Shown here: one piece after another, positions 1-64,000 of the stretch
Position numbering within the stretch: position 1 is the stretch's first letter
Layout: each line of letters starts with the position of its first letter
NCBI RefSeq assembly: GCF_004297265.1
Contig: NZ_SCUT01000024.1
Span: forward strand, 62,001-126,000
Length of the DNA stretch: 64,000 nucleotides
From: Reyranella sp.
GTDB taxonomy: Bacteria; Pseudomonadota; Alphaproteobacteria; Reyranellales; Reyranellaceae
Direction of reading: 5' to 3'
Position numbers and translations under genes: made by a program
The notes under the pieces: generated by a model
The model's input: only the letters and a program-made list of their open reading frames with translations
The model's database searches: none
What the model was told of the DNA's origin: nothing

Positions 1-1151
1 ACACGAACCTGCCAGGAGCCGCCCTGTTCGACCCGGCGGGCCAGCGCCACCAGGGCGCCCAGCGCGCCGAGATAGCCCGCGATATAGTCGAGCGCCTGTA
101 CCGGTAGGTTGCGTGGCTTCTCAAGCGAGCCCTGCGTCGCGGCAAGGCCTGTCACGTTCTGGACGATCGAGTCGAAGCCGCGGCGCGACGACCAGGGACC
201 TTCATGGCAGTAGGCGCAGAGGCTGACGCAGACGATGCCGGGCCGCAGCGCCGCCACCTGTTCGGGCGAGAAGCCGCGCGTCGCCAGCGTGCCGGGGCGA
301 TAGCCCTGGGTGAAGATGTCGGCCTCCTTCAGGAGCGACTTCATGGTCTCGACGCCGGAAGGCTCGCGCAGGTCGATCCAGGCACAGCGCTTGCCGTGGC
401 CGGTGTCCATCAGCAGCTCGGCCTGGTAGGGCAGGTGAGGGGCGGCGACATGCAGCACGTCGGCGCCGTTCTCTGCCAGCACGCGGCCGCTCGTCGGACC
501 GGCCAGTACGCGGGTGAGATCGAAGGCCCGCACGCCGGACAGCGGGCGGTCTCCCTTTGGCAGCGGCTCGGCCAGAGCCTCGCCGATCTTCACGATGTCG
601 ATCAGCGGCAGCTTCGCCACCGCGACGCCGTGCGGGTGGGCATTCCATTCGTCGCGGCTGCGTGTCAGGCCGCCGACGCAGCCACCGTCGGCGATCGCCT
701 GCTCGATCGCGTGCCCGTCCCACCTGGCGACGGCGGCGGCCAGCGCCTCGCGCGTGTCGCCCTCGGCGCCGGCAATGCGCAGCGCGCCCGCGCGATGATG
801 CGGATGGTTGGTGTGGATGAACATGTGCCGGCCGTCGCGCGTCGGATAGTGGCCGGACAGGGGATCCCACGACACCGGGCGCTCGCCGTTGCGCAGGACG
901 TAGGTGTTCGAACGCAGCGACGCGGTCGCAGCCGCGACGTCGACCGAGACCGGCTGGGGCCGGCCGGTCTTCAGCCGCCACAGGTCGGAAACGGCGAGGC
1001 CGACGGCCCCCAGCGCGGCGGCGCCGGCCGTGCCGACGCGCCATGGGGTCTGGAATACCGGATCGTCGCCCCCGGTGATTGTAAGCCGGTCGTCGGCGCG
1101 GGGGCTGCGTCCGAGTTGGCCCAGGATCGAATAGGCCAGGTCGGTGTTCAC
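1..1151 (-). CDS. CaiB/BaiF family (family III) CoA-transferase, 3' end cut by the window
   Basis: This protein should move CoA between an acyl-CoA donor and a carboxylic acid acceptor in the cytosol. The substrate cannot be read from the sequence. The frame opens with GTG (NTDLAYSILGQLG) and stays open for 383 codons to the edge. The middle carries the typical family III nucleotide-binding stretch (GVRAFDLTRVLAGPTSGRVL, then ENGADVLHV) and DLREPSGVE, followed by GYRPGTLATRGF. The recognisable CaiB core begins only around residue 190. The first part matches the other half of a long, two-lobed CoA-transferase of the kind found in some alphaproteobacteria. The GTG start overlaps the stop of the upstream hydrolase by four bases (GTGA), so the two are almost certainly co-transcribed. 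The C-terminus lies outside the window. Confidence 0.8.
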   Translation of the reverse strand, partial: MNTDLAYSILGQLGRSPRADDRLTITGGDDPVFQTPWRVGTAGAAALGAVGLAVSDLWRLKTGRPQPVSVDVAAATASLRSNTYVLRNGERPVSWDPLSGHYPTRDGRHMFIHTNHPHHRAGALRIAGAEGDTREALAAAVARWDGHAIEQAIADGGCVGGLTRSRDEWNAHPHGVAVAKLPLIDIVKIGEALAEPLPKGDRPLSGVRAFDLTRVLAGPTSGRVLAENGADVLHVAAPHLPYQAELLMDTGHGKRCAWIDLREPSGVETMKSLLKEADIFTQGYRPGTLATRGFSPEQVAALRPGIVCVSLCAYCHEGPWSSRRGFDSIVQNVTGLAATQGSLEKPRNLPVQALDYIAGYLGALGALVALARRVEQGGSWQVR

Positions 1152-1864
1152 TTGCTGCCCGCCATGATCTTGGTCAGGAGCGCCATGAACTCGTTCGGGC
1201 AGGTGATGTGCGGGTTGTGGCTGGTGTCGAGTTCGTGGCAGGTCCAGCCGGCTTCGCCGCGCGCCCGGTCGGCGAACTGGCGGAACGGGTCGCCGGGGCC
1301 GTTGCGGGTCGCATAAATGTAATCGCGGGGCGGCAGAGGTTCTTTGGATTCGAGCTTGATCTTCTGCTCGAAGGTCTTGATCGGCTGCGGCCGGCGGCGC
1401 GGGCTGGCCCAGGTCACGTCCTCCGGGGAGGTATCGGGCGGCATCGGGTTGACCGGCATCTTCCAGCCGTCGCCGTCCCGCTCCGCGCCCTTGCGCATGT
1501 TGCCCTCGGCTTTCGGTCCGACCAGGTCGAACAGGCTCTGTCCGTCCCTGGGCGCAAAGGCGTCGATGTACACGATGCGTGCAAGACGATGGGGGATCCT
1601 GTCGGCAACGCCGGTGGCGACCATGCCGCCATAGGAATGTCCCAGCAGGACGACGTCGTTCAGGTCCTCGAACTCGATCTCGGACACGATGTCCTGGATG
1701 TGGGTCGAGAGGTCGATGTCGGGCGTGGCGAGGTGGGCGCGGGCGCCGAGGCCGGTATAGGTCGGGGCATAGAACTGGTGACCGGCCGCCTGCAGCAGCG
1801 GACGCATCTTCTTCCACGCCCAGGCCGCCGACCAGGCGCCGTGCGCCAGAACGATATTCGCCAT
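1148..1864 (-). CDS. Alpha/beta-fold hydrolase (EstC/pyrethroid-hydrolase-like)
   Basis: This is a small cytosolic serine hydrolase of 238 residues. The N-terminus MANIVLAHGAWS carries the oxyanion HG motif. The nucleophile elbow is GHSYGG near residue 80 and the likely catalytic His is in DTSHNPHIT near the C-terminus. That layout resembles the EstC/SABP2/methylketone-synthase group, which acts on small esters. The start was chosen because GGGAGG lies 8 bases before this ATG. Longer open frame upstream lacks a ribosome binding site and would run into the divergent feoA region. It is translationally coupled to the CoA-transferase downstream. The substrate is unknown. Confidence 0.85.
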   Translation of the reverse strand: MANIVLAHGAWSAAWAWKKMRPLLQAAGHQFYAPTYTGLGARAHLATPDIDLSTHIQDIVSEIEFEDLNDVVLLGHSYGGMVATGVADRIPHRLARIVYIDAFAPRDGQSLFDLVGPKAEGNMRKGAERDGDGWKMPVNPMPPDTSPEDVTWASPRRRPQPIKTFEQKIKLESKEPLPPRDYIYATRNGPGDPFRQFADRARGEAGWTCHELDTSHNPHITCPNEFMALLTKIMAGSK

Positions 1865-1920
1865 TTCATTACCTCCCGCTGGCACGCCAACTTTATCGAT
1901 GCTACTACGACTTACTCTCA

Positions 1921-2199
1921 ATGAGCAGCGAACCAACAATAGCACTTGGCGTCGCCCCCGTGGGGTTTCGTGGGCGCATACAGGCCATCGCCGCGGGGCG
2001 TGTCGCCGCAGGCATGCCCGCGCCCGAACTCGAGCGCCGCCTGATCGAACTGGGCTTCGTCGAGGGCGCCGACGTCGAAATCCTGCACCAGGGCCTGTTC
2101 GGCCGCGATCCCATCGCGGTGCGCGTTGCCCACACCACCATCGGCCTGCGCCGTCGCGAGGCCATGGCCATCCTCGTGAGCGTCGGAGCCGAGCCGTGA
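1921..2199 (+). CDS. feoA: Ferrous iron transport protein A
   Basis: This 92-residue SH3-like cytosolic protein works with the FeoB permease in Fe(II) uptake. The fold signature is visible: an N-terminal stretch (GVAPVGFRGRIQAIAAG), the central ERRLIELGFVEGADVEILHQG and the terminal IGLRRREAMAILV, as in FeoA family members. The GTG start of feoB overlaps the feoA stop (GTGA), the usual FeoAB arrangement. It is transcribed divergently from the alpha/beta hydrolase, with 56 bp between the two starts, so the promoter must lie in that gap or inside the hydrolase 5' end. No Fur box was recognised with confidence. Confidence 0.9.
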   Translation: MSSEPTIALGVAPVGFRGRIQAIAAGRVAAGMPAPELERRLIELGFVEGADVEILHQGLFGRDPIAVRVAHTTIGLRRREAMAILVSVGAEP

Positions 2200-4076
2200 G
2201 CGTCACCGCACCCACCGCCGCTCCGGTCGTCGCCCTGGTCGGCAATCCCAATTGCGGCAAGACGGCCCTGTTCAATGCGCTGACCGGCAGCCGGCAGAAG
2301 GTCGCCAACTATCCCGGCGTCACCGTCGAGAAGAAGGTCGGTCCGCTGACGACGCCCGCCGGCCGCACCGTGCGCATCGTCGACCTGCCCGGCACCTATT
2401 CGCTGCGCGCGCGCTCGCCCGACGAGGAGGTGACGCGCGACATCGTGCTGGGCCGGACCCAGACCGACGTGATTCCGGACCTGATCGTCTGTGTGGCCGA
2501 CGCCTCCAATCTTCGGTTGGCGCTGCGCCTCGTGCTCGAATTGAAGCAGGTCGGCCGGCCGGTGATGCTGTCGCTCAACATGATGGACATCGCGCGCAAG
2601 CGCGGCATCGAGATCGATACCGAGAAGCTCGGCCGGGAACTGGGACTGCCGGTCGTGAGTTCGGTCGCTGTGCGCCGCGGCGGCACGGACGCACTGCTGG
2701 CCGAGATCGACCGGCGGCTGGCAGCCGCGCAGGGCGCGACCGGAACCGTCTGGATGACGCCGGATGCCTCGGCTCTGCGACGCGCCCAGAAGGAGGCGGA
2801 CCGCATCCTCGCCTCGGTGGTGAAGGGACAGGGCAGGCCTGACAGCCTGACGACGCGTCTCGACGCGGTGCTGCTGCATCCGGTGGCGGGCCTGGTCGTG
2901 CTGCTGGCCATCCTGTTCGTGATGTTCCAGGCGGTCTTCGCCTGGGCCGAACCCGGCATGGATGCGATCGAGGCCGGTTTCCACTTCCTCGGCGACCTCG
3001 TCGCCGGACTGCCGCTGCCCGACCTGCTGAAGAGTTTCCTGAAGGACGGGCTGATCGGCGGGGTCGGCAGCGTGATCGTGTTCCTGCCGCAGATCGTGAT
3101 CCTGTTCTTCTTCATCCTCGTCCTCGAGGATCTGGGGTACATGGCGCGCGCGGCCTTCCTGATGGACCGCATCATGGGCGGCGCCGGCCTGCACGGGCGC
3201 GCCTTCATCCCGCTCCTGTCGTCCTTTGCCTGCGCCATTCCCGGCATCATGTCGACGCGCGTGATCGACGACCGGCGCGACCGCCTCACCACCATCCTGG
3301 TGGCGCCGCTGATGACCTGCTCGGCGCGCATCCCGGTCTATACGCTGATCATCGGGGCGTTCATTCCCGACCGCGAGGTCTGGGGCTTCGTCGGCCTGCA
3401 AGGGCTGGTGATGTTCGGCCTCTACACGGTGGGCATCGCGAGCGCGCTCGCCGTGTCGTTCGTGGTCAAGCGGCTGATCTGGCGCGGCAAGCCCGGTGAG
3501 CCGTTTATGCTCGAACTGCCGGACTACAAGGTGCCGCAGGCCAGGAGCGTCGCCATCGGCCTGTGGACCCGCGCCACGATCTTCCTGAAGCGTGCAGGCA
3601 CCACGATCCTGTCGATGATGATCCTGATCTGGGTGCTGGCCTCGTTCCCGCAGCCGCCCGAGGGCGCCACCGAACCCGCCATCAACTACAGCCTGGCCGC
3701 CCGGATCGGTACGGCGATCCAGCCGCTGACCGAGCCGCTGGGCTTCAACTGGCAGATCAACGTCGCGCTGATCCCGGGCATGGCCGCGCGCGAAGTCGCG
3801 GTCGGGTCGCTCGGCACCATCTATGCGATCAGCGGCGGCGAGGAGGCCACCGACAAGATCGCCTCCGCGCTCAGCTCGCAATGGAGCCTGGCCACGGCGC
3901 TGGCCTTCCTCGCCTGGTATGTATTCGCGCCGCAATGCGCCTCGACGCTGGCGGTCATCCGGCGCGAGACCGGCGGCTGGCGTTGGCTGTGGGTGACGTT
4001 CTTCTACATGCTGGCGCTGGCGTACGTGGCGGCCTTCCTCACGTATCGCATCGCCGTCGCATTGGGCGGAGGGTGA
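2196..4076 (+). CDS. feoB: Fe(II) transporter FeoB, GTP-dependent
   Basis: This 626-residue inner-membrane ferrous iron permease has an N-terminal G-protein domain. G1 (GNPNCGKT) is at about residues 16-23, G3 (DLPGTYSL) follows, and NMMD serves as the G4 motif. Two gate domains and the FeoB core follow, with membrane segments from about residue 225. Conserved elements include SSFACAIPGIM, CSARIPVY and the late FAPQCASTLAVIRRETGG. The length is shorter than E. coli FeoB and typical of compact alphaproteobacterial forms. Start GTG overlaps the feoA stop. No feoC follows; the next gene, two bases downstream, encodes a PepSY membrane protein. Confidence 0.95.
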   Translation: MSVTAPTAAPVVALVGNPNCGKTALFNALTGSRQKVANYPGVTVEKKVGPLTTPAGRTVRIVDLPGTYSLRARSPDEEVTRDIVLGRTQTDVIPDLIVCVADASNLRLALRLVLELKQVGRPVMLSLNMMDIARKRGIEIDTEKLGRELGLPVVSSVAVRRGGTDALLAEIDRRLAAAQGATGTVWMTPDASALRRAQKEADRILASVVKGQGRPDSLTTRLDAVLLHPVAGLVVLLAILFVMFQAVFAWAEPGMDAIEAGFHFLGDLVAGLPLPDLLKSFLKDGLIGGVGSVIVFLPQIVILFFFILVLEDLGYMARAAFLMDRIMGGAGLHGRAFIPLLSSFACAIPGIMSTRVIDDRRDRLTTILVAPLMTCSARIPVYTLIIGAFIPDREVWGFVGLQGLVMFGLYTVGIASALAVSFVVKRLIWRGKPGEPFMLELPDYKVPQARSVAIGLWTRATIFLKRAGTTILSMMILIWVLASFPQPPEGATEPAINYSLAARIGTAIQPLTEPLGFNWQINVALIPGMAAREVAVGSLGTIYAISGGEEATDKIASALSSQWSLATALAFLAWYVFAPQCASTLAVIRRETGGWRWLWVTFFYMLALAYVAAFLTYRIAVALGGG

Positions 4077-4078
4077 CG

Positions 4079-5362
4079 ATGGCGCAGGGGCCGAAGCCGC
4101 GGCGGCGCACGTTTCGCTACTGGCTGCAGCAGATCCATCTTTGGATCGGGCTCATCCTGCTGCTGCCGCTGGTGATGATGGGTATCACCGGCGCGGTGCT
4201 GGTCTATGCTCACGATATCGAGCACCTGCTGGGCCAGGGCGAGCCCGAAGTGAAGACGGCGGGCGAATGGCAGTCGGCGGGGCGGCTGATCGAAGCCGCC
4301 AGGGCCGCGAACAGCGAACCCGGCCGCATACCCATCGCGGTGCGCTGGCCCGTCGAGGTCGGCGAGCCCGCGGCGGTACGCCTGTCGCGACCTGGCATGG
4401 CGGGTGAGCGGCCGCAGTTCCGGGGCGGGCAACAAGGGGCAGGCCAGCAATCGGGCCACCAGGCGCAGGGCCGCGTGCCGACGCAGAGCCCGTTTGCCGG
4501 CAGCCTGCAGATCATGATCGATCCGGTGTCCCTGCAGGTCCTCGAGACGCAGCAGGCCATGACCGGGTGGGTACGCTTCTTCCACGACCTGCACGGCCAT
4601 ATATTCATCCCCGGCGGGCTCGGCCGCGAGATCGTGGGCTGGCTCGGCGTGGCGATGCTCGTGCTGGGTTGTTCCGGCCTCTATCTGTGGTGGCCCAAGC
4701 CCGGGCAGTGGAAGGCGGCCTTCATGGTCCGCCGCAAGGCCAAGGGCCTGCGGCTGAACCGCGAGCTGCATGGCGCGGTCGGTATCTGGTCGCTGGTGCT
4801 CTTCATGCTGGTGAACTTCACCGGCGTCTATCTCGCCTTCCCGCAGCAGATCTCGGCGGCGATCAATCTCGTGTCGCCGGGCCGCGACATGCGCGCGGCC
4901 ATGTTCCAGGCCCGGGTCGAGCCGATGCGCGGCACACCGGCGATGGGCGTCGACGAGGCGGTCGAACTCGCGAAGGCGCGCGTGCCCGGCACACGCTTCC
5001 TCAACGCCTTCCTGCCGACCCGGCCCGACCAGGCGCTGCGCGTCGGCCTGGTGCGGCCCGATCATCGGGAGGGCGCCCCCATCGTCACGGTGATCGTCGA
5101 TCCCTACCGCAAGACCGTGGTCGATGTGTTCGATCCGCAGGCCATGTCGACCGGCGAGAAGATCGTCGCCTGGCAGCGGGCGCTGCACTACGGCATCGGA
5201 CTGGGCGGCGTCTACAAGTTCTTGGTGTTCGTGTCGGGCGTCATCATCCCCATCTTCGCCGTCACCGGCTTCCTGATGTGGTGGATCAAGCGCCGCAATC
5301 GCCGCGCCGGCGAAAAAGCCCGGCAGGCCATACTGCGGGCCGCCGGCCAGGCGGCAGAATAG
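4079..5362 (+). CDS. PepSY-associated transmembrane protein, linked to iron uptake
   Basis: This 427-residue inner-membrane protein has the PepSY-TM layout. A basic N-terminus is followed by a first helix (HLWIGLILLLPLVMMGITGAVL), a large periplasmic region, two or three central helices (REIVGWLGVAMLVLGCSGLYLWWPK) and a last helix (FLVFVSGVIIPIFAVTGFLMWWIKRR). The helix-located HLW and HDLHGHIF histidines resemble those of PepSY proteins tied to siderophore or heme iron reduction. A Gln/Gly-rich low-complexity stretch occurs near residues 115-140. The gene starts two bases after the feoB stop, so it belongs to the feo operon. A role in reducing or handling iron is inferred from family and context. 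Confidence 0.85.
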   Translation: MAQGPKPRRRTFRYWLQQIHLWIGLILLLPLVMMGITGAVLVYAHDIEHLLGQGEPEVKTAGEWQSAGRLIEAARAANSEPGRIPIAVRWPVEVGEPAAVRLSRPGMAGERPQFRGGQQGAGQQSGHQAQGRVPTQSPFAGSLQIMIDPVSLQVLETQQAMTGWVRFFHDLHGHIFIPGGLGREIVGWLGVAMLVLGCSGLYLWWPKPGQWKAAFMVRRKAKGLRLNRELHGAVGIWSLVLFMLVNFTGVYLAFPQQISAAINLVSPGRDMRAAMFQARVEPMRGTPAMGVDEAVELAKARVPGTRFLNAFLPTRPDQALRVGLVRPDHREGAPIVTVIVDPYRKTVVDVFDPQAMSTGEKIVAWQRALHYGIGLGGVYKFLVFVSGVIIPIFAVTGFLMWWIKRRNRRAGEKARQAILRAAGQAAE

Positions 5363-5377
5363 GCGAGCGGCCCTCCC

Positions 5378-5740
5378 TCACCAGGACGGCAGCGGCCCCT
5401 TGAAGATGAAGAAGGCGCCGCCGCAGATCAGGGCGAAGCCCACCAAGTGGTTGGAGGTGATTCGTTCGCCGAGATAGAGGACAGAGAAGGCGGCGAACAC
5501 GGTGAGGGTGATCACCTCCTGCATCGTCTTGAGTTCGGCCGCCGAGTAGACCTCGTGGCCGTACCGGTTGGCCGGAACGGCGAAGCAGTATTCGACGAAG
5601 GCGATGCCCCAGCTTGCCACCACCACCAGCCACAGCGGCTTGTCGGTGAACTTGAGGTGCCCGTACCAGGCGAACGTCATGAAGACGTTGGACACCAGCA
5701 ACAGGACGATGGGCGTGATGGTGGCGGGCAAGAAGGACAT
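5378..5740 (-). CDS. DUF486/DMT-family small membrane protein
   Basis: This 120-residue protein has four predicted hydrophobic helices and a short cytoplasmic tail. The pattern FMTFAWYGHLKF, SWGIAFVEYCFAVPANRYG and AELKTMQEVITLTVFA is characteristic of the DUF486 family, which belongs to the drug/metabolite transporter superfamily. No substrate is known for the family. It is convergent with the feo operon (15 bp between stops) and follows the start of no other gene closely. It lies 8 bp downstream of the Bug-protein gene start side, so it may be read from the same transcript as the Bug gene, which is upstream on the same strand. Confidence 0.85.
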   Translation of the reverse strand: MSFLPATITPIVLLLVSNVFMTFAWYGHLKFTDKPLWLVVVASWGIAFVEYCFAVPANRYGHEVYSAAELKTMQEVITLTVFAAFSVLYLGERITSNHLVGFALICGGAFFIFKGPLPSW

Positions 5741-5748
5741 CGAGCTGA

Positions 5749-6714
5749 CTACTCCGGTTTGATCTGAAGCTTCTTGATGAGCGGCACGACCATCTTGTCC
5801 TCAGCGTCGAACATCGCCGCGGTCTCCTGCGGCGTGGTCGGATAGGCCTCGGCCGTGAGGTCGGCGAAACGCTGGACGACGGCGGGATCCTTCAGGACCT
5901 TGACCATTGCCTCGTTGATCTTCGCCACTACTTCCGGCGGCATCTTTGCCGGTCCGAACAGGCCGGTGAAGGTCGCGAAGGTGAAGTTCTCGAGGCCCTT
6001 CACGCCGCTTTCCTTCATGGTCGGCACGTCGGGAAGCTGCGGCACGCGCTTGTCGGAAGATACTGCGATGGCGCGCAGCTTTCCCGACTTGATGTTGCGG
6101 ATGGCGGCGTTGAGCTGATCGACCTGGGCCGGCACCTGGCCCGCCATCACGTCGATCATGGCAGCGCCCGATCCCTTGTAGTGGACCAGCGTGTACTTGG
6201 TGCCGGTGGCCTCGCCGATCAGCTCGATGGCGAGGTGGTTGGTGGTGCCGACGCCGGAATCGGCCACCGCGAACTTGCCGTCCTTGCCCAGGGCAATGAA
6301 GTCGGCCAGCGTCTTGATCGGCGAGCTGGGCGGCACGACGAGCACGGCCGGCACGCGTTGGATGTGAGTGATCGGCGTGAAGGCGGTGCGCCAGTCATAG
6401 GGCGCGTTGCCGTAGATGGCGGGCACGGCAACCAGCGAATTGGCGGAGACGAGCAGGCTGGTCCCGTCCGGCGCTGAGCGGGCGACGATGTCGCTGCCGA
6501 TCATGCCGCTGGCGCCGGCCTTGTTCTCGACGATGACGGTGGTCCCCGTCACCTCGCGCAGCTTGTCGGCGATGATGCGCGCGGTGACGTCGATGTTCCC
6601 GCCCGGCGCATAGGGCGCCATGATCTTGATGGGCTTGTCGAAAGTCTGCGCCAAGGCCGTTCCCGACCCCAGCGCGAGCCCGGCAAGGGCTCCTGCGATG
6701 GCAACCAGACGCAT
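5749..6714 (-). CDS. Tripartite tricarboxylate transporter substrate-binding protein (Bug family)
   Basis: This 321-residue periplasmic solute receptor has a Sec signal peptide (MRLVAIAGALAGLALGSGTA, cleavage after ALA). The Bug family core is visible: PIKIMAPYAPGGNIDVTAR, then GASGMIGSDIVARSAPDGTSLL, and later GTTNHLAIELIGEATGTKY with the Asp-rich ligand site. AGGAGG lies 5 bases before ATG. No TctA/TctB genes are adjacent, so it is an orphan receptor, as is common where Bug genes are expanded. It is directly downstream of the amidase on the same strand (about 80 bp). It might bind an amide or a carboxylate handled by that amidase, but this is inference from neighbourhood only. Confidence 0.88.
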   Translation of the reverse strand: MRLVAIAGALAGLALGSGTALAQTFDKPIKIMAPYAPGGNIDVTARIIADKLREVTGTTVIVENKAGASGMIGSDIVARSAPDGTSLLVSANSLVAVPAIYGNAPYDWRTAFTPITHIQRVPAVLVVPPSSPIKTLADFIALGKDGKFAVADSGVGTTNHLAIELIGEATGTKYTLVHYKGSGAAMIDVMAGQVPAQVDQLNAAIRNIKSGKLRAIAVSSDKRVPQLPDVPTMKESGVKGLENFTFATFTGLFGPAKMPPEVVAKINEAMVKVLKDPAVVQRFADLTAEAYPTTPQETAAMFDAEDKMVVPLIKKLQIKPE

Positions 6715-6741
6715 TGATTCCTCCTGTTCATGTTTGGGAGG

Positions 6742-6770
6742 AGCCTAGAAGAACGTCCGGGGCCGCGCAA
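6742..6770 (-). promoter_or_regulatory. Candidate sigma-70-type promoter of the Bug gene
   Basis: On the minus strand TTGCGC (6770-6765) is followed after 17 bases by TAGGCT (6747-6742). TAGGCT is flanked by C and CC, giving the C-TANNNT-C pattern seen upstream of several genes here. The start codon lies 27 bases further on, with an intervening AGGAGG. This is a pattern match only. Confidence 0.35.
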
Positions 6771-6795
6771 AGCTCCCAGCCCGCGCTGCGGAGGC

Positions 6796-8229
6796 TCAGA
6801 GCGCCGGCGGCCGGTGCTGCGCCCAGGGCCTTGCGGCTTCGAGCAGGGCGCCCATCCGCAGCACGTCGGTCTCGGCGCCCCACTTGCCCACGACCTGGAC
6901 GGAGGTCGGCAGGCCGTCGGTGCCGAAGCCCGACGGATAGGCGCAGGCGGGATGGCCGGTCAGGTTGAACGGGTATTGGTAGGAGGTCCAGCCCTGTCGG
7001 GTGATGCCGCACTTCACGCCGTCGATCACGACCTCGTCGTTGGCGGCGTCGTGCGTCACGTCGAGGGCGGTGCGCGCATTGGTCGGCATGACCAGGAAGT
7101 CGTAGCGCTCGAACAGCGTTTGGATCTTGCGGAACAGCGCGGTGCGCGCGAACTGCGCGTTGCGGAAGTCCGCCAGGGTGAACTTGGCGCCGCGCTCCAT
7201 GAAGGCGAGCGTCACCGGATCCATCTGGTTCTGCCACTTCGGCAGGTACTGCGCGCAAAAGACGGCGAAGTTCGCCTGGTACAGCACCCGGCCTTCGTAT
7301 TCGATCCAGTCGATCTTGTCGGTGACCTCCTCGACCTCGGCGCCCATCGCTTCCCAGGCGGCGAGCGCGGCAAGGGTATTGGTGCGCACGTCGGCGGCCA
7401 CGCGGGGATTGGCGGTGCGCTCGATGTAGCCGATGCGCACGGCGGCGAGGTCGTTGCCCGAGAGTTTCGGCGACAGCGGCTTCTGCGCGCTACCGGACAG
7501 GGTCCACGGATCCTTGTCGCTGGGGCCGACCAGCACGGAATGCATGATTGCGGCATCGGTGACGGAGCGCGCCAGCGGCCCGGCATAGACGTTGTTGCCG
7601 TAGGCATCGCGCGTCGTGTCGTAGGGCACGGCGCCCAGGGTGGGCTTGAGGCCGACCAGTCCCGAGCACGAGGCGGGACCGCGCACGGAGCCCGCGCCAT
7701 CGGTGCCGAGCGACAGCGGGCCGAGGCCGGCCGCCACTGCCGCCGCGCCGCCGCCGCTCGAGCCGCCCGGCGTGCGTTCGAGATTCCACGGATTGCGGGT
7801 GACGCCGAACGGGCCGTCGGTCAGGCCCTTCACGCCGAACTCGGGCGTCGTTGCCTTGGCGAAGATGACGGCGCCGGCCTTGCGCAGGCGCTGCACCAGC
7901 AGATCGTCTGCAGCCGCCGGGCCGTTGCCCTCGAAGATCGCCGAGCCGTGCCGAGTCGGCACGCCCTCGACATCGACCAGATCCTTAACGCTGATCGGCA
8001 CACCGTGCAGCGGTCCCAGCGCTTCACCGCGGGTGACGGCTTCCTCGGCTTTTTTCGCCTCGCGCTTCGCTTGGTCGACCATGACCTCGCGGAAGCAGTT
8101 GATCCTGGGGTTGGCCCGCTCGGCGGCCTTCAGCACCGTGTCGAGATACTCGACAGGCGAAAGCTTCTTCGCGCGGATGAGGGCGGCTGCCTGCACGGCA
8201 GGGGTGAAGAGAAGATCTGTGTCGGTCAT
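6796..8229 (-). CDS. Amidase signature family hydrolase
   Basis: This 477-residue cytosolic amidase uses the Ser-cisSer-Lys mechanism. The catalytic Lys sits in GVPISVKDLVDVEG near residue 80, and the Gly/Ser-rich loop GGSSGGGAAAVAAG carries the cis-Ser and nucleophile near residue 155-160. The stretch GTDGAGSVRGPAS completes the signature. The substrate is not predictable; this family hydrolyses aliphatic or aryl amides and also builds Glu-tRNA amidotransferase, but no gatB/gatC genes are nearby. I used the ATG of MTDTDLL. A GTG three codons upstream (8238) has a better-placed GAGG and is an equal alternative. Confidence 0.88.
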   Translation of the reverse strand: MTDTDLLFTPAVQAAALIRAKKLSPVEYLDTVLKAAERANPRINCFREVMVDQAKREAKKAEEAVTRGEALGPLHGVPISVKDLVDVEGVPTRHGSAIFEGNGPAAADDLLVQRLRKAGAVIFAKATTPEFGVKGLTDGPFGVTRNPWNLERTPGGSSGGGAAAVAAGLGPLSLGTDGAGSVRGPASCSGLVGLKPTLGAVPYDTTRDAYGNNVYAGPLARSVTDAAIMHSVLVGPSDKDPWTLSGSAQKPLSPKLSGNDLAAVRIGYIERTANPRVAADVRTNTLAALAAWEAMGAEVEEVTDKIDWIEYEGRVLYQANFAVFCAQYLPKWQNQMDPVTLAFMERGAKFTLADFRNAQFARTALFRKIQTLFERYDFLVMPTNARTALDVTHDAANDEVVIDGVKCGITRQGWTSYQYPFNLTGHPACAYPSGFGTDGLPTSVQVVGKWGAETDVLRMGALLEAARPWAQHRPPAL

Positions 8230-8287
8230 GGCACGCACACTAGCTCATCCTCGACACGGTCTGCACGCTGCGCTACGCCCGCTGCCG

Positions 8288-9043
8288 ATGTTTTCGCTTC
8301 CCGTAATGGCGGCGCTCGCGGTCGTGGCCGTCGTGACGTCGTTCGTCTCCGGCATCTTCGGCATGGCGGGCGGGATGCTGCTGATCGGCTTCCTGCTGCT
8401 GTTGCTGCCGGTGCCGGTCGCCATGGTGTTCCACGGCGTCATCCAGATCGCGGCCAACGGGTGGCGCGCCTGGCTGTGGCGACGTCACGTGAACTGGAAC
8501 GTCGTGCTGCAGTTCGGCGCCGGCGCCGCCTCCTCGCTGGTGGTCTTCTCCTTCTTCGACTTCGTGCCGGACAAGGCGCTGGTGCTGATGGCCGTCGGGC
8601 TGACGCCGTTCATCGCCCTCGCGGTGCCGCAGCGCATCGCGCCCAACATCGAGCGCGGCGGGCAGGCCTTCCTGGCGGGCGCGATCGGCGGCGCCATCCA
8701 GCTCGTCTCGGGCGTGACCGGCCCGCTGCTCGACATCTTCTATGTCCGCACGGGCATGACGCGGCAGGTCAACGTGGCGACCAAGGCGGCGGCGCAGGTG
8801 CTGGGGCACCTGACCAAGGTGCTCTACTTCGCGATGGTGATCGAGGGCCCGGCCGGGCGCGACCTCGAACAGTGGCTGGTCATGGGCTACGCCGCGGTCT
8901 TCGCTGTGGTCGGGACGACCCTGTCGCGCAGCTTCCTCGACCGCATGTCCGACAAGCAATTCTATCACTGGACGCGCCGCGTGATCCTGGCGCTCGGCGC
9001 GGTGTACATAGGGCAGGGACTCTGGCTGATGGTGACGCGATGA
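8288..9043 (+). CDS. Sulfite exporter TauE/SafE family membrane protein
   Basis: This 251-residue integral membrane protein has about seven to eight helices. The start reads MFSLPVMAALAVVAVVTSFV, followed by the family hallmark SGIFGMAGGMLLIGFLL. An internal repeat of the motif is GAIGGAIQLVSGVTGPLLDI. TauE/SafE proteins export or import small anions such as sulfite or sulfoacetate, but the substrate here is unassigned. The ATG overlaps nothing upstream. Its stop overlaps the ATG of the next small gene (ATGA), and that gene overlaps the following crotonase in the same way, giving a tight three-gene operon. Confidence 0.85.
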   Translation: MFSLPVMAALAVVAVVTSFVSGIFGMAGGMLLIGFLLLLLPVPVAMVFHGVIQIAANGWRAWLWRRHVNWNVVLQFGAGAASSLVVFSFFDFVPDKALVLMAVGLTPFIALAVPQRIAPNIERGGQAFLAGAIGGAIQLVSGVTGPLLDIFYVRTGMTRQVNVATKAAAQVLGHLTKVLYFAMVIEGPAGRDLEQWLVMGYAAVFAVVGTTLSRSFLDRMSDKQFYHWTRRVILALGAVYIGQGLWLMVTR

Positions 9044-9240
9044 GCGACGTGAAGGATCAGGTTCGGGCGCTGCTCGACCGGCTGCCGGACGACTGCACCT
9101 TTGCCGACGTGCAGCGCGGCATTGCGGTCATGATGTGGCCCAAGCGCGCGGATGGCAGCCTGGAGCCGCCCAAGCGCGTGGATCCGGAGGAAGTGAAGCG
9201 CCGCCTGCGCGACTGGATGAAATCGGAGGGAGAGAAATGA
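9040..9240 (+). CDS. Small conserved-looking hypothetical protein
   Basis: This is a 66-residue soluble, charged protein (MSDVKDQVRALLDRLPDDC at the N-terminus). A central segment (TFADVQRGIAVM) could form a helix, and the lysine/arginine-rich C-terminus contains PEEVKRRLRDWMKSEGEK. I do not recognise the family. The DRLPDDCTFADV start resembles the many short proteins that begin with an addiction-type LPDDxTxxDI helix. That similarity is weak and no partner toxin or antitoxin lies next to it. It is real by context: start and stop both overlap neighbouring genes by four bases (ATGA), and codon use matches theirs. Confidence 0.7.
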   Translation: MSDVKDQVRALLDRLPDDCTFADVQRGIAVMMWPKRADGSLEPPKRVDPEEVKRRLRDWMKSEGEK

Positions 9241-10052
9241 AGGACCGCGTCTCGATCGACTTCAAGGACGGCGTCGCCGACGTCCGCTTGATCCGCGCCG
9301 ACAAGATGAACGCGCTCGATCCGGCGATGTTCGAGGGCATCATCGAGGCGGGCGCCAGGCTCGCCACCATGCCGGGCCTGCGCTGCGTCGTCCTGTCGGG
9401 CGAGGGCAAGGCCTTCTGCGCCGGCCTCGACATGGGCAGCTTCGCCGCGATGAAGGCGGCCGAAGACCAGGGGGGCGACGCGGTTCCGGGCGTGCGCGAC
9501 CTCACCAAGCGCACCCATGGCATCGCCAACCGGCCCCAGCAATGCGCCTGGCTGTGGCGCGAGCTGCCGGTGCCGGTGATCGCCGCCGTCCACGGCGTGG
9601 CGTTCGGCGGCGGGTTCCAGATCGCGCTGGGCCCGGACATCCGCTACGCTACTGCAGATGCCCGCTTCTCGGTGATGGAGATCAAGTGGGGCCTCGTGCC
9701 CGACCTCGCCGGCACGCAGCTCATGCGCCATCTGGCGCGCGAGGACGTCGTGCGCGAGCTCACCTATACCGGCCGCATCTTCAACGGCGTCGAGGCCCGC
9801 GAGATGGGCTTCGTGACCCGCGTGGTCGAGGACCCGCGCGCGGCGGCGCTGGAGACGGCGCGCGAGATCGCCTCCAAGAGCCCCGACGCGATCCGCGCCA
9901 ACAAGCGGCTGCTCAACGCCGCAGTGGCGACCGATGCGGCTTCGGGCCTGATGATGGAGTCGGTGGAACAGCAGAAACTGATCGGCTCGCCCAACCAGCT
10001 CGAAGCCATCATGTCCAACCTGCAGAAGCGCGCCGCGAACTACAGGGATTGA
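9237..10052 (+). CDS. Crotonase/enoyl-CoA hydratase family protein
   Basis: This is a 271-residue member of the crotonase superfamily, which acts on acyl-CoA thioesters. The oxyanion-hole motifs are visible: VVLSGEGKAFCAGLDMGSF near residue 60-75 and AAVHGVAFGGGFQIALGPDIRY near residue 120. The acidic residues of canonical hydratases are not clearly both in place (EIKWGLVPDLAGTQ), so it may be an isomerase or hydrolase. The N-terminus (MKDRVSIDFKDGVADVRLIR) and the ADKMNALDPAMF signature are typical. Last gene of the operon with the TauE-like permease. A REPIN-like element follows the stop. Confidence 0.88.
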   Translation: MKDRVSIDFKDGVADVRLIRADKMNALDPAMFEGIIEAGARLATMPGLRCVVLSGEGKAFCAGLDMGSFAAMKAAEDQGGDAVPGVRDLTKRTHGIANRPQQCAWLWRELPVPVIAAVHGVAFGGGFQIALGPDIRYATADARFSVMEIKWGLVPDLAGTQLMRHLAREDVVRELTYTGRIFNGVEAREMGFVTRVVEDPRAAALETAREIASKSPDAIRANKRLLNAAVATDAASGLMMESVEQQKLIGSPNQLEAIMSNLQKRAANYRD

Positions 10053-10056
10053 GTTC

Positions 10057-10135
10057 CTCATTGGAGCGCGCCACTCCAGTGGCGCTCATGCCTTCATCGA
10101 CGAAGAGCGCCACTGGAGTGGCGCGCTCCAATGAG
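10057..10135. repeat. REPIN-like double palindrome, copy 1
   Basis: Two inverted 30-base arms (10057-10086 and 10106-10135) are separated by 19 bases. The core 24-mer of each arm begins GGAGC and contains an inner hairpin of 8 bp, GCGCCACT facing AGTGGCGC across CC. It lies between two convergent crotonase genes. Related copies are at 20851-20924 and 50881-50955. Confidence 0.85.
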
Positions 10136-10142
10136 AGTCTCT

Positions 10143-10955
10143 TCAGCGCCCCGTAAACACCGGCTTGCGCTTCTCGACGAAGGACGCCACCGCCTCCTTG
10201 TGGTCGGCGGTGCGCGAGGACTGGACCAGGCGCTCGGCCTCGCGATAGTGCGCGTCCGAGTAATTGATGTGCAGGGCCTCGTCGAGATTGTCCTTCATGT
10301 GACGCAGCGCGACCCTCGGCCCTTCGGCCAGCGACTTGGCGAAGGCGAAGGCCTCGTCCTGCAACTTGGCGTCGTCGACGACGCGATTGACGAGCCCGAT
10401 CTGCTCGCAGCGCTCGGCACCGACCTTCTCGGAGGTGAACATCAGCTCGCGCGCCCGCATTGGGCCAACGGTGCGCGTCAGCAGCCAGGAGATGCCGTAA
10501 TCGCCGGACAGGCCGATCTTGGCGTAGCCGGTGGTGCAAAAGGCGGACTTCGCGGCGATGCGGATGTCGCAGGCGAGCGCAATGGCGAGGCCCGCGCCGG
10601 CCGCGGCGCCGGGCAGCGCGGCAATGGTCGGCTTGCGCACGGCGACCAGCGCACCCGTCAAATGCGTCTGGCGCCAGCGCAGGTCGGCGAGCCGTTCCTC
10701 GTAGCTCATCTGGCCGCGCGGGCCGCGGCCGCCCATGCCCTTCACGTCGCCGCCGCTGCAGAAGGCGGTGCCGGCGCCGGTGATCAGCAACGCACCCACC
10801 GCATCGTCGTCGCCACGCGCCCTGATCTGGTTGCGCAGCGCCTCCGTGAGGCCGGGCGACATCGCGTTGCGCGCCTCGGGGCGGTTCAGCGTGATCAGCG
10901 CGACGCCGTCGCGGACGCTGCACAAGAGTTCGGTTGTGCCGGTATCGATTTCCAT
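10143..10955 (-). CDS. Enoyl-CoA hydratase/isomerase family protein
   Basis: This is a 270-residue crotonase-fold enzyme of acyl-CoA metabolism. Signatures: LITLNRPEARNAMSPGL at the N-terminus, ALLITGAGTAFCSGGDVKGM (first oxyanion segment) and AALPGAAAGAGLAIALACDIRI (second). The third block, AKIGLSGDYGISWLL, carries a Gly-Asp-Tyr where hydratases have a catalytic Glu, as in crotonases annotated as hydratase/isomerase PaaG-like. The start at MEIDTG is supported by AAGGAG 9-10 bases before ATG. An upstream in-frame start (MSWQGEG) lacks this. It is divergent from the epoxide-hydrolase-like gene, with only 17 bp between start codons. Confidence 0.87.
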   Translation of the reverse strand: MEIDTGTTELLCSVRDGVALITLNRPEARNAMSPGLTEALRNQIRARGDDDAVGALLITGAGTAFCSGGDVKGMGGRGPRGQMSYEERLADLRWRQTHLTGALVAVRKPTIAALPGAAAGAGLAIALACDIRIAAKSAFCTTGYAKIGLSGDYGISWLLTRTVGPMRARELMFTSEKVGAERCEQIGLVNRVVDDAKLQDEAFAFAKSLAEGPRVALRHMKDNLDEALHINYSDAHYREAERLVQSSRTADHKEAVASFVEKRKPVFTGR

Positions 10956-10972
10956 GTGACCTTCTCCTTGCC

Positions 10973-11995
10973 ATGACATTCCCGGTCACCGAACACACCG
11001 TCAAGACCGCCCGCCATACGACGGGCTATCTCGCCTGCGGAGCGAAAGACGCCCCGCTGCTGATCTTCGTCCACGGCTGGCCCGAACTGTCGCTGTCATG
11101 GCGGCACCAGCTTCCGGCGTTTGCAGCCTTGGGGTTCCGCTGCATCGCGCCGGACATGCGCGGCTACGGCCGTTCGAGCACCTATGCGCGGCACGAGGAT
11201 TTCGCTCAGGAAGAGATCGTGGCCGACATGGTCGAGCTTCTCGCGGCACTCGGCCGCGACAGAGCGGTGTGGATCGGCCACGACTGGGGCAGCCCGGTCG
11301 TCTGGAACATGGCGGCGCATCATCCAGAGAAGACAGTGGGCGTGGCGAGCCTGTGCGTGCCCTATCTGCCGACTGGCTTCACGCTCGACACCGTCGTGCC
11401 GCTGGTCGACCGCGCGCTCTATCCCGAAGCGCAGTTCCCGGCCGGACAATGGGACTATCAGTTCTTCTACGAGGAGAGTTTCGACAAGGCCTGTGCAGGA
11501 TTCGATGCGAACCCGCTCAACGTGGTGAAGGCGCTGTTCCGCAAGGGTGACCCGACGCGGGTCGGCAAGCCGGCGCCGACCTCGATGGTGCGCCGCGCCG
11601 GCGGCTGGTTCGGCGGCAGCGCCTGCCCCGACATACCGCGCGATCCCGACGTACTGACCGAGCAGGACATGGAGGCTTATGCGGCCGCGCTGACCAGGAA
11701 CGGCTTCTTCGGACCTGACTCCTGGTACATGAACCACAAGGCCAATCGCGCCTACGCGAAGCGCGCGCCGAATGGCGGCCGGCTGGACATGCCGGTGCTG
11801 TTCCTGCACGGCGCCTATGACACGACCTGCGAGACGATGACCTCGAAGCTTCCCGAACCCATGCGGCAAAGCTGCGCCGACCTCACGGAGGTCGTCGTGC
11901 CATCAGGCCACTGGATGGCGCAGGAGAAACCTGTCGCGGTGAACGCGGCCCTTGCGAAGTGGCTGGCGACGAAGCTGCTCGACTACTGGGCCTAG
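10973..11995 (+). CDS. Epoxide-hydrolase-like alpha/beta hydrolase
   Basis: This is a 340-residue cytosolic alpha/beta hydrolase. The oxyanion motif is HGWPE (FVHGWPELSLSWRHQ), characteristic of epoxide hydrolases. The nucleophile loop IGHDWGSPVVW puts Asp in the nucleophile position, and the catalytic His is in VPSGHWMAQEKP. The lid contains a Trp/Tyr-rich segment (DSWYMNHKANRAYAKR) that may supply a proton-donating Tyr. Haloalkane dehalogenases share the Asp nucleophile, but the HGWP motif favours epoxide hydrolase. There is no clear Shine-Dalgarno in the 17 bp between the divergent genes, so its promoter must overlap the 5' end of the crotonase gene. Confidence 0.85.
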   Translation: MTFPVTEHTVKTARHTTGYLACGAKDAPLLIFVHGWPELSLSWRHQLPAFAALGFRCIAPDMRGYGRSSTYARHEDFAQEEIVADMVELLAALGRDRAVWIGHDWGSPVVWNMAAHHPEKTVGVASLCVPYLPTGFTLDTVVPLVDRALYPEAQFPAGQWDYQFFYEESFDKACAGFDANPLNVVKALFRKGDPTRVGKPAPTSMVRRAGGWFGGSACPDIPRDPDVLTEQDMEAYAAALTRNGFFGPDSWYMNHKANRAYAKRAPNGGRLDMPVLFLHGAYDTTCETMTSKLPEPMRQSCADLTEVVVPSGHWMAQEKPVAVNAALAKWLATKLLDYWA

Positions 11996-11996
11996 G

Positions 11997-12488
11997 TCAG
12001 AGCGCGCTCTTCGCCCTCAATGTCGCAAGCCTTTCGAGGCTCTCTTTCGGCCAGAGTTCGTTGCGGTCGTAGTACTCGTCCACGGCCGGCACGCCGGCGG
12101 GAAGCGCCACCCAGGGCTGCTTGCTCATGGTGAAGATGTGGACATCGGGCGGCAGCCGGTCGGGCTCGTCGAGCGTGCCGACTCGAACGAAATGGACGGT
12201 CGGTCCGGCGCCGGCATAGTTGCTCCACACCGCGATGCGGCATCTCGGGCAGCGCGCGATCCTCTGGCCCTTGCCGCTCAAGGTCGGTGTGTCGATTACT
12301 TCGATCTCGCCGGCCAGCCGCTCGACCCGGTCCGCCTCGATCATCGCGTTCATCGCAAACGCTGTCCCCGAATCGCGCTGGCACCAGCGGCAGTGGCAGC
12401 AATGCACGAACAGCGGCTTCGAGGTGAGCCGGTAGCGCACGTGGCGGCAGGTGCAGCCGCCGTCCAACGTCTCCGTCTTGCTGGTCAT
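11997..12488 (-). CDS. GFA (glutathione-dependent formaldehyde-activating) family protein
   Basis: This 163-residue zinc protein of the Mss4-like GFA fold has the expected cysteine pattern: GGCTCRHVRYRL near residue 12-16, CCHCRWCQRDSG near residue 30-35 and RCPRCRIAVWSNY near residue 80-83. Most members have no proven enzyme activity, and the formaldehyde/glutathione role fits only a few. The ATG at MTSKTET was preferred over an upstream ATG (MISGADL) for its fit to the family N-terminus. The stop lies one base from the stop of the convergent epoxide-hydrolase-like gene. Confidence 0.85.
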   Translation of the reverse strand: MTSKTETLDGGCTCRHVRYRLTSKPLFVHCCHCRWCQRDSGTAFAMNAMIEADRVERLAGEIEVIDTPTLSGKGQRIARCPRCRIAVWSNYAGAGPTVHFVRVGTLDEPDRLPPDVHIFTMSKQPWVALPAGVPAVDEYYDRNELWPKESLERLATLRAKSAL

Positions 12489-12544
12489 CGCCTTCGTCTC
12501 CCGGCTAAGGTCCGCGCCTGAAATCATCTGGGTGGAGAGTAGAC

Positions 12545-13333
12545 ATGGCCGGGCGGCTGCAGGGCAAGGTGGCGGTGGTGACAGGCGCGGCGCCGCGGGG
12601 CGAGGGTGTCGGCAACGGCATGGCGACGGCGCTTCTCTTTGCGAAGGAAGGCGCCAAGGTTGTGCTGGTCAACCGCAGTGCCGAGCGCGCGGAGGCGTTG
12701 GCCCGGCAGATCAAGGGTGAGGGCGGCGAGGCATCGGTGTTCGCCGGCGACGTGGCACAACTCGACGTGGCCGAGGCGATGGCCGACTTCGCGATGGAGA
12801 CGTATGGCCGGCTCGACATCCTGCACAACAACGTCGGCATCGGCGGGCCGGGCACGCCCGAGACGGTGACCCTCGAGACCTGGAACAAGGTGCTCGAGGC
12901 CAACCTGACGACGACCATGCTCTGCACCAAATCGTGCCTGCCGCGCATGAAGGAAGGCGGCGGCGGGTCGATCATCATGGTCTCGTCGATCGCCGGCGCG
13001 GTCGGCCTGATGGGCAGCGCCGGCGCGGTGGCCTATGCGACGGCCAAGGCGGGCCTGCACGGCTTCACCATGTCCGTCGCGGCCGACTATGCGACGCAGA
13101 ACATCCGGGCGAACTGCATCATCGTGGGGTCGGTGCACACGCCGATGGTGGCGCATCTCGGCGCCGAGGCGCGCGACCGGCGCAAGAAGATGGTGCCGAT
13201 GCAGGTCGAGGGCACGGCGTGGGACATCGCGCACGGCGCGGTCTATCTCGCCTCCGACGAATCGCGCTGGGTGACGGGCGTGATGCTGCCGATCGACGGC
13301 GGCCTGGTGGCGTTGCGGGCGTGGCCACGATGA
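12545..13333 (+). CDS. Short-chain dehydrogenase/reductase (SDR)
   Basis: This is a 262-residue NAD(P)-dependent classical SDR. The cofactor motif is expanded at the N-terminus (VVTGAAPRGEGVGNGMA) instead of the plain TGxxxGIG. Other motifs are LHNNVGIGGPG (NNxG), the catalytic Ser in MVSSIAGAVG and YATAKAG with the active Tyr/Lys. PIDGGLVALR lies near the C-terminus. The altered TGA-APRGEGVG loop has extra residues relative to most SDRs and resembles members acting on steroid or terpenoid-type alcohols, but the substrate is unknown. The stop overlaps the ATG of the downstream LprI-like gene by four bases. Confidence 0.88.
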   Translation: MAGRLQGKVAVVTGAAPRGEGVGNGMATALLFAKEGAKVVLVNRSAERAEALARQIKGEGGEASVFAGDVAQLDVAEAMADFAMETYGRLDILHNNVGIGGPGTPETVTLETWNKVLEANLTTTMLCTKSCLPRMKEGGGGSIIMVSSIAGAVGLMGSAGAVAYATAKAGLHGFTMSVAADYATQNIRANCIIVGSVHTPMVAHLGAEARDRRKKMVPMQVEGTAWDIAHGAVYLASDESRWVTGVMLPIDGGLVALRAWPR

Positions 13334-13704
13334 TCCGGGGGCTGATCGCGCTGCTCTTGGTGGTCGTTGCCATGCCGGCCGCCGGCGTCGCGCAAAGCCA
13401 GATGGAACTCAATCAGCAAGCGGGTGCGGCCTTGAAGGAAGCCGACCGGCAGTTTAATGCCGTCTACACGAAGCTGCGGGCGCGTCTCGGGCCTGAAAGC
13501 CGCGCGCGTCTCCAAACAGCCGAAGAGGCATGGCTCCGCTTCCGCGACAAGGAATGCGAGTTCATCGGCGGTCCGACGACCGGCGGTTCGATCAACGGCA
13601 TGATCATCGCCTATTGCCAGGAACGCCTCACCCTCGTGCGCGTGAAGGACCTCGAAACCCAGCTCAATTGCCAGGAAGGCAATCTGTCCTGCGTCAGGAA
13701 CTAG
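13330..13704 (+). CDS. LprI-like (DUF1311) secreted protein
   Basis: This is a 124-residue exported protein with a signal peptide (MIRGLIALLLVVVAMPAAG, cleavage near VAQ). The mature part contains the DUF1311/LprI fold: EADRQFNAVYTKLRARL, AEEAWLRFRDKECEF and SINGMIIAYCQERLTLVRVKDLE, with cysteines likely forming disulfides. LprI of mycobacteria inhibits lysozyme. For most proteobacterial members the role is unknown, so lysozyme inhibition is only a family hint. It is coupled to the SDR by an ATGA overlap. Its last 11 bases overlap, tail to tail, the 3' end of the DMT permease gene. Confidence 0.85.
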   Translation: MIRGLIALLLVVVAMPAAGVAQSQMELNQQAGAALKEADRQFNAVYTKLRARLGPESRARLQTAEEAWLRFRDKECEFIGGPTTGGSINGMIIAYCQERLTLVRVKDLETQLNCQEGNLSCVRN

Positions 13705-14584
13705 AGGCCGCCCGCCGCTCGTGGTGCCAAGTGTAGAGACCAGAGGCCACGATCACGGCGGCGCCCGCAAGGGTCCAGTGGTCGGGGATGTCGCCGAACA
13801 CGATGGCCCCCAGGATCGTGACGAAGACGAGCAGCGTGTAGCTGTAGGGCTGGACCGAGCCCGCCTCGGCATAATCCAGCGCCTTGATCAGCGCGTAGTG
13901 CGCCAGCGCCCCCAGCGAGGCAATGGCGAGCAGCAGCGCCCAGCCCTTCGCGTCGGGCCAGATCCATTGCCACGGGCCGACCAGGGTCGTGGCGCCGAAG
14001 GCCACGAAGGCCGACCAGACGAGGGTCGTGTCCGGCGTATCCGTGCGCGAGCAGAGGCGGATCAGGATCTGGTAGGCGCCCCACAGGATGGCGCCGGCGA
14101 GGGGAATCAGAAGTGTCCAGTCGAGTTCGCGGAAGCCGGGGCGCACGATCAGCAGCACGCCGACAAAGCCTGCGCCGACGGCCGCCCAGCGCGCAGGCCC
14201 GGCCTTCTCGCCGAGGGACAGCACGCCGAGCGCGATCACGATCAGCGGGGAGGTCGCGGCGATCGCATGGGTGTCGGCGAGCGGCAGGTAGCGGAAGGCC
14301 AGCACGAATACTGCGCTCTCGATCACCGCCAGCAGGGCGCGGCCGAGTTGCAGCCACGGCCGGTTCGAGCGTGCGGCCGTGCGCAGGCCGCGGCGGCGCA
14401 CGACAGCCCAAGCGAAAACGCAGAAGACGGCGTAGCGCACCCACATCATCTGGCCGATCGGGTAATCGGCCACCATCCACTTGGTGATCGTGTCCATGCT
14501 GGCGAAGCCCAGCATGGCGAGCATGGTGAAGATCGCGCCGCGTGACGTGTTGCTGCGGCCGATGGGAGCCGCCTGCGGCGTCAT
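13694..14584 (-). CDS. EamA/DMT-family permease
   Basis: This is a 296-residue inner-membrane transporter with ten hydrophobic segments arranged as two EamA repeats. The first starts at GAIFTMLAMLGFASMDTITKWMV, the second at LLIPLAGAILWGAYQILIRLCS. The motif LPLADTHAIAATSPLIVIALGVLSLGEK is the conserved end of repeat one. Members export amino acids or metabolites, but no substrate can be given here. The ATG overlaps the stop of the LLM oxidoreductase (ATGA), so the two are co-transcribed. The 3' end overlaps the convergent LprI-like gene. Confidence 0.88.
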   Translation of the reverse strand: MTPQAAPIGRSNTSRGAIFTMLAMLGFASMDTITKWMVADYPIGQMMWVRYAVFCVFAWAVVRRRGLRTAARSNRPWLQLGRALLAVIESAVFVLAFRYLPLADTHAIAATSPLIVIALGVLSLGEKAGPARWAAVGAGFVGVLLIVRPGFRELDWTLLIPLAGAILWGAYQILIRLCSRTDTPDTTLVWSAFVAFGATTLVGPWQWIWPDAKGWALLLAIASLGALAHYALIKALDYAEAGSVQPYSYTLLVFVTILGAIVFGDIPDHWTLAGAAVIVASGLYTWHHERRAASSS

Positions 14585-15654
14585 TCCGCGGCGGCGACGC
14601 GCTGCGCCGGGGGCCGGAAGGCGGGGATCACGCGCTCCGCGAAGAGCTTCAGGCTCTTCATCGTTTTCTCGCGCCCGTAGTAGGGCGGATAGTGCAGCAG
14701 CAGCGAGGTCATGCCGGTGCGCGCCTGCATTTCCCGCAGCTTCGCGATGACGGTTTCGGCGGAGCCGTGCAGCAGCGTGGTGTTCAGCAGGTCGTCGTAG
14801 CTCAGCTGGTTGCCTTTCTCCGAGACCGATCCGAGATAGCCCGCGGTGCCGGTGCCACCGAAATGCGCGATGTGGCGGACGATCGCCTCCTCGGTCTCGG
14901 CGCGCGCCTGCGCATCCGTGTCGGCGATGTAGACCCAGCGCGCGATGTCGATCTGGCCGGCGCCGGGATTTTTGGCGCGCTCGGCCGAGGCGGTCGCGAG
15001 CTCGCGCTTGTAGAGCGCGGTCTGCGCCGCCAGCGTCTCGATGCCGGGCAGGGTCGACAGCATCAGGCCGAAGCCGTTGCGGCCGCAATAGCCGATCGAG
15101 CGGTCGGTGCCGCCGGCCATGAAGAGGGGCGGATGCGGCATCTGCACGGACTGCGGCAGCATCTCGTAGGGCTCCGCGACGGTGCCACTGAAATACCTGC
15201 CCTTGTGGTCGTAGCGATGACGATGGAAGGCATCGAACATCAGGCCGACAGCTTCCTCGACCATGTCGCGGCGGCTCTCGAAATCCTTGCCAAGGCCGAC
15301 GAACTCATAGGGTCGGTAGCCCGAGCCGATGCCCAGCATGACCCGGCCGTTCGACAGGATGTCGACGAAGTTGGCGTTCTCGACGACGCGGATCGGATCG
15401 TAGAGCGGCAGGGTGATCACACCGGACGCCAGCTTGATGCGGCTGGTCTTGGCGGCGAGGTAGGCCATGTAGGCGAAGCAGTCCGGCATGATACCGTAGC
15501 CCGTCGAGAAATGATGTTCGGCGATCCAGGCGGTGTCGTAGCCCAGCCGCTCCGCCTCGATGATCTCGTCCGTCGTGCGCGCATGCACGGCACGATGCGG
15601 ATAGGGCTCTTCCTTCGGATTGGGATGCGAGGTGAAGAGGATGCCGAATTCCAT
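14581..15654 (-). CDS. LLM-class (luciferase-like) flavin-dependent oxidoreductase
   Basis: This is a 357-residue flavin monooxygenase of the bacterial luciferase family. Visible elements: MEFGILFTSHPNPKEEPYPH, the WIAEHHFSTGYG block, SGVITLPLYDPIRVVENANFVDILSNGRVMLGIGSGY typical of the family, and the C-terminal LLLHYPPYYGREKTMKSLKLFAE. The reaction (oxygenation of an unknown substrate using FMNH2) is inferred from the family. A GGAGG sits 7 bases before this ATG. A 5' extension to 15750 is open but unsupported. First gene of a two-gene operon with the DMT permease. Confidence 0.88.
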   Translation of the reverse strand: MEFGILFTSHPNPKEEPYPHRAVHARTTDEIIEAERLGYDTAWIAEHHFSTGYGIMPDCFAYMAYLAAKTSRIKLASGVITLPLYDPIRVVENANFVDILSNGRVMLGIGSGYRPYEFVGLGKDFESRRDMVEEAVGLMFDAFHRHRYDHKGRYFSGTVAEPYEMLPQSVQMPHPPLFMAGGTDRSIGYCGRNGFGLMLSTLPGIETLAAQTALYKRELATASAERAKNPGAGQIDIARWVYIADTDAQARAETEEAIVRHIAHFGGTGTAGYLGSVSEKGNQLSYDDLLNTTLLHGSAETVIAKLREMQARTGMTSLLLHYPPYYGREKTMKSLKLFAERVIPAFRPPAQRVAAAE

Positions 15655-16032
15655 GCCGTTTCCTCCAGATTCATTCGTGTTTGTGGCAGCATTCTTCACC
15701 ACTTGAGTGCCGTTTTCGACCGTGTGCGCACGCCCTGTATCGCTCTGCACGGTCTTGTCGGGAACCGGAGCCGCGCGCGGCCTCCGGGAGGCGCATCAAT
15801 CGGCTTGACTTCGCTGCGCTGCAGCATCATATACGCGCCAGCCCGCCGGTATGCGGGCCTACAAAGATTTCTCGCGATCGCGCGACGCGCCCCATTTCCT
15901 TTGTGACGGCGCCTCATCCCGAGACAATCCCCCAGGACAAGAGCCGTCCCAGCCGCGCGCGGGAACGGGCCTAACGCCGCCACAGATGCGCGTGCCCGGG
16001 ATGGCATGCCAGGCGGCAAGTAAGGATTTTCA
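15655..16032. other. 378-bp intergenic region: divergent promoters plus helicase leader
   Basis: No coding sequence is supported here. The left part carries the ribosome site of the LLM gene on the minus strand. A sigma-70-type promoter lies at 15805-15833, and the roughly 190 bases between it and the GTG of the helicase are an untranslated leader. AAGGA lies 6 bases before the GTG. Long leaders are common for cold-inducible DEAD-box helicase genes, but no known RNA motif was recognised. Confidence 0.5.
15805..15833 (+). promoter_or_regulatory. Candidate sigma-70 promoter of the DEAD-box helicase gene
   Basis: TTGACT (15805-15810) is separated by 17 bases from CATATA (15828-15833). The predicted start of transcription is about 15840, giving a leader near 190 nt. 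The -35 hexamer matches 5 of 6 consensus bases and the -10 box is A/T-rich in a very GC-rich region. Confidence 0.45.
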
Positions 16033-17832
16033 GTGAGTGAAGTTACGTTTGCGGACCTCGGTCTGGCCGAGCCGCTGCTGCGTGCATTGAACGCGGCGAA
16101 TTACACGGTGCCGACGCCCATCCAGGCGCGCACGATTCCGGCCCTGCTGCAGGGTCGTGACGTGCTGGGCATCGCCCAGACCGGCACCGGCAAGACGGCG
16201 GCGTTCGCGCTGCCCGTGCTGCAGCATCTTTCCGAGTCGAAGGAGCGTGCGCAGCCCAAGAGCCCGCGCGCCCTCGTGCTGGCGCCGACCCGCGAGCTCG
16301 CGGTCCAGATCGCCCGCAGCTTCGACACCTACGGCCGCGGCCTCGGCCTGCGCCTCTGCACGGTCGTGGGTGGCCTGGGCTATGGCCGCCAGATCGAGAC
16401 CCTGTCGCGCGGCGTCGACATCCTGATCGCCACGCCGGGCCGCCTGCTCGACCTGGTCGAGCGTGGCAACGTGAAGCTCGGGCAGGTGACCTTCTTCGTC
16501 CTCGACGAAGCCGATCGCATGTTCGACATGGGCTTCGTCCGCGACGTGCGCCGCATCGCGGCGTCGGTTTCCAAGAATCGGCAGACCCTGCTGTTCTCGG
16601 CGACCATGCCGAACGACATCGCCAAGCTCGCCTCGGAGATCCTGAAGAACCCCGAGAAGGTCGAGATCGCGCCGCAGGGCCGCACGGTCGAGCGCATCGA
16701 CCAGCGCGTCTATTTCGTGAACGCCGCCAACAAGCGCACCCTGCTCAGCCATCTCCTGTCCGACGAGAGCCTCGAGCGGGTCATCGTCTTCACGCGCACC
16801 AAGCGCGGCGCCAACCGCGTCGCCGAAGCGCTGGAAGATCGCGGTGTGCGCTCGGAGGCGATCCACGGCAACAAGTCCCAGAACGCCCGGCAGAAGGCGC
16901 TCGACAACTTCGCCCGCGGCAAGGCGCGCGTGCTGGTCGCGACCGATCTCGCCTCGCGCGGCATCGACGTGCAGGGCGTGACCCACGTCATCAATTTCGA
17001 GCTGCCGGCCGACGCCGAGAGCTACGTCCACCGCATCGGCCGCACCGCGCGCGCCGGCACGTCGGGCATCGCGATCTCCTTCTGTGACGGCAGCGAGCGC
17101 GGCCAGCTCAAGGGCATCGAGCGTCTGACCAACCAGCGCATTCCGGTCGTGCCGACGCCGGCCAACGAGGACATGCCGCAGTTGCCGCCGCCCAAGGCAC
17201 GCGCCGAGGGTGACGATCGCGACGACCGTCGTGACGAGCGTCCGCGCGAGGGCCGTGGTGGCCCGCGCGGCGGCGGCCGGAATGGTGGCGGCGGTCGTCC
17301 CGGCGGGCATCGCTCGTTCGGCGACCGCCCGAACTACGACCAGTCGCGTGGTGATCGTGCGCCGGCGCAGGCCGACCCGCAGTTCCGCGGCGGCGACTAT
17401 CGCGATGCCCCGCAAGGCGGGCGTCCGCAGGGTGAGCGTTCTTACGGCGATCGTCCCCACGGCGATCGCCCCCAGCGCGACCGGCCTCATGGCGACCGTC
17501 CCTACGGCGACCGCCCGCGCGGCGAGCGTCCTCAGGGTGACCGTCCTCACGGCGACCGCCCCCATGGCGACCGGCCGCACCATGGCCGCCCGCAGGGTGA
17601 GCGCTCCTTCGGCGACCGTCCGCGCGGCGACCGCTTCGACCAAGCCCAGCGCGACCGCTCGCACGGCGATCGTCCGCACGGCGACCGCCCACAGGGTGAC
17701 CGCCCCTATGGCGACCGTCCTCAAGGTGAGCGTCCCTACGGCGATCGTCCGCAGGGCCCGCGTCCCCAGTGGAAGGGCCGTCGCTTTGGCGGCGGAGGCG
17801 GTGGTGGCCGCGGCCGGGGCCGCGCCGCCTAG
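16033..17832 (+). CDS. DEAD-box ATP-dependent RNA helicase (RhlE-like) with GDRP-repeat tail
   Basis: This is a 599-residue cytosolic RNA helicase for ribosome assembly or mRNA turnover. The core motifs are in order: Q motif (PIQARTIPALLQ), AQTGTGKT at residues 47-54, PTRELA, DEAD (VLDEADRMFDMGF) at about 157, SAT at about 188, ATDLASRGID and HRIGRTARAG near 333. From about residue 395 the protein is low complexity: an Arg/Gly/Asp-rich part, then about 20 copies of GDRP-type tetrads (GDRPHGDRPQ), ending in GGGGGGRGRG. Such RGG-like tails bind RNA and favour condensates. The start is GTG, with AAGGA upstream. The 3' end overlaps the stop of the next, convergent gene by four bases. Confidence 0.93.
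   Translation: MSEVTFADLGLAEPLLRALNAANYTVPTPIQARTIPALLQGRDVLGIAQTGTGKTAAFALPVLQHLSESKERAQPKSPRALVLAPTRELAVQIARSFDTYGRGLGLRLCTVVGGLGYGRQIETLSRGVDILIATPGRLLDLVERGNVKLGQVTFFVLDEADRMFDMGFVRDVRRIAASVSKNRQTLLFSATMPNDIAKLASEILKNPEKVEIAPQGRTVERIDQRVYFVNAANKRTLLSHLLSDESLERVIVFTRTKRGANRVAEALEDRGVRSEAIHGNKSQNARQKALDNFARGKARVLVATDLASRGIDVQGVTHVINFELPADAESYVHRIGRTARAGTSGIAISFCDGSERGQLKGIERLTNQRIPVVPTPANEDMPQLPPPKARAEGDDRDDRRDERPREGRGGPRGGGRNGGGGRPGGHRSFGDRPNYDQSRGDRAPAQADPQFRGGDYRDAPQGGRPQGERSYGDRPHGDRPQRDRPHGDRPYGDRPRGERPQGDRPHGDRPHGDRPHHGRPQGERSFGDRPRGDRFDQAQRDRSHGDRPHGDRPQGDRPYGDRPQGERPYGDRPQGPRPQWKGRRFGGGGGGGRGRGRAA
17440..17760 (+). repeat. Imperfect 12-15-base tandem repeat coding for GDRP units
   Basis: Within the helicase gene, units such as GGCGACCGTCCTCAC recur in frame with third-position variation between copies. 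They encode the GDR-P-H/Q/Y-G units, and there are about 20 tetrads between residues 470 and 577. Synonymous differences between units show selection on the protein and an older expansion, not a recent slippage array. Confidence 0.75.
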
Positions 17833-18761
17833 CTGAGAATTCCTTCCTCGCGGAAGATTTCCAGGCACTTCGAAAGAGCGCGCTCGTACCGGGCGCGCTC
17901 TTTTGCCATTGAGGCCTCGTCCCAGTCGAAGAACCCGCCCTTCGTCTTGAAGCCGATCCGCCCCTGGTCGACGTTGCGCTGAAGTACGGGTGGCGGTCCG
18001 TCGGCGTTGCTGAGATCGGGCCAGATGATCTTGGCGACGGCGCAGGTCGTGTCCCAACCCGAATGCTCCTTCTGCGTGATCGGACCGGCGGCGGCATAGC
18101 GAAAGCCGAAGGAGAGACGCACGGTCGCGTCGATATCCTCGGGCGAGGCGACGCCCTCTTCGATCAGCCACAGCGCCTCGCGCATCAGCGCGCCCTGGAT
18201 GCGGTTGCCCAGGAAGCCGATCACGTCCTTCTTCACCTGGACGGGGCGCTTGCCCAGCGCGCTCATGATAGCGCCGACCTTCTCGGCCAATGCGACGTCC
18301 GTGTGCACCGAACGCACGACCTCGACCAGCGGGATGAGGTGGGCCGGCATGAAGAAGTGGAGCCCCATCATGCGGTCCTGGCTCGCCAGGCCCTTGCCGA
18401 TCTCGCTGATCGGGAAGCTCGACGAGTTGGAGGTGAGCGGCACACCGGGGCGCGACAGCCGCTCCAGGTCGGCGAAGATCTGCCGCTTCAGCGCGAGATC
18501 CTCGGTTACCGTTTCGACGACGATGTCGATCTTCGACCAGGGCGGCTCCTCGAGCGTCGCGTAAGCCGCGAGGCCCGAGACATCGTCCGGTTTCCCCATG
18601 GCCTTGAGCGCGCGGGATGTCGCCGCAGGCAGGCCGTCGCGGGTCGAGGCGGAGCGCGACACGACGTCCACCTTCCAGCCACCGCCCAGGAACATGGCGA
18701 TGATTCCGACGCCCATGGTGCCTCCTCCCAGCACCAGCGCGTGTCGTTCGCTTTGCGGCAT
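17829..18761 (-). CDS. 3-hydroxyacyl-CoA dehydrogenase family protein
   Basis: This is a 310-residue NAD-dependent 3-hydroxyacyl-CoA (or L-carnitine/3-hydroxybutyryl-type) dehydrogenase. Features: the Rossmann motif LVLGGGTMGVGIIAMFLGGGWKV at the N-terminus, ETVTEDLALKRQIFADLE, the NSSSFPISEIG block, the catalytic His in MMGLHFFMPAHLIPLVEVV and the C-terminal helical domain (DVIGFLGNRIQGALMREALWLIEEG, GFKTKGGFFDWD). ATG at MPQSE is chosen because GGGAG precedes it by about 9 bases; MGEKGMPQ is an alternative six codons upstream. It is divergent from the crotonase at 18848, with 86 bp between starts, and both act on acyl-CoA. Confidence 0.88.
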   Translation of the reverse strand: MPQSERHALVLGGGTMGVGIIAMFLGGGWKVDVVSRSASTRDGLPAATSRALKAMGKPDDVSGLAAYATLEEPPWSKIDIVVETVTEDLALKRQIFADLERLSRPGVPLTSNSSSFPISEIGKGLASQDRMMGLHFFMPAHLIPLVEVVRSVHTDVALAEKVGAIMSALGKRPVQVKKDVIGFLGNRIQGALMREALWLIEEGVASPEDIDATVRLSFGFRYAAAGPITQKEHSGWDTTCAVAKIIWPDLSNADGPPPVLQRNVDQGRIGFKTKGGFFDWDEASMAKERARYERALSKCLEIFREEGILS

Positions 18762-18847
18762 ACCTTTTTCTCCCATATCGACGCGTGACCCCTGCCGGGG
18801 CAGTATCCCGGCCAAGTTAGCCGGATTTTCAACGCGGGAGAAAACAG

Positions 18848-19621
18848 ATGAGCGCCACCTTCAAGGACATCGGGATCAGCACCGACGGCGCGGTCGGGAT
18901 CGTCGAGATTCAGCGGCCGCCGCACAACTTCTTCGACAACTCGCTGATCAACCAGATCGCCGATGCCTTCGAGGCGTTCGACCGCGACGACAAGATCCGC
19001 GCCTACGTGCTGTGCGCGCAGGGCAAGTCGTTCTGCGCTGGCGCCGATTTCGCCAACCGCCCGCAGACCGGCGCGGCCGAGAGCGGCAAGCATCTCTACA
19101 AGGAAGCGACCCGCCTTTTCCGTTCGAAGAAGCCCAGCGTCGCCGCGGTGCAGGGCCCGGCGATCGGCGGCGGCCTCGGCCTCGCCCTGATGCCGGATTT
19201 CCGCGTCGCCTGCGCCGAGGCGCGCTTTGCCGCCAACTTCACGCGTCTGGGCTTCCACCCGGGCTTCTCGCTCACCTTCACGCTGCCGCGCCTGATCGGC
19301 CAGCAGAAGGCGAACCTGATGTTCTACACGGGCCGCCGCATCGGCGGTGAGCAGGCCTACGAATGGGGCATGGCCGACGTGCTTGTGCCGCTCGCCGACG
19401 TGCGCAAGGAAGCGATCAAGCTCGCGCAGGAGATCGCCGAGTCGGCGCCGCTCGCGGTGATGTCGACCCGCGAGACGATGCGCCGTGGCTTCGCCGATGC
19501 GGCGGAGATCGCCACCGAACGCGAGCTCACCGAGCAGGACTGGACGCGCAAGACCGAGGACTTCAAGGAGGGCGTCAAGTCCTACGCCGAGAAGCGCCCC
19601 GGCAACTGGAAGAACCGCTAA
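18848..19621 (+). CDS. Enoyl-CoA hydratase/isomerase family protein
   Basis: This is a 257-residue crotonase-fold enzyme. Motifs: GIVEIQRPPHNFFDNSL, AYVLCAQGKSFCAGADFANRP (first oxyanion loop), AAVQGPAIGGGLGLALMPDFRVA (second) and FTRLGFHPGFSLTFTLPRLIG, where the hydratase Glu is replaced by a Pro/Gly-containing stretch. The QRPPHNFFD signature is that of a hydratase-like group with unknown substrates. CGGGAG is placed 8-9 bases before the ATG. It lies 11 bp upstream of the SDR gene and probably forms an operon with it and the DUF423 gene. Confidence 0.87.
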   Translation: MSATFKDIGISTDGAVGIVEIQRPPHNFFDNSLINQIADAFEAFDRDDKIRAYVLCAQGKSFCAGADFANRPQTGAAESGKHLYKEATRLFRSKKPSVAAVQGPAIGGGLGLALMPDFRVACAEARFAANFTRLGFHPGFSLTFTLPRLIGQQKANLMFYTGRRIGGEQAYEWGMADVLVPLADVRKEAIKLAQEIAESAPLAVMSTRETMRRGFADAAEIATERELTEQDWTRKTEDFKEGVKSYAEKRPGNWKNR

Positions 19622-19632
19622 GGGAGCGTTCC

Positions 19633-20436
19633 ATGGCTCAGGTCTCGGGCAAGGTCGCCATCGTCACGGGCGGTGCTTCCGGCATCGGCGAGGCCTGTGC
19701 CGAAACGCTGGCGCGCGAAGGCGCGTCGGTACTCATCACCGACATCGACGACACCCTGGGCAAGGGTGTCGTCGAGCGCATCACCAAGGCGGGCGGCAAG
19801 GCCCACTACATGCGCCACGACGTGCGAGACGAAGGCGCGTGGCCGGGCATCGTCGCCGACGCCGAGAAGCGCTACGGCCGCCTCGACATCATGGTGGCCA
19901 ATGCCGGCATCGGCATCATGTCGCCCATCGCGACCATGACGCTGGCGGACTGGCAGCGTCAGCAGGCCATCAACCTCGACGGCGTGTTCCTCTCGATCAA
20001 GCATTCGATCCCGGCGATGAAGCGCGCGGGCGGCGGCTCGATCGTGCTGATGTCGTCGGTGGCGGGCCTGCGCGGCGCGCCGGGCCTCGCGGCCTATTCG
20101 GCGACCAAGGGCGGCGTGCGCCTGCTGGCCAAGTCGGTGGCGCTCGAGCACGCGGCCGACAGCATCCGCTGCAATTCGGTGCATCCCGGCATCATCGCCA
20201 CGCCGATCTGGGAGAAGATCCCGACCGGCGCCGAAGGCAATCGCCGCAATGCGCCGATCGATCCGCGCGAGCGTGCCGCCGCGACGGTGCCGCTGCCGCG
20301 GGTCGGCGAGGCGCAGGACATCGCCAACGGCGTGCTGTTCCTGTGCACCGACGCCGCCAACTACATCACCGGCCAGGAGCTGGTGATCGACGGCGGCATG
20401 ACCGCCGGCGGGCGACCGACCCGGCCGCTGCAATAG
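19633..20436 (+). CDS. Short-chain dehydrogenase/reductase (SDR)
   Basis: This is a 267-residue NAD-dependent SDR. Motifs: IVTGGASGIGEACAETLAREG, MVANAGIGI (NAG), the active-site Ser in VLMSSVAGLRG, YSATKGG with catalytic Tyr/Lys, and DGGMTAGGRP at the C-terminus. The acidic Asp at the end of beta-2 (LITDIDD) indicates NAD(H) preference. It is flanked by the crotonase (11 bp upstream) and the DUF423 protein (4 bp downstream). Its likely role is oxidation of a 3-hydroxyacyl-CoA or similar alcohol after hydration, inferred from the neighbour. Confidence 0.9.
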   Translation: MAQVSGKVAIVTGGASGIGEACAETLAREGASVLITDIDDTLGKGVVERITKAGGKAHYMRHDVRDEGAWPGIVADAEKRYGRLDIMVANAGIGIMSPIATMTLADWQRQQAINLDGVFLSIKHSIPAMKRAGGGSIVLMSSVAGLRGAPGLAAYSATKGGVRLLAKSVALEHAADSIRCNSVHPGIIATPIWEKIPTGAEGNRRNAPIDPRERAAATVPLPRVGEAQDIANGVLFLCTDAANYITGQELVIDGGMTAGGRPTRPLQ

Positions 20437-20440
20437 TCCT

Positions 20441-20839
20441 ATGGGCGCCGCCGCGCGGTTCTGGATCGTCGTCGCCGCGCTGAGCGGCGCGATCTCGGTC
20501 ATCATCGGCGCCTTCGCGGCGCACGGCCTCGACCTGCGCACGGAAGCCGGGCTGAAGGCCCGCGACTGGCTGCAGACCGGCAGCCACTATCAGATGGTCC
20601 ATGCGCTGGCGATGCTGGGCGTCTGCGCCTTGGCCGGTGCCGAGCTCCTGAACGTGCGCCTGGCCGTCGTCGCCCTGTGGCTGTTCCTCGTCGGCAGCGT
20701 CCTGTTCCCCGGCGCGCTCTATTCCCTGTCGTTCGGCGGGCCGCGATGGTTCGGCGCCGTCGCGCCGATCGGCGGTCTCGCCTTCATCGCGGGCTGGGTG
20801 TTCCTGGCGATCGCCGCTTTCAAGGGGCGTGGTGTCTGA
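20441..20839 (+). CDS. DUF423 family membrane protein
   Basis: This is a 132-residue inner-membrane protein with four hydrophobic helices. The N-terminal helix ends in IGAFAAHGLDLR, and the family signature LQTGSHYQMVHALAMLGVCAL is clear. The C-terminal GPRWFGAVAPIGGLAFIAGWV also matches DUF423 (YgdD-like). No function is established. It begins 4 bp after the SDR stop. A REPIN-like element follows 11 bp after its stop, between it and the convergent cinA-like gene. Confidence 0.87.
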   Translation: MGAAARFWIVVAALSGAISVIIGAFAAHGLDLRTEAGLKARDWLQTGSHYQMVHALAMLGVCALAGAELLNVRLAVVALWLFLVGSVLFPGALYSLSFGGPRWFGAVAPIGGLAFIAGWVFLAIAAFKGRGV

Positions 20840-20850
20840 CGAGCATCAAG

Positions 20851-20924
20851 GGAGCGCGCAACTCCAGTTGCGCTCATATCTTGGCTACTGACGAAGCCTG
20901 AGCGCCACTGGAGTGGCGCGCTCC
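20851..20924. repeat. REPIN-like double palindrome, copy 2 (covarying left arm)
   Basis: Arms are 20851-20874 and 20901-20924, separated by 26 bases. The right arm is the consensus 24-mer in inverse orientation. The left arm differs by C-to-A and G-to-T at positions that pair with each other in the inner hairpin (GCGCAACT facing AGTTGCGC). The hairpin stays perfect while arm-to-arm pairing is lost at those two places. Confidence 0.85.
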
Positions 20925-20947
20925 AAGGAGACAATTAGGCCTCTCGA

Positions 20948-21430
20948 TCAGGAAAGCTGCTCGTCCAGCAGCTTGAGGGCTTCGGCGGCGAAGGCGCGCA
21001 TGTTGGCGACGCGGTCGTCGGAGCCGGTGCGCAGGGTGCGCGCCACGCTGCCGTGGGGACCGACGACTGCGACGCAGGTATGGCCGGCGGGATCGCCGTA
21101 GGAATTGCCGGTCGGACCGGAGGCGCCTGTCTCGGACAGGCCCCAGGTCGTCTTTAGGCGCTCACGGACATGCTCGGCGGCGAGCAGCGCCCAGGGCTCG
21201 GAGGAGGAGCGGACGCCGGCGCGCTTCTCGCGCGGCACCGCGAGGAAGGCGTCGCCAGCCGGTCGCGTGTAGACCACCGCACCACCCATGAAGTAGGCCG
21301 AGGCGCCCGGCACGGCGAGCAGCGCAGCGGAGACCAGTCCGCCGGCGGACGATTCGGAGATGCCGACCGTTTCCTTGCGGGCCTTCAGTTTTTCGCCGAC
21401 TCGCTTGGCGAGCGGGAGCAGGGTGTCCAT
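20948..21430 (-). CDS. CinA C-terminal domain nicotinamide-nucleotide amidohydrolase family
   Basis: This 160-residue protein is the stand-alone CinA-C (PncC) domain, which deamidates nicotinamide mononucleotide to recycle pyridine nucleotides. Key elements: VGISESSAGGLVSAALLAVPGASAYF (ESxTGG-type active loop, here ESSAGG), GGAVVYTRPAGDAFL, the block GLSETGASGPTGNSYGDPAG and TCVAVVGPHG. The catalytic Ser and Lys/Arg context is conserved, but the canonical ESCTGG is changed to ESSAGG, so activity should be tested. It is co-directional with the DOPA-dioxygenase-like gene 4 bp upstream. Confidence 0.87.
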   Translation of the reverse strand: MDTLLPLAKRVGEKLKARKETVGISESSAGGLVSAALLAVPGASAYFMGGAVVYTRPAGDAFLAVPREKRAGVRSSSEPWALLAAEHVRERLKTTWGLSETGASGPTGNSYGDPAGHTCVAVVGPHGSVARTLRTGSDDRVANMRAFAAEALKLLDEQLS

Positions 21431-21434
21431 CGGG

Positions 21435-21779
21435 TCAATCCTTCTTCGTGAAGATGTCGAGGACCAGCGGCACCTGCTGGCCCATCCAGATCGCGCGGTC
21501 GCGATGATCCTCCAGATCGTGCCCGGTGTTGGGATGAATGAACACCGTAAGTTCGCCGCGGTTGAGGGTCAGCCACGACAGGAAGGGCTGGAACTGCTCG
21601 TTCTTCAATCCGACCTGGTAGCTGAACCGCGGATGCGGTCCGACCGGCCTCTCGTGAAAGCGGCCCATCTCGATGGGGAAAGTCTTTTCGATGCGTTCAC
21701 GCAGCGCCCACGCCGCATCGCGCGACGCTTCGTCGAAATAGACGTGGGCATGCCAGTCCTTGATTTGGTCAGCATTCAT
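21435..21779 (-). CDS. DOPA 4,5-dioxygenase family protein
   Basis: This 114-residue small protein has the family core IKDWHAHVYFDEASRDAAW, with its His-x-His, and later SYQVGLKNEQFQPFLSWL and the metal site HPNTGHDLEDHRDRAIWMG. Fungal and plant members cleave DOPA extradiolically. Bacterial members of this family are mostly uncharacterised, so the activity is unproven. I chose ATG at MNADQ; an in-frame ATG four codons upstream (MVNV) is possible. It is divergent from the acyl-CoA dehydrogenase, with 85 bp between starts. Confidence 0.85.
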   Translation of the reverse strand: MNADQIKDWHAHVYFDEASRDAAWALRERIEKTFPIEMGRFHERPVGPHPRFSYQVGLKNEQFQPFLSWLTLNRGELTVFIHPNTGHDLEDHRDRAIWMGQQVPLVLDIFTKKD

Positions 21780-21827
21780 GACGTTCACCATATCGTTGCA
21801 CAACCCGCCTGACGGAACCCAGAGCCG

Positions 21828-21856
21828 TTCCCCGAGCCGAGCTTGCTTGCTAGGGT
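21828..21856 (+). promoter_or_regulatory. Candidate promoter giving a leaderless acyl-CoA dehydrogenase mRNA
   Basis: TTCCCC (21828-21833) and TAGGGT (21851-21856) are 17 bases apart. TAGGGT is followed by CGGG and the ATG comes 8 bases after the -10 box. Transcription would then start at or within a couple of bases of the ATG, and no Shine-Dalgarno precedes it. The -35 match is weak. Confidence 0.3.
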
Positions 21857-21864
21857 CGGGCATC

Positions 21865-22989
21865 ATGAACTTCGATTTCTCCGACGACCAGAAGCTGCTC
21901 AAGGAGCAGGTTCGCAAATTCCTCGCCGACAAGTGCCCCACCAAAGTGGTGCGGCGCGTGCTCGACGGCAATGAAACCCACGCGGAAGATGTCTGGAAAG
22001 GCCTCGTCGATCTCGGCGTGCCGGCCCTCGGCATTCCCGAGGAGTATGGCGGGATGGGCCTGTCGCCGCTCGAAGTCTGCGTCGCCGCCGAGGAGATCGG
22101 CCGCGCCGCGGCGCCGGTGCCGTTCGACAGCTCGGTCGTGCTGGCGACCGAAGCGCTGAAGCTCGCGGGCTCCGACGCGCAGAAGAAGAAGTGGCTGCCC
22201 GAACTCGCATCGGGCAAGGCGATCGGCACGATGGCCATCGCCGAGGGCGCGCAGCCGCCGAAGCCGCGGAACATCCGCACCACGTTCGGCGGTGGTCGCC
22301 TCAATGGCAGGAAACTGCCGGTGACCGACGGCGAAGCCGCAACCTTCGCGATCGTGCTCGCCAACACCGGCGGCTCGGGCGATCGCGCCGTGTCGCTGGT
22401 CCTCGTCGACCTCACGCAGAAGGCCGTCGCGAAGAAGCGCATCGAGACGATCGATCCGGCACGCAAGCACGCCGAACTTACCTTCAGCGATGCCTCGGCC
22501 GAGTTGCTGGGCGGCGAGGGCGAGGGCTGGCGCCTGCTCGAGCGACTCTACGATGCGGCGGCGGTGTACTTCGCCTTCGCGCAGGTCGGCGGTGCGGAGG
22601 CCGCGATGTGGATGGCGCGCGACTATGCGCTGCAGCGCCAGGCGTTCGGCCGGGCCATCGGCTCCTACCAGGCGATCAAGCACAAGCTCGCGGACTGCTA
22701 CGTGAAGCTCGAGCTGGCGCGTTCCAACGCCTATTACGGCGCGATGATGCTGACCGAAGACGGTGCCGACCTGCCGCTGGCGGCCGCGGCGGCGCGCATC
22801 GCGGCGACCGACGCCTACGACTTCGCGGCCAAGGAAAACATCCAGACCCATGGCGGCATCGGCTTCACCTGGGAAGCCGATACGCAGTTCCATTACCGCC
22901 GTTCGCGCCTGATGGCGCTGTCGCTCGGCGGACCGATGGCGTGGAAGGACAAGCTGGTGACCCGTCTCGAACAGAAGAACGCGGCCTAG
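21865..22989 (+). CDS. Acyl-CoA dehydrogenase family protein
   Basis: This is a 374-residue FAD-dependent dehydrogenase that introduces an alpha,beta double bond into acyl-CoA. Elements: MNFDFSDDQKLLKEQVRKFL, FDSSVVLATEAL, DPARKHAELTFSDASAELLGGEGEGW, RQAFGRAIGSYQAIKHKLADCYV (family signature 2) and ENIQTHGGIGFTWEADTQFHYRR near the C-terminus, which lies where CaiA-type enzymes carry the catalytic base. The ATG lacks a Shine-Dalgarno. The next acyl-CoA dehydrogenase begins 9 bp after the stop; heteromeric alpha2beta2 acyl-CoA dehydrogenases of this paired kind are known for steroid side-chain oxidation (ChsE-type), and two non-identical adjacent genes fit that arrangement. Confidence 0.9.
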   Translation: MNFDFSDDQKLLKEQVRKFLADKCPTKVVRRVLDGNETHAEDVWKGLVDLGVPALGIPEEYGGMGLSPLEVCVAAEEIGRAAAPVPFDSSVVLATEALKLAGSDAQKKKWLPELASGKAIGTMAIAEGAQPPKPRNIRTTFGGGRLNGRKLPVTDGEAATFAIVLANTGGSGDRAVSLVLVDLTQKAVAKKRIETIDPARKHAELTFSDASAELLGGEGEGWRLLERLYDAAAVYFAFAQVGGAEAAMWMARDYALQRQAFGRAIGSYQAIKHKLADCYVKLELARSNAYYGAMMLTEDGADLPLAAAAARIAATDAYDFAAKENIQTHGGIGFTWEADTQFHYRRSRLMALSLGGPMAWKDKLVTRLEQKNAA

Positions 22990-22998
22990 GAGGGAACG

Positions 22999-24222
22999 AT
23001 GGATTTCAACGACACTCCCGAAGAAGCCGCCTTCCGTAAGGAAGTGCGCACCTGGCTCGATGCCAACGCCACGCGCAAGAGCGACGACAAGCAGAGCTTC
23101 CGCGCGCGCAACGACGATCCGGAACTGCTGAAGAAAGCCAAGGAATGGCAGGACAAGAAGGCGACGGCCGGCTATGCGCGCCTCACCTGGCCGAAGGAAT
23201 TCGGCGGTCGCGGCGCCTCTCCCATCCTGCAGGTGATCTACCAGCAGGAAGAAGCGAACTATCTGGTGCCGCTGGGATTCTTCGACATCGGCCTTGGCAT
23301 GTGCATCCCGACCATGATGGCCTATGCCACGCCCGAGCAGCTCAAGCGCTACGTGAAGCCGGCGCTGCACGGAAAGGAAGTCTGGTGCCAGCTCTTCTCC
23401 GAGCCGGCGGCCGGTTCCGACGTGGCGGGCATCCGCACCAAGGCCGAGCGTGACGGCGACGACTGGATCATCAACGGCCAGAAGGTCTGGACCTCAGGCG
23501 CGCACTATTGCGACTTCGGCATCGTGATCACGCGCACCGATCCGAACGTGCCGAAGCATGCCGGCCTCACCATGTTCTTCCTCGACATGAAGAGCCCTGG
23601 AGTCGAGGTCCGTCCGATCAAGCAGATGTCGGGCGGCGCCAACTTCAACGAGGTGTTCTTCACCGACGTCCGCATCCCCGACAGCCAGCGGCTGGGCAAG
23701 GTGGGCGAGGGCTGGAAGGCCGCGCTCACGACGCTGATGAACGAGCGTCTCGCCGTCGGTCTGCCGTCGGGCGGCCTCGACATCGACGAGCTGATGGAGC
23801 TGGCGCGCGAGACCGAGCTGGATGACGGCGCGGCGATCCGCAACCAGCAGGTTCGCTCGAAGATCGCCGACTGGTACGTCCAGCAGCAGGGGTTGAAACT
23901 CACGCGCTACCGCACGTTGACGGCGCTCTCCAAGGGCCAGACGCCGGGGCCCGAATCCTCGATCATCAAGATCGTGGCGGCGCCCAAGATGCAGGATATG
24001 GGCGCCTTCGCCATGGAGCTGATGGGCCATGCCGGCATCATGAAGGAGGACGTGCCCTTCGCGGCCGGCTTCCAGGCGCAATGGATCGGCGGCGCCGGCT
24101 TCCGCATCGCCGGCGGTACCGACGAGATCCTGCGGAATATCGTGGCCGAGCGCGTGCTGGGATTGCCGGCCGACATCCGGGTCGACAAGGATATACCGTT
24201 CAACAAGCTGACGCGCTCATAG
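22999..24222 (+). CDS. Acyl-CoA dehydrogenase family protein
   Basis: This is a 407-residue FAD-dependent acyl-CoA dehydrogenase. Elements: MDFNDTPEEAAFRKEVRTWL, TWPKEFGGRGASPILQVI, CQLFSEPAAGSDVAGIRT (signature 1), DWIINGQKVWTSGAHYCDFGI, GGANFNEVFFTDVRIPDSQRLG and the terminal IAGGTDEILRNIVAERVLGLP, which contains the GGTDEI block typical of the catalytic Glu region. GGAGGGAACG is before ATG. The last codons and stop lie inside a 21-bp inverted repeat (24196-24242). It pairs with the preceding dehydrogenase, 9 bp away, possibly as a hetero-oligomer. Confidence 0.92.
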   Translation: MDFNDTPEEAAFRKEVRTWLDANATRKSDDKQSFRARNDDPELLKKAKEWQDKKATAGYARLTWPKEFGGRGASPILQVIYQQEEANYLVPLGFFDIGLGMCIPTMMAYATPEQLKRYVKPALHGKEVWCQLFSEPAAGSDVAGIRTKAERDGDDWIINGQKVWTSGAHYCDFGIVITRTDPNVPKHAGLTMFFLDMKSPGVEVRPIKQMSGGANFNEVFFTDVRIPDSQRLGKVGEGWKAALTTLMNERLAVGLPSGGLDIDELMELARETELDDGAAIRNQQVRSKIADWYVQQQGLKLTRYRTLTALSKGQTPGPESSIIKIVAAPKMQDMGAFAMELMGHAGIMKEDVPFAAGFQAQWIGGAGFRIAGGTDEILRNIVAERVLGLPADIRVDKDIPFNKLTRS

Positions 24223-24397
24223 CGCGTCTGCTTGTTGAACGGGGCGAGCGTCAGCGCTTGTAATCAAGCGCGGGTGCTCGCGCGGTGCAGAATAGATAAG
24301 GACGATGATCCATATTCATTCTGCGCCGTGTGGGCTCTCGCGCCTATGAAGGCGCTGCCGCCCACCACTCTCAAACAACGTTAACGTTGTTTGAGAG
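24196..24397. other. Array of five hairpins between convergent genes
   Basis: In order: (1) arms 24196-24216/24222-24242, 21 bp with one mismatch, stop TAG of the dehydrogenase at the loop; (2) 24254-24260/24265-24271, 7 bp perfect; (3) 24287-24293/24318-24324, 7 bp; (4) 24330-24335/24360-24365 plus inner 24340-24344/24351-24355, 6 and 5 bp around a symmetric 4x4 internal loop; (5) 24368-24397, a 30-bp perfect palindrome holding the TAA of the convergent binding-protein gene. None is followed by a clear T-tract. No coding sequence is supported in the roughly 158 bp between the two stops. Confidence 0.75.
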
Positions 24398-25349
24398 CCC
24401 ATTCCGTATACTTCTTCGCCTGTGCCTGCGTGTCGGCGTAGTACTTCGCATATTCCGCGCCGACCATCGGCTTCAACGCAAGCCCGACCGCGTCCATCTT
24501 CTGCAGCATCTCGGGCGACTTGATCGCCTTCAGGAAGGCGGTCTCGATCACCTTCACGACGTCGGCCGACGTGCCCTTGGGCGCGCCGACGCCGCGCGTC
24601 GAGGAGGAGATGACCGTGGGCATGCCCAGCTCCTTGGTGCAGGGCACGTTGGGCAGGAACTTCGAGCGCTCGACGTCGGTGACCGCGAGGCCGCGCACCT
24701 CGCCGGACTGGACCCGCTTGAAGACGCCGCCGACATTGTCGAAGGCGCAGTCGACATGGCCGCCGAGCACGCCGGTGATCTGCTGCGCCCCGCCGTCGAA
24801 ATGGACGATGCGGAACTCGCACTTGGCGGCCTCCTGGACCATCAGGATGGCGAGGTGATCGTCGCTGAGAATGCCGGTGGTGCAGGCGCTGATCTTGCCG
24901 GGCGCCTTGCGGGCAGCCTCCGTCAGGTCGGCCAGCGTCTTGTAGGGGCTGTCGCCTTTCACCCAGATCAGGCCGGGATCGAGAACCTGATTGATGATCG
25001 GAATGAAGCTGTCGACGTTGAATGCGGCCTTGCGCTCGGGATCGAGCATGATGGTGTTGACCCCCGGCAGGTTGAGGAAACCGAGCGTGTAGCCGTCGGG
25101 GCGGGCACGGGCGACCTCCGTGAAGCCGATCTGGCCGCCGGCGCCGGCCTTGTTGACCACGGTGATCGTCTGGCCGAGGTCCTTTTCGGCGGCCGCCGCG
25201 AGGATGCGGGCGCCGACATCGGTACTGCCGCCCGCGGGAAAGGCGACGATCAGCTGGACGGCGCGGCGCGGATAGTTCTGTGCGAGGGCGGGGCCGGCCA
25301 CCGCGGTGGCGGCCGTGGCGGCGAGCAGGGTGCGGCGACGAATGAGCAT
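24381..25349 (-). CDS. tctC: Tripartite tricarboxylate transporter substrate-binding protein (TctC/Bug)
   Basis: This is a 322-residue periplasmic receptor. The signal is MLIRRRTLLAATAATAVAG, with an RRR motif followed by a hydrophobic stretch and ALA, which may be a Tat or Sec signal. The core is AVQLIVAFPAGGSTDVGAR, GAGGQIGFTEVARARPDGYTL and FDGGAQQITGVLGGHVDCAF. GGGAGG is placed 5 bases before ATG. The last five codons and the stop lie in a 30-bp palindrome. The gene is followed upstream on the same strand by TctA and TctB, so this is a complete three-component carboxylate importer. The ligand may be a di- or tricarboxylate but is not shown. Confidence 0.92.
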   Translation of the reverse strand: MLIRRRTLLAATAATAVAGPALAQNYPRRAVQLIVAFPAGGSTDVGARILAAAAEKDLGQTITVVNKAGAGGQIGFTEVARARPDGYTLGFLNLPGVNTIMLDPERKAAFNVDSFIPIINQVLDPGLIWVKGDSPYKTLADLTEAARKAPGKISACTTGILSDDHLAILMVQEAAKCEFRIVHFDGGAQQITGVLGGHVDCAFDNVGGVFKRVQSGEVRGLAVTDVERSKFLPNVPCTKELGMPTVISSSTRGVGAPKGTSADVVKVIETAFLKAIKSPEMLQKMDAVGLALKPMVGAEYAKYYADTQAQAKKYTEWALKQR

Positions 25350-25384
25350 TTTGTCCTCCCTTTGTTTGACGACTGGAACGGGCG

Positions 25385-26884
25385 TTACTCGATGTCGCTC
25401 TCCCTGAGGGGCGCCAGCGAGCGCGGCTTGAACAGCAGGAAGGCGATCACGATCACCGGAATGGCGAGCAGGGCGAGGGCGACCGGACGGTCGAGGAAGA
25501 TGGCGAAGCTGCCGCCCGAGATCTCGAGCGTCGTTCGCAGCGACTTCTCCATCATCGGGCCCAGGATCAGCGCCAGGATCGCCGGTGCGATCGGGAAGTC
25601 GAGCTTGCGCAGCAGGTAGCCCAGGATGCCGAAGCCCAGCATGACCCAGACGTCGAACAGGCTTTGCTTGAGACCGTAGGCGCCGATCACGCAGAAGATC
25701 AGCACGCCCGCGCACATGTAGCTGAACGGGATCTTCAGCAGCTTGGCCCACAGGCCGACCAGCGGCAGGTTGAGGATCAGCAGCAGCGCGTTGCCGACGA
25801 AGAAGCTGGCAATCACCGTCCACACCAGCGCCGGCTGCTCCTTGAACAGGAAGGGCCCCGGCGTGATGCCGTTCACGATGAAGGCGCCCATCAGCACCGC
25901 GATGGTGGGCGAGCTGGGAATGCCGAGCGCCAGCAGCGGCACCATGGAGGCGTTGGCATAGGCATTGTTGGCGGTCTCCGCCGAGGCCACGCCCTCGATC
26001 GCGCCCTTGCCAAAGCGCTCGGGCGTCTTGGAGACCCGCTTCTCCAGGACATAGGCCATGAAGGTCGGCACGATCGCGCCGACGCCGGGGATGAGGCCCA
26101 GCACGAAACCCACGACCGTGCCGCGGCCGATCGCGCCCACCGACTGGCGGCACTCCGCTCCTGTTGGCATCCAGCTCTTGAGTTCGGCCTCGACCATGTG
26201 GGTCTGGCGTTTCTCGGCGGCCAGCAGCAGCTCGGCGACGCCGAACAGGCCCATGACGACCGGCACGAAGCCGATGCCGTCGTAGAGTTCCTCGACGCCG
26301 AAGGTGAAGCGCGGGGCGCCGCGCACCGGATCGACGCCGATCATCGCGAACAGGAGCCCGATCACCGTCATGAGAAGGGCGGCCAGCATGTTGTTGCCGG
26401 CCAGGCCGACGACCAGGCAGAGCCCGGCCACCATGAGCGCGAAGAACTCCGCCGGCCCGAACTTCAGCGCCAGCGAGGCGAGCGGCATGGCGACGGCGAC
26501 CAGCGCCACGGTGGCCAGGGTGCCGCCGACGAAGGAGCCGATCGCGGCGATGCCGAGCGCGGAGCCGGCACGGCCCTGCTTCGCCATCTGGTGGCCGTCG
26601 ATACAGGTCACGACCGAGGCGGCCTCGCCCGGCACGTTGATCAGCACGGAGGTGATGGTGCCGCCGTACATGGCGCCATAGTAGATGGCGCACAGCATGA
26701 TGATGGCGCCGGTGGCGTCGAGGCTGAAGGTGAGCGGAATCAGGATCGCCGTGCCCGCCGCCGGCCCTAGGCCGGGCAGCACGCCGATCAAGGTGCCCAG
26801 CATGCAGCCGACGAAGGCGTAGAGGAGATAGCCCGGTGTCAGCGCCGCCGCGAAGCCCTGGAGCAGGTGGCCGAGGGCTTCCAT
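25385..26884 (-). CDS. tctA: Tripartite tricarboxylate transporter, large permease TctA
   Basis: This is a 499-residue membrane protein with about 11-12 helices. Family signatures are clear: GTLIGVLPGLGPAAGTAILIPLTFSLD near residue 33-60, the conserved TctA block GAMYGGTITSVLINVPGEAASVVTCIDGHQMAKQGRAGSALG (split here only for description) and the second half GLIPGVGAIVPTFMAYVLEKRVSK. It is the energy-coupling subunit of a proton- or sodium-dependent carboxylate uptake system. Co-directional: TctB starts four bases before it on the minus strand and TctC follows 35 bp later, giving the order tctB-tctA-tctC. Confidence 0.92.
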   Translation of the reverse strand: MEALGHLLQGFAAALTPGYLLYAFVGCMLGTLIGVLPGLGPAAGTAILIPLTFSLDATGAIIMLCAIYYGAMYGGTITSVLINVPGEAASVVTCIDGHQMAKQGRAGSALGIAAIGSFVGGTLATVALVAVAMPLASLALKFGPAEFFALMVAGLCLVVGLAGNNMLAALLMTVIGLLFAMIGVDPVRGAPRFTFGVEELYDGIGFVPVVMGLFGVAELLLAAEKRQTHMVEAELKSWMPTGAECRQSVGAIGRGTVVGFVLGLIPGVGAIVPTFMAYVLEKRVSKTPERFGKGAIEGVASAETANNAYANASMVPLLALGIPSSPTIAVLMGAFIVNGITPGPFLFKEQPALVWTVIASFFVGNALLLILNLPLVGLWAKLLKIPFSYMCAGVLIFCVIGAYGLKQSLFDVWVMLGFGILGYLLRKLDFPIAPAILALILGPMMEKSLRTTLEISGGSFAIFLDRPVALALLAIPVIVIAFLLFKPRSLAPLRESDIE

Positions 26885-26888
26885 GCAT

Positions 26889-27362
26889 CTATACCCCGAA
26901 CTGGCCGGTCGGCAGGAGAACGTCCAGCCACGTGGTGAAGACGTAATAGACGCCGAAGCTGCCGAGCGCGGCGAAGAGGGCGATGAGCCACCAGCGGCGC
27001 TCGCCCAGCGCGATCACCAGGGCGGCGTTGAAGACCAGCATGGCGAGGCGAAAGCCCGCGAGTTCCATGGCGATCGTGACGGCTGCCAGCAATCCTATGA
27101 TCGCAAAGCAGCGTAATGCGCCCCAGCCATGGGGAAGGATGCGGACCTCTTCGGTCGATGAATCGGTGGCCGGTCGCGGCTCGCGCCAGATCGACACGAG
27201 CAGGGCAAGCGAAAGGACGATGCCGATCAGCGCCAGCCAGAACGGAAAGAAGCCCGGGCCGGGGCCCAGGCGATCGGTCAGCGACAGCAACAATGATTGC
27301 CAGAGCGCGAACAGGCAAAAGGCCAGCATCGCACCCGTCGCGACAAGCCGTCCCTGGCGCAT
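26889..27362 (-). CDS. tctB: Tripartite tricarboxylate transporter, small permease TctB
   Basis: This is a 157-residue, four-helix membrane subunit. It begins MRQGRLVATGAMLAFCLFALWQ, with the TctB-type DRLGPGPGFFPFWLALIGI stretch near residue 32-50, and the C-terminal helices contain ALIALFAALGSFGVYYVFTTWL-like sequence. It is the weakly conserved partner of TctA in the same operon. It is divergent from the SDR at 27462, with 99 bp between starts. That gap contains a small dyad, GCAGC-ATA-GCTGC (27407-27419), which might be an operator. Confidence 0.88.
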   Translation of the reverse strand: MRQGRLVATGAMLAFCLFALWQSLLLSLTDRLGPGPGFFPFWLALIGIVLSLALLVSIWREPRPATDSSTEEVRILPHGWGALRCFAIIGLLAAVTIAMELAGFRLAMLVFNAALVIALGERRWWLIALFAALGSFGVYYVFTTWLDVLLPTGQFGV

Positions 27363-27461
27363 GCCTGGCGGCCCTCCCTAGTAGTTTTCTTTCCTTGTTC
27401 TGACAGGCAGCATAGCTGCAAACAGCACGGGCGCAACACGCGACCCATGAGGAGGAAACGA

Positions 27462-28265
27462 ATGAACAGGCTTGACGGCAAGGTGGCATTTCTCTCCGGC
27501 GCCGCGCGCGGCATTGGCGGAGAGGCGGCAAAGTTGATGGCGAGCGTCGGGGCCAAGGTGGCGATCGGCGACGTGCTCGAGGAACGCGGGCGGCAGACGG
27601 CGAAGGAGATCGAGGCCGCGGGCGGCCGGGCGCTGTTCGTGCCGCTCGACGTGACGCAGGAGGCGAGCTGGGCCGCCGCCCTCGACGCGACGGTGAAGAA
27701 GTTCGGCGGCCTCGACATCCTGGTGAACAACGCCGGCATCTTCGTCGGCAAGGGCGTCGAGGAAGCCTCGATGGACGAATGGCACAAGCTCGTCGCCGTC
27801 AATCTGACCGGCGTGGTGCTGGGGACGAAGATTGCGCTCCCGCACCTCAAGGAACGCGGCGCTGCGAGCGCGCACGGATCGGCGATCGTCAACCTTGCTT
27901 CCGTCGCTGGACTCGTCGGCTCTCAACTCGATCCGCTCTATTCGCTGACCAAGGGAGGCGTGACGCTCTTCACCAAGTCCACGGCGCTGGAGTTCGGCCG
28001 CAAGGGCTATCGCATCCGCGTCAACTCGATCCATCCCGGGGTCATCGACACCGACATGGGCCAGCAGACCTTCGCGATGCGGGCCCGGGCGCTCGGCTCC
28101 AACGACACCGAGGCCACGCGCAAGACCTCGCTCGGCATGCATCCGATCGGCCGGCTGGGCGTCGCCGAGGACATCGCCAAGGGCATCGTGTTCCTGGCGT
28201 CGGACGATGCGGGCTTCATGACCGGCTCCGGCCTCGTCGTCGACGGCGGCTACACGGCGCAGTGA
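27462..28265 (+). CDS. Short-chain dehydrogenase/reductase (SDR)
   Basis: This is a 267-residue NAD-dependent SDR: VAFLSGAARGIGGEAAKLMASVG with TGxxxGxG changed to SGAARGIG, VNNAGIFVGKGV, IVNLASVAGLVGSQ (Ser), YSLTKGG (active Tyr/Lys) and DGGYTAQ at the C-terminus. GAGGAGG lies 6 bases before ATG. It resembles 3-alpha(or 20-beta)-hydroxysteroid-dehydrogenase-type SDRs, but the substrate is not assigned. Its stop is 15 bp from the stop of the convergent flavoprotein. Confidence 0.9.
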   Translation: MNRLDGKVAFLSGAARGIGGEAAKLMASVGAKVAIGDVLEERGRQTAKEIEAAGGRALFVPLDVTQEASWAAALDATVKKFGGLDILVNNAGIFVGKGVEEASMDEWHKLVAVNLTGVVLGTKIALPHLKERGAASAHGSAIVNLASVAGLVGSQLDPLYSLTKGGVTLFTKSTALEFGRKGYRIRVNSIHPGVIDTDMGQQTFAMRARALGSNDTEATRKTSLGMHPIGRLGVAEDIAKGIVFLASDDAGFMTGSGLVVDGGYTAQ

Positions 28266-28280
28266 TTCGGTGCCAGTAGG

Positions 28281-28739
28281 TCAGAAGATTCCGGCGGCCA
28301 GGCCGGCCGCCATGGCGGCACCCAGCTCCTCGCACTGGTCGACGAAGGCGGGTTGCCAGGGGCCCTTGCAAATCAGGGGCTCCTGGACGGCCCGCCAGCG
28401 CAGGCCGGTCAGGATCGTCTCGACGCCACGGCGCGTGCCGGTGCCGTCGCTGCCGGCCCGGATGTAAAGGGCGCAGGGCATCCCCTGGGTCTTCTCCAGG
28501 CAGGCATTGTAGCTGCGGTCGAAGAAATCCTTCAGGGCGCCGCTCATGTAACCCAGATTCTCGGTGGTGCCGAGGATCACGGCCTGGGCGGCCAGCACGT
28601 CGTCCGGGCCGGCCTGTAGCGGCGCGATCACCCGGACGTCGATCCCCGTTTCGCTGCGCGCGCCGCGTTCCACGGCCTCGCGCAGGGAGAGAGTGTTCTC
28701 CGACGGGGCGTGCGCCACAATGAGCAGCCTTTTCGACAT
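28281..28739 (-). CDS. Flavodoxin/NADPH-dependent FMN reductase family protein
   Basis: This is a 152-residue flavodoxin-fold protein: MSKRLLIVAHAPSENT, a Ser/Thr-rich phosphate loop, AVILGTTENLGYMSGALKDFFDRSY (FMN-binding loop and following helix) and CALYIRAGSDGTGTRRGVETIL. It probably binds FMN and reduces it or another substrate. The function is not more specific. It starts 25 bp from the divergent acyl-CoA carboxylase. GTAGAACCCCCTCC precedes ATG, so the ribosome site is weak. Confidence 0.8.
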   Translation of the reverse strand: MSKRLLIVAHAPSENTLSLREAVERGARSETGIDVRVIAPLQAGPDDVLAAQAVILGTTENLGYMSGALKDFFDRSYNACLEKTQGMPCALYIRAGSDGTGTRRGVETILTGLRWRAVQEPLICKGPWQPAFVDQCEELGAAMAAGLAAGIF

Positions 28740-28764
28740 GGAGGGGGTTCTACCCCACGCTGAC

Positions 28765-31700
28765 ATGCTCAAGAAACTCCTGATCGCCAACCGCGGCGAG
28801 ATCGCCATCCGCATCGCCCAAGCCGCCGCCGAACTCGGCATCGCAACCGTGGGCGTCCATTCGGAGGACGACGCGACGTCGCTGCATGTCCGCCGCGTCG
28901 ACGAAGTGCGATCGCTCAAGGGGCGCGGCGCTGCCGCCTATCTCGACATCGACGGCGTGATCGCGGCTGCCAGGGACGCGGGCTGCGACGCCGTGCATCC
29001 GGGCTACGGCTTTCTCTCCGAGAACGCGGCCTTCGCGAAAGCCTGTAGCGAAGCCGGGCTGGTCTTCGTCGGCCCGACGCCCGAGCAGCTCGACCTGTTC
29101 GGCGACAAGGCGCGTGCCCGCGCCCAGGCGATCAAGTGCACCGTGCCGGTCCTGCCGGGGACCGACGGTGCGGTCGACGTGGCGGGCGTGAAGGCCTTCT
29201 TCGACGAGCATCGCGGCAGCGGTATCGTCATCAAGGCGATCGCGGGCGGTGGCGGGCGCGGCATGCGCATCGTGACGCAGGAAAGCGAAATCGACGAAGC
29301 TTTCGCGCGCGCGTCGGCAGAAGCGAAGGCCGCATTCGGCAATGGCGCGCTCTATGCGGAGCGGCTGATCGCCCGGGCGCGACACATCGAGGTCCAGATC
29401 GTCGGCGACGGCAACGGAGGCATCGCCTCGCTCGGCGAACGCGAATGCACGATCCAGCGCCGCAGCCAGAAGATCGTGGAACTGGCGCCCAGCCCCAATC
29501 TGCCGGAGGCGATGCGCCGCAAGATCGTCGACGCGGCGGTGACGATGGCCCGCGACGTGGCCTATCGCAGCCTCGGTACTTTCGAGTTCCTGGTCGACGA
29601 TGCGTCGCCGGACTTCTTCTGCTTCATCGAGGCCAATCCGCGCCTTCAGGTCGAGCATACCGTCACCGAGGAAGTGTGGGGCGTCGATCTGGTGAAGACG
29701 CAGCTGCGTCTGGCGGGCGGAACATCACTCGACGACACGGGCATCAAGAAGGCCTCGCCGCGGGGCTATGCCATCCAGCTCCGCGTGAACATGGAAACCA
29801 TGACAGCCGACGGCTCGGCCAGGCCGGGCGGCGGCACGCTCTCATCCTTTGAGCCGCCGTCAGGGCCGGGCATTCGTGTCGATACCTATGGCTATGCGGG
29901 CTATCGCACCAATCCGAACTTCGATTCGCTGCTGGCCAAGGTGATCGTGCAGTCGGCCGATTTCGCCGGCGCGTTGCAACGGGCCGAGCGGGCGCTGGCG
30001 GCGTTCCGGCTGGAGGGCGCTCCGTCGAACATCGCGTTCCTGCGCGCCCTGATCGCGCATCCGGAATTCCGCGCCGACAAGGTCCATACGCGTTTCGTCG
30101 ACGAGCAGGCCGCCTCGTTGATCGAGGCGGCAGGCAAGCTGAAAACCGGTCTCTATTTCGAGGCGGCGGCGGCTCCGGCTGGCTCCTCGGCACGGCAGGC
30201 CGGTGCGCGGGTCGACAGCGTCGATCCGCTTGCGGTCCTGGCCTTCGGCAAGGCGAAGTCCGAGACGGCTTCACCCGGCATGACGACCGACGCGCCGGAA
30301 GGGACGGCGGCCGTACCGGCGCCGATGCAGGGCACCATCGTGAGCCTGTCGGTGACGGAAGGCGAAGCGGTGGCAGCAGGCCAGGCGCTGCTGGTCATGG
30401 ACGCGATGAAGATGCAGCACGAGATCCGCAGTCCCGTGCGCGGCTATGTGCGGCGCATCGCGGTCGAGGCCGGCGAGACAGTCTATGAGGGCCATTCGCT
30501 GCTGTTCGTCGAAGAGGCCGATGTCGAAGTGAAGGGAACGGCGGTCGAGGAGGCGATCGACCTCGACCATATCCGGCCCGATCTCGCGGAGTATTTCGAA
30601 CGCCGCGCCCTGACGCTCGACGAGAAACGGCCTGAATCCGTGGCGCGGCGGCGCAGGACCAACCAGCGGACGGCCCGCGAGAATCTCGAAGATCTCGTCG
30701 ATCCCAACAGCTTCGTCGAGTATGGCGCCTTCGCGATCGCCAGCCAGCGCACGCGCCGCACGGTCGAGGACCTGATCGAGAAGACGCCGGCCGACGGGCT
30801 GATCACCGGCATCGGCCGGGTCAACGGTTCGCTGTTCGGACCGGAGCGCAGCCGGGTCGCGGTCGCGCATTACGACTACACGGTGCTGGCCGGCACCCAG
30901 GGCAAGAACAATCACCACAAGAAGGATCGGCTTTTCGAGATCGTGGAGAAGCAGCGCATACCGCTCGTCTTCTTCACCGAGGGTGGCGGCGGCCGGCCGG
31001 GCGACATCGACGTGCAGTCGGTGGCCGGCCTCAACACCATGGCCTTCCATATCTTCGGACGTCTGAGCGGCGTGGCGCCGCTGATTGGCATCAACTCCGG
31101 CCGCTGTTTTGCCGGCAATGCCGCGATCCTGGGCTGCTGCGACGTCGTGATCGCGACGAAGAACTCGTCGATCGGCATGGGCGGGCCAGCGATGATCGAA
31201 GGCGGCAATCTCGGCGTCTTCTCGCCCGAGGAAGTCGGGCCGATGAACGTGCAGGTGCCCAACGGCGTGGTCGACATCGCGGTCGAGGACGAAGCGGAAG
31301 CGGTCACCGTCGCCAAGAAATATCTCTCCTACTTCCAGGGCGCGCTGCCGGAGTGGCGCGCGGCCGACCAGCGCCTGCTGCGGCGGGCTATCCCGGAGAA
31401 TCGGCTGCGCGTCTACGACGTGCGCGACGTGATCGCCACGCTCTGTGACGAGGATTCCGTGCTGGAAGTTCGTCGCGCCTTCGGGCCGGGCATGGTGACG
31501 GCGTTCGGCCGCATCGAGGGCAAGTCGCTCGGTATCGTTGCGAACAATCCGGTCCATCTGGCGGGCGCCATCGACAGCGACGGCTCGGACAAGGCCGCGC
31601 GCTTCCTGCAGCTCTGCGACGCCTTCGACATCCCGATCCTGTTCCTGTGCGACACGCCGGGCATGATGGTCGGGCCGGAGATCGAGAAGACCGCGCTGGT

Positions 31701-32127
31701 GCGCCATTGCTCGCGGCTGTTCGTGACCGGTGCCAACCTCACCGTGCCGTTCGGCACCATCGTGCTGCGCAAGGCCTATGGGCTGGGGGCGCAGGCGATG
31801 GCGGGCGGTTCCTTCCACGCACCGGTCTTCGCGCTCTCCTGGCCGACCGGCGAGTTCGGCGGCATGGGTCTCGAAGGCGCCGTGAAGCTCGGTTTCCGCA
31901 AGGAGCTCGAGGCGGTGAGCGATCCGAACGAACGCCGCGCGCTGTTCGACAAGATGGTCTCGGCCGCCTACGCGCGCGGCAAGGCACTGAGCACCGCCAC
32001 CTACTTCGAGGTAGATGAGGTGATCGATCCCGCAGATTCGCGGCGCTGGATCGCGACGGCTCTGCTGGAAGCCAGACCGCGGCCACCGCACAGCCACAAG
32101 AAGCGGCCGAACATCGATACGTGGTAG
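28765..32127 (+). CDS. Single-chain biotin-dependent acyl-CoA carboxylase (BC-BCCP-CT)
   Basis: This is a 1120-residue multidomain enzyme that carboxylates an acyl-CoA with bicarbonate and ATP. The N-terminal biotin carboxylase (MLKKLLIANRGEIAIRIAQAA; ATP-grasp IKAIAGGGGRGMRIV; EANPRLQVEHTVTE) spans about residues 1-450. The biotin carrier domain carries VMDAMKMQHE with biotinyl-Lys at residue 549. From about 600 to the end is the carboxyltransferase (GLITGIGRVNGSLFGP, GQGKNNHHKK-like, NSGRCFAGNAAI, SSIGMGGPAMIEGGNLG). One chain holding all activities resembles the single-chain long-chain acyl-CoA carboxylases, whereas most bacteria split these domains. Start ATG has no Shine-Dalgarno; a rho-independent terminator follows. 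Confidence 0.93.
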   Translation: MLKKLLIANRGEIAIRIAQAAAELGIATVGVHSEDDATSLHVRRVDEVRSLKGRGAAAYLDIDGVIAAARDAGCDAVHPGYGFLSENAAFAKACSEAGLVFVGPTPEQLDLFGDKARARAQAIKCTVPVLPGTDGAVDVAGVKAFFDEHRGSGIVIKAIAGGGGRGMRIVTQESEIDEAFARASAEAKAAFGNGALYAERLIARARHIEVQIVGDGNGGIASLGERECTIQRRSQKIVELAPSPNLPEAMRRKIVDAAVTMARDVAYRSLGTFEFLVDDASPDFFCFIEANPRLQVEHTVTEEVWGVDLVKTQLRLAGGTSLDDTGIKKASPRGYAIQLRVNMETMTADGSARPGGGTLSSFEPPSGPGIRVDTYGYAGYRTNPNFDSLLAKVIVQSADFAGALQRAERALAAFRLEGAPSNIAFLRALIAHPEFRADKVHTRFVDEQAASLIEAAGKLKTGLYFEAAAAPAGSSARQAGARVDSVDPLAVLAFGKAKSETASPGMTTDAPEGTAAVPAPMQGTIVSLSVTEGEAVAAGQALLVMDAMKMQHEIRSPVRGYVRRIAVEAGETVYEGHSLLFVEEADVEVKGTAVEEAIDLDHIRPDLAEYFERRALTLDEKRPESVARRRRTNQRTARENLEDLVDPNSFVEYGAFAIASQRTRRTVEDLIEKTPADGLITGIGRVNGSLFGPERSRVAVAHYDYTVLAGTQGKNNHHKKDRLFEIVEKQRIPLVFFTEGGGGRPGDIDVQSVAGLNTMAFHIFGRLSGVAPLIGINSGRCFAGNAAILGCCDVVIATKNSSIGMGGPAMIEGGNLGVFSPEEVGPMNVQVPNGVVDIAVEDEAEAVTVAKKYLSYFQGALPEWRAADQRLLRRAIPENRLRVYDVRDVIATLCDEDSVLEVRRAFGPGMVTAFGRIEGKSLGIVANNPVHLAGAIDSDGSDKAARFLQLCDAFDIPILFLCDTPGMMVGPEIEKTALVRHCSRLFVTGANLTVPFGTIVLRKAYGLGAQAMAGGSFHAPVFALSWPTGEFGGMGLEGAVKLGFRKELEAVSDPNERRALFDKMVSAAYARGKALSTATYFEVDEVIDPADSRRWIATALLEARPRPPHSHKKRPNIDTW

Positions 32128-32134
32128 CAAGATT

Positions 32135-32164
32135 AAGGCCCCTCCGAAGAGGGGCCTTTCGTTT
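32135..32164 (+). terminator. Rho-independent terminator after the carboxylase gene
   Basis: AAGGCCCCTC (32135-32144), loop CGAA, GAGGGGCCTT (32149-32158), then TCGTTTC. The 10-bp stem is perfect with a stable tetraloop. On the minus strand the hairpin is followed by TTAATCTT, so it can also stop the convergent transcript; it lies between the two stop codons. Confidence 0.88.
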
Positions 32165-32176
32165 CGGGAATGATCG

Positions 32177-34081
32177 CTACTGCGCGATCCAGAAGGTGTC
32201 CGGCTGGTAGAGGCCGATATAACCGCCCGGATCCCAGGCGTAGTAGCCTTCCTTCGGGACGTTGCGGACCTTCGGGCCGACCACGATCGGCTGGCGGACG
32301 CCGTTGACCGTGCCAATGGAAAAGACCTCGTCGGCATTGGTGGCGAGAATCTTGTCCCAGGCCTTGCGGCGGTCCTCCTCGGTCACGCCCGTCTCCCATT
32401 CCTTCACGTAGTCGAGCAGCTTGCAGGCAGATTCCAGGTCGCACTTCTCGCCCTGCTTGCCCTTGGACTCGACGAACATGCCCCAGCGGGCCCATTGAAG
32501 GCCGCCCAGCATGGTCGGCGCGAACTCCTTGGGGCTGGTATTGGGTGTCGGAACCGCCGTCACCGCGCCCGCGAAAGCCGTCATGATGGCTTCACCCGAC
32601 GAGGTGCGGAGCCGGAAGTTGTCGCGGGTCTGCGGCTTGGTCAGCATCTTGATGCCGATCTTCTTCCAGTTGTCCGCGATCAGCGCGAGCGCGTCGTTGT
32701 CCTCGGTCTCCTCGCTCGCATGCTCGACGACGATCGTTGCTGGACGGCCGTCGGGCAGCAGGCGGATGCCTTGGCTGTCCTTCTTCGTGAGGCCGATTTC
32801 GTCCAGCAGCTTGTTGGCGAGCTTGGGATCGTACTGTGCCCACTTGGTTGCGTACTCGGGCTTGAACAGCTCCGAGCGCTCCATGATCGTGTTGTTCGAC
32901 GGCTTGGCCAGCCCGATATAGACGACCTGGTTCAGTTCCTCGCGGTCGATCGCCAGCGAGAGCGCCCGACGGAAGCGCACGTCGCGCATGAGTTTGCGCC
33001 ATTCCGCGTCGTTGGCGTTGAGGTTGGGATAGAGAGCGAGCTGCGAGCCCGAGCCCGCCTCCCACAAGCGCACGTTCATGCCCGAGGTCTGCGCGCTCTT
33101 CTGCAGGAAGGTGTAGTCGCGCATGTTGAGATAGCGCGGCTGCAGGTCGGCCTCGCCGAGGCCAGCCTTGGCCGGCACCAGGTTGGCGGCCGCCACCGTG
33201 AAGATCACCCTGTCGACGTAAGGGAGTTGCTGCCCCTTCTCGTCGATGCGGTGATAGTAGGGATTGCGCAGGTAGACGAAGCGCTGGGCCGGTGACGCGG
33301 TCGTGCCGACCCAAGGGTTCAGCGTCGGCAGGTCGATGTTGTCGTTGGCATACATCACGTCCAGGCGGCGATAGATCGACACCCAGCTCTGCTGACCGCC
33401 CCGGGCGGATTTCAGGATCTCGGCTTCCGGCGTGTACTTGGCGTGGAATTTCTTCAGGTAGTGCGCGGGCCGGAAGAGGAAGAGGGGGGCGGCGCGCGCC
33501 TGGCTCTCGATGAAGTAAGGGTTGGGCTTGTCCCAGGTGTATTTGATGGTGAGCGGGTCGATGATCTCGACCTTGGGCAGCTGTCCGTCGACCAGCAGCT
33601 CGACATTCGGGCCGCCTGAGGAGAGATCCTTGTTGTTGGCGACGTCTTCCCAGAAGAAGCGGAAATCCTCGGTCGTGAAGGGATGGCCGTCGGACCATTT
33701 GTGTCCGGCGCGCAGCTTGAACGTGAACTCGCGGCCCTCCTTCTCCTCGTAGCTCTCGAGGATGTCGGGGTGCAGCTTGAACTTGTCGTCGTAGACGATG
33801 AGGCGGGTGTAGCTGAAGATCGTCATCAGGCGCGTATCGCGCGCACTGGCCACCAGCATGTTGAGCTGGCCGCCCTGCTGGCCGGGACCGTCGCCGCCGG
33901 CGAAATGCTTCACGACCCAGGGCTGCTCGGGCACGCGCTTGCCTACGGGCGGCAGGGTGCCGGACTTCACCTGGTCGCCGAACATCGGCGTTTCCTTGAG
34001 GGCGGGCACGGGGTCGGCGGCGAAGGCGGGCCCCGCTATCCATCCCAAGACCAGTGCAGCCGTCAGAACGCGTCTCTTCAT
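32177..34081 (-). CDS. Peptide/oligopeptide-type ABC transporter substrate-binding protein
   Basis: This is a 634-residue periplasmic protein of the SBP_bac_5 family. The signal peptide is MKRRVLTAALVLGWIAGPAFA. The extracytoplasmic core shows DILESYEEKEGREFTFKLRAGHKWSDGHPFTTEDFRFFW, the hallmark of the family, and the late segments VRFRRALSLAIDREELNQVVYIGLAKPSN and DPKLANKLLDEIGLTKKDSQGIRLLPDGRP. It is about 100 residues longer than a typical oligopeptide receptor. No permease or ATPase is adjacent, so it depends on subunits encoded elsewhere. AAGGA is placed 6 bases before ATG. Confidence 0.9.
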   Translation of the reverse strand: MKRRVLTAALVLGWIAGPAFAADPVPALKETPMFGDQVKSGTLPPVGKRVPEQPWVVKHFAGGDGPGQQGGQLNMLVASARDTRLMTIFSYTRLIVYDDKFKLHPDILESYEEKEGREFTFKLRAGHKWSDGHPFTTEDFRFFWEDVANNKDLSSGGPNVELLVDGQLPKVEIIDPLTIKYTWDKPNPYFIESQARAAPLFLFRPAHYLKKFHAKYTPEAEILKSARGGQQSWVSIYRRLDVMYANDNIDLPTLNPWVGTTASPAQRFVYLRNPYYHRIDEKGQQLPYVDRVIFTVAAANLVPAKAGLGEADLQPRYLNMRDYTFLQKSAQTSGMNVRLWEAGSGSQLALYPNLNANDAEWRKLMRDVRFRRALSLAIDREELNQVVYIGLAKPSNNTIMERSELFKPEYATKWAQYDPKLANKLLDEIGLTKKDSQGIRLLPDGRPATIVVEHASEETEDNDALALIADNWKKIGIKMLTKPQTRDNFRLRTSSGEAIMTAFAGAVTAVPTPNTSPKEFAPTMLGGLQWARWGMFVESKGKQGEKCDLESACKLLDYVKEWETGVTEEDRRKAWDKILATNADEVFSIGTVNGVRQPIVVGPKVRNVPKEGYYAWDPGGYIGLYQPDTFWIAQ

Positions 34082-34269
34082 CTCAAGTCCTTCACCGATT
34101 GCCGACGGAAAATAAGTCGTTCCTGCAGGTTCCGCCGGGCGAATGCCCGATGGCGATAAAATCGTCCAGAAGTGCCACCGTCAATGCTGGCTGCTCCCTG
34201 TGACGCCACGTTGACGTGACGCAGGAGACGCGCAAGAAAACCATCGAAATTGAACGATTCGAGGGAACG

Positions 34270-35364
34270 ATGACGAGCGGCCTTGAGAGCGACTTCGTAA
34301 CGCTACACGAGATCGTAAAAGCGGCGAAAATCAGGCTCAATCCGAATATCTGGGATTATTTGATCGGCGGCACCGAGACTGAAACCACGCTGCGCCGCAA
34401 CAGGCTGGCGCTCGACATGATCGCCTTCAAGCCTCGCGTGCTGCGTGATGTGTCGAAGATCGATCCGTCCTCCGAAATCCTAGGCCGCAAGATCCGCCTG
34501 CCGGTGATGCTGGCACCCGTGGGATCGCTGGAATCCTTCGAGCCCGGCGGCGGCATCACCGTCGCGCAGGGTGCGGGCGCGGGTAACGTGGCGATGCTGA
34601 TCAGTTCGGTGACCACGCTCAAGCTCGAGGACATCGTGAAGGGCGGCGCGGGCCCGAAGATCTACCAGCTCTATGTGCGTGGCGACGATGCCTGGGTCGC
34701 GGATCGGGTGAAGCAGGCGATGGATGCGGGCTACGATGCCTTCTGCATCACCGTCGATACCCAGGTGTACAGCCGGCGCGAACGCGACATCGCCAAGCGC
34801 TTCGTGAAGTCGTGGCGGTCATCGGCGACCGGACAGGACCATCAGGCGGCTTTCTCCTGGAAGAACTTCATCGCCGTGCGCGAGAAGTTCCCCAACGTGA
34901 AGTTCATGCTGAAGGGAATCGGCACCGGCGAGGATGCCGAGCTGGCCTGCCAGAACGGAGTCTGGGCGGTCTACTGCTCCAACCATGGCGGCCGTCAGCT
35001 CGACCATGGGCGCGGCTCGGCCGAGGTGCTGCCGGAGATCGTCGAGGCGGTTGCCGGTCGCGCCAAGGTGGCCGTCGACGGCAGCTTCAGCCGCGGCAGC
35101 GACATCGTGAAGGCGATCTGCATGGGCGCCGACTGGGTCGGCCTCGGCCGTCTCTATTGCTACGGCCTCGCCGCTGCCGGCGCGGCCGGCATCGAGCGCG
35201 TGATCGAGTTGCTCGAGGAAGAGATGAAGGAGGTGATGGGCCTCCTGGGCGTGACCTCGCTGTCGCAGCTGGACAAGAGCTACATCGCGAAGAGCATGCC
35301 GACCAACCTGACCGGCGTGCACAGCGCCTTCCCGCTGCTCAACCTCCAGGACGAAGGGTACTGA
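34270..35364 (+). CDS. FMN-dependent alpha-hydroxy acid dehydrogenase/oxidase
   Basis: This is a 364-residue cytosolic flavoprotein oxidising a 2-hydroxy acid to the 2-oxo acid, like L-lactate dehydrogenase or glycolate oxidase. Features: FVTLHEIVKAAKIRLNPNIWDYLIGG, LPVMLAPVGSLESFEPGG, the Arg/Lys-rich segment VYSRRERDIAKRF, LKGIGTGEDAELACQNGV and the active site SNHGGRQLDHGRG with catalytic His239 and Arg242. The GADWVGLGRLYCYGLAAAG phosphate loop follows. GAGGGAACG is directly before this ATG; a GTG at 34216 would add 18 residues. Convergent with the SDR at 35383. Confidence 0.88.
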   Translation: MTSGLESDFVTLHEIVKAAKIRLNPNIWDYLIGGTETETTLRRNRLALDMIAFKPRVLRDVSKIDPSSEILGRKIRLPVMLAPVGSLESFEPGGGITVAQGAGAGNVAMLISSVTTLKLEDIVKGGAGPKIYQLYVRGDDAWVADRVKQAMDAGYDAFCITVDTQVYSRRERDIAKRFVKSWRSSATGQDHQAAFSWKNFIAVREKFPNVKFMLKGIGTGEDAELACQNGVWAVYCSNHGGRQLDHGRGSAEVLPEIVEAVAGRAKVAVDGSFSRGSDIVKAICMGADWVGLGRLYCYGLAAAGAAGIERVIELLEEEMKEVMGLLGVTSLSQLDKSYIAKSMPTNLTGVHSAFPLLNLQDEGY

Positions 35365-35367
35365 GGC

Positions 35368-35385
35368 TAGCGCGCGGACGCGCTA
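35368..35385. terminator. Bidirectional hairpin between convergent genes
   Basis: TAGCGCG (35368-35374), loop CGGA, CGCGCTA (35379-35385). The last three bases are the stop codon of the minus-strand SDR. No long T-run follows on either strand, so termination strength is uncertain. Confidence 0.4.
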
Positions 35386-36135
35386 ACCTCTCCCCACAAA
35401 CGGCATCTTCGTCGCCATCACGGTCATGAACTGCACGTTGGCGTCGAGCGGCAGGCTGTCCATGTAGAGGATGGCGTTGGCCACGGCCGATACGTCCATG
35501 CGCGGCTCGGCCATGGTCGTGCCGTTGGGCTGCAGTACGCCCTTGGTCATGCGGTCGGTCATCGGCGACACGGCGTTGCCGATGTCGATCTGGCCGCAGG
35601 CGATGTCATAGGCGCGGCCGTCGAGCGACGTCGACTTGGTGAGGCCGGTGATCGCGTGCTTGGTCGAGGTGTAGGCCACCGAGAAGGGCCGCGGCGCGTG
35701 CGCCGAGATCGAGCCATTGTTGATGATGCGGCCGCCGCGCGGCGTCTGGTCCTTCATGATCTTGATGGCTTCCTGCGTGCACAGGAACGGACCGGTCAGG
35801 TTCGCCGCCACGACGTTCAGCCAGGTCTCGTAGGGCAGTTCCTCCAGCGGCACGGGCGGGGCCCCGCCGCCGGCATTGTTGAACACCAGGTCGAGCCGGC
35901 CCCAGGTCGCCTTCACCTTGGCGAACAGCGCGACGATGTCGTCGCGCTTCGTGACGTCGGTCGGCACGGCCAGCGCATTCGGCGCATTGTTGCCGGCCAT
36001 CGAAGCCGTTTCGTCCAGCGCGGCCTTGCGGCGGCCCGCCAGCGCGACCTTGTAGCCGTTTTTCAGCAGGGCCAGCGCCGAGGCGCGGCCGATGCCGCTG
36101 CCAGCGCCGGTGACGACGGCGATCTTTCCACTCAT
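35383..36135 (-). CDS. Short-chain dehydrogenase/reductase (SDR)
   Basis: This is a 250-residue NAD(P)-dependent [24 protein letters not shown], the NADP-favouring AGRRKAA after beta-2, [10 protein letters not shown] (NAG), [12 protein letters not shown] with active Ser, and [11 protein letters not shown] (catalytic Tyr/Lys). The GGG-rich tail MPFVGRG ends the protein. A -10-like TAGGGT sits at 36163-36168 on the minus strand, with AGGAGG before ATG. Role unknown; convergent with the hydroxyacid dehydrogenase. It is 67 bp downstream of the allophanate hydrolase stop on the same strand, so the promoter region is separate from it. Confidence 0.9.
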
Positions 36136-36202
36136 GGGTTCGTTTCCTCCTCGAAGGAGCGGACCCTAGCAGACCGACGCCCCGCAGTTGAAGGGCCGCA
36201 GG

Positions 36203-37978
36203 CTAGGACAGGGTCTTCAGATAGGCCCGCCAGCCGCCCAGCGCAGTGATGTCCTTCGCGCCCTCGGCGGCATGTGCCTCGCAAAGGAAGCCCGGTACCG
36301 AAGCTCCATTCGCCAGGCTCACACTGCCGAGGCCGAGCGGCGCGGGAATCTGGCGCAGCAGGGCGCCGATCTTCTCGGCGGGCAGACTCCACACTTCCAG
36401 CTCGATCGCGCCGCCGCCCTCGGCCACACGCACGATGCCCGGCCGGTGAGGCGGGCCGCCGGGCAGGGCGTAGAAGCGGTAGGCCGGCGCGGTCTTTCCG
36501 GTGCTCTCCAGCCGGCCTCCCAGTTCGACGAGCTGGCCGTTCAGTGGAAGGCCGCTCATATGTGCGCCGACCACGGCGACGGAGATACGATCCTCCACCA
36601 CGACGGGATCGCATTCCGGTTGCGGCAGCCGGCTCATCGTCTTGCCCAGCGGCAAAGGCACTGCGCGTTGCCAGCGCGCGCCGAAGGCCAACAGGACGCG
36701 CTCGGCGTTGGCGCGGCCGATCAGGGTGATGCCGAACGGCATGCCGTCGGGCCGGAAGCTGGCCGGTACGGCAAGCGCCGAAAGGCCGAAGAAGTTCACG
36801 AAGTTCGTGTAGTGACCCAGGTGCGAGTTGTAGAGCACCGGCTCGCGCTCGAGATCGGCCAGCCTGTAGATCGTGCCGGCGGTCGGCACGGCCAGAAAAT
36901 CGAGACCCTTCATTTCGGCGAAGGCACGGGCCTTCAGTTCGGCGAGCCGATACTGGCCCTCGAAGGCATCGACAGCGCTGTATTCGAGGCCGCTCAGGAC
37001 GATCTGCCGAGTGGTCGGCCAGACGCCCGCCGTGTCGTCGGCGCCCTCCATGAAGGCGCCGACCGCCGCGGTGCGCTCGGCGACCCAGGGACCGTTGTAG
37101 AGAAGCTGCGCGGCGTCGCGGAACGGCGCGTAGTCGATCTCGACTGGCGTGCCGCCCAATCCCTTCAGCCGCTCGATCGACTGCGCATAGAGCGTGGCAT
37201 AGGCCGTATCGCCGAAGAACTCGGCATCCTTCGCGCCCACGATGCCGAACCGGAAGGTCCTGCCGATAGAAGGCGTGGCGTGCGGCGTGGCGACGACGGC
37301 GAGGATCGCGTCGGCATCGGCGCAGGAGAGGGTAAACACCGACGTGCAGTCGAGCGAGCGGCAGGCGGGTACCATGCCTTCGTTGCTGAGCAGGCCGGGC
37401 GTCGGCTTGAGGCCGACGATGTTGTTGAAGCCGGCCGGCACGCGGCCCGATCCCGCCGTGTCGGTGCCCAGCGAGAAGCTGACGAGCCCCGACGAGACCG
37501 CCACCGCCGATCCCGAGCTCGACCCGCCGGGAACGTACGACGCATCGAACGGATTGCGCGGCACGCCGTAGGGTGACCGCACGCCCACGAGACCGGTGGC
37601 GAACTGGTCGAGATTCGTCTTGCCGACCATGATCGCGCCGGCATCGATGAGCCGCTGCACGACTTCGGCGGACGATTTGGCCTCGTAGGCGAAGCCCGGG
37701 CAGGCCGCGGTCGTCACCAGGCCGGCGACGTCGAGATTGTCCTTCACCGCGAAGGGCACGCCGTAAAGCGGCAGCCGGTCGATCTCATTGCGCCGCGCAT
37801 CGAGCGCGGCCGCTTGCGCGCGAAGGTCCGCGTCGGACGCGCGCGAGATCCAGACCTTGTCGTCCCCTGCAAGGCCGATGCGTTTCAGCACCTCGTCGAT
37901 CGTCTGCCGCACGTCGAGCGTGCCGGCGCGATAGGCGCGGTGCAACGCATGAACACCGAGGTCGAGAAAGGCTGTCAT
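36203..37978 (-). CDS. atzF: Allophanate hydrolase (AtzF-like)
   Basis: This is a 591-residue cytosolic enzyme that hydrolyses allophanate to ammonia and carbon dioxide. The N-terminal amidase domain has the catalytic Lys in GVPFAVKDNLDVAG and the Ser pair in VPGGSSSGSAVAVSSG, followed by GTDTAGSGRVPAGFNNIVGLKPT, a strong allophanate-hydrolase marker. The C-terminal domain (about residues 460-591) contains ISVAVVGAHMSGLPLNGQL and AYRFYALPGGPPHRPG, as in AtzF/DUR1 proteins. Length matches AtzF (about 600). It is divergent from the atzG-atzE-hpxZ genes across 267 bp, which ties it to the same ureide nitrogen pathway. Confidence 0.92.
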   Translation of the reverse strand: MTAFLDLGVHALHRAYRAGTLDVRQTIDEVLKRIGLAGDDKVWISRASDADLRAQAAALDARRNEIDRLPLYGVPFAVKDNLDVAGLVTTAACPGFAYEAKSSAEVVQRLIDAGAIMVGKTNLDQFATGLVGVRSPYGVPRNPFDASYVPGGSSSGSAVAVSSGLVSFSLGTDTAGSGRVPAGFNNIVGLKPTPGLLSNEGMVPACRSLDCTSVFTLSCADADAILAVVATPHATPSIGRTFRFGIVGAKDAEFFGDTAYATLYAQSIERLKGLGGTPVEIDYAPFRDAAQLLYNGPWVAERTAAVGAFMEGADDTAGVWPTTRQIVLSGLEYSAVDAFEGQYRLAELKARAFAEMKGLDFLAVPTAGTIYRLADLEREPVLYNSHLGHYTNFVNFFGLSALAVPASFRPDGMPFGITLIGRANAERVLLAFGARWQRAVPLPLGKTMSRLPQPECDPVVVEDRISVAVVGAHMSGLPLNGQLVELGGRLESTGKTAPAYRFYALPGGPPHRPGIVRVAEGGGAIELEVWSLPAEKIGALLRQIPAPLGLGSVSLANGASVPGFLCEAHAAEGAKDITALGGWRAYLKTLS

Positions 37979-38033
37979 GTGCTGGTTGTAGACAAGCGCC
38001 ACACCGATTGCAGCTCCCAGATGCGCGCAGTGA

Positions 38034-38050
38034 TTGGCACGGTCCTTGCC
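38034..38050 (+). promoter_or_regulatory. Sigma-54 (RpoN) promoter of the atzG-atzE operon
   Basis: TTGGCACGGTCCTTGCC reads as a consensus -24/-12 element: TGGCAC-N5-TTGC with the GG and GC ten bases apart. The expected start is near 38061. Sigma-54 requires an enhancer protein, which for nitrogen genes is usually NtrC; no NtrC site was recognised with confidence. Confidence 0.65.
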
Positions 38051-38089
38051 TTCTCGGCCGAACGGGGAAGCAGGAAGCGAGGATGTGCC

Positions 38090-38209
38090 ATGAAGCGTCG
38101 CGCGCACGAAACGGCGGCCGGGCTGGCAATCCTGCGACTTCTTCGGCAGCTTGGACGAGAACTGGGCGCGAGCTACCGGCTCGTATGCCGCGATCTCCAT
38201 AGTGTCTGA
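38090..38209 (+). CDS. Possible 39-residue leader peptide or small protein
   Basis: This short frame begins ATG at 38090, seven bases after GAGGA, and encodes MKRRAHETAAGLAILRLL, then GRELGASYRLV, ending HSV. It falls inside the 5' leader between the sigma-54 promoter and atzG. It has a good ribosome binding site and an amphipathic, Arg-rich character, but no family is known to me. It could be a regulatory leader peptide or chance. Confidence 0.3.
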   Translation: MKRRAHETAAGLAILRLLRQLGRELGASYRLVCRDLHSV

Positions 38210-38245
38210 AGACCGCCACCTCGATGGAATGAAAGAAGGAAGCGC

Positions 38246-38434
38246 ATGGCCGAAGAGAAGCGTGACGTGGCGCGCATGGTCGAGGAGGGCGCGAAGACCG
38301 CGGGCCTCGCGATCGCGCCCGAATATCTCCCCAACGTGATCCTGAACGTCGAGCGTTCGCTCCTGATCGCGCGACCTTTGCTCGAACTCGAACTCGAGGA
38401 AGATCTGATGTCCGCCCCGGTGTTCCGGCCATGA
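38246..38434 (+). CDS. atzG: AtzG-like/HpxX small subunit (DUF4089)
   Basis: This is a 62-residue protein (MAEEKRDVARMVEEGAKTAG, ending EEDLMSAPVFRP). The helical layout and the terminal PVFRP tail are typical of AtzG, the partner that forms a complex with AtzE and stabilises it. AAGGAAG precedes the ATG. The stop overlaps the atzE ATG (ATGA). Known partners: AtzE/AtzG hydrolyse 1-carboxybiuret in the cyanuric-acid pathway; HpxX/HpxY do a related job in oxalurate use. Confidence 0.75.
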   Translation: MAEEKRDVARMVEEGAKTAGLAIAPEYLPNVILNVERSLLIARPLLELELEEDLMSAPVFRP

Positions 38435-39813
38435 GCGATCCCACCTCGAAGGAAGCGACCGCGACGGAAATCGCGGGCGCGGTGATGAGCGGCAAGGTGA
38501 AGGCAGCCGCCGTGATCGACGCCACCCTCAAGCGAATCGAAGCGGCCGAGCCGACGGTGAACGCGTTCACCGATATCGTGGCCGAACGTGCCCGCAAGCG
38601 CGCGGCGGAAGTCGATGCGGGCCTGCATCGCGGGCCGCTGCTGGGCGTGCCCTTCGCGGTGAAGAACCTGTTCGACATCGCCGGCCTGCCCACGCGCGCG
38701 GGCTCGAAGATCAACGTCGACGGACCCAGGGCCGAGCGCGACGGCGCGCTGGTGCGCAAGCTCGAGGCGGCCGGCGCCATCCTGGTCGGCGGCCTCAACA
38801 TGGGCGAATACGCCTACGACTTCACGGGCGAGAACGCCCATTACGGGCCGTCGCGCAATCCGCACGATCCCACGCGCATGTCGGGCGGCTCCTCCGGCGG
38901 CTCGGGTGCCGCGGTGGCGGCGGGGGAGGTGCCCCTGGCGCTGGGCTCCGACACCAACGGCTCGATCCGCGTGCCGTCCTCGCTCTGCGGCCTGTTCGGC
39001 CTGAAGCCGACCTATGGACGGCTGAGCCGCGCAGGCTCGTTCCCCTTCGTGGATTCCTTCGACCATCTCGGCCCGATCGCCCGTTCGGTGGAAGACCTTG
39101 CGCTCTCCTTTGATGCCATGCAGGGCTGGGATTCCGACGACCCGGTCTGCACCGACCGGCCGGTCGATCCGACGCTGCCGCGGCTGGTCGAAGGCGTCGA
39201 CGGGCTGCGCATCGCCATTGCCGGCGACTATTTCGCCAGGGGCGGCGAGCCCGAGGCCTTCGAGGCCGTGGCGACCGTGGCCAAGGCGCTGGGGGCCACG
39301 AAGACCGTCGTGCTGCCGCAGGCGGCTGCGGCGCGAGCGGCCGCCTATGTCATCACCGCGATCGAGGGCGCGCAGCTCCACCTGCCGCGGCTGCGCACGC
39401 GGCCGCAGGATTTCGATCCCGACACGCGCGAGCGCTTCATGGCGGGCGCCCTGCTACCCGGCGCCTGGTACGTGAAGGCGCAGCGTTTCCGCCGTCAGTA
39501 TCGCGCCCACGTGCTGAAGCTGTTCGAGGAGGTCGACGTGATCCTGGCGCCGGCCACGCCCTGCTCCGCGCCGAAGGTCGGCCAGACGATGATGACGCTG
39601 GGCGGTGTCGAACTGCCGGTACGGGCCAATCTCGGCCTGTTCACCCAGCCGATCTCCTTCATCGGCCTGCCGGTCGCCGTGGCGCCGTTGCAGCGGCCCG
39701 GCGGGCTGCCGATCGGCGTGCAGCTCATCGCCAAGCCTTACAACGAACAGGCGGCGCTGCGCGTGGCCGCCCATCTGCAGAAGCTCGGCGTGGCCGCCGC
39801 GCCGCCCGCCTGA
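38431..39813 (+). CDS. atzE: AtzE-family amidohydrolase (1-carboxybiuret hydrolase-like/HpxY-like)
   Basis: This is a 460-residue amidase-signature enzyme. The catalytic Lys is in GVPFAVKNLFDIAG near residue 80 and the Ser pair in MSGGSSGGSGAAVAAG near residue 150-155. GSDTNGSIRVPSSLCGLFGLKPTYGRLSRAGSFPF is the AtzE-type core. Length and the AtzG partner next to it support an AtzE role. In Pseudomonas ADP, AtzE removes ammonia from 1-carboxybiuret; a Klebsiella homologue (HpxY) belongs to oxalurate catabolism. I cannot decide between the two substrates. It overlaps atzG by four bases. Confidence 0.85.
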   Translation: MSDPTSKEATATEIAGAVMSGKVKAAAVIDATLKRIEAAEPTVNAFTDIVAERARKRAAEVDAGLHRGPLLGVPFAVKNLFDIAGLPTRAGSKINVDGPRAERDGALVRKLEAAGAILVGGLNMGEYAYDFTGENAHYGPSRNPHDPTRMSGGSSGGSGAAVAAGEVPLALGSDTNGSIRVPSSLCGLFGLKPTYGRLSRAGSFPFVDSFDHLGPIARSVEDLALSFDAMQGWDSDDPVCTDRPVDPTLPRLVEGVDGLRIAIAGDYFARGGEPEAFEAVATVAKALGATKTVVLPQAAAARAAAYVITAIEGAQLHLPRLRTRPQDFDPDTRERFMAGALLPGAWYVKAQRFRRQYRAHVLKLFEEVDVILAPATPCSAPKVGQTMMTLGGVELPVRANLGLFTQPISFIGLPVAVAPLQRPGGLPIGVQLIAKPYNEQAALRVAAHLQKLGVAAAPPA

Positions 39814-39822
39814 GGAGCCGAC

Positions 39823-40221
39823 ATGGAAATCAACATCCCGGAAATCGTCGCCGAGGTTACGGCGGCCTTCAATCGCTACGAGGCGGCGCTCAACAGCAAC
39901 GACGTCGCGGTGCTGGACGAACTCTTCTGGAAGAGCCCGCACACGCTGCGCTACGGCGTCGGCGAGCAGCTCTACGGCTACGACCAGATCGCGGCCTTCC
40001 GTTCGGGCCGCAATCCGCAGTTCGTGCCGAACCGCGACCTGCTGAAGCTCTGGATCGCCACCTACGGCCGCGACTTCGGCACGGCGAACTGCGAGTTCCT
40101 GCGGCACGGCTCGACCAAGACCGGCCGGCAGAGCCACACATGGATGCGCACCACCGACGGTTGGCGCATCGTCGCCGCCCACGTCTCCCTGCTGGGCGAG
40201 GCGACGCCGATGAAGAGCTGA
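39823..40221 (+). CDS. hpxZ: HpxZ/AtzH-like NTF2-fold protein (DUF3225)
   Basis: This is a 132-residue protein with the DUF3225 fold: [59 protein letters not shown] and the [23 protein letters not shown] tail. HpxZ is linked to oxalurate breakdown, and the related AtzH is reported to deaminate 1,3-dicarboxyurea between AtzE and AtzF. GAGGAG precedes the ATG 6 bases away. Third gene of the atzG-atzE operon. Confidence 0.85.
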
Positions 40222-40243
40222 CGCTTTTGCGGCAGCCCTCCGC

Positions 40244-40270
40244 GCGCCGCCGTCGTAAGCTCGGCGGCGC
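40244..40270. terminator. GC-rich hairpin after hpxZ
   Basis: GCGCCGCCG (40244-40252), loop TCGTAAGCT, CGGCGGCGC (40262-40270): a 9-bp perfect stem. There is no T-run; it may limit read-through or stabilise the 3' end of the hpxZ message. It ends 15 bp before the next start codon. Confidence 0.35.
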
Positions 40271-40284
40271 AGCAGGAGGCATCC

Positions 40285-40608
40285 ATGGCAAAGCCGTTCC
40301 AAGTTTCGCTGGCACCTGAAAAGCTCTGGCAGGCGATCAATCCGCTCAGCCTCTACCAGCCGGGCGCCCAGTTCGGTTTCTTCAACATCAATCTCGGCCA
40401 GACGCCGCGCCCCGATGTCGAGCAGGAGATCCTCGAACGGGTGGGAAGCTACGGGCGACAACTCGGCCGCATCGGCGACGTGCTCGACGTGCTCATGGAT
40501 CATCTCGATCAGGGCAAGCTCACCGAGAGCGAGCGTGACACCCTGACCATCCTGCGCGGCCAGCTCGCCGAGGTGCGGAAGATCAAGAAGAGCGCGGCCA
40601 GGACATGA
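40285..40608 (+). CDS. Hypothetical protein
   Basis: This 107-residue soluble protein begins MAKPFQVSLAPEKLWQAINP, continues with LYQPGAQFGFFNINLGQTP, and has a helical C-terminal half (EQEILERVGSYGRQLGRIGD, VLMDHLDQGKLTESERDTLTILRGQLAEV). I do not recognise a family. AGGAGG is 5 bases before ATG, and its stop overlaps the start of the D-2-hydroxyacid dehydrogenase (ATGA), so it is a real gene, likely working with it. Confidence 0.7.
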   Translation: MAKPFQVSLAPEKLWQAINPLSLYQPGAQFGFFNINLGQTPRPDVEQEILERVGSYGRQLGRIGDVLDVLMDHLDQGKLTESERDTLTILRGQLAEVRKIKKSAART

Positions 40609-41585
40609 AGAAGCTTCTGCTGACGCACGTACCGCTGGCCCGGCGGCAATATTACGGTGTCCGCGCGCTCTCACGGCTGCAGGAGCTGGTCGAGGTGGTC
40701 TTGCATGAGGGCGAAGCTCCACTGGATGCCCATGGCGTGATCGGCATGGCGCGCGGCGTCGATTTCATCGTCGCCGATCGTGCGACTGCGATACCCGCCC
40801 TCGTCTTCGAGAGCCTGCCGGGGCTTCGCGTGGTAATGCGAAGCGCCATCGACATCCGCAACATCGATGTCACCGCCGCGACCAAGGCGGGCGTGCTGGT
40901 GACCCACGCCGAGGCCGGCTTCGTCCAGTCGGTGGTCGAACTCACGCTGGGTTTCCTGGTCGATCTTTCGCGTGGCATCACACGGGCAGCGACCGCCTAT
41001 CACGGAGGGGCGAAGCCCGAGATCAGGGTTGGACGGCAGCTCGGTGGATCGACGGTCGGCATCATCGGCTACGGCCGTATCGCGCGCGCACTGGCGCCCG
41101 TCCTGGCGCAGCTCGGCATGACCGTGCTGGTGGCCGATCCCTACGCACAGGTCGACGATCCGCGCTTCGTGAAGCTGCCGCTGGAGGCGCTGCTGGCGAA
41201 GGCCGACTATGTGATCTGCCTCGCCATCGCCAACGAGGAGACGGAGAACCTGCTCGACGCAGCGGCTTTCGCACGCTTGAAGCCGGACGCCTTCTTCATC
41301 AACATGTCGCGCGGCAATCTGGTCGACGAAGCCGCGCTTGCGGAGGTCCTGGCCGAGGGACGCATTGCTGGCGCCGCCATGGATGTCGGCCGCGCACCCG
41401 ACCAGATGCCCTCGCTCGAGCTGGCGCGCCTATACAACGTCATTGCCACGCCGCACATCGGCGGTCTCACGCCGCCCGCCAGCGAGAGCCAGGCGATGGA
41501 TACGGTCCGCCAGGTCGAGGCGCTGGTGAAGGGCGAGGTGCCTCCGGGTGCGGTCAATCTTCCGGGCTGGACGCGCCGTACCTGA
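40605..41585 (+). CDS. D-2-hydroxyacid dehydrogenase family protein
   Basis: This is a 326-residue NAD-dependent dehydrogenase of the D-isomer-specific 2-hydroxyacid family. The NAD-binding motif VGIIGYGRIARALAPVLAQLG is near residue 150. The active-site Arg is in NMSRGNLVDEAAL and the catalytic His in IATPHIGGLTPP. The Glu normally found before this His in DVFxxEP is not there: the stretch reads MDVGRAPDQMPSLE, so the His-Glu relay is altered. It overlaps the 107-residue hypothetical gene by four bases. Confidence 0.87.
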   Translation: MKKLLLTHVPLARRQYYGVRALSRLQELVEVVLHEGEAPLDAHGVIGMARGVDFIVADRATAIPALVFESLPGLRVVMRSAIDIRNIDVTAATKAGVLVTHAEAGFVQSVVELTLGFLVDLSRGITRAATAYHGGAKPEIRVGRQLGGSTVGIIGYGRIARALAPVLAQLGMTVLVADPYAQVDDPRFVKLPLEALLAKADYVICLAIANEETENLLDAAAFARLKPDAFFINMSRGNLVDEAALAEVLAEGRIAGAAMDVGRAPDQMPSLELARLYNVIATPHIGGLTPPASESQAMDTVRQVEALVKGEVPPGAVNLPGWTRRT

Positions 41586-41598
41586 GGGCGGGGTTGAA

Positions 41599-41811
41599 AT
41601 GACCTGCCGGTGGGCGCATGTGCAGTCCATGCTCACCCCGAAGGATCTGATCGCCGTCCATGTCCCGAGCGAGGACTTGGGCGACTACAACCTCACCCAG
41701 ACCGGCTGGTATGCGATGGATGACGGAGGCCACGTCATCCTTGGGCCCTTCGAAAGCCTCGCCCAATGCGACCGCGCGATCCGCGACCGGTTGCAGCAAC
41801 AAAAGTTGTGA
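41599..41811 (+). CDS. Small hypothetical protein
   Basis: This is a 70-residue protein: MTCRWAHVQSMLTPKDLIAV, then a GHVILGPFESLAQCDRAI segment and a Gln-rich end (RLQQQKL). The segment YAMDDGGHVILGPFESLAQC resembles small DUF-type proteins found in rhizobial and related genomes, without known role. ATG at 41599 follows GGGG; MLTPKDL, ten codons in, is an alternative start. It lies 13 bp after the dehydrogenase stop. Confidence 0.6.
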   Translation: MTCRWAHVQSMLTPKDLIAVHVPSEDLGDYNLTQTGWYAMDDGGHVILGPFESLAQCDRAIRDRLQQQKL

Positions 41812-41837
41812 GTCGCCGCGGGTGAGCGCGCCCCGGC

Positions 41838-42869
41838 TCAGTTACCGGGGCCGCGTTCCATCGAAAAGGGCTGCCAGCGCTGCAGCTTCGACTTCTCCAG
41901 CACCATCGGATTGACGCAGGCTCGCGGCCACTTGCCGCCCAGGACCAACGCCAGTTCGGCTCCGACGCGGCGCTTGCGGGCGGGATCGAAGCGGCTCGAG
42001 GCCGAGGCGACGTGCGCGGTAAGGATCACATTGTCCATGCCGAGCAACGGATTGTTGTGGCCCACGGGCTCGGTCTCCAGCACGTCGAGGCCGGCGCCGG
42101 CGATCCATCCTTCCTGCAATGCCTTGATCATCGCCGGCTCGTCGACCGTCGAGCCACGGCCGGTGTTCACGAACAGCGCCGTCTTCTTCATCTGGCGGAA
42201 GTGCTGTTCCTTCATCAGGTGATGGGCATCCTTGGTGCCGGGCGCATGCATGCTCACGATGTCGGAGCGCTGCAGCAGCTCCTCGTAGCCGACCGGCTGG
42301 ACACCGTAGTCGGACATGACCAGTTCCTCGATATAGGGATCGTAGGCCAGCATCTGGAAGCCGAACGGCGCGGCGCGCTTGGCGACGGCGCGGGCGACAT
42401 GGCCGAACGAGATGAAGCCCAGGGTCATGCCCATGAGACGCGGGAACTGGTAGAGATGCGGCCGGCCCTTGGCCCACTCGCCCTTGCGCACCATCTGGTC
42501 CTGCACGACGAGCCGCCGCCAGCTCGCGAGGATGAGGGTCATGGCATGGTCGGCGACTTCCTCGATGAAGGTGTCGGGCACGTTGGTGACCGGGATGCCG
42601 AGCTGGGTGGCGGCCTCAACGTCGACCGAATCGACACCGACGCTGCCCAGCGACACGACCTTCAGCTTCTTGCCGGCCTCGATCACCTTGGCGGTGATGC
42701 GCGGACGGCCCTTGCCGTAGATGGCGTCGGCATCGGCGACCGCCTTGATGAGTTCGGACTCATCGCCCGAAACCTCGATGATCTCCGCGCCGACGGAGGC
42801 GAGCGCCTCCATTTCCAGCGAATGATCCGTTTTTCCCGGTCCGGTCGTCACGATTTTGAAACGCGCCAC
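41838..42869 (-). CDS. D-2-hydroxyacid dehydrogenase (phosphoglycerate/glyoxylate-reductase-like)
   Basis: This is a 343-residue NAD(P)-dependent dehydrogenase. Motifs: VVSLGSVGVDSVDVEAATQLGIPVTNVPDTFIEEVADHAMTL, the Rossmann turn in MGMTLGFISFGHVARAVAKRA (GFxSFG, a variant of GxGxxG), NTGRGSTVDE with the catalytic Arg, the Glu of LDVLETEP and the His block ILTAHVASASSRF. The intact Glu-Pro distinguishes it from the dehydrogenase at 40605. The start is GTG, with GGAG 7 bases upstream. It is divergent from the sulfatase gene. Confidence 0.88.
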   Translation of the reverse strand: MARFKIVTTGPGKTDHSLEMEALASVGAEIIEVSGDESELIKAVADADAIYGKGRPRITAKVIEAGKKLKVVSLGSVGVDSVDVEAATQLGIPVTNVPDTFIEEVADHAMTLILASWRRLVVQDQMVRKGEWAKGRPHLYQFPRLMGMTLGFISFGHVARAVAKRAAPFGFQMLAYDPYIEELVMSDYGVQPVGYEELLQRSDIVSMHAPGTKDAHHLMKEQHFRQMKKTALFVNTGRGSTVDEPAMIKALQEGWIAGAGLDVLETEPVGHNNPLLGMDNVILTAHVASASSRFDPARKRRVGAELALVLGGKWPRACVNPMVLEKSKLQRWQPFSMERGPGN

Positions 42870-42934
42870 GTGTTGTCTCCTCCGTCGCTTTGGCGGCACT
42901 CTATCGCAATCCTGCCGCCGTCCAACCTCGGTGA

Positions 42935-44473
42935 ATGAACATGCCTGCGTCCAAGAATGTCCTGTTGATCGTCGTCGACCAATGGCGCGGGGCGATGCTG
43001 CCCAAGCTCGGCGCGGATTATTTGAAGCTGCCGAACATCGACCGGCTGTGTGCCGAGGGCGTGACCTTCCGCAATCATTTCACCCAGGCCGTGCCCTGCG
43101 GACCGGCGCGCGCCAGCCTCCTGACCGGGCAGTACATGATGAATCACCGCGCGGTGCAGAACACAATTCCGCTCGCCTCACGCTTCACCAATCTGGCGCA
43201 CGAGCTGCGGCGCGGCGGCTACGACCCCGCCCTGGTCGGCTACACGACGACGACGCCCGATCCGCGCCAGACCGCCCCCAACGATCCGCGCTTCTTCGTG
43301 CTGGGCGACATCATGGAAGGCTTCCACCCGGTCGGCGCCTTCGAGAATCGCGACGCTTATTTCGGCTGGGTCGCCAGCCAGGGCTTCGAGCTGCCGAAGA
43401 CCCGCGAGGACATCTGGCTGCCGAAAGGCGCGCCGGGCGCCGGCGCGACGGGGCGGCCGGCCGTCATTCCCAAGGAGCTGTCGGACACGGCCTGGTTCAC
43501 CGAGCGCGGGCTCGACTATCTCCGTGGCCGCGGCGACAAGCCTTGGTTCCTGCATCTCGGCTACTACCGCCCGCATCCGCCGTTCATCGCGCCCGAGCCC
43601 TACAATTCCCTGTATCGCCCCGAGGACATGCCGAAGCCGGTCCGCGCAGCGTCCGCGACGGAAGAGGGCCGGCAGAATGCGCTGCTCGACTATTATGTGC
43701 GCAACATCAAGCAGGCGAGCTTCTTCCAGGACGGGCAGGCGCTCGGTTCGGACATGAGCGAGGCCGAGGTGGCGCAGATGCGCGCCACCTATTGCGGCCT
43801 GATGAGCGAGATCGACGATCATCTGGGCCGCGTGTTCGACTATCTGAAGGAGACGGGCCAGTGGGACGACACGCTGATCGTCTTCACCTGTGATCACGGC
43901 GAACAGGGCGGTGACCATCACCTGCTGGGTAAGATCGGCTACTTCGACGAGTCCTACCGCATTCCGCTGATCATCCGCGATCCGCGGGTCGAGGCAAATG
44001 GTACCCGTGGCACGATCGTCGATCGCTTCACCGAGACCATCGACACCATGCCGACCCTCCTCGAATGGATGGAGCTGCCCGTTCCCCGCCAGTGCGACGG
44101 CCGCTCGCTTCTGCCCTTCTGCGAGGGCACGGTGCCGGCCGACTGGCGCACCGAGGTCCACTACGAGTTCGACTTCCGCGACCTGTACTACACCACACCT
44201 GAATCGGCGCTGGGCGTGCCGATGGACAAATGCTCGCTGGCCGTCGTGCAGGACGAGAAGTTCAAATACGTGCACTTCGCTGCCCTGCCGCCGCTCCTGT
44301 TCGACCTCGCGAAGGACCCCGGCCAGTTCGTCAATTGCGCCGCCGATCCCGCCTATGCCGCGACGGTCGCCGACTATGCCCGCAAGATGCTGGACTGGCG
44401 GCTCGGTTATGCCGAGCGCACCCTCACCGGCTATCGCGCGACACCCCGGGGGCTGGAGGTGCGCGCCGCCTGA
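42935..44473 (+). CDS. Sulfatase-family hydrolase (arylsulfatase/phosphonate monoester hydrolase type)
   Basis: This is a 512-residue alkaline-phosphatase-superfamily enzyme. The metal/active-site signature is NVLLIVVDQWRGAMLPKLG at the N-terminus, then the formylglycine motif VPCGPARASLLTG (Cys-Gly-Pro-Ala-Arg) near residue 54-58. The metal site at the C-terminal half is VFTCDHGEQGGDHHLLGK. A formylglycine-generating enzyme must modify the Cys. It has no signal peptide, so it is probably cytosolic, as for phosphonate monoester hydrolases. Which ester is cleaved is not known. Its 3' end is followed by the pcaH promoter-like element. Confidence 0.88.
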   Translation: MNMPASKNVLLIVVDQWRGAMLPKLGADYLKLPNIDRLCAEGVTFRNHFTQAVPCGPARASLLTGQYMMNHRAVQNTIPLASRFTNLAHELRRGGYDPALVGYTTTTPDPRQTAPNDPRFFVLGDIMEGFHPVGAFENRDAYFGWVASQGFELPKTREDIWLPKGAPGAGATGRPAVIPKELSDTAWFTERGLDYLRGRGDKPWFLHLGYYRPHPPFIAPEPYNSLYRPEDMPKPVRAASATEEGRQNALLDYYVRNIKQASFFQDGQALGSDMSEAEVAQMRATYCGLMSEIDDHLGRVFDYLKETGQWDDTLIVFTCDHGEQGGDHHLLGKIGYFDESYRIPLIIRDPRVEANGTRGTIVDRFTETIDTMPTLLEWMELPVPRQCDGRSLLPFCEGTVPADWRTEVHYEFDFRDLYYTTPESALGVPMDKCSLAVVQDEKFKYVHFAALPPLLFDLAKDPGQFVNCAADPAYAATVADYARKMLDWRLGYAERTLTGYRATPRGLEVRAA

Positions 44474-44481
44474 GCGGGCGC

Positions 44482-44487
44482 TAAGCT
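44482..44487 (+). promoter_or_regulatory. Candidate -10 box (TAAGCT) for a leaderless pcaH mRNA
   Basis: TAAGCT sits 7 bases before the pcaH ATG and is followed by CGGCGGC. The same 13-mer TAAGCTCGGCGGC also occurs at 40256-40268 upstream of the 107-residue gene. No clear -35 box; no Shine-Dalgarno precedes the ATG. Confidence 0.25.
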
Positions 44488-44494
44488 CGGCGGC

Positions 44495-45199
44495 ATGAAA
44501 GAGGAAACGTACCGCCGACCTGCTCCGGGGCAGCACCACCCGCCAAACCGCTCGACCGACTACAAGTCCACGGTAAGCCGCTCGCCGTCGAAGCCGGCGA
44601 TCGTGCTGCCGCACACGCTGTCGGAGATCACCGGACCACTCCTGCGTGAGGAGCGGCTCGATGCCGGCGAGAACGATCTCACGCGCCAGCGCATGGGCGA
44701 GCCCCTGGGGGAGCGCATCATCGTTCAAGGCCGCGTGCTCGATGAGGATGGCAGGCCGGTCCCAGAGGCGCTGGTCGAGATCTGGCAGTGCAATGCGGCC
44801 GGCCGCTACCACCATCTCGGCGACCAGCACGATGCGCCGCTCGATCCGAATTTCCAGGGCGGCGGCCGGTCCCGCGCCGATGCCGACGGCACCTACAAAT
44901 TCATCACCATCAAGCCCGGCGCCTATCCGTGGGGCAATCATCACAATGCCTGGCGGCCGGCGCACATCCACTTCTCCCTGTTCGGGCCCGCCTTCGCCAC
45001 GCGCCTGATCACGCAGATGTATTTCCCGCAGGATCCATTGCTGCCCTTCGACCCCATCTACAATTCGGTGCCCGAAGGCGCACGGGCCCGCCTGCAGGCC
45101 GCCTTCGACATGGAGGCGACGCAACCCGGATGGGCGCTGGCCTATCGCTTCGACATCGTGCTGCGCGGCCGCAATGCCACGCCGATGGAGAGCCCATGA
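44495..45199 (+). CDS. pcaH: Protocatechuate 3,4-dioxygenase, beta subunit
   Basis: This is a 234-residue intradiol ring-cleavage dioxygenase subunit that converts protocatechuate, with PcaG, to 3-carboxy-cis,cis-muconate using Fe(III). Iron ligands expected from the family are in place: Tyr105 (GRYHH), Tyr144 (GAYPWGNHH), His157 and His159 (AHIHF). Other core elements: ALVEIWQCNAAGRYHHLGD and LFGPAFATRLITQMYFPQDPLL. The stop overlaps the pcaG ATG by four bases. The substrate assignment rests on the H/G pair and the pcaB gene next to it. Confidence 0.93.
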   Translation: MKEETYRRPAPGQHHPPNRSTDYKSTVSRSPSKPAIVLPHTLSEITGPLLREERLDAGENDLTRQRMGEPLGERIIVQGRVLDEDGRPVPEALVEIWQCNAAGRYHHLGDQHDAPLDPNFQGGGRSRADADGTYKFITIKPGAYPWGNHHNAWRPAHIHFSLFGPAFATRLITQMYFPQDPLLPFDPIYNSVPEGARARLQAAFDMEATQPGWALAYRFDIVLRGRNATPMESP

Positions 45200-45759
45200 G
45201 CCGCCTGCTGACGCCCTCGCAGACGATCGGTCCGTTCTACTTCGGCACGGTCACCAACGCCTATCGTCAGGATCTGGCGGCGCCGGGTGTCGCGGGCGAG
45301 AGGATCGAGATCGCCCTTACCTTGCACGACGCCGAAGACGCGATCGTGCCCGACGGTCTGCTCGAGATCTGGCAGGCCAACAGCCACGGCCGCTACAATC
45401 ATCCCGAGGATCGCCGCAACCTGCCGCTCGATGCGGGCTTCGAAGGCTTCGGCCGTGCGTCGACCGATATTTCGGGCTGCGCGCGGTTCGGCACGGTGAA
45501 GCCCGGCCGTGTGCCCTGGCCCGCGGGCGGTCTGCAGGCCGCGCACGTCAATATCTCGGTGTTCGCGCGGGGCGTCCTCAATCGTCTCGCGACGCGGCTC
45601 TATTTCGACGGCGATCCGGCGTTGGCCGAGGATCCCGTGCTCAAGCTCGTCGAGCCGGCGCGGCGCGGCACGCTGATCGCGACGCGCGATGGTGACGGCG
45701 TGTGGCGGCTGCCGATTCATCTCGGCGGTCCGACCGAAACCGTCTTCTTCGACTGCTGA
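45196..45759 (+). CDS. pcaG: Protocatechuate 3,4-dioxygenase, alpha subunit
   Basis: This is a 187-residue partner of PcaH: MSRLLTPSQTIGPFYFGTV, LEIWQANSHGRYNHPEDRR and HVNISVFARGVLNRLATRLYF. As expected for the alpha subunit it lacks the iron-ligand set in full. It contributes to the active-site mouth in the (alpha-beta)n complex. ATGA overlap with pcaH and a 4-bp gap to pcaB show one operon. Confidence 0.92.
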   Translation: MSRLLTPSQTIGPFYFGTVTNAYRQDLAAPGVAGERIEIALTLHDAEDAIVPDGLLEIWQANSHGRYNHPEDRRNLPLDAGFEGFGRASTDISGCARFGTVKPGRVPWPAGGLQAAHVNISVFARGVLNRLATRLYFDGDPALAEDPVLKLVEPARRGTLIATRDGDGVWRLPIHLGGPTETVFFDC

Positions 45760-45763
45760 CTCC

Positions 45764-47065
45764 ATGGCCGTTCGTCTCGTCTCTGCGCTGGGCTCCTCGG
45801 CGGCAACTGCCGATTGTTTCTCCGACATCGCCACCCTGCGCCACATGCTGCGCTTCGAGGCGGCTCTCGCCGAGGCAACCGCGGCAGCCGGCTTGATCCC
45901 GAAGCGCGCCGCTTCCGTCATCGTCAAAGCCTGCGATCCGTCCCTCTACGATCCCACCCCGCTCGCCGCCGCCGCACGCCGGACGGCGACGCTGACCGTG
46001 CCGGTCGTAAAGGCGCTGACCGAACAGGTCCGTCAACGGGATGCGAACGCGGCCGACTATGTCCATTGGGGTGCCACCAGCCAGGACGTGATCGACACGG
46101 CCATGGTGCTGCAGCTCGGCGAGGCGCTGCCGCCGCTCCTGAAGACGCTCGACGGCATCGTCGCGGGTCTTGCGCGTCTGGCGAAGAAACATCGGACGAC
46201 GCCAATGCTGGGCCGGACGCTGCTGCAGCCGGCGACGCCGCTGGCGCTGGGGCAGAAGATCGCCGGCTGGGCTTCCGACATCGCGCGCGCGAAGCGGAGG
46301 CTCGCTGAGAGCTTCGATGAAACGCAGCTTCTCCAGTTCGGCGGCGCGTCGGGAAGCCTGACGGCGCTGGGTCCGGAAGCCGGACAGGTCATGCAGGTGC
46401 TGGCGAAGCGGTTGAAGCTTGCGCTGCCGCCGGGACCCTGGTTCACGCAGCGCGTCCGTGTCGCGGCGTTGGCGCAGGATTGCGCCCTGGTCGTCGGGGC
46501 GCTCGCCAAGGCGTCGCGCGACATTGCCTTGATGATGCAGATCGAGGTGGGCGAGGCGGCGGAACCGTCGGGTCCCGGTCGCGGCAGCTCCTCGACCATG
46601 CCGCACAAGCGCAACCCGGTCAGCGCCGCACTCATCCTGTCGGCGGCGACGCGGGCGCCGATGCTGGCCGCGACGATCGTGTCGGCGATGCCGCAGGAGC
46701 ATGAGCGCGCGCTGGGCGGATGGCAGGCCGAATGGCCGACCCTCTCCGCGCTGATCGAATGCCTGGGCTCGGCGGTCGAGGCGATGGCGGAAGTCGCGTC
46801 GGGTCTCACCATCGATCCCGATGCGCTGCAGGCCAACATGGATGCCGCCGAAGCCGCGGTCCTCGCCGAGCGGGCGACCTTCCTGCTCGCCCGGAAGATG
46901 GGCAAGCAGGAGGCCCACGCGCTGGTCGAGAAGGCGCTGGCCAAGGGAGGGTCCTTCGTCGGGGCGCTCGGCCGGCTCCAAAAGGAACTGGCCGACGAAG
47001 CCGCACTCCTCGGCTATTCGCCGAAGTTCGTCGATCGTCTGCTGGCGGACCTCAGACGTAAGTGA
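45764..47065 (+). CDS. pcaB: 3-carboxy-cis,cis-muconate cycloisomerase
   Basis: This is a 433-residue member of the fumarase/aspartase superfamily, which cyclises 3-carboxymuconate to a carboxymuconolactone in the protocatechuate branch of the beta-ketoadipate pathway. The family signature GSSTMPHKRNPVS is at about residues 273-285, and WGATSQDVIDTAMVLQL marks the His/Ser region. It follows pcaG closely. The later pca genes (pcaC, pcaD, pcaIJ, pcaF) and a PcaQ/PcaR regulator are not in the window. The last 14 bases overlap the 3' end of the convergent greB-like gene. Confidence 0.92.
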   Translation: MAVRLVSALGSSAATADCFSDIATLRHMLRFEAALAEATAAAGLIPKRAASVIVKACDPSLYDPTPLAAAARRTATLTVPVVKALTEQVRQRDANAADYVHWGATSQDVIDTAMVLQLGEALPPLLKTLDGIVAGLARLAKKHRTTPMLGRTLLQPATPLALGQKIAGWASDIARAKRRLAESFDETQLLQFGGASGSLTALGPEAGQVMQVLAKRLKLALPPGPWFTQRVRVAALAQDCALVVGALAKASRDIALMMQIEVGEAAEPSGPGRGSSSTMPHKRNPVSAALILSAATRAPMLAATIVSAMPQEHERALGGWQAEWPTLSALIECLGSAVEAMAEVASGLTIDPDALQANMDAAEAAVLAERATFLLARKMGKQEAHALVEKALAKGGSFVGALGRLQKELADEAALLGYSPKFVDRLLADLRRK

Positions 47066-47603
47066 CCTGCAGGATCTCGATCTCTTCCTCGCCGCCGGGC
47101 GTATTCATCCGTACGGCGTCGCCCTCGTGGGCGCGCATGACGGCGCGCGCGATGGGCGAGATCCAGCTCACATGGCCGCGGCCGGGATCGACCTCGTCGA
47201 CGCCCACGATCTTGATCGTGCGTTCCTCGTCCTTCGAATTGACGTAGGTCACGGTGGCGCCGAAGAACACCTGGTCGGTCTTGGGCCGCTTGGCCGGATC
47301 GACGACCTCGGAACGTTCCAGACGCTTGCTCAGGAACCGGATGCGGCGGTCGATCTCGCGCAGGCGCTTCTTGCCGTAGAGATAATCGCCGTTTTCCGAG
47401 CGGTCGCCGTTGGCGGCGGCCCACGACACGACCTGCACGACCTCCGGGCGCTCCTTGCGCATGAGCGTCATCAGCTCTTCCCGCATGCGCTCGAAGCCCT
47501 GCGGGGTCATGTAATTCTTGGCGCCGGCCGGCAGTCCGCCCACATCGTCGGGCAGGTCGTCCTCGTCGCCGTCGTCGCTTTCCTTGGTGAAGGCCTTGCT
47601 CAT
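47052..47603 (-). CDS. greB: Transcription elongation factor GreB
   Basis: This is a 183-residue protein that enters the secondary channel of RNA polymerase and stimulates transcript cleavage to rescue backtracked complexes. The N-terminal coiled-coil region contains MTPQGFERMREELMTLMRKE and AANGDRSENGDYLYGKKRLREIDRRIRFLSKRLE, the GreB form of the motif. The C-terminal FKBP-like domain carries GDAVRMNTPGGEEEIEILQV. An acidic N-terminal extension (ESDDGDEDDLPDDVG) precedes it and is unusual. Only 30 bp separate its start from the divergent ureD start. Confidence 0.88.
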   Translation of the reverse strand: MSKAFTKESDDGDEDDLPDDVGGLPAGAKNYMTPQGFERMREELMTLMRKERPEVVQVVSWAAANGDRSENGDYLYGKKRLREIDRRIRFLSKRLERSEVVDPAKRPKTDQVFFGATVTYVNSKDEERTIKIVGVDEVDPGRGHVSWISPIARAVMRAHEGDAVRMNTPGGEEEIEILQVTYV

Positions 47604-47633
47604 TTCGATCCTTAATCTATCAAGTCGGGGCGA

Positions 47634-48452
47634 ATGACCACCAGCCCGTCTCCCCGTATGCAGCGTGCCTCCGGCGAAAGCCGCGTGGCCTTCGACCTGC
47701 GGGACGGCAGGACCCGCCTGGGCGACCTCTATCAACGCGATCCCTGCCGGGTCTTGTTCCCCAAATCCGAACCGGGCGAACCGCCGCAGGCGGTGATGAT
47801 CACCACTTCGGGCGGCGTGACGGGCGGGGATGCCCTTAAGATGGCGGTCGAGATCGGGCCGGGTGCCGAAGCGGTGGCGACCACCCAGGCGGCCGAGAAG
47901 ATCTACCGAGCCTCGAAAGGGAGCGCTCCCTGCACGATCGATGTCGAGGTGCGGGTCGCTGAGGGCGCAACGCTCGACTGGCTACCACAGGAGACCATCG
48001 TCTTCGAAGGCGCGCAACTGAAGCGCCGCACCGTGGCCGAAGTGGTCGAGGGTGGCTCGCTGCTCGCCTGCGAGATGGTGGTGTTTGGCCGCGGTGCATC
48101 GGGCGAGCGCTTCGCCTCCGGTCTGCTGCTGGACGCCTGGTCGGTGCGTCGTCCGGGCCGGCTGGTCTGGACCGACACGCTGCGGGTCGAGGGCGAGACG
48201 CCCGACGGCGCCGGATTCGGCACGGCCAATGCGCTGGCGACCGTGATCGGCGTGTGGGATACGCCGCGGCCGCACTTCGAGAAGGCCCGTGCGCTTCTCG
48301 ACGCTGCAGAGGAAGTGCGGGCGGGCGTGACGGTCGTGAACGGCATCCTGGTCGCGCGCGTGCTGGGCGAGGCGACGGCGGTGCGCCATGCGACCATCCG
48401 GTTTCTTACCGAGTTTCGGGGGCGCAGGCTGCCGCGCGTTTGGCATGTTTGA
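47634..48452 (+). CDS. ureD: Urease accessory protein UreD
   Basis: This is a 272-residue urease maturation factor that binds the apo-urease and works with UreF and UreG in nickel delivery. Elements: RASGESRVAFDLRDGRTRLGDLYQRDPCRVLFP, TTSGGVTGGDALKMAVEIGPGAEAVATTQAAEKIYRA and LPQETIVFEGAQLKRRTVAEV. First gene of the urease operon. It is divergent from greB. Its last codons overlap the sigma-54-like element before ureA. Confidence 0.92.
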   Translation: MTTSPSPRMQRASGESRVAFDLRDGRTRLGDLYQRDPCRVLFPKSEPGEPPQAVMITTSGGVTGGDALKMAVEIGPGAEAVATTQAAEKIYRASKGSAPCTIDVEVRVAEGATLDWLPQETIVFEGAQLKRRTVAEVVEGGSLLACEMVVFGRGASGERFASGLLLDAWSVRRPGRLVWTDTLRVEGETPDGAGFGTANALATVIGVWDTPRPHFEKARALLDAAEEVRAGVTVVNGILVARVLGEATAVRHATIRFLTEFRGRRLPRVWHV

Positions 48453-48456
48453 TGCA
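48440..48456 (+). promoter_or_regulatory. Sigma-54-like promoter before ureA
   Basis: TTGGCATGTTTGATGCA has the GG-N10-GC spacing of sigma-54 promoters (GG 48442-48443, GC 48454-48455) but ATGC in place of TTGC. It covers the ureD stop codon. A sigma-70-like TATAGT (48470-48475) just downstream offers another reading. Confidence 0.4.
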
Positions 48457-48504
48457 AACTCGCTCGCGCTATAGTCGGGCCCAACCGGCAGGGGGAAACG
48501 GTCG

Positions 48505-48807
<303 letters not shown>

Positions 48808-48818
48808 GGAGAGACGCC

Positions 48819-50864
48819 ATGATCCCGGGTGAAATCTTCCCCAGCGCCGGCGAGCTCGAACTCAACAAGGGCCGCAACCCGATCACCATCGAGGTCGCCA
48901 ATACCGGCGACCGTCCGATCCAGGTCGGCAGCCACTATCATTTCTTCGAGACCAACGACGCGCTGAAGTTCGACCGCAAGCGCGCGAAAGGCATGCGGCT
49001 CGACATCGCCGCCGGCACCGCCGTGCGCTTCGAGCCCGGCCAGTCGCGCACCGTCCGGCTCACGCCCTACATGGGCGGGCGCGAGAGCCACGGCTTCCAG
49101 GGCAGGGTGGGCGGCAAGCTGGGACCCATCGCCAAGGTGGGACCGTCGAACGAAGGCCCGACGCGCATCTCGCGCTCGGCTTATGTCCACATGTTCGGTC
49201 CGACCGTCGGCGACAAGGTGCGGCTGGCCGATACCGACCTCTTCGTCGAGGTCGAGAAGGACCACACGATCTACGGCGAGGAGGTGAAATTCGGCGGCGG
49301 CAAGGTGATCCGTGACGGCATGGGCCAGAGCCAGAAGACGCGGGCGCAGGGCGCGGTCGACACCGTGATCACCAACGCCCTGATCGTCGACCACTGGGGA
49401 ATCGTGAAGGCCGATATCGGTCTCAAGGGCGGGGTCATCGTCGCCATCGGCAAGGCCGGCAATCCCGACGTCCAACCCGGAGTCGACATCGTCATCGGTC
49501 CGGGCACCGAGGCGATCGCGGCGGAGGGCAAGATCGTCACCGCGGGCGGCATCGACTGCCACATCCACTTCATCTGTCCGCAGCAGATCGACGACGCACT
49601 CTACAGCGGCGTCACGACCATGATGGGCGGTGGTACCGGCCCGGCGCATGGCACGCTGGCGACGACCGTGACGCCGGGACCCTGGCACATGGGCCGCATG
49701 CTGCAGGCCGCCGAAGGCCTCCCGATGAATCTCGGATTCTTCGGCAAGGGTAATACCAGCAAGCCCGCGGGCCTCAAGGAGCAGATCGAGGGCGGCGCCT
49801 GCGGGCTCAAGCTGCACGAGGACTGGGGCACCACCCCGGCCGCCATCGACAACTGCCTGAGCGTCGCCGACCGCTACGACGTGCAGGTCGCGATCCATAC
49901 GGACACGCTGAACGAGTCCGGCTTCGTCGAGACGACGCGCGCCGCCTTCAAGGGCCGCACCATCGCGACCTTCCATACCGAGGGCGCGGGTGGCGGCCAT
50001 GCGCCGGACATCATCCGCCTCGCGGGCGAGAAGAACGTCCTGCCGAGTTCGACCAACCCGACGATGCCCTACACGGTGAACACCGTGGACGAGCATCTCG
50101 ACATGCTCATGGTCTGCCATCATCTCGATGCCGCCATCCCCGAGGACGTGGCCTTCGCCGAGAGCCGCATCCGCAAGGAGACGATCGCGGCGGAAGACAT
50201 CCTCCACGACATGGGCGCTTTCTCCATGATGTCGTCCGACAGCCAGGCGATGGGCCGGGTCGGCGAGGTCGTGATCCGCACCTGGCAGACCGCCGACAAG
50301 ATGAAGAAGCAGCGCGGCCGCCTGAAGGAAGAGACCGGCGACAACGACAATTTCCGCGTGAAGCGCTACGTCGCCAAGTACACGATCAATCCCGCCATCA
50401 CCCACGGCATCGCCAAGCATGTCGGCTCGGTCGAGGTCGGCAAGCGTGCCGATCTCGTCATGTGGTCGCCGGCTTTCTTCGGCGCCAAACCCGACATGGT
50501 GCTGATCGGCGGCTCGATCGTCGCCGCTCCCATGGGCGATCCCAACGCCTCGATCCCGACGCCGCAGCCGATCCACTATCGGCCGATGTTCGGCGCCTTC
50601 GGCCGCAGCCTGGTGACCAGTCCGGTATTGTTCGTCTCCCAGGCCGCGATCACGAAGGGTGTTGCGAAGAAGTGGGGCCTGACCCGTTCGCTTCTGCCGG
50701 TGAAGGGCACGCGCAAGATCGGCAAGAAGAACATGATCCATAATTCGACCTGCCCGAAGATCGACGTCGATCCAGAGACTTACGAGGTGCGGGCCGACGG
50801 CGAACTGCTGACCTGCGAGCCCGCCACGTCGCTGCCGATGGCGCAACGCTACTTCCTGTTCTGA
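48819..50864 (+). CDS. ureBC: Urease beta-alpha fusion (UreB-UreC)
   Basis: This is a 681-residue chain holding beta (about residues 1-105; [45 protein letters not shown]) and alpha subunits (from about 120; [26 protein letters not shown]). No stop or plausible start separates them. Alpha contains the dinuclear nickel site: His248/His250 (HIHF), carbamylated Lys331 (GLKLHEDWG), [22 protein letters not shown] and SSDSQAMGR. It hydrolyses urea to ammonia and carbamate. UreA remains separate; most bacteria keep UreB and UreC separate, so this fusion is unusual. A REPIN-like repeat lies 17 bp after the stop. Confidence 0.95.
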
Positions 50865-50880
50865 TCATGATTCTTCGCTG

Positions 50881-50955
50881 GGAGCGCGCCACTCCAGTGG
50901 CGCTCATGTTCATCGGGTCGACGAGTGGAAGAGCGGCACTGGAGTGCCGCGCTCC
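50881..50955. repeat. REPIN-like double palindrome, copy 3 (covarying right arm)
   Basis: Arms are 50881-50904 and 50932-50955, separated by 27 bases. The left arm is the consensus 24-mer. The right arm has a compensating C-G to G-C exchange within the inner hairpin (GCGGCACT facing AGTGCCGC). It sits between ureBC and ureE, ending 6 bp before the ureE ATG. Confidence 0.85.
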
Positions 50956-50961
50956 CGGTCC

Positions 50962-51450
50962 ATGAAGCGCGCCATCGAGGTCGTGCGCGCCGGCCGCTGG
51001 CCGGCGTCCGAGCGCACCGATACCGTTACCCTCCTGTTCGACGATCGCTATCGTCGCCGCCTGCGCATGCTGGGCGACGGCGGGCTCGACTTCCTGCTCG
51101 ACCTGGTCGAGCCCGTCGTGCTGCACGAAGGTGATGGGCTGAAGCTGGAAGAGGGTGGCTTCGTCGAGGTGAAAGCGGCCGACGAGGATCTCGTCGAAGT
51201 GCGCGGACGCGACACCGCGTCGTTCGCGCGGCTCGCCTGGCATGTCGGCAATCGCCACTTGCCGACCCAGATCGACAGCGATCGCATCCTGATCCGCGAC
51301 GATCACGTCATCGTCGATATGTTGAGGGGGCTGGGCGCCGAGGTGCGCAAGGTGCGCGCGCCGTTCGATCCGGAAGGCGGTGCCTACGGACAGCATAATC
51401 ACGATACTGGCCATCGCCACGGCGAGCTGCATGCCGAACGCCATGGCTAG
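50962..51450 (+). CDS. ureE: Urease accessory protein UreE
   Basis: This is a 162-residue nickel metallochaperone: MKRAIEVVRAGRWPASERTD at the N-terminus, then DTVTLLFDDRYRRRLRM, the AWHVGNRHLPTQIDSDRILIRDDHVI block with the metal-binding His, and a His-rich tail (HNHDTGHRHGELHAERHG). The REPIN-like element ends 6 bases before the ATG, leaving no Shine-Dalgarno, so translation may depend on read-through. Its 3' end overlaps ureF by 20 bp. Confidence 0.92.
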   Translation: MKRAIEVVRAGRWPASERTDTVTLLFDDRYRRRLRMLGDGGLDFLLDLVEPVVLHEGDGLKLEEGGFVEVKAADEDLVEVRGRDTASFARLAWHVGNRHLPTQIDSDRILIRDDHVIVDMLRGLGAEVRKVRAPFDPEGGAYGQHNHDTGHRHGELHAERHG

Positions 51451-52126
51451 CGATGCGCTCTACCGGCTGCTGGCCTGGCTGTCGCCGGCCTATCCGGTCG
51501 GTGCCTTCAGCTACAGCCACGGCGTCGAAACCGCTGTGGAAGAGGGGTTGATCCGGGACCGCGCCTCACTGGTCGCCTGGCTCGACAGCGTGCTCCGGCG
51601 TGGGACAGGCGCGGTCGATGGGGCGCTTTTCGCGGCAGGCTGGCGGGCCGCCGCCCGGTTAGACTGGTCCGCGTTTGACGCCATCGCCGAGCGCGCCGCC
51701 GCCTGGCGCGGAACGTCCGAGATGGCGCTGGAGTCGCGCCAGCAGGGCGGGTCGTTCCTGTCGATCACCCGCACGGCCTGGCCAAATGCCGCGCTTGATG
51801 AGGTCCATCGGCGCCTGGAGGGCGAACTGGCCTTGCCGGTGGCCGTGGCGCTGGCCGCGGCGGTCCACGGCATCGCGCTCGAACAGGCGCTGACGGGCTA
51901 TCTCCATGCCTTCACGGCGAACCTGATCTCGGCGGCGTTGCGCGCCGTGCCACTCGGTCAGACCGACGGCCAGATCGCCTTGGCAGCGCTCGAAACGGCG
52001 GTTAACGACGCGGCCGGGGCAGCCATCGCCGTCGACTCCCTGGACGAGGTCGGCACGGCGACGCCGCTGCTCGACTGGTGCTCGCTCCGTCACGAAACGC
52101 AATACACACGGCTCTTCCGCTCATGA
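51431..52126 (+). CDS. ureF: Urease accessory protein UreF
   Basis: This is a 231-residue protein that joins UreD and UreG to activate urease. Elements: LYRLLAWLSPAYPVGAFSYSHGVETAVEEGLI, GSFLSITRTAWPNA and AFTANLISAALRAVPLGQTDGQ. The ATG at MPNAMASD overlaps the ureE 3' end; MASDALY, four codons on, is an alternative. It overlaps the DUF3995 gene by four bases. Confidence 0.92.
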   Translation: MPNAMASDALYRLLAWLSPAYPVGAFSYSHGVETAVEEGLIRDRASLVAWLDSVLRRGTGAVDGALFAAGWRAAARLDWSAFDAIAERAAAWRGTSEMALESRQQGGSFLSITRTAWPNAALDEVHRRLEGELALPVAVALAAAVHGIALEQALTGYLHAFTANLISAALRAVPLGQTDGQIALAALETAVNDAAGAAIAVDSLDEVGTATPLLDWCSLRHETQYTRLFRS

Positions 52127-52551
52127 CCGCCCTCTTGGCTCTTCTTCTGACGATCGGTGTCGGCGCCATTGCCGTCGTCCACATGGTGTGGGGTCTGGGC
52201 AGCCACTGGCCGGAAGCCAGTGAGGAAGCGCTCGCGCGGAGTGTCGTGGGTGATGGACGCAGCCGCATGCCGCCGGCCTGGCAATGTTTCGGGGTCGCCC
52301 TGGTCCTTGCGGTAATGGCCCTGTGGCCCTGGTACGTGCTGGGCCGCATCGCCGAACCGACGGTGCTGGCCGGCACCTACATGATCGCCGGCATTTTCGT
52401 GGCGCGTGGTATCGCGGGCTTCAGTCATCGCTGGAAGGCTCATTTCACGACTGAGCCGTTTGCCACGCGCAACCGGCGGTACTATTCGCCTTACTGCCTG
52501 TTGCTCGGCGTGGGATACATTGCCCTGGTGGCTGGAGAACTGGACAAATGA
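52123..52551 (+). CDS. DUF3995 membrane protein inside the urease operon
   Basis: This is a 142-residue membrane protein with four helices ([93 protein letters not shown]). The [11 protein letters not shown] and [11 protein letters not shown]-like elements are typical of DUF3995. It lies between ureF and ureG, overlapping both by four bases. A nickel or urea link is possible from context but not shown. Confidence 0.82.
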
Positions 52552-53171
52552 ACCTGCGTGGTCCGCTCAGAGTGGGGGTCGGCGGCCCTGTCGGATCGGG
52601 CAAGACGGCCCTGGTCGAGCGCCTGTGCAAGCGCATGCGCGAGACCTACGACATCGCCGTCGTCACCAACGACATCTATACCAAGGAAGATGCCGAGTTC
52701 CTGACCCGCGCCGGCGCGCTGGCGCCCGAGCGCATCGTCGGGGTCGAGACCGGTGGCTGTCCGCACACGGCCATCCGCGAGGATGCCTCGATCAATCTCG
52801 CCGCCGTCTCCGACATCGTCCGCAAGTGGCCTGATCTGGAGGTCATCTTCGTCGAATCCGGCGGCGACAACCTCGCCGCAACCTTCTCGCCCGAACTGGC
52901 CGATCTCACGATCTACGTGATCGACGTTTCGGCCGGCGAGAAGATCCCGCGCAAGGGCGGGCCCGGCATCACCCGGTCCGACTTGCTGGTCATCAACAAG
53001 ATCGACCTCGCGCCGCTGGTGGGCGCCAGTCTCGACGTGATGGACCGCGACGCCCGCAGGATGCGCGGCCAGCGGCCTTTCCTTTTCTCCAATCTCAAGG
53101 AGAATAAGGGCGTGGAAGACATCGCAGCCTTCATCGTGCGGCAGGGCGGTCTGCCGGCACGACTGAACTAG
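52548..53171 (+). CDS. ureG: Urease accessory GTPase UreG
   Basis: This is a 207-residue SIMIBI-class GTPase that drives nickel delivery to urease. The P-loop is [19 protein letters not shown], followed by [15 protein letters not shown] and the metal-binding [14 protein letters not shown] (Cys-Pro-His). The NKIDLAP motif supplies guanine specificity. It overlaps the DUF3995 gene by four bases and is followed by the hupE gene 16 bp on. Confidence 0.95.
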
Positions 53172-53187
53172 CAATCAGGAGCACTCG

Positions 53188-53760
53188 ATGAACATTCGGA
53201 CGATCCGCCTGGCGGCTTTGCTCGTGACGGTGGCAAGCCCCGTCCTCGCGCACTCGGGACATGAGGTTTCGGGATTTGCCCATCCCTTCACCGGACTGGA
53301 TCATTTGCTGGCGATGATCGGCGTCGGCGTATGGGCGTCGCTGCTGGCGGTCAAGCGCCCGGCGGCCGCCTACCTGGTCCCGGCTTCCTTCATCGCGATG
53401 ATGCTTGTCGGCGCAGCTGCCGGATTCGCGGGCATTAAACTGCCTCTCACGGAGGCGGTGATTGTTGCGTCGGTCCTGATCCTAGGCGCCCTCATCATAG
53501 CTGCAGTGCGTCTCCCGTCTGCGGCGGCCATGGCCGTCGTCGGACTTTTTGCAGTGTTCCATGGCTACGCCCACGCTATCGAAGCGCCGATGAATGGGAC
53601 GGGCCTCTACATCTTGGGCTTCGTTGTCGCGACCGCCTTGCTGCACGCCGCCGGTCTGGGGCTCGGATGGGTTGCACGCCGCGCCGTCGGCGACCTGGGA
53701 TTGCGCGCCTTGGGTGGCGCCGTCATGGCCGGGGGCGCGCTCGTCCTGATCGCCAACTAA
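53188..53760 (+). CDS. hupE: HupE/UreJ family nickel-related membrane protein
   Basis: This is a 190-residue membrane protein: signal-like start (MNIRTIRLAALLVTVASPVLA), then the HSGHEVSGFAHPFTGLDHLLAMIGVGVWASLL motif of HupE/UreJ, where the HP(F)xGxDH segment is thought to bind nickel. Later HGYAHAIEAP is the other conserved histidine block. It is likely a secondary nickel (or cobalt) permease feeding urease maturation, as inferred from family and its place at the end of the urease operon. Confidence 0.9.
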   Translation: MNIRTIRLAALLVTVASPVLAHSGHEVSGFAHPFTGLDHLLAMIGVGVWASLLAVKRPAAAYLVPASFIAMMLVGAAAGFAGIKLPLTEAVIVASVLILGALIIAAVRLPSAAAMAVVGLFAVFHGYAHAIEAPMNGTGLYILGFVVATALLHAAGLGLGWVARRAVGDLGLRALGGAVMAGGALVLIAN

Positions 53761-53786
53761 TCCTTTTCCCAAAGGCATCGGTTGGT

Positions 53787-53803
53787 TTGGCACGACTTTC
53801 GCT
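53787..53803 (+). promoter_or_regulatory. Sigma-54 promoter of the urtABCDE operon
   Basis: TTGGCACGACTTTCGCT has TGGCAC, GG-N10-GC spacing (GG 53789-53790, GC 53801-53802) and TCGC in place of TTGC. Start expected near 53813, 40 bases before the urtA ATG. Urea transporter genes are often under NtrC and sigma-54. Confidence 0.6.
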
Positions 53804-53852
53804 TCCCTTGATTTTCGGCGGGGAGAAACCGTCGAAGATCAAGGAGAGCGGG

Positions 53853-55157
53853 ATGAAATTGGGAACACTCATGCGGACGGGCCTCGTCGCCGCCGGCCTG
53901 GTGGCCAGCGCGGCGACCAGCGCGTTCGCGCAGGCGGGAGATACGATCAAGGTCGGCATCCTCCATTCATTGTCGGGCACGATGGCGATCAGCGAGACGA
54001 CCTTGAAGGACGTCGTGCTGATGATGATCGAGGAGCAGAACAAGAAGGGCGGCCTGCTGGGCAAGAAGCTGGAGCCCGTGGTGGTCGACCCGGCCTCGAA
54101 CTGGCCGCTGTTCGCCGAGAAGGCGCGCGAGCTCCTGCAGAAGGACAAGGTCGCCGTGGTGTTCGGCTGCTGGACTTCCGTCAGCCGCAAGTCGGTGCTG
54201 CCGGTGTTCGAGGAGCTGAACGGCATCCTGTTCTACCCGGTCCAGTACGAGGGCCAGGAGAGCCAGCGTAACGTGTTCTACACTGGCGCCGCGCCGAACC
54301 AGCAGGCGATCCCGGCGGTCGACTACCTGATGAGCAAGGACGGCGGCGACGTGAAGCGCTGGGTCCTCGCCGGTACCGACTACGTCTATCCGCGCACGAC
54401 CAACAAGATCCTCGAGGCGTACCTGCTCCAGAAGGGCGTTCCGAAGGAAGACATCATGATCAACTACACGCCGTTCGGTCATTCGGACTGGCAGTCGATC
54501 GTGGCCGACATCAAGAAGTTCGGTTCGGCCGGCAAGAAGACCGCCGTCGTGTCGACGATCAACGGCGACGCCAACGTCCCGTTCTACAAGGAGCTCGGCA
54601 ACCAGGGCATCAAGGCCAAGGACATCCCGGTCGTCGCCTTCTCGGTGGGTGAAGAAGAACTCGCCGGCATCGACACCAAGCCGCTGGTCGGCCACCTGGC
54701 GGCCTGGAACTACTTCCAGTCGGTCAAGGATCCGACCAACGCGGAGTTCATCAAGACCTGGCAGGCCTTCACCAAGAACGCCAAGCGCGTGACCAACGAT
54801 CCGATGGAAGCCTCCGTGATCGGCTTCAACATGTGGGTCGAGGCGGTGAAGAAGGCCGGCACGACCGATCCCGACAAGGTGATCGACGCGCTGATCGGCA
54901 TCAAGGTCCCGAACCTGACGGGTGGTATCTCCGAGATGCTGCCGAACCATCACATCACCAAGCCGGTGCTGATCGGCGAGATCGAGGGCAACGGCCAGTT
55001 CGACGTGGTGTGGAAGACCCCCGGCCTCGTCCCGGGCGCCGCGTGGTCGCCGATCCTCGACGACTCCAAGAACCTGAAGGCCGATTGGACGAAGCCCGTG
55101 AACTGCGGAAACTTCGACACCGTCGCCAACAAGTGCATCGGCAAGGCGGCCAAGTAA
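53853..55157 (+). CDS. urtA: Urea ABC transporter substrate-binding protein
   Basis: This is a 434-residue periplasmic urea receptor. Signal peptide MKLGTLMRTGLVAAGLVASA (cleavage after AFA). Mature start: GDTIKVGILHSLSGTMAISETTLKDVVLMM. Ligand-pocket elements: WTSVSRKSVLPVFEELNGILFYPVQYEGQE and TGAAPNQQAIPAVDYLM. It feeds urea to UrtBC/UrtDE. AAGGAG is 6 bases before ATG. The gene is followed by a terminator and then urtB. Confidence 0.95.
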   Translation: MKLGTLMRTGLVAAGLVASAATSAFAQAGDTIKVGILHSLSGTMAISETTLKDVVLMMIEEQNKKGGLLGKKLEPVVVDPASNWPLFAEKARELLQKDKVAVVFGCWTSVSRKSVLPVFEELNGILFYPVQYEGQESQRNVFYTGAAPNQQAIPAVDYLMSKDGGDVKRWVLAGTDYVYPRTTNKILEAYLLQKGVPKEDIMINYTPFGHSDWQSIVADIKKFGSAGKKTAVVSTINGDANVPFYKELGNQGIKAKDIPVVAFSVGEEELAGIDTKPLVGHLAAWNYFQSVKDPTNAEFIKTWQAFTKNAKRVTNDPMEASVIGFNMWVEAVKKAGTTDPDKVIDALIGIKVPNLTGGISEMLPNHHITKPVLIGEIEGNGQFDVVWKTPGLVPGAAWSPILDDSKNLKADWTKPVNCGNFDTVANKCIGKAAK

Positions 55158-55182
55158 GGCCGACTGCGCAGGACTCATAGGG

Positions 55183-55210
55183 CGGGGCGACTTTCGGGTC
55201 GCCCCGTTTC
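55183..55210 (+). terminator. Rho-independent-type hairpin between urtA and urtB
   Basis: CGGGGCGAC (55183-55191), loop TTTCGG, GTCGCCCCG (55198-55206), then TTTC. The 9-bp stem is perfect. Such a partial terminator inside an ABC operon would keep the binding protein in excess of the membrane parts. Confidence 0.7.
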
Positions 55211-55236
55211 CATCTCCCGGGGTCAAGTCACAGCAC

Positions 55237-56850
55237 ATGCTCCTTCTTCGACCGTTCTCGGTATTGCTCTCGGTGCTGGCGTCGCTGGTACTGGCTGGAG
55301 CAGCCCTCGCGGCTGACCTCGCGACCCTTGTCGGGAATCTCACCTCCGGCGGTTTGAGCGAGCGCGAGGCGGCGATCACGGCCCTGGCGGCCTCGGGCGA
55401 CGAGCGCGCCGCACCGATCCTCGAAGCCCTGGGAGCCGGCCAGCTCTACATTCGTACTTCCGACAAGCTCGCGGTTATCGGCAGAGTCGACGGCAACAGG
55501 CTGGCGTTGACCGAGGCGGTCTCCGGCAAGCCAACCGGTACGGCCGTCGAAGCCGACCTCGACCGCGTGCGGGTCAACAACCGCCTCCGCGGCACGATCG
55601 AGGCCGCAGTCGGTTCGCTCACCCTGATGAGCCCCAATGCCAGGGTCCGGCTGAACGCCGCAGACTCCCTCTTCAAGCGTCGCGATGCGACGGCCCTGCC
55701 GGCCCTCGACCAGGCGCTCGCCGCCGAGAAGGACCCGCGCATCAAGCGCGCTATGAGCGAAGCCCGTGCCGCCATTGTGCTCGCGACTGCCGACTCTCCG
55801 CCCGCGCAGAAACTCGCCGCGATCGCCGTGGTTCGCGACCGCGCCGACCGCGATTCGCTCGGCATCCTTAACACCGTCGCCGCCGCCTCCGACGGTGAGG
55901 TTAAAACGGCCGCCGCCGCCGCCGCCGGCTCGATCGAGCAGACGCTGGCTGCCTGGCAGATGGCGCAGAACGTCTGGTACGGCATTTCGCTCGGCTCGGT
56001 GCTGCTGCTGGCAGCCATCGGGCTCGCCATCACCTTCGGCACCATGGGCGTCATCAACATGGCGCATGGCGAGATGGTCATGCTCGGTGCCTACACGACC
56101 TTCGTCGTACAGGAAGTGATCCGCACGTCGGCGCCGCATCTGTTCGACGTCTCGCTCGCGATTGCGCTGCCGCTCGCCTTCGTCGTGTCGGGCGCCATCG
56201 GCATCCTAATCGAACGCACCATCATCCGCTTCCTCTACGGCCGGCCGCTCGACACGCTGCTCGCGACCTGGGGACTGTCGCTCGTGCTGCAGCAGGCGGT
56301 GCGCTCGATCTTCGGCTCGTCCAACCGCGAGGTCGGTGCACCGTCGTGGATGTCGGGCGCCTTCCAGCTCGGCCAGCTCAACATCACCTATGGCCGACTG
56401 TGGATCGTGGTGTTTGCGCTGATCGTGTTCGCCTCGCTGATCCTGCTGCTGCGCAAGACGCCGATGGGCCTCTACATGCGCGCCGTCACGCAGAACCGCC
56501 CGATGGCGGCGGCGGTGGGCATCCGCACGCCGCGGGTCGATGCGCTGACCTTCGGCCTGGGCTCGGGCATCGCGGGCCTGGCCGGCGTGGCGCTGAGCCA
56601 GATCGACAATGTCAGCCCCAACCTCGGCCAGGGCTACATCATCGATTCCTTCATGGTCGTGGTGTTCGGTGGCGTCGGAAACCTGTTCGGCACCCTGATC
56701 GGCGCGCTGACGCTCGGCGTCGTGAACAAGTTCCTCGAACCCTATGCCGGTGCGGTGCTGGGCAAGATCCTGGTGCTGGTGTTCATCATCATGTTCATCC
56801 AGCGCCGGCCGCGCGGCCTGTTCGCGTTGAAGGGTCGGTCCGTCGAATGA
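55237..56850 (+). CDS. urtB: Urea ABC transporter permease UrtB
   Basis: This is a 537-residue inner-membrane permease of the branched-chain/urea family. A signal-like helix (MLLLRPFSVLLSVLASLVLAG) is followed by about 200 periplasmic residues with helical repeats (ERAAPILEALGAGQLYIRTS, LPALDQALAAEKDPRIKRAM), as in proteobacterial UrtB, then the permease from about residue 245 (WYGISLGSVLLLAAIGLAITFGTMGVINMAHGEMVMLGAYTTF). Its last bases overlap the urtC ATG (ATGA). Confidence 0.94.
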   Translation: MLLLRPFSVLLSVLASLVLAGAALAADLATLVGNLTSGGLSEREAAITALAASGDERAAPILEALGAGQLYIRTSDKLAVIGRVDGNRLALTEAVSGKPTGTAVEADLDRVRVNNRLRGTIEAAVGSLTLMSPNARVRLNAADSLFKRRDATALPALDQALAAEKDPRIKRAMSEARAAIVLATADSPPAQKLAAIAVVRDRADRDSLGILNTVAAASDGEVKTAAAAAAGSIEQTLAAWQMAQNVWYGISLGSVLLLAAIGLAITFGTMGVINMAHGEMVMLGAYTTFVVQEVIRTSAPHLFDVSLAIALPLAFVVSGAIGILIERTIIRFLYGRPLDTLLATWGLSLVLQQAVRSIFGSSNREVGAPSWMSGAFQLGQLNITYGRLWIVVFALIVFASLILLLRKTPMGLYMRAVTQNRPMAAAVGIRTPRVDALTFGLGSGIAGLAGVALSQIDNVSPNLGQGYIIDSFMVVVFGGVGNLFGTLIGALTLGVVNKFLEPYAGAVLGKILVLVFIIMFIQRRPRGLFALKGRSVE

Positions 56851-57961
56851 TCACGCGCTTCCTCTGGCAGGGCATGACCCGCAACCTGCAACTCTTCGTC
56901 CTGCTGGTCCTGGCGGTCGGCATCCTCGTGCCGCTGTCGAACCTGCTGCTGCCGCCGGAGAGCCCGTTCCGCACACCGTCCTGGGTGCTGCAGCTCATGG
57001 GCAAGTATCTGTGCTACGCCTCGCTGGCGCTGGCCGTCGATCTCGTGTGGGGCTTCTGCGGCATCCTCACGCTGGGCCATGCCGCCTTCTTCGCGCTCGG
57101 CGGCTACTGCATGGGCATGTACCTCATGCGCCAGATCGGCACGCGCGGCGTCTACGGCAATCCGCTCCTGCCCGACTTCATGGTGTTCCTGAACTACAAG
57201 GAACTGCCCTGGTTCTGGCACGGCTTCGACAGCTTCTGGTTCGCCGCGCCGATGATCGTGCTGGTGCCCAGCGTGCTGGCGCTGGCGCTCGGCTGGTTCG
57301 CCTTCCGCAGCCGGGTCACCGGCGTCTATCTCTCGATCATCACCCAGGCGATGACCTTCGCGCTCTTGCTCGCGTTCTTCCGAAACGACATGGGGTTGGG
57401 CGGCAACAACGGCCTGACGGATTTCAAGGACATCCTCGGTTACTCGGTCCAGTCCGACACGACGCGCGCCGTGCTGTGCTTCGCCTCGGCGCTCGCGCTG
57501 GCGATCTTCCTGGTGATCTCCGCCGCCGTCGTCGGCTCGCGTTTCGGCAAGGCACTGACCGCCGTGCGCGACGCCGAAAGCCGCATGCGGTTCCTCGGAT
57601 ATCGCGTCGAGCGCTACAAGTTGTTCGTCTTCGTGCTCTCGGCGGCGATGGCCGGCATCGCCGGCGCGCTCTACGTGCCGCAGGTCGGCATCATCAATCC
57701 CAGCGAGTTCTCGCCCGGCAATTCGATCGAGGCCGTGCTGTGGGTCGCGGTCGGAGGCCGCGGCACGCTGATCGGCCCGGTGATCGGCGCCTTCGTCGTC
57801 AATTTCGGCAAGACCTACCTCACCGGCGCGCTGCCGGAGGTCTGGCTGTTTGCGCTCGGTGCCCTGTTCATCGTCGTGACCTTGCTGCTGCCCAAGGGCG
57901 TGGTCGGGCTGTGGAACCAGTTCAGGAGCCGGTCGCGCGAGCGGCAGGCGAGGGCCACGGC

Positions 57962-57965
<4 letters not shown>
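56847..57965 (+). CDS. urtC: Urea ABC transporter permease UrtC
   Basis: This is a 372-residue second permease subunit. It shows LSLALAVDLVWGFCGILTLGHAAFFALGGY-like sequence, GVYLSIITQAMTFALLLAFFRNDMGLGGNNGLTDF and FVFVLSAAMAGIAGALYVPQVGIINPSEFSPGNSIEAVLWVAVGGRGTLIGP, split across helices. ATGA overlaps urtB and urtD. Confidence 0.93.
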
Positions 57966-58728
<763 letters not shown>

Positions 58729-58732
<4 letters not shown>

Positions 58733-59430
58733 CGATGCTTTCAGTCCAGAACGTCAATCTCTACTACGGCGCCGCCCAGGCTTTGCGCGGCGTCTCGCTC
58801 TCGGCCTCGATCGGCCGCGTGACCTGCCTGCTCGGGCGCAACGGCGTCGGCAAGACCAGCCTGCTGCGCGCCATCTCCGGCATGCAGTCCATCGCTTCCG
58901 GCACCATCCAGGTCGATGGCCAGGAAGTCTCGAAGCTTGCCCCCTACGAACGGGCGCGCCGCGGCGTCGCCCTGGTGCCGCAGGGCCGCGAGATCTTTCC
59001 GTTGCTGACGGTGAAGGAGAATCTCGAGACCGGCTTCGCGCCGGTGGGCCGCGAGAACAAGAAAGTGCCGGACGAGGTGTTCGAACTCTTCCCGGTGCTG
59101 CAGTCGATGCTGAAGCGCCGCGGCGGCGATCTCTCGGGCGGCCAGCAGCAGCAGCTCGCGATCGGCCGCGCGCTCACCATGCGGCCCAAGCTCCTGCTGC
59201 TCGACGAGCCGACCGAGGGCATCCAGCCCTCGGTCATCAAGGACATCGGCCGCGCCATCACTTATCTGCGCCAGCGCGGCGACATGGCGATCCTGCTGGT
59301 CGAGCAGTATCTCGACTTCGCACACGAGCTCGCCGACGACTTCGCGGTCATGGACCGCGGCGAGGTCGTCTTGTCGGGCACCCGCGAGACCTTCGACGTC
59401 GAGGCCGTGCGCAAGCATATGACGGTTTGA
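58729..59430 (+). CDS. urtE: Urea ABC transporter ATP-binding protein UrtE
   Basis: This is a 233-residue ATPase, the second of the pair. Walker A GRNGVGKTS, signature LSGGQQQQLAIGRALTMRP, Walker B LLLLDEPTEGIQPSVI, H-loop AILLVEQYLDF. The first ATG at 58729 (overlapping the urtD stop) is used; another ATG two codons later is possible. Last gene of the operon. Confidence 0.93.
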
Positions 59431-59444
59431 GGCAAATCCGCCGT

Positions 59445-59475
59445 CTCGACCGAGGCGCCGCGCGCTGCGGTCGAG
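59445..59475. terminator. Hairpin after urtE
   Basis: CTCGACCG (59445-59452), 15-base loop, CGGTCGAG (59468-59475). Located in the 56 bp between the stops of convergent genes (urtE and the amidohydrolase). No T-run, so moderate support. Confidence 0.4.
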
Positions 59476-59486
59476 CCGAAGGGAAT

Positions 59487-61193
59487 TTATTGCGCCGTCT
59501 GCGCGCCGCGCACCAGCCGGCCCGGGCGTTCGCCGGTCAGCTCGTCGTTCTGCAGCGTCTCGACGCCAGCGTTTAACGTGTGCCGGTAGCCCGAGGCGCG
59601 CTGGACCAGGCGCCGGCCGCCGGTCGGCAGGTCGTAGGCCACCTCGGGGCGCTTCAGGGTGAGGTTGTCGAAGTCGATGACGTTGATGTCGGCCTTGTGG
59701 CCCGGCGCCAGCAGGCCGCGGTCCATCAGCCCGTAGGCCTCGGCCGTGCCGCGCGTCTGCTTGGCGATCAGGAATTCGAGGTCGAGCTTCGGTCCGCGCG
59801 TGCGGTCCCGGCCCCACAGGGTGAGCAGCGAGGTCGGCGAGGAGGCGTCGCAGATCACGCCGACATGGGCGCCGCCATCGGCGATGCCCAGCACCGACGC
59901 GGGATCGGTGATCATCTCGTGCACCACGTCCAGACTGCCATAGGCATAGTTCTCGAACGGCAGCATCAGCAGGCCCTTGCCGCCGCGCGCCATCATCTCC
60001 TCGAGCGCCACCGCCTGCGGCGTGCGTCCGGTGCGCTTAGCGATCGCGGCGATCGAATCCTCGGGCTGCGGCTCGTAGTCCGGCCGCTCGCCGATCGGGA
60101 ACATGCGGTCGAAGGCCTCGGCCATGAAGGCGCGCGGATTGGGTTCTTGATTGCCTTCCGTCAGCACCTGGCGCAGGTCGGCGTCGGCGACGAGCCGCTG
60201 GTAGCGTTCCTCGGGCGTGAGCCTGCGCATGTCGAGCCAGGCGCGATGACCGGCGAACGGATGCGCTGTCGTCTCGAGGCCCATGATGACGCCGATCGGC
60301 CGCGAGCCCACCTGCGCATTGGCCATCCGGCCGCTGCGGCGCACTTCGTTGATCTGGTCGAGCGTCTCGCGCCACAGCTTGGGCTGGGCATCGACCTGGA
60401 CCAGCAGGCAGGAGAGGGGACGGCCGGCCAGCCTGGCTGCAGCGTCGAGCGCTTCGAATTCGCCCGGCCCGAAGTCCGAATTGACCTGCAGCACCCCGCG
60501 ACCGGCGCGCTTCATGCCCTGGGCGATGCCCAGCAGCTCGGCCTCGCGGGCGCTGAGCGACGGTGTGAAGCGACCGTCGCGGGCCTTGTGCTTGGTGGTA
60601 CGCGAGGTGGTGAAGCCCATCGCGCCGGCGTGCAGCGCTTCCTCGGTGAGGCGGGCCATCTCTTCGATCTCGCGTTCGGTCGGGATCTCGGCATGATCGG
60701 CGCCGCGATCCCCCATCACGTAGAAGCGCAGCGCGCCGTGGGGAAGCTGCGCCGCCACGTCGACCGCGCGGTCCATCGAGGCCAGCGCGTCGAGATAGTC
60801 GGGGAAGGACTCCCAGTTGAACTTCACGCCCTCGCTGAGGACGGTGCCGGGAATGTCCTCGACGCCTTCCATCAGGTTGATGAGGTAGCCCGAGGCACCC
60901 GGACGGACCGGCGCGAAGCCGACGCCGCAATTGCCGAATACCGTGGTCGTGACGCCATGCCACGAGGACGGCGTGACGAACGGATCCCACGTCGCCTGGC
61001 CGTCGTAGTGTGTGTGGATGTCGACGAACCCCGGGGCCACGATCAGCCCTTCGGCATCGATCTCGCGTTTGCCGGCGCCGAGCTTGGCGCCCATGGCGGC
61101 AATCCGCCCGTCCTGCACTGCAACATCGGCGATCCGGCGCGGGGCGCCCGATCCGTCGATCACGGTTCCGTTTCGGATGACGAGGTCAAACAT
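59487..61193 (-). CDS. N-acyl-D-amino-acid deacylase (D-aminoacylase)/amidohydrolase family
   Basis: This is a 568-residue metal-dependent amidohydrolase: MFDLVIRNGTVIDGSGAPRR at the N-terminus, PGFVDIHTHYDGQATWDPFVTPSSWHGVTTTVFGNCGVGFAPV (HxH metal motif) and the late SVLGIADGGAHVGVICDASSPTSLLTLWG block. Those are hallmarks of N-acyl-D-amino-acid deacylases, which release D-amino acids from acyl derivatives. The exact substrate is not known. It is convergent with the urt operon and divergent from the OYE-like gene. Confidence 0.9.
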   Translation of the reverse strand: MFDLVIRNGTVIDGSGAPRRIADVAVQDGRIAAMGAKLGAGKREIDAEGLIVAPGFVDIHTHYDGQATWDPFVTPSSWHGVTTTVFGNCGVGFAPVRPGASGYLINLMEGVEDIPGTVLSEGVKFNWESFPDYLDALASMDRAVDVAAQLPHGALRFYVMGDRGADHAEIPTEREIEEMARLTEEALHAGAMGFTTSRTTKHKARDGRFTPSLSAREAELLGIAQGMKRAGRGVLQVNSDFGPGEFEALDAAARLAGRPLSCLLVQVDAQPKLWRETLDQINEVRRSGRMANAQVGSRPIGVIMGLETTAHPFAGHRAWLDMRRLTPEERYQRLVADADLRQVLTEGNQEPNPRAFMAEAFDRMFPIGERPDYEPQPEDSIAAIAKRTGRTPQAVALEEMMARGGKGLLMLPFENYAYGSLDVVHEMITDPASVLGIADGGAHVGVICDASSPTSLLTLWGRDRTRGPKLDLEFLIAKQTRGTAEAYGLMDRGLLAPGHKADINVIDFDNLTLKRPEVAYDLPTGGRRLVQRASGYRHTLNAGVETLQNDELTGERPGRLVRGAQTAQ

Positions 61194-61272
61194 GGCGGAG
61201 AGGATAGGCCCGGGGAGCCGGCCCGGTCTATGTTCGGCTTCCCGATAGCCATCCCGTCCGGGGGACCGACCT

Positions 61273-62394
61273 TTGCAGAAACCGCTTCTCTTCTCGCCGC
61301 TCAAGATGCGTGGCGTCACGGCACCCAACCGTTGCGTCGTTTCCCCGATGGTCCAGTTCCGCGCGACGGACGGGCTGGTGAACGACTTTCACCTCGTCCA
61401 TCTTGGCAAGTTCGCGCTGGGCAGGTTCGGCACCGTGTTCACCGAGAACTGCGCCGTGGAACCGCGTGGCCGGGTCACCCAGGGCGATCTCGGCCTGTGG
61501 GACGACAGCCAGATCGCCAGCCACAAGCGGCTGACCGATTTCATCCGCGGCGAGGGCGTGCTGTCGGCAACGCAGATCACCCACTCCGGCCGCAAGGGCT
61601 CGACGCCGCGTACCTTCGACAAGCGCGGCCAGTTCGGACCGGAAGGGGCCGGCTGGAAGAAATGGGAAGTGGTCGGCCCGACCGACCTCGCGGCGGCCGA
61701 GGGCTGGCTGAAGCCGCGCGCCTTGTCGGTCGATGAGATCGAGGAGCTGGTGCAGAAATTCGCTGCTGCGGCGAAGCGTGCCGACGCGGCGGGCTACGAT
61801 GTGCTCGAGGTGCACGGCGCGCACGGCTATCTGCTGGCGCAGTTCCTCTCGCCGATCAGCAACACACGCAACGACCAGTATGGCGGCGACCGCGCCGGCC
61901 GCATGCGCTTCCCGCTCGACGTGGCGCGCGCCGTGCGCCAGGCGTGGCCGGAGAATAAGCCGTTGTTCGTGCGCGTCTCCGCCGTCGATGGCGGAGGCGG
62001 CTGGGATGTCGACGACACGGTGGCCTTCGCGCAGGAGCTGAAGGCGATCGGCGTCGACGTGATCGACTGTTCCTCCGGCGGAATCGCGGGCGCGGCGACG
62101 GCGGCCGGGGTGAAGCGCGGCCTGGGCTTCCAGGTGCCGTTCGCGTCGACCGTGAAGAAGCAGGCCGGCATCGCGACGATGGCCGTCGGCCTGATCCTCG
62201 ATGGGCCGCAGGCCGAAGCGATCCTGCAGGCGGGCGACGCCGACCTGATCGCGATCGGCCGGCAGGCGCTCTACGAGCCGTTTTGGGCGCTGCACGCCGC
62301 GCAGGCGCTGGGCTGCGATCCCGACTTCGACTTGTGGACGCCGGAATACGGCTGGTGGCTCGAGAAGCGCGAGCACACGCTCGGCCGCAAATAA
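61273..62394 (+). CDS. NADH:flavin oxidoreductase (Old Yellow Enzyme family)
   Basis: This is a 373-residue FMN enzyme reducing activated double bonds or related substrates. Features: LLFSPLKMRGVTAPNRCVVSPMVQF, QITHSGRKGS, DVLEVHGAHGYLLAQFLSPISNTRNDQYGG, and the FMN phosphate-site RQALYEPFWALHAA. Start is TTG, preceded by GGGGGACCGACC; the next ATG would cut off the first 11 residues, so TTG is favoured. It is followed 30 bp on by the mct-like gene. Confidence 0.87.
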   Translation: MQKPLLFSPLKMRGVTAPNRCVVSPMVQFRATDGLVNDFHLVHLGKFALGRFGTVFTENCAVEPRGRVTQGDLGLWDDSQIASHKRLTDFIRGEGVLSATQITHSGRKGSTPRTFDKRGQFGPEGAGWKKWEVVGPTDLAAAEGWLKPRALSVDEIEELVQKFAAAAKRADAAGYDVLEVHGAHGYLLAQFLSPISNTRNDQYGGDRAGRMRFPLDVARAVRQAWPENKPLFVRVSAVDGGGGWDVDDTVAFAQELKAIGVDVIDCSSGGIAGAATAAGVKRGLGFQVPFASTVKKQAGIATMAVGLILDGPQAEAILQAGDADLIAIGRQALYEPFWALHAAQALGCDPDFDLWTPEYGWWLEKREHTLGRK

Positions 62395-62424
62395 CGAGAC
62401 AAGCAATAGACACGGGAAACGTTC

Positions 62425-63639
62425 ATGACAGGCATTCTTGCGGGCCTCCGCATCGTCGAGGGCTCGGCGTTCATCGCCGCGCCGCTGGGTGGCATGACGC
62501 TCGCCCAGATGGGTGCCGACGTGATCCGCTTCGACGACATCAAGGGCGGCCTCGACAATGAGCGCTGGCCGGTCACGGACAGCGGGCGGTCGATCTACTG
62601 GGCCGGCCTGAACAAGGGCAAACGCTCGATCGCCGTCGACCTGCGCAATCCCCGCGGCCGCGAACTGCTCACGGCGCTGATCACTGCACCGGGCGAGGGC
62701 GCCGGCATCTTCACGACCAACATGCCGGCCCGCGGCTGGCTCGCCTACGAGGAGCTGGCGAAGAAGCGTGCCGACCTGATCGCGCTCAACATCATCGGCG
62801 CGCGCGACGGTTCGGCCCATGTCGACTACACGGTGAACGCCATCACCGGATTTTCCATGGTCACCGGCCCGGTCGGTCATGAAGGTCCGGTGAACGCGGT
62901 CTGCCCGCCCTGGGATCTCGCCGCCGCCTATGCCGGCGCCCTGTCGCTGCTCGCCGCCGAGCGTCACCGCCGGATGACGGGGCAGGGGCAGAAGATCGTG
63001 TTGCCGCTGCAGGACATGGCGCTCGCGACCACCTCGGCGCTGGGCTACATCGGCGAAGCGGTGGTGAACGGCGTCGACCGGCCGCGCTTTGGCAACGAGA
63101 TCTTCGGTACCTTCGGCCGCGACTTCCGCACGAAGGATGGCCGCTTCGTGATGATCTGCATCTTCTCGGACCGCCATGTCGACGCGCTGGCCGCCGCGGG
63201 CGGGTTCGCGGACGCCTTCAGGAAGATCGAGGCCGAGACGGGTGTCGACCTCAAGAGCGATGCCGGCCGCTGGAACGCCCGCCAGCAGCTCATCGCCGTG
63301 ATCGAACCGTGGGTCGCGGCCCATGATGCGGCCGATGTCTCGGCTGCGCTCAAGAAGGCGGGTGCTCTCTGGGCGCCCTACCAGACGTTCCGCGAACTGG
63401 CCGCCGACAGGGCGAACGTGCTCGACAATCCAATGTTCACGATCCTCGATCAGCCGGGCATCGGCCGTTACCCCGTCGCCGCCTCGCCGATGCAGTTCGG
63501 CGCCGTGCCGCGCCAGCCACCGCAACCGGCGCCCGTCCTGGGCCAGCATACGGACGAGATCCTTTCGGGTATCCTCGGCCTGCCCGGGCACGAGATCGCC
63601 CGGTTGCACGACGACAAGGTCATCGGTGGCCCCCGATAG
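62425..63639 (+). CDS. mct: Mesaconyl-CoA C1-C4 CoA-transferase homologue (family III)
   Basis: This is a 404-residue CaiB/BaiF CoA-transferase. The sequence follows the mesaconyl-CoA (2-methylfumaryl-CoA) C1-C4 CoA transferase closely: GILAGLRIVEGSAFIAAPLGGMTLAQMGADVIRFD, RSIYWAGLNKGKRSIAVDLRNPRGRELLTALI, TNMPARGWLAYEELAKKRADLI, and the end ILGLPGHEIARLHDDKVIGGP. That enzyme belongs to the 3-hydroxypropionate bi-cycle, but none of its partner genes are in the window, so here the role is unknown. Its 3' end overlaps the next start by 14 bases. Confidence 0.85.
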   Translation: MTGILAGLRIVEGSAFIAAPLGGMTLAQMGADVIRFDDIKGGLDNERWPVTDSGRSIYWAGLNKGKRSIAVDLRNPRGRELLTALITAPGEGAGIFTTNMPARGWLAYEELAKKRADLIALNIIGARDGSAHVDYTVNAITGFSMVTGPVGHEGPVNAVCPPWDLAAAYAGALSLLAAERHRRMTGQGQKIVLPLQDMALATTSALGYIGEAVVNGVDRPRFGNEIFGTFGRDFRTKDGRFVMICIFSDRHVDALAAAGGFADAFRKIEAETGVDLKSDAGRWNARQQLIAVIEPWVAAHDAADVSAALKKAGALWAPYQTFRELAADRANVLDNPMFTILDQPGIGRYPVAASPMQFGAVPRQPPQPAPVLGQHTDEILSGILGLPGHEIARLHDDKVIGGPR

Positions 63640-64000
63640 GATCCTCATCGCCGGCGGCGGCATTGGCGGACTGGCTGCGGCGCTGGCGCTCGCCCAGAAG
63701 GGCATCGCCTCGCAGGTGCTCGAGAAGGCGAGCCGCCTCGGCGAGATCGGCGCTGGCATCCAGCTGGGCCCCAACGCCTTCCACTGCTTCGACCGGCTCG
63801 GCGTCGGCGAGGCGGCGCGCAGCATGGCGGTCTATATCGACCAGCTGCGCCTGATGGATGCGCTGGCCGACGGCGAAATCTGCCACATCGATCTGGGCAA
63901 CAAGTTCCGCGCCCGCTTCGGCAATCCCTATGCCGTCGTGCATCGCGGTGACCTGCACGGCGTATTCTTGAAAGGATGCGAAGATCATCCCCTGATCGAA
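63626..64000 (+). CDS. 3-Hydroxybenzoate 6-monooxygenase-type FAD monooxygenase, 3' end cut
   Basis: This is the first 125 residues of a flavoprotein hydroxylase: GTG start in the mct 3' end, dinucleotide motif ILIAGGGIGGLAAALALAQKG, LEKASRLGEIGAGIQLGPNAFHCFDRLG and HRGDLHGVFL. These match 3-hydroxybenzoate 6-hydroxylase (product gentisate) rather than salicylate hydroxylase. It is truncated by the window end. Confidence 0.8.
   Translation, partial: MAPDRILIAGGGIGGLAAALALAQKGIASQVLEKASRLGEIGAGIQLGPNAFHCFDRLGVGEAARSMAVYIDQLRLMDALADGEICHIDLGNKFRARFGNPYAVVHRGDLHGVFLKGCEDHPLIE

Follow-up and report, generated by a model that had tools for sequence, protein, structure and literature searches.

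Three palindromic elements in a stretch of Reyranella sp. DNA (the window, 64,000 nucleotides) raise the question of what kind of repeat they are, which enzyme spread them and whether this enzyme is still encoded in the genome. An earlier note, made from the letters alone, had called them REPIN-like palindromes, each with two inverted copies of an arm that starts with GGAGC and folds into an 8-bp hairpin, and it had expected the REP-associated tyrosine transposase (RAYT) that recognises this hairpin elsewhere in the genome. REPINs are regarded as non-autonomous elements of two inverted REP hairpins. The arms of this Reyranella-group alphaproteobacterium constitute a REP/REPIN population. Very probably, these REPINs were spread by a RAYT whose gene was later lost, leaving a REPIN as a scar, and the population persists. 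The loss of the RAYT with its scar, the subtype-matched stems and the GGAGC foot of the hairpin are new here.

The three elements and the genome-wide population

The three elements and all six arms were found where the note had placed them:

10063..10129: REPIN 1, 67 bp, two identical inverted arms with a 17-nt spacer
10063..10087, + strand: left REP arm of REPIN 1, 0 mismatches
10105..10129, - strand: right REP arm of REPIN 1, 0 mismatches
10058..10062, + strand: outer flank TCATT of REPIN 1 (TCA adjoins the head)
20851..20924: REPIN 2, 74 bp, flanked by a DUF423 gene and a convergent CinA-like gene
20851..20875, + strand: left REP arm of REPIN 2, 2 mismatches, the compensating C10A/G19T
20900..20924, - strand: right REP arm of REPIN 2, 0 mismatches
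50881..50955: REPIN 3, 75 bp, flanked by a fused urease beta/alpha gene and, in the same direction, ureE
50881..50905, + strand: left REP arm of REPIN 3, left flank CTG, not TCA
50931..50955, - strand: right REP arm of REPIN 3, 2 mismatches, the compensating C9G/G20C

Each arm is 25 nt long and consists of the GGAGC head, an 8-bp hairpin with a CC loop and a final TC. The hairpin of the left arm of REPIN 1 reads GCGCCACT-CC-AGTGGCGC. That four of the six arms are identical was borne out, and both double changes are as the note described them. The arm pattern had no match in 100 dinucleotide shuffles of the window. The TCATT flank of REPIN 1 is mirrored as AATGA at 10130-10134, while REPIN 3 is without an outer TCA. 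REPIN 1 has two convergent enoyl-CoA hydratase-like genes as neighbours, one on each side, and the relative G017 carries the same REPIN. In several other relatives (L292-L301), this spot holds unrelated palindromic elements, a pattern that would suit a preferred landing site or a terminator. All element ends are approximate, since the intergenic regions of relatives differ by more than the element; precise empty sites were rejected as markers of the ends for this reason.

Across all 66 contigs of the genome (6.02 Mb, completeness 100), 190 arms were detected at up to 3 mismatches and none with a reversed-pattern control, so that the genome search proposed in the note did yield many other copies. 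Further counts were made in tiles of 2.09 Mb, which were chosen partly for listed sites, are not a random sample and contain 124 of the 190 arms. With up to 4 mismatches allowed, the tiles comprise 128 arms, 69 of them exact copies. The arms form 62 heads-out doublets (one with an arm of 5-6 mismatches), and no same-direction or tails-out doublet occurs among the tile arms of up to 4 mismatches. Only five such arms are unpaired, four of which belong to two fused palindromes. Weak matches with 5-6 mismatches (n=26, of which 19 overlap a stronger arm) were left out, except for the one counted in a doublet. If arms outside the tiles pair like those within, the genome carries about 95 doublets. 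The doublet lengths are bimodal with 53-67 bp (30 doublets) and 70-76 bp (32). Head and stem are near-invariant and the two letters after the hairpin vary. According to a crude gene caller, 52 of the 62 doublets lie outside called genes, seven cross a gene edge and three are inside.

The doublet architecture and the high copy number support the REPIN assignment, and the REP identity is supported by every test run except that for a resident RAYT. As far as the available parts of the paper by Bertels and Rainey (2011, PMC3116915) go, the elements are similar to Pseudomonas REPINs, with inverted REP doublets as the replicative unit, a spacer less conserved than the REPs and specific RAYTs associated with them. 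Singlets are common there but rare in this genome. A second palindromic family around CTCCCCATT..AATGGGGAG was observed in the tiles (2.09 Mb) with 24 and 9 copies of two core forms; it is not present in the window.

The missing transposase and its former locus

No RAYT was found in the genome, neither with Pfam PF01797 (Y1_Tnp; 0 matches) nor with a genus profile of 15 relatives' RAYTs (0 matches even at E<=10). Both searches were positive in many relatives; Y1_Tnp matched in 40 of 73 family genomes, although some of these matches are other Y1 types. The expectation of a RAYT elsewhere in the genome was rejected on these two negative searches, and the RAYT locus itself is a bare REPIN. The cognate RAYT of these REPINs is thus found in relatives and not in the same genome.

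It is improbable that the gene is still present and merely missing from the draft assembly. The genome is split into 66 contigs, RAYTs have repeats on both sides and, in other drafts, several of them lie near contig ends, all of which would make such a gap plausible. Against this stand the completeness of 100, the negative profile search at E<=10 and the fact that the orthologous RAYT locus was assembled through with only a REPIN in it.

The relatives' proteins are RAYTs by several measures. The two scanned against NCBIfam REP_Tyr_transpos scored 94 and 87.4 (cut-off 80), and Y1_Tnp matched all 15. The 15 proteins contain the motifs HVH (HIH in one) and Y..N[PA/P] (NA in one), and in the PDB the RAYT profile matches the TnpA-REP 4er8 best. 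They resemble the TnpA-REP subclasses of Quentin (2018, PMC6006769, in the part available) in their HUH and Y---NP motifs and in that each RAYT has its own REP family. Exact arms flank the RAYT in L031, L061 and L068. The proposed association of a RAYT gene with the same repeat therefore holds in relatives but not in this genome, and recognition of the hairpin by a RAYT, as claimed in the note, is inferred from these flanked genes.

A tagged hairpin was detected within 400 nt of 14 out of 30 distinct RAYTs and was not detected at this distance for the other 16; one of the 14, L070, is truncated. Where a hairpin was detected, RAYTs with a YWD motif had a GCGCCACT-type stem in 8/8 cases and those with YFD in 0/5. 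The stems near YFD RAYTs were GGACCT, GGGCGTC, GGGCCT and GGAGCT. The hairpin stem follows the RAYT subtype (Fisher P=0.002 with L065 left out, YFD 0/4). The residue aligned with E. coli Q95 (numbering from the available part of PMC6006769, mapped by eye via the PDB match) is Gln in 9/9 YWD proteins and in 1/20 YFD proteins (L077). The 20 YFD proteins group together in a midpoint-rooted tree judged by eye, in which L061 was read as YWD; its motif is WQDDYWDT and an earlier YFD also occurs in its sequence.

This match between RAYT subtype and hairpin sequence in relatives also speaks against spread of the repeats in trans by another transposase. Such an enzyme could account for copies that are homogeneous (69/128 exact) in a genome in which a RAYT was not detected, yet it is considered very unlikely.

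Spread by a RAYT is the preferred reading, and the locus at which its gene would have resided could be identified. The flanks of the RAYT in G045 map to adjacent stretches of contig C40 of this genome with only a REPIN between them. The spacer of this REPIN starts with TTCTC, as does the spacer of the REPIN that precedes the RAYT in G045. A RAYT stands at this place in the outgroup G016, and a partial alignment of G017, at a contig end, runs into one as well. In G031 there is just a REPIN, in G043 a fused palindrome and in G015 neither, and other sequence was found in G035, G027, G025, G008, G029 and also G034. On a tree of 13 genomes (6,394 columns) with G016 (3,286 columns) taken as outgroup, one ancestral RAYT with several losses fits the locus best; three independent gains at one locus are possible. 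Most of the assemblies compared are drafts.

In the proposed course of events, a RAYT (TnpA-REP, a single-strand HUH/Y1 nuclease) would have spread the REPINs by reading each arm as GGAGC head plus hairpin. It would recognise and cut this very hairpin. The gene would since have been lost in this lineage, the simplest route being a deletion between the REP arms that flank it as direct repeats, so that its upstream REPIN would have been left as a scar and a population of some 95 doublets would persist without the enzyme. The loss would be a recent one. In E. coli, REPtrons were lost in many strains according to the available part of PMC3733652.

The timing is suggested by REPIN 2. Among 29 relatives' loci fetched for its spot, 9 were without an anchor, 3 had gaps of over 600 nt and 17 could be aligned. 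REPIN 2 was absent from the orthologous spot in all 17, and no arms were found at the spot in any of the 29 loci. Consequently, copies probably spread once this lineage had separated, and the loss of the RAYT probably came after that.

The number of arms in 65 genus genomes was higher with a RAYT than without (medians 42, n=32, and 19, n=33; one-sided P=0.017), in a test that ignores relatedness, counts G053 (other Y1 type) and G034 (32-residue fragment) as RAYT-negative and takes the RAYT status of G046-G064 from Pfam alone. Given the fact that many arms also occur in genomes without a detected RAYT, such as G006 (213), G031 (84) and G008 (62), the REP number tracks RAYT presence only weakly, and a long persistence without the enzyme, or another enzyme, is possible. 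Species with and without a detected RAYT in this one genus share orthologous REPINs and an identifiable scar at the RAYT locus. It is therefore directly testable here whether REPINs need a RAYT for persistence and whether the host benefits from them.

As a separate observation, the apparent start codon of the G045 RAYT (L350) falls within the outer flank (GCTCC-AATGA) of the REPIN ahead of it, and this REPIN may thus affect translation of the RAYT.

Foot and flanks of the hairpin

The available text on the GTAG REP superfamily (Di Nocera 2013, PMC3733652) describes short tagged hairpins with stems of mostly 6-9 bp and dimers, which resemble the arms found here, and gives GTGG as tag in most Opitutus terrae elements. 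The superfamily's tag GT[AG]G at the hairpin foot is not present in the arms. The invariant part is GGAGC, and the slot of GT[AG] is mostly ATT-like or other in this genome: GT[AG] before the head was found in 0/128 arms, which, together with the RAYT not detected, also differs from what the accessible sections report for Pseudomonas REPINs (PMC3116915).

The foot was further studied in a wider set, namely the best 80 of at least 542 RAYT-profile matches in named genomes from many phyla, to which all counts in this paragraph refer. The GGAG tag alone gave a modest contrast (48/78 loci near and 20/59 far from the RAYT), and the test of GGAGC plus stem was used for this reason. A perfect stem of 7 bp or more came directly after GGAGC in 124/302 cases within 400 nt of RAYTs, compared to 32/576 in a control more than 1,200 nt away and to 23/4067 near RAYTs when the same letters stood in another order. 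Hairpins with GGAGC flank this RAYT clade in 46/80 loci across phyla, and the 58 distinct ones near RAYTs all start with GC. The letters before GGAG near RAYTs were CTG or CCG in 65/132 cases and GT[AG] in 2/132; the slot is thus often CTG or CCG near the RAYTs of other phyla, unlike in the GTAG superfamily.

In the part of Nunvar (2010, PMC2817692) that could be consulted, a table lists several Pseudomonas and Xanthomonas REPs that read GTAGGAGC or GTGGGAGC. They contain GGAGC, and the GGAGC-foot REP is hence a known kind of REP that has drifted, or a sister form of it, rather than something new in kind. The automatic REP search in PMC6006769 required GTAG or GTGG, as stated in its available part. 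Words starting with 'ggag' did not occur in the available portions of PMC2817692, PMC3733652, PMC6006769 and PMC8266576, a search that GGAG inside longer strings may escape. No open-licence paper was found by a word-start search for GGAGC with REP sequence, transposase and palindromes, and a literature search for Reyranella and repetitive extragenic palindromic sequences returned no related paper.

The flanks of the arms have a preferred word as well. In the tiles, TCA is located 5 nt before the head in 91/128 arms, compared to 0 to 4 arms at other upstream offsets. It starts 0-2 nt after the hairpin in 100/128 arms and is present on both sides in 75. A further rise is seen 6-8 nt past the hairpin, with 13, 10 and 8 of 128 arms. 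In the other family genomes it was weaker with 30 left, 44 right and 19 on both sides among 78 distinct arms; TCA as a general feature was therefore rejected, and it is claimed for the population of this genome only. TnpA-REP cleaves at CT or CA, at tag-related sites 5' or 3' of the hairpin (Corneloup 2021, PMC8266576, in the part available). By analogy, the TCA words beside the arm are candidate cleavage sites, that is, predicted ones.

These features could be combined in a reading that is doubtful at present: the RAYT clade, found in many phyla, would read a two-part address, in which the foot of GGAGC plus GC is constant and a variable mid-stem is matched to the RAYT subtype (WQ..YWD or W...YFD), TCA would set the cut in this group, and the hairpins would have been domesticated by the host after the loss of the RAYT. 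If true, REPIN populations would outlive their enzyme as domesticated parts used at gene ends. The subtype-stem match and the GGAGC foot offer a route to RAYT-REP recognition outside the best-studied GTAG systems.

Conservation of the arms and possible host use

The note had taken the single REP hairpin as the conserved unit. In the tiles, pair 10-19 is C-G in 112/128 arms and A-T in 16/128, without any single change. Pair 9-20 carries a double change in 1/128 arms, which is the right arm of REPIN 3, and a single change in one arm. Pair 13-16, next to the loop, is broken in 6 arms. The hairpin is a perfect 8-bp one in 111/124 doublet arms. The compensating changes are real, yet of about two kinds, namely one subfamily (C10A/G19T) and one singleton (C9G/G20C). 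Covariation within the genome as a series of many independent events was set aside accordingly, and the covariation check proposed in the note stood as to the missing single changes at 10-19 but comprised few independent events.

Unlike arms occur in 19 tile doublets, in 10 of which both hairpins are perfect. One arm is variant in 12 doublets and both in 2, with 1.0 expected for both; the variant arms are distributed among doublets as if independent. At C3:134705, this genome and five relatives share one combination of unlike arms, with GCGCCACT on the left and GCGCAACT on the right. Folded alone as DNA, the three whole elements yielded -45, -33.3 and -34.1 kcal/mol and one arm -8.5 kcal/mol, and the best fold of each whole element was a long arm-to-arm hairpin, even with unlike arms. 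Hence, the pairing-preserving changes and the variant arms, distributed as if independent, support the single arm as a unit of conservation, with the preferred long fold as a caveat to the note's reading.

Compared to its orthologues (8 pairs, four loci), this genome differs at 7/400 arm and 51/187 spacer positions. At C3:134705, differences in 15 pairs amount to 15/750 arm and 125/395 spacer positions. The arms are thus more conserved than the spacer, with exceptions. C40 in G031 has the reverse trend (arm 4/50, spacer 1/14 changes), and C3:139053, which was left out of these counts, is a one-arm remnant in G031 and a GGGGC-headed form in G045. The sharp arms may be due to selection acting on the hairpin, to gene conversion or to a recent loss of the RAYT.

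If selection were the cause, the palindromes might, whatever their mobile origin, now be mainly host elements, such as factor-dependent bidirectional terminators or stabilisers of mRNA ends. This reading is rather unlikely. One argument for it is position: convergent genes flank 32/52 intergenic REPINs in the tiles, compared to 156/778 intergenic regions of at least 60 nt (Fisher P=5e-10, with a crude gene caller that misplaced REPIN 2 as tandem). The low number of arm changes relative to the spacers, also where the relative is without a RAYT, fits as well. However, convergent-gene spots may simply tolerate insertion best and gene conversion among copies would yield the same pattern. Arms decay at C40 and C3:139053 in G031 and in the fused palindrome of G043, and the unique copy at the site of REPIN 2 points to spread. 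No intrinsic-terminator-like site was found at any of the three window elements; one such site is located upstream of REPIN 3.

The REPIN at C3:134705 is patchy on the tree, being present in G025, G008, G045, G015 and G017 and absent from G031, G029, G035 and G043. As its empty alleles are alike, the REPIN may have been exchanged between species or cleanly lost more than once. Two further observations were made in the window. At 49311-49596 (- strand), the Rfam family 5_ureB_sRNA (RF02514) matches with 114.9 bits antisense in the fused urease beta/alpha gene, a match that may reflect only conserved coding sequence. At 17357-17799, direct repeats with 15-nt spacing occur in 17 overlapping copies within long open frames.
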